Shown here one piece after another: positions 1-14,544 of a stretch of DNA of 14,544 nt. Origin of the DNA: Candidatus Hodarchaeaceae archaeon (lineage in GTDB: Archaea; Hadarchaeota; Hadarchaeia; Hadarchaeales; Hadarchaeaceae); assembly GCA_030018135.1 (NCBI GenBank), contig JASEGJ010000026.1, positions 1 to 14,544 on the forward strand, read 5' to 3'. The notes below the pieces were generated by a model. It ran no database searches, was not told the DNA's origin, and saw nothing but the letters and a program-made list of their open reading frames with translations. The position numbers were made by a program, and so were the translations under genes. How positions within the stretch are numbered: position 1 is the first letter of the stretch; every line of letters begins with the position of its first letter.

Positions 1-72
1 CTCCATTGACGATGGATTATGGTTCAAAAATTAAAGCCTTATTTGAACGGCACCGCGCTATCTTTCGCAAAC

Positions 73-80
73 TTTAAGTA
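73..80 (+). promoter_or_regulatory. TATA-like box of the first pilin gene
   Basis: The sequence tttaagta lies about 26-30 bases ahead of the GTG at 106. This suggests transcription starts almost at the start codon and supports GTG 106 over ATG 19. Identified by eye only. Confidence 0.4.
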
Positions 81-105
81 TGCGAAAAAAGGTACTCTTT
101 ACTCG

Positions 106-534
106 GTGAGAGAGGTGATAAACGATAAGAGAGGGGTATCGCCGGTAGTTGGTACCATTCTATTGATCGCCGTGACAGTGGCGCTCGCAGCTGTGATCGC
201 GACCATCGTCGGCAGGATAGGCGTCCCAGCAAAGGCACCTTACGCGATCTTGGGCGTGACGGCAGAAAACGAAGGTGAAGAAAACGTTAAGATCACCATC
301 ATTCATAGGGGTGGGGACACCCTCGTTGTAGGAGAACTCAAGGTAAGGGGCGAAAAAAAAGATGGAGCGTTTAAGGATGTTCCTATAAATTGGGGGGACA
401 ACCTATTCGCGCCAGGTGAGGAAGCATCCGGCAGTTATACTTATGACAACTCGGAAGGAAAGATAATCAAGATAAAGGTTATCCATACTCCATCGGGACA
501 ACTGCTGCTCGATACCTCTGTCAGAGTAGAATAA
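106..534 (+). CDS. archaeal type IV pilin (class III signal peptide)
   Basis: A secreted pilin-like subunit of about 142 residues. Starting at the GTG at 106 gives a short charged leader (MREVINDKRG) followed by VSPVVGTILLIAVTV and further hydrophobic residues. This is the classic archaeal pilin N-terminus, in which the prepilin peptidase cuts between Gly10 and Val11 and the hydrophobic helix forms the filament core. The rest is a small beta-rich domain with IIHRGGDTL and a C-terminal VIHTPSGQLLLD. The frame stays open upstream to an ATG at 19, but that start would bury the signal peptide. A TATA-like box at 73-80 fits a nearly leaderless transcript beginning close to 106. The pilin-like gene at 5980-6392 on the minus strand shares APxAIL, IHRGGxTL and the C-terminal IHxPS block, so the two are paralogues. 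It is followed by a hairpin terminator. Family assignment is secure; which filament it builds is unknown. Confidence 0.85.
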   Translation: MREVINDKRGVSPVVGTILLIAVTVALAAVIATIVGRIGVPAKAPYAILGVTAENEGEENVKITIIHRGGDTLVVGELKVRGEKKDGAFKDVPINWGDNLFAPGEEASGSYTYDNSEGKIIKIKVIHTPSGQLLLDTSVRVE

Positions 535-610
535 AAAGGAGGTGCTGAGCTAGCGAGGGAGGAGTGCCGAAAGGCGTCGGGCTGGTGCGGTGGCTTGGCT
601 AGTCCATAAA
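535..610 (+). other. G-rich intergenic stretch with RNA-like structure
   Basis: No gene is visible between the pilin stop and the terminator. The stretch holds a short hairpin with a GNRA-type loop (gcc-gaaa-ggc, around 568-577) enclosed by a possible pairing of ctagc near 549 with gctag near 597. It could be a structured 3' UTR or a small RNA ending at the following hairpin. I could not match it to a known riboswitch class. Confidence 0.3.
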
Positions 611-644
611 GGCCGCCAAAACCGGCGGCCCAACTTTTTGTTTT
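611..644 (+). terminator. hairpin plus T-rich tail after the first pilin
   Basis: A perfect 7-bp stem (ggccgcc at 611-617, ggcggcc at 624-630) closes a 6-base loop and is followed by caactttttgtttt. This looks like an intrinsic terminator separating the first pilin from the next two pilin genes. Confidence 0.65.
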
Positions 645-751
645 GGGGGTGCTTTCATAACTTTTTTTGTTCAAATTGTTCGACTCAGTGAATTTTTATC
701 GCTGGGTGCCTGTAATTAAATCAGGAGCGTGAAAGCTCGCGGGCGAACCTC

Positions 752-1531
752 ATGAAGGTTAAGGCACTCGTGGGGGAGGAAAACGGGGTCTCGGTGGTCA
801 CCGGGGCAATAGTGGTCGCCGCCGTGGTCGCCATCGTCCTCTCCATCTTCCTCGCGTTTTGGATACCCCGTCAGGGGTACGAGAAGGAGCGCGAGCACGT
901 GGAGGAAATCAGGGGGAGCTTCTCAAAGCTGAAGTCCGCGATCGAGACGATCGAGCTGCTCGGCTCCAGGACGGTAGATGTTAAGATGAACGCGGACCCC
1001 ATCCCCATTTTCGGCGGGCCGGCGAAGGGGGGGCTCCTATCGTTCGATAATTCCGGCAGCTCGATCGGCTTTCAATTAAACAACAGCTACTACGTCGACC
1101 AGACATGGGTATACGAGAACGGGGCGGTGATATTGGTGCAGGGGGGCCAAAGCATCATGGCCTCTATGCCGGCGATGGTGGCGGCCGTCGACAACGAGCG
1201 CGAGAACATAAGGGTCGAGGTTCACGTAGTCCGGCTGAAGGGCAAGGGCACCTCGATCGGGGGGACCGGCACCCGCACCATCGTTATAGTGAGGGAAAAC
1301 GTCGTCGTCGAAAATTATCACGTCCCGAGCCTGACCATAGCAATAAACTCGGCCTACCCCGACGCTTGGCGGGAGTACCTCGGCCACCTCGAATCGAGGC
1401 TCAACGCTAAGGGCTACAACGCTGCGGTGGATGACCTCTCGATCACGATAGACGGGAAGGTCGAGGACGATGGGGTGAACGACATTTACTACTTCAGGAA
1501 GGTCATAGAGGTTGAAATCAGCATCGGGTGA
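752..1531 (+). CDS. type IV pilin-like secreted protein, short paralogue
   Basis: A 259-residue protein with a class III signal peptide: charged leader MKVKALVGEENG, probable cleavage at Gly12/Val13, then VSVVTGAIVVAAVVAIVLS as the hydrophobic helix. After it come a charged helical segment (REREHVEEIRGSFSKLKSAI) and the block LLGSRTVDVKM, both shared almost unchanged with the next gene. The domain then continues through NSYYVDQTWVYENGAVILV, a segment rich in beta strands, and a C-terminal block IYYFRKVIEVEISIG. The C-terminal half (DAWREYLGHLESRLNAKGYNA) is also shared with the neighbour. The 220-base leader holds a T-rich region but no strong ribosome site. It ends a few bases before the next start, so the two are probably co-transcribed. 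Likely a pilin or adhesin-like minor filament subunit; specific function unknown. Confidence 0.75.
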   Translation: MKVKALVGEENGVSVVTGAIVVAAVVAIVLSIFLAFWIPRQGYEKEREHVEEIRGSFSKLKSAIETIELLGSRTVDVKMNADPIPIFGGPAKGGLLSFDNSGSSIGFQLNNSYYVDQTWVYENGAVILVQGGQSIMASMPAMVAAVDNERENIRVEVHVVRLKGKGTSIGGTGTRTIVIVRENVVVENYHVPSLTIAINSAYPDAWREYLGHLESRLNAKGYNAAVDDLSITIDGKVEDDGVNDIYYFRKVIEVEISIG

Positions 1532-1535
1532 GGCG

Positions 1536-3449
1536 ATGGGCGCTAGCTTCGGAATACGCTCGCAGGGGATTGTAGGGGAGAAGAGGGGCGTTTCCGTAGT
1601 ACTCGGCGCGATAATCGTCTTGGCGATCCTCTTCGTGGCCTCCTCCGCCTACATCGCGGCCTTGATCCCCAGCGAGGGGCACCAAAGGGAGCGCGAGCAC
1701 ATGGAGGAGGTGAAGGAAAGCTTCCTCGAGCTGAAGTCGGCGATCGATACGCTCGAGCTGCTCGGCTCCAGGACGGTAGACGTGAAGATGGCCGCCGACC
1801 CCATGCCCGTCTTTCAAGGCGCGAGGTCCGGCGGCCGCCTGTCGGTCGAGCCAGCTGGCGCCAGATTTCTCTACGCCGAGAGCTTGGGAACAGATAACAC
1901 AACTTCCACCAGCTATCAGGATAAAGTCGTCCTGACCTTCACGCCACCCAAGCCCCTAGATTACCTCATCATAGCCTCGGCGGAGGTTGCCGGAAGTGCT
2001 ACAACTCAAGAGATATGGGCAAGCTTGGAGGTCAATGGAGTCGTTCACCAAGAGCTCAGATACGCGGTAAATGATCCCTCGGAATGGTATCCGCTCAATG
2101 CCCTGAAAAGGGTCAAACTCTCCAGTCCTAGCGCGGTGAAAATTCGATTCAAAACGAACACGCCGGGCACGGCATCTATAAGAAGTGCCCGCATCGTGGC
2201 GTGGGCAATCACTTGTGAATACGCCGAAAATGAAAATGAGGCCTCAAGGGTTGGTGTGGAAAATAGGGTTACTCTAAAGTTTACTCCCTCGACGGCTGGC
2301 GATTACCTAATCATCGCGACGGCGAACATCACAAACACCTCAACCTCGAGGGATACGATAACTAGGTTGTTAATAAATGGAATCGAATACGCCGGCGCCC
2401 GGAGGAGGCCAACTTCGACCACCGCTTATTATTCCTTCGGTAACATCAAAAAAGTCACCCTGCAAGGCGGCTCTGAAAGTACGATTGTAATCCAATACGA
2501 ATCCGCAAAAGGAACGGCGAAAATTAAATATGCTCACGTCGCCGCGATCCGCCTCGACCAACTGCCAAATAGTTATTATGCAGAGAACGAGGCCCCGACA
2601 AAAACTCTACCAAAAAAGTGGATTGATAAGGTCGCTAATACTTACGTAAGCCAGGAGGACCATTTAATTCTTGGCACCATACATCTCAAAGAAACGGGGA
2701 TAGCTAAGTTCGTCGGTGCTAAATTGTTGGTCGATGGTATCACTTCCGAAAAACCGTATTTTAAGGGAGTCAGTGCTTGGATTTATGAAAGCACTTTAAT
2801 GATGGATAAAAAAAGTTTGGCAGCTGGCGGCCATCAAGATAAAATCCAATATTATGGAGAAAGCGCAGCCGAAGAAGCGAAGTTCGGAAGGCTCATGTCC
2901 TTGGAGGTACCCTCCCTCCACCACATGCGGCACGGCGTCATCCGCTTCGACATAAACAACGTCTACTACGTCGATCAGACCTGGGTGTACGAGCTGGGCG
3001 CCGTCATCCTGGCCCAAGACAACGCCAGCGTCATGGTCTCGAGATTCGAGGATGTGGGCTTGGTCGCCGCCGATAACGGGGACATCCGCGGCAACCCCCT
3101 GCCAGGCGATAACATCCGCGTCGAGGTCCACTTCATCAGGGTCAAGCGGTTCGATACCTCGGTGAGCTCGATGGGCACCTCCACGATCATGCTCGTCAAG
3201 GAGAACTCCCATTACGAGGTCGAGAACAGCCCCCGCGAGAACGTCACCATAAGGGTCAACTCGACGTACAGGGACGCCTGGGCTGAGTACCTCTCGTGGC
3301 TGGTGGGGGAGCTAAACGCCAGGGGCTACAACGCATCCTTCGACGACCGCACGCTCAGGCTCACCATTCTAGGCAAGAGGACATCCCCGGGCGTGAGCGA
3401 CATCCTCTACTACGAGAGGGTCACGGAAATAGAAGTGAGCCTCGCGTGA
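1536..3449 (+). CDS. large type IV pilin-like protein with three-repeat insertion
   Basis: A 637-residue relative of the preceding protein. I chose the ATG at 1536, five bases after the previous stop, because GGTGAGG lies just ahead of it; an in-frame ATG at 1512 is possible. The leader MGASFGIRSQGIVGEKRG precedes VSVVLGAIIVLAILFVASS, with likely cleavage at Gly18/Val19. Residues about 50-100 and about 460-637 align with the shorter paralogue (REREHMEEVKESF, LLGSRTVDVKM, YYVDQTWVYELGAVILAQ, DILYYERVTEIEVSLA). Between them sit about 355 extra residues in three repeats of 116-119 residues starting near 113, 229 and 348. Each opens with YAE and the first two continue with a TFTP...DYLIIA-type strand pattern, so beta-sandwich domains are likely. 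The insert is visibly richer in A and T than its flanks. Probably a filament-tip or cell-surface adhesin; binding target unknown. Confidence 0.75.
   Translation: MGASFGIRSQGIVGEKRGVSVVLGAIIVLAILFVASSAYIAALIPSEGHQREREHMEEVKESFLELKSAIDTLELLGSRTVDVKMAADPMPVFQGARSGGRLSVEPAGARFLYAESLGTDNTTSTSYQDKVVLTFTPPKPLDYLIIASAEVAGSATTQEIWASLEVNGVVHQELRYAVNDPSEWYPLNALKRVKLSSPSAVKIRFKTNTPGTASIRSARIVAWAITCEYAENENEASRVGVENRVTLKFTPSTAGDYLIIATANITNTSTSRDTITRLLINGIEYAGARRRPTSTTAYYSFGNIKKVTLQGGSESTIVIQYESAKGTAKIKYAHVAAIRLDQLPNSYYAENEAPTKTLPKKWIDKVANTYVSQEDHLILGTIHLKETGIAKFVGAKLLVDGITSEKPYFKGVSAWIYESTLMMDKKSLAAGGHQDKIQYYGESAAEEAKFGRLMSLEVPSLHHMRHGVIRFDINNVYYVDQTWVYELGAVILAQDNASVMVSRFEDVGLVAADNGDIRGNPLPGDNIRVEVHFIRVKRFDTSVSSMGTSTIMLVKENSHYEVENSPRENVTIRVNSTYRDAWAEYLSWLVGELNARGYNASFDDRTLRLTILGKRTSPGVSDILYYERVTEIEVSLA
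1873..2900 (+). repeat. three diverged protein repeats inside the large pilin
   Basis: Repeat starts are near 1873 (YAESLGTDN), 2221 (YAENENEAS) and 2578 (YAENEAPTK), about 350 bases apart. The first two share the order YAE, V-L-T/K-FTP, DYLIIA, then a polar strand with an xNG turn (LEVNG, LLING). The third keeps YAENE, HLILGTIHLKE and LLVDG but is more diverged and has lost the FTP segment. The shorter paralogue at 752-1531 lacks the whole block. Confidence 0.65.
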
Positions 3450-3525
3450 TTTTTTAGGTTGATGAATGAAGAGCAGGCTCTTTCGTTTCGCGTGTTCGAA
3501 ACGTTTCGCTGACAAAACTTCGATT
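3450..3525. other. intergenic stretch with T-run and 12-bp palindrome
   Basis: A run of six T directly after the pilin stop may terminate transcription. At 3497-3508 lies the perfect palindrome cgaaacgtttcg, and ten bases of it recur at 4014-4023. The two copies belong to a larger similarity downstream of the two matching pilin ends, so a shared ancestry explains them better than an operator. Confidence 0.4.
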
Positions 3526-3854
3526 TTACCTATCTAAACTTTGGCAAATTAATTTCACAGGATTGCCACCTGTTCGTTTAGAAATCCTCTCTTTTAGGAG
3601 AGGTTTGATCGTATTATACTCCACCAGATCGACTTTCCTCCCCAAGGCCTCTTCGATTTCTAGCCTAAGTCCAACGAAGTCGAGTAGGCTGATGTCGCTT
3701 TCGATTTCCACCAAAATATCGATGTCGCTGTCCTCTTTTATCTCCCCCCGAACGCATGACCCGAATATCCCCGCTTTTTTTATCCCATAACGCCGCAGGA
3801 TCGGAAGGATCTTTCGTTTTATTTCCTCGATATTTGCTCCCGTTTATCCACCAT
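3526..3854 (-). pseudogene. MNT-type nucleotidyltransferase, one base short
   Basis: The minus strand encodes a small nucleotidyltransferase of the DNA polymerase beta superfamily. The core reads IFGSCVRGE then DSDIDILVE, the GSxxRG...SDxD signature that binds nucleotide and metal. It continues with DLVEYNTIKPLLKERI, a typical C-terminal segment of MNT proteins. No ATG, GTG or TTG lies ahead of the core in its own frame. A good N-terminus (ATG at 3854, MVDKREQI) sits in another frame, and the 329-base span is exactly one base short of an open gene, with the lesion close to 3830. MNT proteins usually pair with a HEPN partner as toxin-antitoxin modules; no HEPN gene is next to it. A TATA-like run at about 3872-3880 fits the ATG. 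It may be a dead remnant or a sequencing error. Confidence 0.7.
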
Positions 3855-3890
3855 TTCTTCATATGGTCCGGTAGGTAAAAAGATTGGCTC

Positions 3891-3949
3891 GCGTGAGCGA
3901 CATCCTTTACTACGAGAGGGTCACCGAGGTCGAGGTGAGCCTCGCCTGA
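3891..3949 (+). pseudogene. 3' remnant of a fourth pilin-like gene
   Basis: These 59 bases match 3391-3449, the end of the large pilin, at 52 positions, with an offset of exactly 500 bases. The reading frame gives VSDILYYERVTEVEVSLA and a TGA. Of the seven differences all but those changing one Ile to Val are silent, so the copy diverged while still under selection and was cut down later. Similarity continues weakly past the stop, including the palindrome near 4014. Nothing upstream of 3890 belongs to a pilin; the nucleotidyltransferase remnant lies there instead. Confidence 0.75.
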
Positions 3950-3952
3950 TCT

Positions 3953-4108
3953 TCAAGGATCCTGAATCGAGAATAGGCCCCCCCTGCCGTTCAGTTCCAC
4001 TTTTAGCTTATTCGAAACGTTTCTGCCGATCGAAGCGTCGATTTCTGGCGATGTCAGATCGACGGCCAATATTTCAACGCCGTCCAACTTAAAGCCGCTT
4101 ATTGACAT
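3953..4108 (-). CDS. possible small protein of 51 residues
   Basis: An open frame on the minus strand starts at the ATG at 4108 and ends at a TGA at 3953-3955. It begins MSISGFKLDGVEILAVDL, contains DASIGRNVSNKLKVELNG and ends GGLFSIQDP. The alternating hydrophobic pattern suggests a small beta-rich protein, not random sequence. It would converge on the pilin remnant, four bases away. The part near its 3' end also resembles the DNA after the large pilin gene (3456-3530), where the frame is broken. A TATA-like region near 4160-4178 is shared with the toxin-antitoxin genes on the other strand. No family recognised; it could be a chance frame. Confidence 0.3.
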   Translation of the reverse strand: MSISGFKLDGVEILAVDLTSPEIDASIGRNVSNKLKVELNGRGGLFSIQDP

Positions 4109-4158
4109 CCCGCGAGGGGGTCGTTCTCTGATGGAGGTATTGGATATTTTTTCGGTAA

Positions 4159-4173
4159 TTAAGAAATTCTTAA
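4159..4173. promoter_or_regulatory. 15-bp palindrome and TATA region ahead of first TA pair
   Basis: The sequence ttaagaa-a-ttcttaa is a perfect inverted repeat. It abuts a TATA-like cttaaatat about 25-30 bases ahead of the ATG at 4197. In AbrB-type toxin-antitoxin modules the antitoxin often represses its own promoter, so this is a candidate operator. The site could also serve the minus-strand frame starting at 4108. Confidence 0.45.
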
Positions 4174-4196
4174 ATATGGGGGGCGAAGTATTTTTA

Positions 4197-4484
4197 ATGG
4201 TGATGTAAACGGCAGATACCTACATCTGTAAGGTAACTTCGGTTGGCCAAATAACCCTCCCGAAAAAAGTTAGGGAGAAGTTAGAAGTTGGGGAAGAGGA
4301 CTACATTATCCTAGAGAGGATTGGAGACACCTATTTCCTAAAAAAAGTCGAGATCGAAAGAGACATTTTGAAGCGGGTCCGAAGAAAGGTAAAGAAAAGC
4401 GGGATAACGAGAGAAAAGCTGGCTGAGATCCTTGAGAAGGCATCCGAGGACGTGTGGAGAAAAACTCGTGAAAGCGTTCGTTGA
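4197..4484 (+). pseudogene. AbrB-type antitoxin with stop at codon 4
   Basis: The frame encodes a typical AbrB/SpoVT (VapB-like) antitoxin: YICKVTSVGQITLPKKVRE forms the swapped-hairpin DNA-binding fold, followed by LEVGEEDYIILERIGDTYFL and a basic helical tail that should bind the toxin. The only good start, ATG GTG ATG at 4197, runs into TAA at 4206-4208. After it the frame is open from 4209 to the TGA at 4482-4484, about 91 residues, with no ATG, GTG or TTG before the second half. Either the gene carries a nonsense mutation, the sequence is wrong here, or an unusual start is used. The stop overlaps the PIN toxin start by 17 bases, as expected for a coupled pair. If the antitoxin is truly dead, the intact toxin downstream needs explaining. 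Confidence 0.7.
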
Positions 4485-4899
4485 CGCCAACACCATCTTG
4501 AGCGGGTTGTTATTTGCGGGCAACGAGGCGGTCTTGCTGGAACTCGGGAGGCTGGGGGCCCTGCACTTGGTGACCAACGAGTACGTGTTGAAGGAGGTGC
4601 GGGCGGCCCTAGAAAGGGAGGATTTTCACCTCGCGGAGAAGGAGCAGCGGTACTTGATGAGGTATGCTTTGGAGTGCATTTCCATTGCAGGGGACCCGTC
4701 AAAGGAGGATATCAAGAAGCATTACGACCTGCTTTGGGACAAAAAGGATTTGCCCGTCGTCGTTGGGGCAAAAAGGGAGGACTGTGAATTTTTGGTCACT
4801 GGCGATAAAGAATTGCTCTCTGGAAAGGTCAAAAAATTTGTAAATTCGATCACGACATTCGAGCTGTTGAGAAGGCTAATGAAGGAAAGGTCTCCATAG
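4468..4899 (+). CDS. PIN-domain ribonuclease toxin (VapC-like)
   Basis: A 143-residue PIN-domain protein, probably a toxin that cuts RNA. Acidic residues expected at the metal site are visible: Asp6 in KAFVDANT, Glu43 in NEYVLKEV, Asp94 in KKDLPVV and Asp113 in TGDKELL. I chose the GTG at 4468 because FVDAN should lie near the N-terminus; a start at 4432 adds residues unlike the family. It overlaps the antitoxin frame by 17 bases, which indicates translational coupling. The layout and the VGAKREDCEFLVTGDKEL segment resemble the PIN family often annotated as a putative toxin with a separate antitoxin. It ends in TAG with a TAA two codons later. Confidence 0.85.
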   Translation: MKAFVDANTILSGLLFAGNEAVLLELGRLGALHLVTNEYVLKEVRAALEREDFHLAEKEQRYLMRYALECISIAGDPSKEDIKKHYDLLWDKKDLPVVVGAKREDCEFLVTGDKELLSGKVKKFVNSITTFELLRRLMKERSP

Positions 4900-5015
4900 C
4901 TTTAAGTCGAGCACCAGTTCGACATCCGCGGTTGCGAGCGGAGATGTACGATAATCCGCCGACTTATGCGCGTCGGATGATTTCTAAGGATTTTGAGGCT
5001 TACCCAAAACTTAAA
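4900..5015. other. intergenic region with two possible stem-loops
   Basis: Between the two toxin-antitoxin pairs lie two self-complementary stretches. In one, acatccgc near 4922 could pair with gcggagatgt near 4939. In the other, ccgac at 4959-4963 pairs with gtcgg at 4972-4976. They may end the first transcript. No gene is visible. Confidence 0.25.
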
Positions 5016-5028
5016 TGGGTTTAACCCA
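5016..5028. promoter_or_regulatory. 13-bp palindrome at promoter of second TA pair
   Basis: The sequence tgggtt-t-aaccca is a perfect inverted repeat directly after a TATA-like cttaaatg and 20 bases ahead of the ATG at 5048. Its position suggests an operator for self-repression by the antitoxin. The first pair has a different palindrome in a comparable place. Confidence 0.45.
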
Positions 5029-5047
5029 CAAGATTTTATGGGATAAA

Positions 5048-5284
5048 ATGACCTCTGTCGTCGACGGGAGAGGGAGGGTAGTCCTACCCAGACACGTGAC
5101 CGAGGCGCTCGAATTAAGCGAAGGGGACATGATCGCATTTGAGAAGGTCGAGGACCACTTTGTGATTAGGAAGGTAAGGGCGCCCGAGAGGAAACTGGAG
5201 GAAATCATGAGTTGGAATCCAAAGCGTATAGGAAAGCCGGAGCCAGTTTCGCCGAAGGAGATGAAGGAGATCTGGAAATCTTGA
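5048..5284 (+). CDS. AbrB-type antitoxin of second TA pair
   Basis: A 78-residue AbrB/SpoVT-fold antitoxin. The N-terminal part TSVVDGRGRVVLPRHVTEAL is the standard looped-hinge DNA-binding segment, followed by LSEGDMIAFEKVEDHFVIRK. The tail (SWNPKRIGKPEPVSPKEM) would bind and neutralise the toxin. An in-frame ATG at 5015 exists, but it sits in the palindrome and TATA region. The ATG at 5048 gives the usual family length and a nearly leaderless message. The stop overlaps the toxin start as TTGA. Unlike its neighbour at 4197, this antitoxin is intact. Confidence 0.85.
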   Translation: MTSVVDGRGRVVLPRHVTEALELSEGDMIAFEKVEDHFVIRKVRAPERKLEEIMSWNPKRIGKPEPVSPKEMKEIWKS

Positions 5285-5700
5285 TCGGCCTAGACTCGAA
5301 TATCTTGGCCTATGCCCTCGACCCGACTTTTCCGGAACATCGGCATGCTAAAAAAGCCATTTTGGAGCTCGATAGTTGGCACATAAATCCAACCGTAGTC
5401 CACGAGGTTTATCACACCCTAGTCTTCAAGAGGAAAATGGAACCTACAGCGGCCGAGAGGAAGCTCATTGAATTTTTGGGCGACGAAAGGACATTTTTCG
5501 CGAACCAAACTAAATCGACCTCACTCTTTTCCCTGAGCCTCGCGAGCAAATTCGGCCTCGGAGGTAGGGATTCGCTGACCATAGGATGTTACCTGCACGC
5601 AAAGGTAAGTAAAATGCTTACGCACGATGAGGAAATTCTTCAGCTAAAAGCTTTGAAGTTCAGGGGTAGGGGAGTTGAATTCACGGACCCGATCAAATAG
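5281..5700 (+). CDS. vapC: PIN-domain ribonuclease toxin (VapC)
   Basis: A 139-residue VapC-type toxin. The PIN metal-binding residues are all visible: Asp5 in IGLDSNILAYA, Glu42 in VVHEVYHTLV, Asp97 in LGGRDSLTIG and Asp116 in LTHDEEIL. The start is a TTG at 5281 that overlaps the antitoxin stop by four bases, so the GLDSN segment falls at the N-terminus as is usual. A longer frame from 5212 would only read the antitoxin gene in another frame. GGAG occurs about 13 bases upstream. It ends in TAG, and a T-run at 5748-5753 may terminate the operon. Confidence 0.88.
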   Translation: MIGLDSNILAYALDPTFPEHRHAKKAILELDSWHINPTVVHEVYHTLVFKRKMEPTAAERKLIEFLGDERTFFANQTKSTSLFSLSLASKFGLGGRDSLTIGCYLHAKVSKMLTHDEEILQLKALKFRGRGVEFTDPIK

Positions 5701-5979
5701 GGGGGTCCGCGCACCACTCGTGAGCGGGTTTGTCGAATAATTCGTGATTTTTTAAATGACTGCCGGACATTTTTATGAAACTGTCATTTCATTGTGGGGG
5801 CCGCGTCGAGGTTGGGGTACAAATATTAAGGTGGTCCCCATATATGTATCCAATATTGAGCCGCCCTTTAGCGACCACCGTACTGCATAGCTTGGAACCT
5901 TTTCCGCACCACTTCAGGATCCGGCAAAGGGCGGGAGCAACAATTTCAGATATTTCCCAAACATCAAAACGCTAAGGCA
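5701..5979. other. intergenic region without a convincing gene
   Basis: Two converging genes leave 279 bases here. A T-run at 5748-5753 follows the toxin. An inverted repeat (aaatgac at 5754-5760, gtcattt at 5783-5789) flanks an ATG at 5775 that opens a 66-codon plus-strand frame of unlikely composition. On the minus strand 5789-5971 is open for about 60 codons without a usable start (it includes LCRILKWCGKGSKLCS and NIGYIYGDHL), perhaps the remnant of a lost gene. Neither frame is called as a gene. Confidence 0.4.
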
Positions 5980-6392
5980 TCAAACGTTTTTCAAGCCTAT
6001 CCCGATGACGACGTCGAGCAGCACCCCCTTCGACGGCGAATGGATCACCTGACCCTCATCGTCCTGCCGCTCGGATTTCCCCCGTACTCATAGGAGCCCC
6101 AGCATTCGTCGCCGGGAGAGAAGGGCCCATCCCACCTCATGGCGACGCTCCTCAGATACCCCCTGGAGTCCTCGGCGAGCACCTCGAGCTCATTGCCGCT
6201 CAGAGTAGCTCCGCCCCTGTGGATCAGGAGGATCCTCACAACCTCGCCCCCCTCCCGCTCCGCCTCCGCCATCAGGATCGCGTGCGGCGCCTTCGCGAGC
6301 GCGATTATGGTGGCGATTATCAACGATGAGGCGATGACGATGATGCCCACGGCGACCATCATTAGCAAATCCCTTTTGCTGCCCTCGATCAA
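5980..6392 (-). pseudogene. small type IV pilin-like protein, one base short
   Basis: A relative of the pilin at 106-534. It has an N-terminal hydrophobic helix (LLMMVAVGIIVIASSLIIATI), then APHAILMAEAEREGGEVV, LLIHRGGATLSGNELEV and SPGDECWGSYEYGG. The frame from the TTG at 6392 closes at a TGA at 6045-6047. Just past it, in the next frame, the expected ending continues as VIHSPSKGVLLDVVIG up to a TGA at 5980-5982. The first pilin ends with VIHTPSGQLLLD at the same place, so one base (probably a G near 6047-6050) is missing. The leader is also odd: KRD replaces the usual charged stretch ending in Gly, so peptidase cleavage is doubtful. A TATA-like aacttttaag near 6405-6413 suggests its own promoter, and GAGGGGG precedes the TTG. 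It follows the RAD55-like gene, which suggests a shared filament role. Confidence 0.7.
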
Positions 6393-6543
6393 CCCCCTCG
6401 CCGCTTAAAAGTTCGGGAGAGGGTACTTAACCCTTGTGAAACATAACTCCAGGCGAACCGCCGCCTTGAAGGGTGGCTTTTGGGTCGCGCATCGAGCGAC
6501 GCTACAGGCAATCTCCGTCCCGCCAGTTCCTTATGAGGTTAAG

Positions 6544-7482
6544 CTACCTGCGCAGGCCCTCGATCGCCTCGGGTCTGACGATGTACAAACCAGTAGAACT
6601 GGTGATATTCACCTCGAACCTCGTGAGCACATCCTGGCGGGCAGATAACAGCCCTTGGAACTTCCGGAAGTGGAGCGACCTTCGCCGCTGGATTGGGCCG
6701 ACCTGCTCCCATCCGAACGCCAGCACGCCATCGGCGCAGGAGGCGATCTCCTCCTCCATGTGCTTGTCGAACAAGTTGGTGGTGAGGTCAGTATAAACGA
6801 GGCCGCCCCAATTCTTCGCCGCACGCTGAAGCCCGCGCAGGAACAGCATGAACTCGTACTGCTTGGCCTCGGTGTCCGAGTATAGCCTAGCGAGGTCCGT
6901 CAGGCTGTGCAAAAAGACGACGTTGCCCCTGGCGTGGGCCAAGAGAAAATCGGCGAGCGATTTACAACAGCCCTTCGGCTTCGTGGTCGGCCTCCCCACC
7001 GCCTTTCCAACGCCCGCAAGCGCGTCCCCGAGCGAGGTGAGCATTTCCTTCCTCTTCTCTGCGGCCCACCCCTCCGACACCCACTCGAGCGGCACCGAGG
7101 ATGTCGCGAAGTAATCCTTGGAGAGGTCCACGAACTTAACCCGCTTTTCAAACGGCTCGTAAAGGTCGCGGTCAAAGCTCAGAGCGATCTCGTTCATCAG
7201 GTCGGACTGCAAGCGGGTCAGCGTGACCCACCATATCTCCTTCGGGAGCACGATGCCCGGCCCGGTCGGCGGGGGCAAGCGACCGGCCTTTATGGCGGCC
7301 AACATGACCGACGAAGTCATGGCGAACTCCATGTTGCCGGACCCGATCTCGCCGAGTAATAGCACAAATGACCCGGCCGGGAAGCCACCGCCCACGAGCC
7401 CGTCGAGCGAGCTTATCCCGGTCGGGATTATCCTCGGCGGCTTGGCGGTCATTTTATCAACTTTAATCTTGTCCCGCGCCAA
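6544..7482 (-). CDS. RAD55/KaiC-like RecA-fold protein with altered P-loop
   Basis: A 312-residue protein of the RecA/RAD55/KaiC superfamily. The start reads IIPTGISSLDGLVGGGFPAGSFVLLLGEIGSGNMEF, the standard entry to this fold. However, the Walker A position (44-51, GEIGSGNM) has Asn where the catalytic Lys normally sits, so ATP hydrolysis is doubtful. A Walker B-like strand occurs at 186-196 (NVVFLHSLTDL). The C-terminal part (FRKFQGLLSARQDVLTRFEV) resembles archaeal KaiC-like regulators. The TTG at 7482, with aaggt upstream, is 16 bases after the MinD-like stop; an ATG at 7452 is a possible alternative. It lies between a MinD-like ATPase and a pilin-like gene, comparable with the regulatory ArlH protein of archaella, so a filament regulator is plausible. 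It ends in TAG. Function not established. Confidence 0.7.
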   Translation of the reverse strand: MARDKIKVDKMTAKPPRIIPTGISSLDGLVGGGFPAGSFVLLLGEIGSGNMEFAMTSSVMLAAIKAGRLPPPTGPGIVLPKEIWWVTLTRLQSDLMNEIALSFDRDLYEPFEKRVKFVDLSKDYFATSSVPLEWVSEGWAAEKRKEMLTSLGDALAGVGKAVGRPTTKPKGCCKSLADFLLAHARGNVVFLHSLTDLARLYSDTEAKQYEFMLFLRGLQRAAKNWGGLVYTDLTTNLFDKHMEEEIASCADGVLAFGWEQVGPIQRRRSLHFRKFQGLLSARQDVLTRFEVNITSSTGLYIVRPEAIEGLRR

Positions 7483-7498
7483 TTTTAACCTTGTCCAA

Positions 7499-8224
7499 TC
7501 AGAGGGTGAGCTTCGCCGCGAGGCCGCGGAGGGCCTTAGAAGCCGGGCTCTTCGGCTTGTAAACGATGACCGGCTTCTTGAGATTGGTGGACTCGATTAC
7601 GGCCGGATCTTCCTCGATCGTGCCCAAAATTTGGGCCTTTAGCTTGCCCTCGATTTCGGCGTTTTTCATGAGCTTGCTGCCCCTCAGCCTGCCGAGAAAG
7701 GAGGATTTTCTCGCCCTGTTTACTACGACTCCGCCGATCTTCGCGTCCATGACTTCGGCGACGGTGTGCAGCTTGGCGGCGGCCTCGATGGCCGGTGGGT
7801 CGGGCGTCACGATCAGCAGGATCTCATCCGCGACCTTTATCGGTGCCAAGCTATACTTGTTCAATCCGGGCGGGGCATCGATGAGGATGTAATCGTAACC
7901 CTTCACGAGCTTTTCGACGATGCTCCCAAGCTTGTTCGGATCCGCGCCCAGGAACCCGCCGATGGAGGGGCCGGATGGCAGGACGTCGATCCCGTGCGCG
8001 GAGTAGATGGCCTTCTCGGCGCTCACCTTGCCTCCCAGCGCCTCGTGCAAGGTTACGTAGGTCTCGCTCAATCCCAAAATCGTGGCTATGCCACCCATGG
8101 CGAGGTCGGCATCTATCACCAAGGTCTTCTTGCCCAGCTGGCCCAGGCAAACTCCCAAATTTGCGGCCGCGGTGGTTTTCCCCACGCCGCCCTTCCCGGA
8201 GGTTATGGTGTAGACCTTGGACAT
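7499..8224 (-). CDS. minD: MinD/ParA-like positioning ATPase
   Basis: A 241-residue ATPase of the MinD/ParA (SIMIBI) family. It has the deviant Walker A motif KGGVGKTT at 11-18 with the signature Lys11, the switch I region DADLAMGG (residues 38-45), and the Walker B-like strand YILIDAPPG (112-120). The C-terminus (SPASKALRGLAAKLTL) could form the short amphipathic helix with which MinD proteins dock on the membrane. Such proteins sort and place cell structures; in archaea several MinD paralogues affect filaments and chemotaxis arrays. It is the first gene of a minus-strand cluster with the RAD55-like gene (16 bases on) and a pilin-like gene. A TATA-like box lies at 8261-8268. It is intact, with all key residues. 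The target it positions is unknown; the adjoining pilin-like gene makes a filament the leading guess. Confidence 0.85.
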   Translation of the reverse strand: MSKVYTITSGKGGVGKTTAAANLGVCLGQLGKKTLVIDADLAMGGIATILGLSETYVTLHEALGGKVSAEKAIYSAHGIDVLPSGPSIGGFLGADPNKLGSIVEKLVKGYDYILIDAPPGLNKYSLAPIKVADEILLIVTPDPPAIEAAAKLHTVAEVMDAKIGGVVVNRARKSSFLGRLRGSKLMKNAEIEGKLKAQILGTIEEDPAVIESTNLKKPVIVYKPKSPASKALRGLAAKLTL

Positions 8225-8260
8225 GCAGGACCCATCGACAATAGTAGAAATGAGTTCTCC

Positions 8261-8268
8261 TTATTTAA
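8261..8268 (-). promoter_or_regulatory. TATA-like box of the minD cluster
   Basis: On the minus strand gcttaaataagg spans 8259-8270. A transcript starting about 26 bases on (near 8238) would leave a leader of some 14 bases before the ATG at 8224. Confidence 0.5.
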
Positions 8269-8290
8269 GCCAACCGCAAACGAACCGAGA

Positions 8291-9442
8291 CTAAAGTTGC
8301 TCGATCACCGCCTTGATGCGCTCTACCGCCAGCTCGATGTTCTCAGGAGTGTTAGCGTACGAGATGCGCAGGTAGCCCTCGCCGTGTCTCCCGAAGGCGG
8401 TGCCCGGCGACACCACAACTTTGGCCCGCTCGAACAGGTAGTCGGCGAGCGCACTTGAACTCATGCCCAGATCTGAAACATTCGGGAACGCGTAAAATGC
8501 GCCCCTCGGCGTCGGGCACCTAAAGCCCTCGATCGAGTTGAGCAATCTGACCGTCAACTTGCGCCGTCCATCGTAATCGGCGATCATCTCCCGGACGCAG
8601 TCCTAGGGCCCCCGCAACGCCTCGACGGCCGCCCACTGCGTCGGCGTGCTCGTCGACGAGGTCACATTTTGATGCACCTTGAACATGGGCTGCATCAGCT
8701 CCTTCGACGCGCAGAGGTAACCCACGCGCCAGCCCGTCATCGCGTAGGTCTTTGAGAAGCCGTTCACGAGTATGACCCGCTCGGCGGCATCGAGGGTCGG
8801 CAAGCAGACGTGCTCAAAACCATCGTACACAAATTTTTCGTAAATCTCGTCGGATACGACAAGGAGGTCTCGCTCGCTGGCGATGTTGAGGATCTCCCGC
8901 AACGGCCGCTCGGGCATGACCGAGCCGGTGGGGTTGCTCGGGAAGTTAAGCAGGATCATCCTCGTGCGATCCGTGATCGCCGACTCGATTTCCTCAGGAC
9001 GCATCCAGAAGTCCGGCTCGCTCAGGCGGACGCCTACGGGCACCCCACCGGCTATCCGCACCGCCGGGCCGTATGTCATGTAAGCGGGGTCCGGCACGAG
9101 TACCTCATCGCCCGGCTCCAAGAAGGCCGCGATGGCGCAGAATATCGCCTCCGTGCCGCCGACCACCACCATGACCTCGCTATCGGGATCGTAATCTAAG
9201 CCGTACTCGCTCGAGTAGCGCTCGGCTATAGCCTGCCTAAGCTCGAGGATGCCCGTGTTCGGCGAGTAATGCGTCTTGCCCTCGTCCAGTGCTCTCTTGG
9301 CCGCCTCGCGTATGTGCTCCGGCGTCGTCACATCTGGCTCACCCACGCCTAGGCTTATGACGCCCGAAGAGCCCGTCGCTAGGTCGAAGAGGCGCCTGAT
9401 CACCGATGGTTGAATCTCCCGCAGATGTCTTGCCTCTCTCAT
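8291..9442 (-). pseudogene. class I aminotransferase with internal TAG
   Basis: A PLP-dependent aspartate-type aminotransferase (fold type I), 383 codons from the ATG at 9442. Visible motifs are SLGVGEPDVTTP, NFPSNPTGSVM, VSDEIYEKFVYDG (Asp198 and Tyr201), the Schiff-base lysine Lys231 in GFSKTYAMTGWRVGY, and the substrate-binding Arg in YLRISYAN. Codon 280 (8603-8605) is TAG in an otherwise open frame: the product reads ALRGP, stop, DCVREMIADYDGRR. Homologues often have Gln (CAG) there, one base away from TAG. Start choice: a TATA-like box at 9475-9482 is about 26 bases ahead of the probable transcription start near 9453, which excludes a longer frame to 9508. The gene also ends in TAG. It may be a mutant, a read error, or a site of readthrough; without the last third the enzyme would lack its small domain. 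Substrate not predictable. Confidence 0.85.
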
Positions 9443-9474
9443 CCTACGACCGCCATCCACAAAGTTGCGGCGGC

Positions 9475-9482
9475 GCTTAAAG
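9475..9482 (-). promoter_or_regulatory. TATA-like box of the aminotransferase gene
   Basis: The minus strand reads ctttaagc here, about 33 bases ahead of the ATG at 9442. This supports that start. Confidence 0.45.
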
Positions 9483-9514
9483 ATTTTTGGGCTTCCATTG
9501 TGGCACAAATTTTG

Positions 9515-10717
9515 CTAGCCGCCGAAATCGCGCGCCACCTGTTCAAGCACCTCGACGAGCTTCTCGACCTCCCCCTCGAAGTTGTAATAGTGCACGGAGG
9601 CTCGAACCGTGCCCTCGACGCCGAGGTGGCGCATCGTCGGCGCAGCGCAGTGATGCCCGGAGCGAACGGCGATGTTCGCGAGCTCGTCAAGCATCGAAGC
9701 GACATCGTGGTGATCCAAGCCGCGAACGTTAAAACTGACCACACCCCCGCGCCGCTCGAGGTCACCCGGCCCATAAACTTCGACATGTTCGATGTCGGCA
9801 ATTTGGAGCATCCGCCGCGTAAGCTCGCGCTCGCGCTCGGCTATGCGCTCGATGCCTATCTCCAGCACGTACTCAGCTGCCCGTCCGAGCCCGATGATGC
9901 CTGGTATGTTCGGCGTGCCGGCGTCGAAGACCTGCGGGGGCTCAACTAGCTTGCATGAGTGTTCGTCCACGCTTTCGACTATGCCCCCGCCAAGCAGGAG
10001 CGGCTCCAGCTCGTGAAGGTGATCCTCGCGCACGTACAGGAAGCCGGTGCCCTGCGGCCCGAGCAGCCCCTTGTGCCCCGGCGCCGCGAGGAAATCGCAT
10101 TCCATCGCCCTGACATCGACCGGCATGTGGCCGACCGCTTGGGCAGCGTCGACGAGGAAGAGTACGTCATGTTCTCGCGCGAGCTTGCCGACCTCCTCGA
10201 CGGGCTGAATGCTGCCTATGGCGTTCGAGATGTGGGTCATCGTTATGAGGCGGGTTCTATCGTCGATGACGGCCTCGATCTCGCTCGGCTCGATCAAGCA
10301 ATCCCTCGTGGCGCGCACGATCTCGAGTTCGATGCCTTTCGTGCGCTCGAGGCGTTGCCAAGGTATGAGGTTGCTGTGGTGCTCGAGCACGGTGGCGATG
10401 ACCTTGTCCCCCTTCCGCAGCCCCAAGCCCTGCGCGACCATGTTTATGGCCTCGGTGGCGTTCTTCGCGTACGCGATCTCCTCCGGCTTGGCGCCTATCA
10501 CCCGAGCGAGCTTTCCGCGGGCGGCCTCAAAGGCGTCCGTCGCGCGTCGCGTCGCGCGATGCAAGCCACGCCCCACGTTCGCGCTGAACTCCTGAAAGTA
10601 CTCGAGCATCGCATCCAGCACGGGCTGGGGCGTGGGCGTCGTCGCGGCACTGTCGAGATAAATTATGCCGGTTTGCAAAAATGGAATTTCGGCCCTGACC
10701 TGCTCGACGGTTTTCAT
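9515..10717 (-). CDS. sufS: cysteine desulfurase (SufS-like)
   Basis: A 400-residue PLP enzyme that removes sulfur from cysteine and holds it as a persulfide for Fe-S cluster or sulfur-cofactor assembly. Visible landmarks are IIYLDSAATTPTP near the N-terminus, His113 in LEHHSN over the PLP ring, Asp190 in LVDAAQAVGH, the PLP lysine Lys216 in APGHKGLLGPQGTG, and the catalytic Cys357 in VRSGHHCAAP. The RSGHHCA context is that of the SufS group. The frame is open to an ATG at 10762, but that codon lies inside a TATA-like box (10761-10770). The ATG at 10717, preceded by GGGAGAG, is preferred and matches usual family N-termini (MKTVEQVRAEIPFL). It stands alone, with 72 bases to the aminotransferase and about 80 from the protease gene. 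No sufBC genes are in view. Confidence 0.92.
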   Translation of the reverse strand: MKTVEQVRAEIPFLQTGIIYLDSAATTPTPQPVLDAMLEYFQEFSANVGRGLHRATRRATDAFEAARGKLARVIGAKPEEIAYAKNATEAINMVAQGLGLRKGDKVIATVLEHHSNLIPWQRLERTKGIELEIVRATRDCLIEPSEIEAVIDDRTRLITMTHISNAIGSIQPVEEVGKLAREHDVLFLVDAAQAVGHMPVDVRAMECDFLAAPGHKGLLGPQGTGFLYVREDHLHELEPLLLGGGIVESVDEHSCKLVEPPQVFDAGTPNIPGIIGLGRAAEYVLEIGIERIAERERELTRRMLQIADIEHVEVYGPGDLERRGGVVSFNVRGLDHHDVASMLDELANIAVRSGHHCAAPTMRHLGVEGTVRASVHYYNFEGEVEKLVEVLEQVARDFGG

Positions 10718-10760
10718 GCCAAGTCTCTCCCGCCCTCTCCGTTTGGTCCTTTCGACCGCC

Positions 10761-10770
10761 ATTATAAGTT
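10761..10770 (-). promoter_or_regulatory. TATA-like box of sufS
   Basis: The minus strand reads aacttataat, with a probable transcription start near 10739 and about 20 bases of leader to the ATG at 10717. The upstream in-frame ATG at 10762 falls within this box. Confidence 0.5.
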
Positions 10771-10799
10771 TCTCCAGCTCATCGATATAACTTAGGCAT

Positions 10800-11291
10800 T
10801 CATTCGGCAGGGTTGTGATGGCTGAGCTGCGCGAGAAGGGCCGCCGAGAGTTCGTCGACAGCCCCCTTCACCTTTTCGCTCATCCTCGCCCCCATTCCCG
10901 TGCTGCTCGGCTGAATTCCGAGCAATACGACTTTTGCCGTGGTCTGGGCGCGCAAATAACCCGCGAGCAGGGAGAGCGGCATGGTATGGGTGGAGATCGG
11001 TCGGCCCGTGATGGCCTCCGGCTCGCTTAATATCGTGGCGCCCGGCTCGGAGCCGAAGTCCGTGGCATCGATGAGGATTACATGGGAGGGTTCAAACTTT
11101 CTTATCTCCGCTGTAAAGTTCTCCGGGGCCACGCCCGCCTCGATTAAGAGCACATTCGGCGAGCTCAATCCCCGCCTAAGCCTTCGCACCACCTCGATGC
11201 CCGCCGCATCGTCGCTCCGCATATCGCTACCTATGCCCACTATCGCCACTCGGGTTGCACCCTTGAGCAAGGATGAGAGATCCAGCTTCAA
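10800..11291 (-). CDS. hycI: hydrogenase maturation protease (HycI-like)
   Basis: A 163-residue peptidase of family M52, which removes the C-terminal tail of a [NiFe]-hydrogenase large subunit after nickel insertion. The conserved blocks are in order: GIGSDMRSDDAAG (19-31), EAGVAPENFTAEIR, VILIDATDFG (71-80), STHTMPLS (100-107) and a C-terminal GIQPSS. The nickel-sensing residues should be an Asp of the SDD pair (27/28), an Asp in IDATD (75 or 78) and His102. The wording AGVAPENFT and GIQP places it with the HycI branch, which acts on group 4-type large subunits. The start is a TTG at 11291, one base after the preceding PHP stop, so the two genes are coupled. It complements the hypCAE genes about 1.1 kb away; the hydrogenase itself is outside the window. 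Confidence 0.88.
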   Translation of the reverse strand: MKLDLSSLLKGATRVAIVGIGSDMRSDDAAGIEVVRRLRRGLSSPNVLLIEAGVAPENFTAEIRKFEPSHVILIDATDFGSEPGATILSEPEAITGRPISTHTMPLSLLAGYLRAQTTAKVVLLGIQPSSTGMGARMSEKVKGAVDELSAALLAQLSHHNPAE

Positions 11292-11292
11292 T

Positions 11293-11994
11293 TCATCGCC
11301 TCAAAAACCGATCTAGGATGAGGTCCTCTTGGCTTGCCCCAACCCGCTTGAGCATCGCCATCGGCCAGTCCACCCTTCCCACCTCGGCGACGGTGTGGGC
11401 GTCCGTACCTATGCTCAACTTAACCCCCTCCCGCAGACAGGCCTCGAGCAAACCTTGATCTGGCACGCGATACTTGGAGTTGAGCTCGATCGCGACCCCC
11501 CTCTTGGCCGCCGATTCGGCGAAGGCGGCGATATCCTCGCGCGAGAGATAGGGCGCAAGGTAGCGATGGAGCTGAAACGGGTGCGCCAGGACATCGGCCC
11601 GCTGGTGTTCCATGGCCTTCATTATTGCGTGAAAATATGCCCTCGCCAACTCCGATGGTTCGCGGCTGAAAATTCTAAGCCTGTGTATGCCCATGATTAT
11701 GATATCGAACCTGTCGATCAACCTTTCGTCCACATCGATTGCCCCATCGGCGTCAACGACGTTGGCCTCTATGCCCGCCAACACCGGGATCTCCGCGTCC
11801 TCCCTTGCCGCCGTGACATCCTGTAACATTGGGACTATCTTGTGGGGCGAGATGCCAACCGACAACTCTGGCCCATGGTCGGTAATCGCCACCGCCATCA
11901 AGCCGCGCGCCTCGGCCGCCTCTACCATCGCTGCTGCCGCGCTTTCCCCGTCGGAATATATCGTGTGTACGTGAAAATCGAATTTTGGCAACAC
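11293..11994 (-). CDS. PHP-domain metal-dependent phosphoesterase
   Basis: A 233-residue PHP (polymerase and histidinol phosphatase) domain protein. Metal ligands are in the expected order: His8 and His10 in FDFHVHTIYSDG, His40 in ITDHGP, Glu76 in AGIEANV, His104 in MGIHR, His138 in LAHPF, and Asp198 with His200 in GTDAHT. The ELNSKYR segment (about 170-176) is typical of the compact PHP hydrolases related to the YcdX and archaeal PHP groups. I prefer the GTG at 11994 (GGGGTG upstream, MLPKFDFHVHT); a TTG at 12036 would add 14 residues. It is one base from the hydrogenase protease gene, so the two form an operon. The substrate is unknown, and a link to hydrogenase maturation is suggested only by position. 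Confidence 0.82.
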   Translation of the reverse strand: MLPKFDFHVHTIYSDGESAAAAMVEAAEARGLMAVAITDHGPELSVGISPHKIVPMLQDVTAAREDAEIPVLAGIEANVVDADGAIDVDERLIDRFDIIIMGIHRLRIFSREPSELARAYFHAIMKAMEHQRADVLAHPFQLHRYLAPYLSREDIAAFAESAAKRGVAIELNSKYRVPDQGLLEACLREGVKLSIGTDAHTVAEVGRVDWPMAMLKRVGASQEDLILDRFLRR

Positions 11995-12045
11995 GGGCGC
12001 ACCCCTTAACCTACGATCTAAGAAGGGGGGACTCAATTAATAACT

Positions 12046-12302
12046 TCAGATGTTTTGCGTCGAACAAAATGGCGGGGATATCGACCCTTCCGCTACTATT
12101 TCGATAGCATTCCGAATCTCGACCACTTCGGTCGTCCATCGCTTTTTCACGTTGGGGTCTTTCTCCCACAGTCGTTGCCGCGCAACCCTGCTTCCGGGAG
12201 CTTATCCACAGCCTTCCCCGGTTTTTCGCCCGGGTTTTTCCGTGGCTCCCCGTTGCCCGTAGGCTCCGGTTCGGCCACCTCTGTGGGCTTCTGTCCCCGC
12301 AA
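12046..12302 (-). pseudogene. possible small gene, one base short
   Basis: From a TTG at 12302 the minus strand encodes MRGQKPTEVAEPEPTGNGEP and a lysine- and proline-rich stretch up to about VDKLP, then loses sense and stops near 12150. One frame over, the sequence continues as RLWEKDPNVKKRW then TTEVVEIRNAIEIVAEGSI and stops at 12046-12048. Joined near 12180 the two parts give about 85 residues: a disordered charged head and a helical tail. The 257-base span is one base short of an open gene, the same signature as three other genes here. A TATA-like box at 12322-12330 is placed for a nearly leaderless transcript. No family recognised. The region could instead be noncoding. Confidence 0.35.
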
Positions 12303-12320
12303 ATGTTACTGGAGCAAGGC

Positions 12321-12330
12321 GCTATAAATA
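12321..12330. promoter_or_regulatory. near-palindromic TATA box between divergent genes
   Basis: The sequence gctataaata reads as a TATA box on the plus strand and as tatttatagc on the minus strand. It could drive the minus-strand small gene starting at 12302, and on the plus strand a transcript leading into the hyp genes with a leader of about 85 bases. Confidence 0.4.
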
Positions 12331-12396
12331 GTTCATTTCGATTGCCAAAAGTGTTGGCCGATTAAAACAAAGACTCGCAGAACCTTGGAGGGACAA

Positions 12397-12407
12397 GCAT
12401 AAAATAC
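12397..12407 (+). promoter_or_regulatory. TATA-like box of hypC operon
   Basis: The sequence gcataaaatac lies about 29-39 bases ahead of the hypC ATG at 12436, placing the transcription start within about ten bases of it. No clear ribosome site precedes hypC, which fits a short leader. Confidence 0.45.
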
Positions 12408-12435
12408 GAAAACGGCGCCAAATTAACCGATTGTG

Positions 12436-12659
12436 ATGTGCTTAGCGATTCCCGGTAAGTTATTAAAAGTGGATGAAAAGGTTGCAGTGGTGGACTTCGG
12501 CGGCATACGTAGAAATGCGCAGCTCGATTTGCTTGAAGATGTGCATGAAGGCGATTAATCGTGCATGTCGGCTATGCGATTCAGACATTGAACAAGGAAG
12601 AAGCGGAGAAGACAGTAAGGCTATGGGTTAAAATCGCCAAAGGTGAGGCCGGTGCATGA
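12436..12659 (+). pseudogene. hypC: hydrogenase maturation chaperone HypC, one base short
   Basis: HypC carries the Fe(CN)2CO group with HypD to the hydrogenase large subunit. The frame begins MCLAIPGKLLKVDEKVAVVD, which has the invariant N-terminal Cys2 and the MCLAIPG signature, then FGGIRRNAQLDLLEDVHEGD, and stops at TAA 12556-12558. The expected continuation, IVHVGYAIQTLNKEEAEKT up to RLWVKIAKGEAGA, is read in another frame directly after and ends at a TGA at 12657-12659. The span is one base short of a 74-residue protein, and the lost base lies at about 12555-12558 in the Tyr codon expected after HEGD. Frame restored, length and motifs are those of HypC. Its stop overlaps the hypA start by eight bases. 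As both flanks are intact, a sequence error is quite possible; a real loss would block hydrogenase assembly. Confidence 0.88.
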
Positions 12660-13032
12660 GGTCGAGCTGGCAAATCGGGTGTTAAGCGCGCTCCGTTCAA
12701 TAGCCATCGAGAACAACGCCGACATACTGGAGGTAAACTTACAAGTTGGCGAACTTAACGAGCCGCGTGCATTGCGATTTTGGTTAAATAAGCTCGGCGG
12801 CGATGAATTTAGGCCGGTCAAATTTAGGATTGAGCAAGTGCCTCTCACGATCAAGTGCGAATGCGGCTATTTCGGTGGGGCAAATTTGCCCACGGGCGTT
12901 CATTTATCTGAACCTGAACTCGAGATACCCTGCCCAAAATGCGGTAGACGCGGGGTCCGCCTGACATCTGGTCGCGAGTTTGAAATAGTCGATGTTAAGT
13001 TGCGAAAGGAGGTTCAAAAGGATGTTAGATAA
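12652..13032 (+). CDS. hypA: hydrogenase nickel-insertion protein HypA
   Basis: A 126-residue nickel chaperone. The start at GTG 12652 is fixed by the family's essential MHE N-terminus, where His2 binds nickel; the GTG at 12643 would spoil it. GGTGAGG sits just upstream as a ribosome site. The C-terminal zinc site has Cys69 and Cys71 (IKCECGYFG) and Cys94 and Cys97 (IPCPKCGRR). The first pair is separated by one residue, not the more common two. Family blocks ILEVNLQVGELN and SGREFEIVDV are present. It overlaps hypC by eight bases and hypE by 11 bases, so the three are translated from one message. It normally works with HypB, which is not in view. Confidence 0.92.
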   Translation: MHEVELANRVLSALRSIAIENNADILEVNLQVGELNEPRALRFWLNKLGGDEFRPVKFRIEQVPLTIKCECGYFGGANLPTGVHLSEPELEIPCPKCGRRGVRLTSGREFEIVDVKLRKEVQKDVR

Positions 13033-14038
13033 AAAAATTTCGCTGGTCCACGGCGCCGGTGGAGCTGCAATGATGAAGTTGATAAGGGATGTCGTGTTGA
13101 AGGAACTTTCGCTCACGCGCGTTGGTGCCATCGGTCTGAACGAGCTTGACGATGGTGCCACAATAACCGTTGGGGATAAAACGCTGGTGCTCACAACCGA
13201 TGCCCACACGGTCAAACCGCTTTTCTTTCCGGGAGGGGACATAGGCAGGCTGGCAATTTCTGGTACTGTTAATGACTTGGCCGTCATGGGGGCTCGGCCG
13301 CTCGCGATGGCCTGCGCGATCGTGCTCGAGGAGGGGTTCCCCATCGACGATTTGTGTAGGATTTGCCGTTCAATCGACTTGGCCACGCGCGAAGCAGCAG
13401 TGCCGCTGATAACCGGCGACACCAAGGTGATGGAGCGCCATGCGCTCGATGGCGCCGTGATCACGACGACGGGCGTAGGTATAGCAGATAACCCGACGAC
13501 AGACAGTGGGCTTAGGCCGGGCGATAAAATTATCATCACTGGAACAGTCGGCGATCATGGCGTCACAATTTTGACCCACCGAGAGGGCATTTCCCTTGAA
13601 ACGGACCTATGCTCCGACGTCGCCCCCATATGGGAAACTGTGAAAGCCGCTCTGGAAGCCGGAGGCATAACCGCAATGAAGGACCCGACGCGCGGCGGCA
13701 TTGCGGCCGCGCTTAATGAAATGGCATCAAAGGCTGAGGTGGGGATCGTCCTAGATGAACGAGAGATACCAATAAAACCAGCTGTTAAAGCGGCGAGCGA
13801 GATGCTCGGCATCGACCCCCTACAAATAACGAATGAGGGCAAGGCAATAATCGGGGCAAATCCCGAGTATTGCGAGGACGTACTAACTGCCATAAGGAAG
13901 ACCAAGTATGGGAAAGATGCTTGCGTGATTGGGGAGGCAATTGCCGATCACCGAGGGGAAGTAATGCTTAGAACCATGGTCGGGGGCCATCGCATAATAG
14001 AAGCGCCAGTTGGCGATCCCGCACCCCGAATTTGCTAG
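13022..14038 (+). CDS. hypE: carbamoyl dehydratase HypE
   Basis: A 338-residue enzyme that turns a carbamoyl group on its C-terminal cysteine into thiocyanate, the source of the hydrogenase cyanide ligands. It ends in PRIC with Cys338 as the last residue, the hallmark of HypE. Also present are LVHGAGGAAMMKLI near the start, ELDDGATI, TTDAHTVKPLFFPGGDIG, SGTVNDLAVMGARP and the ATP-binding DPTRGGIAAALNEMA of the PurM/SelD fold. The ATG at 13022 is preferred (AAAGGAGG lies upstream and the family begins close to the HGAGG block) over the frame open to 12992. The carbamoyl donor HypF and the scaffold HypD are not in the window. It ends in TAG; a hairpin region follows. Confidence 0.94.
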   Translation: MLDKKISLVHGAGGAAMMKLIRDVVLKELSLTRVGAIGLNELDDGATITVGDKTLVLTTDAHTVKPLFFPGGDIGRLAISGTVNDLAVMGARPLAMACAIVLEEGFPIDDLCRICRSIDLATREAAVPLITGDTKVMERHALDGAVITTTGVGIADNPTTDSGLRPGDKIIITGTVGDHGVTILTHREGISLETDLCSDVAPIWETVKAALEAGGITAMKDPTRGGIAAALNEMASKAEVGIVLDEREIPIKPAVKAASEMLGIDPLQITNEGKAIIGANPEYCEDVLTAIRKTKYGKDACVIGEAIADHRGEVMLRTMVGGHRIIEAPVGDPAPRIC

Positions 14039-14067
14039 CGTTGTCCATCGGCCTACGGCATATTTTT

Positions 14068-14084
14068 GTAGGCTGTTCGCCTAC
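14068..14084. terminator. hairpin region between converging hypE and ATPase genes
   Basis: A 6-bp stem (gtaggc at 14068-14073, gcctac at 14079-14084) closes a 5-base loop. It is preceded by a T-run at 14063-14067 and a second gcctac at 14051-14056 that could pair instead. The position between converging genes suggests termination. Confidence 0.35.
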
Positions 14085-14101
14085 GGGTCTAATTGTCTAA
14101 T

Positions 14102-14544
14102 TCAACGGCGTAACCGCAAAAATGCTAGAAATTTCTTGGTCGGCTTCGCTCTTCTTCTCCTACGTCGCGCTTCCGGCCCCCGTATCATTTTATGCGTAAT
14201 CCTGGGCGATCCGCTTTTGATTGCGAGATATACCGCGTCTCCCGCCGTTTTTAAAGCCTCGCGGGGGATCCCTCTCGAGCGCTTATGGATTTCGACGATG
14301 GCTGCCCGCGTGAAAGGCTCTGTCGTCAGATCGTCAAAGTCGCCCCCCCCGCGCCCAAGCCATTCGCAGAGCTAGGAGTTCCTCGACCTCTTCAACGTTC
14401 ATAGGTTTAAGTTCTAGGGTGAGTCTCCTGCGTTGTAATATGGCAGGTGAATGTTGCTCAACAAACTTCAAGAGGTGATGTTTTTGCCCATTTAAGTCAT
14501 ATCACCTAATTTTCGCCGTAAAATAGTTCTTGAGATACTTCCTC
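14102..14544 (-). pseudogene. C-terminal part of AAA+-like ATPase, disrupted, runs off window
   Basis: The minus strand from the window end reads as the C-terminal region of an AAA+-type ATPase with an ORC/ExeA-like lid: HLLKFVEQHSPAILQRRRL, LELKPMNVEEVEELLALRM, then DFDDLTTEPFTRAAIVEIHK, RSRGIPREALKTAGDAVYLA and a basic tail ending at the TGA at 14102-14104. The Walker motifs would lie beyond the window. Two lesions break it. One is an in-frame TGA close to 14502 (after FTAKIR, where YDLNGQK follows). The other is an extra G in a run of eight at 14343-14350, which throws RMAWARGG out of frame with DFDD. A dead gene or poor sequence are both possible. Family call by pattern only. Confidence 0.5.

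Follow-up and report, generated by a model that had tools for sequence, protein, structure and literature searches.

The window, the whole stretch of 14,544 nt that was analysed, opens with an ordinary archaeal type IV pilin gene (19–534, +), as identified by Pfam Pilin_N (E = 8e-17) and the NCBIfam archaellin/type IV pilin N-terminal domain (E = 1e-10). Two further open reading frames on the same strand follow, with a gap of 4 nt between them. The shorter (752–1531, +) encodes a 259-aa pilin-like protein of the DUF7289 family that is naked, that is, a shell without a passenger. The longer (1536–3449, +) encodes a 637-aa protein of the same family carrying a passenger in a loop. Both match Pfam DUF7289 above the cut-off of 27 bits (36 and 31 bits in the two proteins; E = 7e-9 for the short and 2e-7 for the long). 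The short protein has an orthologue in a sister genus, G005, where a protein 66% identical to the long one has the same layout. A strong G+C-rich hairpin followed by T-rich sequence, terminator-like in appearance, lies between the first pilin and the short gene (611–630, +); the region around it (535–650) matched no Rfam family, and Rfam and tRNA scans of the window gave no matches.

Shared ends and pilin-like character of the two neighbours

Comparison of the two neighbours by BLASTP showed 53% identity over the N-terminal 103 residues (E = 2e-34) and 49% over the C-terminal 169 residues (E = 4e-42), leaving about 358–360 residues of the long protein without counterpart. The original prediction, that the proteins match at both ends and that about 355 residues are extra in the second, was thus borne out. 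Measured between the profile edges of the shared ends, the gap is 15 aa in the short protein and 372 aa in the long one. The N-terminal shell (1536–1850, +) comprises the class III signal peptide, a long helix and the first head strands, and was delimited by alignment with the short protein, the modelled helix and the left change point in third-position GC content (GC3). The C-terminal shell, the rest of the head domain (2922–3449, +), was defined by the same alignment and by a C-shell profile built with the long protein included (E = 6e-57).

Three repeats occupy the space between, as had been proposed: R1 (1869–2216, +), R2 (2217–2567, +) and R3 (2574–2921, +), each placed by a repeat profile and by a model as a C1q/TNF-like jelly roll. 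A single profile, built with the repeats included, matches all three at E = 4e-22 to 8e-34. Pairwise identity is 31% for R1/R2 (E = 1e-14) and 23% for R2/R3 (E = 2e-5), and R1/R3 reach only E = 0.001. R3 is the most diverged of the three; it contains the right GC3 change point, and its last 15 codons are shell-like in composition. PHROGs contained no family for the insert or for the shell.

Both shell proteins start with an apparent class III signal peptide, KRG followed by VSVVLGAIIVLAILFV, as read from the sequence. In the model of the long protein a single helix (residues 19–76) precedes a beta-rich head. Passenger matches filled the lists from structure searches with this model, which bear on the passenger and not on the fold of the shell. 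In the sister genus the pilin, short and long genes lie directly downstream of a PilB3-like ATPase and a T2SSF platform gene, a PilB/PilC-type cluster, and in G006 PilB3-like ATPase and T2SSF genes lie upstream of a loaded shell. The window contig starts just before the first pilin and contains no such machine genes. The named relatives in the public collection are Hadesarchaea metagenome-assembled genomes.

A predicted single-chain trimer and its repeat counts

Searched by sequence against Pfam and the PDB, the insert gave only hints below cut-off, among them BclA_C, which is a C1q/TNF-like domain. The BclA_C profile scored 19.2 bits against a cut-off of 38, and no C1q, TNF or BclA_C profile matched above cut-off; the insert is therefore a fold match and not a filed member of the C1q/TNF family. 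From the BclA_C hint and the constant count of three came the hypothesis that the insert is a pseudo-trimer in a single chain; it was written down ahead of any structure prediction. In the full-length model (alignment of 9 rows), R1 and R2 mostly had pLDDT values of 63–89 and R3 had values near 35; its best structural matches were five engineered single-chain C1q/TNF trimers, with Z scores of 21–23 over all three repeats. AlphaFold2 prediction of the three repeats alone (the triad; 13 rows, with phage homologues added) gave a mean pLDDT of 91.6 and a pTM of 0.92.

Comparison of the triad model with the PDB using VIA-align returned the same five engineered single-chain C1q/TNF trimers at Z = 25–27 over 314–337 residues. 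Every other match listed covered a single repeat with a Z score of at most 13, and the TNF-like lectins PLTL and BC2L-C ranked first among these. A single repeat matched C1q, TNF family and BclA structures at Z = 9–13. Foldseek aligned the triad with 4zch at TM = 0.68–0.69 and with predicted giant-virus proteins at TM = 0.69–0.82. These models predict that the three repeats close round a pseudo-threefold axis as one C1q/TNF-like trimer. The suggested search of the repeat against structure and profile databases thus assigns it to the C1q/TNF-like fold by structure, with profile hints below cut-off only. Of the proposed beta-domain array in a loop of a filament subunit, the beta-domain unit in a pilin-like loop stands; the term array does not, since the triad is predicted to fold as one unit.

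To the number of repeats we applied a single-repeat profile, which does not favour triads and which found the repeat in 10 of 394 genomes. Repeat blocks were counted with a refined profile over the loci of these 10 genomes and over IMG/VR loci. Among 24 blocks in archaeal and phage proteins, 21 had three repeats, two had six and one had a single repeat, so that 23 of the 24 hold three or six. The blocks include near copies (L106/L107, L115/L116 and L110/L111) and one partial repeat in G294, and the phage loci, retrieved by triad queries, carry less weight in this count than the archaeal loci. In the six-repeat protein of L099, units 1/4, 2/5 and 3/6 are 89, 81 and 95% identical, while off-register pairs are 21–31% identical; the corresponding in-register values for L110 are 67, 49 and 33%. 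This period-three identity indicates that the triad is the unit of duplication. An alignment of 18 repeats contained no stretch conserved enough for a sequence query. The sole single copy (L101:4091–4591, −, in G026) lies in a 167-aa open reading frame, with phage-tail-like sequence before it; three such chains could form a trimer.

The triad is also present in phage proteins and in proteins without a detected pilin part, of which some have a secretion signal or a membrane anchor. The long protein accordingly joins a pilin part to a separable module that is not pilus-specific, the structural mark of a modular pilin. The phage proteins, from IMG/VR contigs (L105–L119), are 651–2,415 aa long, some being ended by a contig edge, and carry one or two N-terminal triads. 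The triads are followed by simple repeats in L105 and by a long repetitive region in L106; neighbouring genes match a head protein in L105 and tail proteins in L106. A tblastn search against annotated phages found no triad, in contrast to the IMG/VR contigs.

The head loop as a passenger site

In the model of the long protein the insert lies in a head loop, between strands 100–106 and 467–473. The same junction was surveyed by running profiles of both shell halves over Hadesarchaea. It measures 13–20 aa in naked shells and 241–385 aa in twelve loaded shells. The passenger found there is the triad in G000 and G005, LamG_3 in G011, CBM96 in G009 and G012, and DUF2341 with weak lectin-like matches in G023–G025. 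The G006 shell, sister of the G011 shell (99/100), has an empty junction but carries about 308 residues in a second loop. The DUF7289 loop is thus a standing passenger site, with different passengers or none in relatives.

About seven changes are needed to explain the loaded state on the shell tree, and well supported branches force at least three of them; clustering of the loaded label was not clearly above that of shuffles (119 of 500 were as low). One loaded shell of G023 has a naked sister in G024 and a naked outgroup in G025, and reads as a recent passenger gain at the same junction. Recent copying of the passenger between neighbouring G023 genes was considered but found no support, the two DUF2341 passengers being only about 30% identical over their first 135 residues. 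Derivation of the short form by deletion, the outcome that would have told against the original prediction, found no support: G005 has separate orthologues of the short and the long form, and naked DUF7289 shells are common in other archaea. Across a wider sample of archaea, in which Haloferax volcanii and Methanosarcina acetivorans are among those with DUF7289 genes, proteins of this family about 255–280 aa long often adjoin ones about 470–540 aa long. In L104 (G257) and L047 (G056), where the short member has about 265 aa and the long one about 485–540 aa, the extra part of the long DUF7289 protein comes after the shell, not inside the loop.

Very large shells were seen in G009. Two contig ends (L034:1–4350, −, and L033:11448–17612, −) overlap by 55 exact bases, in frame, and across this overlap the N-terminal half of a shell, 1,450 aa long, runs on into a C-terminal half of 2,055 aa. 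This genome probably encodes a pilin-like protein of about 3,490 aa, with one triad within a giant passenger; G012 has similar shell halves. Elsewhere in G009, a single 1,003-aa open frame (L034:7137–10145, −) has matches to Zn-dependent phospholipase C and F5/8 type C before a pilin shell, and is either a fusion or two genes sharing one frame without a stop.

Base composition bears on the history of the insert. The two shell ends have GC3 values of 0.84 and 0.89, against 0.58, 0.53 and 0.46 for R1, R2 and R3. Maximum-likelihood change points fell at nt 1851 and 2877 (lnL gain 52.7), and the drop of 0.34 exceeds the largest (0.26) among 28 other long open reading frames sampled from the genome. 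The contrast expected along 1500–3450 is therefore present, and the repeats are more A+T-rich than their flanks as predicted; the genome mean GC3, however, is 0.66 (sd 0.10; 252 kb of sampled contigs), so that the shell is itself unusually high as well as the insert low. In the G005 copy the insert has a GC3 of 0.81 in a shell of 0.77. Between the window and G005 the shell is 78–79% identical and the passenger 57%; among G023, G024 and G025 the passenger has diverged about as much as the shell. The sharp edges, together with a passenger more diverged than its shell between genera, suggest that in the window lineage a diverged homologue later took the place of the passenger, except for the last 15 codons of R3, which were retained. 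The low-GC3 tract may also have arisen by drift.

A proposed modular archaeal pilin and its alternatives

The explanation we favour, and consider likely, is that the long protein is an archaeal type IV pilin of modular build, in which a DUF7289 shell presents a one-chain trimeric head from a loop socket and makes the pilus adhesive through a surface ligand. The shell, with its signal peptide, long helix and beta-rich head, would be the exported part that the pilus machine assembles. The loop between two head strands would serve as the passenger socket that shows the triad, and the three linked jelly rolls, as modelled, would form one trimeric binding head per subunit. Linking the trimer would allow the three inter-repeat grooves to differ. 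The short neighbour would be the same shell without a passenger, perhaps a partner in the same complex, possibly at the tip. By analogy with PilA and PilC of Streptococcus sanguinis (PMC9934059), the naked partner may stabilise or seat the loaded subunit. The head most probably binds a glycan or other surface ligand; a glycan is favoured by the several other passengers of carbohydrate-binding kinds and by the lectins that are its nearest single-domain structures.

For the ligand there is a different reading, in which the triad is a trimer but takes no part in adhesion to the outside, its target being the S-layer, another pilin or some other protein. C1q/TNF-like domains often bind proteins, the ligands of these folds including proteins as well as sugars, and a shared fold shows no function. 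Such a protein-binding or structural cap is nevertheless unlikely, though it keeps some weight, given the same carbohydrate-binding passengers and lectin structures. Whether the shell belongs to a pilus bears on another reading, that DUF7289 proteins are surface receptors held in the membrane by the N-terminal helix. The tie to a pilus rests on sequence and gene cluster, and proteins as large as that of G009 would be hard to fit along a filament; but the class III signal peptide, the pilin neighbour and the PilB3-like and T2SSF genes beside the pair in G005 and beside the loaded shell in G006 make a membrane receptor improbable.

Still less can be said for treating the repeats as a string of independent beta-domains, incidental in number, that extend the subunit as a stalk would. 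Tandem beta-domain stalks are common in surface proteins, and R3 was poorly predicted at full length. The strong bias to three or six repeats, duplication in threes, the high pTM of the triad and the full-length match to single-chain trimers render this reading very improbable. It is scarcely credible, finally, that a fresh foreign A+T-rich segment was newly put into a copy of the short gene in the window lineage. The sharp GC3 edges would fit such an event, but the sister genus has the same passenger in the same place without the contrast, and the long and short forms had already parted when the two genera diverged. An origin of the insert within the window lineage does not fit these findings, and the composition contrast cannot be read as a trace of the original insertion.

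The modular pilin we favour has precedents in bacteria. PilB and PilC of S. sanguinis are modular pilins for which adhesion has been shown (PMC8179133, PMC9934059); like the archaeal protein, they join a type IV pilin to a separate binding module (vWA, or Ig with a ConA-like lectin), and a naked companion pilin, PilA, stabilises PilC (PMC9934059). Their module is C-terminal of the pilin part, whereas the archaeal one interrupts the head, with more of the shell following it. GspK of type II secretion is a pilin-like subunit that does have an extra domain inside the pilin fold, but that domain is alpha-helical with unclear function, and no passenger exchange is described there (PMC8179133).

For the triad, the closest counterparts by modelled fold are the engineered single-chain trimers (PDB 5kca, 4zch, 5hkj, 5hzf and 4dou), in which three jelly rolls in one chain form one trimer. 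These were built in the laboratory from animal proteins and are 8–10% identical to it in sequence. PLTL and the N-terminal domain of BC2L-C, the nearest single-domain structural matches listed for the model (Z about 13), are separate chains that trimerise, PLTL forming hexamers, and are 16–20% identical to it (PMC12914763, PMC7024360). In PLTL the sugars are bound where neighbouring protomers meet (PMC12914763). The pearl mussel protein HcC1qDC6 is natural and has three consecutive C1q domains, but is an animal immune protein whose description does not mention a trimer (PMC5519582). The predicted structure of an uncultured Caudovirales phage protein (A0A6J5RA88, BFVD) covers the whole triad (TM 0.90, rmsd 2.5), in a protein with no pilin shell. 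The literature covered, which included few subscription papers, contained no report of in-loop passengers in archaeal pilins, nor of natural single-chain C1q/TNF trimers beyond the mussel protein. Modular pilins are already known in bacteria; an archaeal version that has its module within a loop, here a predicted natural trimer in one chain, is new. The triad is possibly a new protein family.

A broader proposal, which we hold to be evenly balanced, is that a hitherto undescribed family of natural single-chain C1q/TNF-like trimers, almost always in threes, is common to archaeal surface proteins, an archaeal pilin loop and tailed-phage structural proteins, that covalent linking let the units diverge into an asymmetric binding head, and that the DUF7289 loop is a socket for exchange. 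If so, these archaea would change pilus binding by swapping entire heads at a fixed loop of a single subunit, and would make natural use of what protein engineers have constructed, a one-chain trimeric receptor head. DUF7289 would gain a candidate function, and the recurring short/long gene pair a reason. That phages have the triad family too hints that binding heads come from a common pool. The rule of three can be checked from sequence alone.

Other traces of pilin-like genes were seen in the window. The last 63 nt of the long gene and the stretch downstream recur 500 nt further on (3891–4023, +), with 88 nt at 81% and then 22 nt at 86% identity. The second copy is in frame to the stop (LARVSDILYYERVTEVEVSLA), has no gene body before it, and is what is left either of another shell gene or of a duplication. 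Between both copies lies a nucleotidyltransferase open reading frame (about 3510–3860, −; NTP_transf_2, E = 3e-16), of a kind found in MNT-type pairs. Two small gene pairs at 4190–5700 (+) resemble, by eye, AbrB-type antitoxins with PIN-type toxins. An open reading frame at 6045–6392 (−), next to KaiC-like and MinD/ParA-like genes, is pilin-like and related to the first pilin (19–534); its Pilin_N match is below cut-off and the signal peptide is seemingly missing, so that it is perhaps a truncated paralogue of that pilin.
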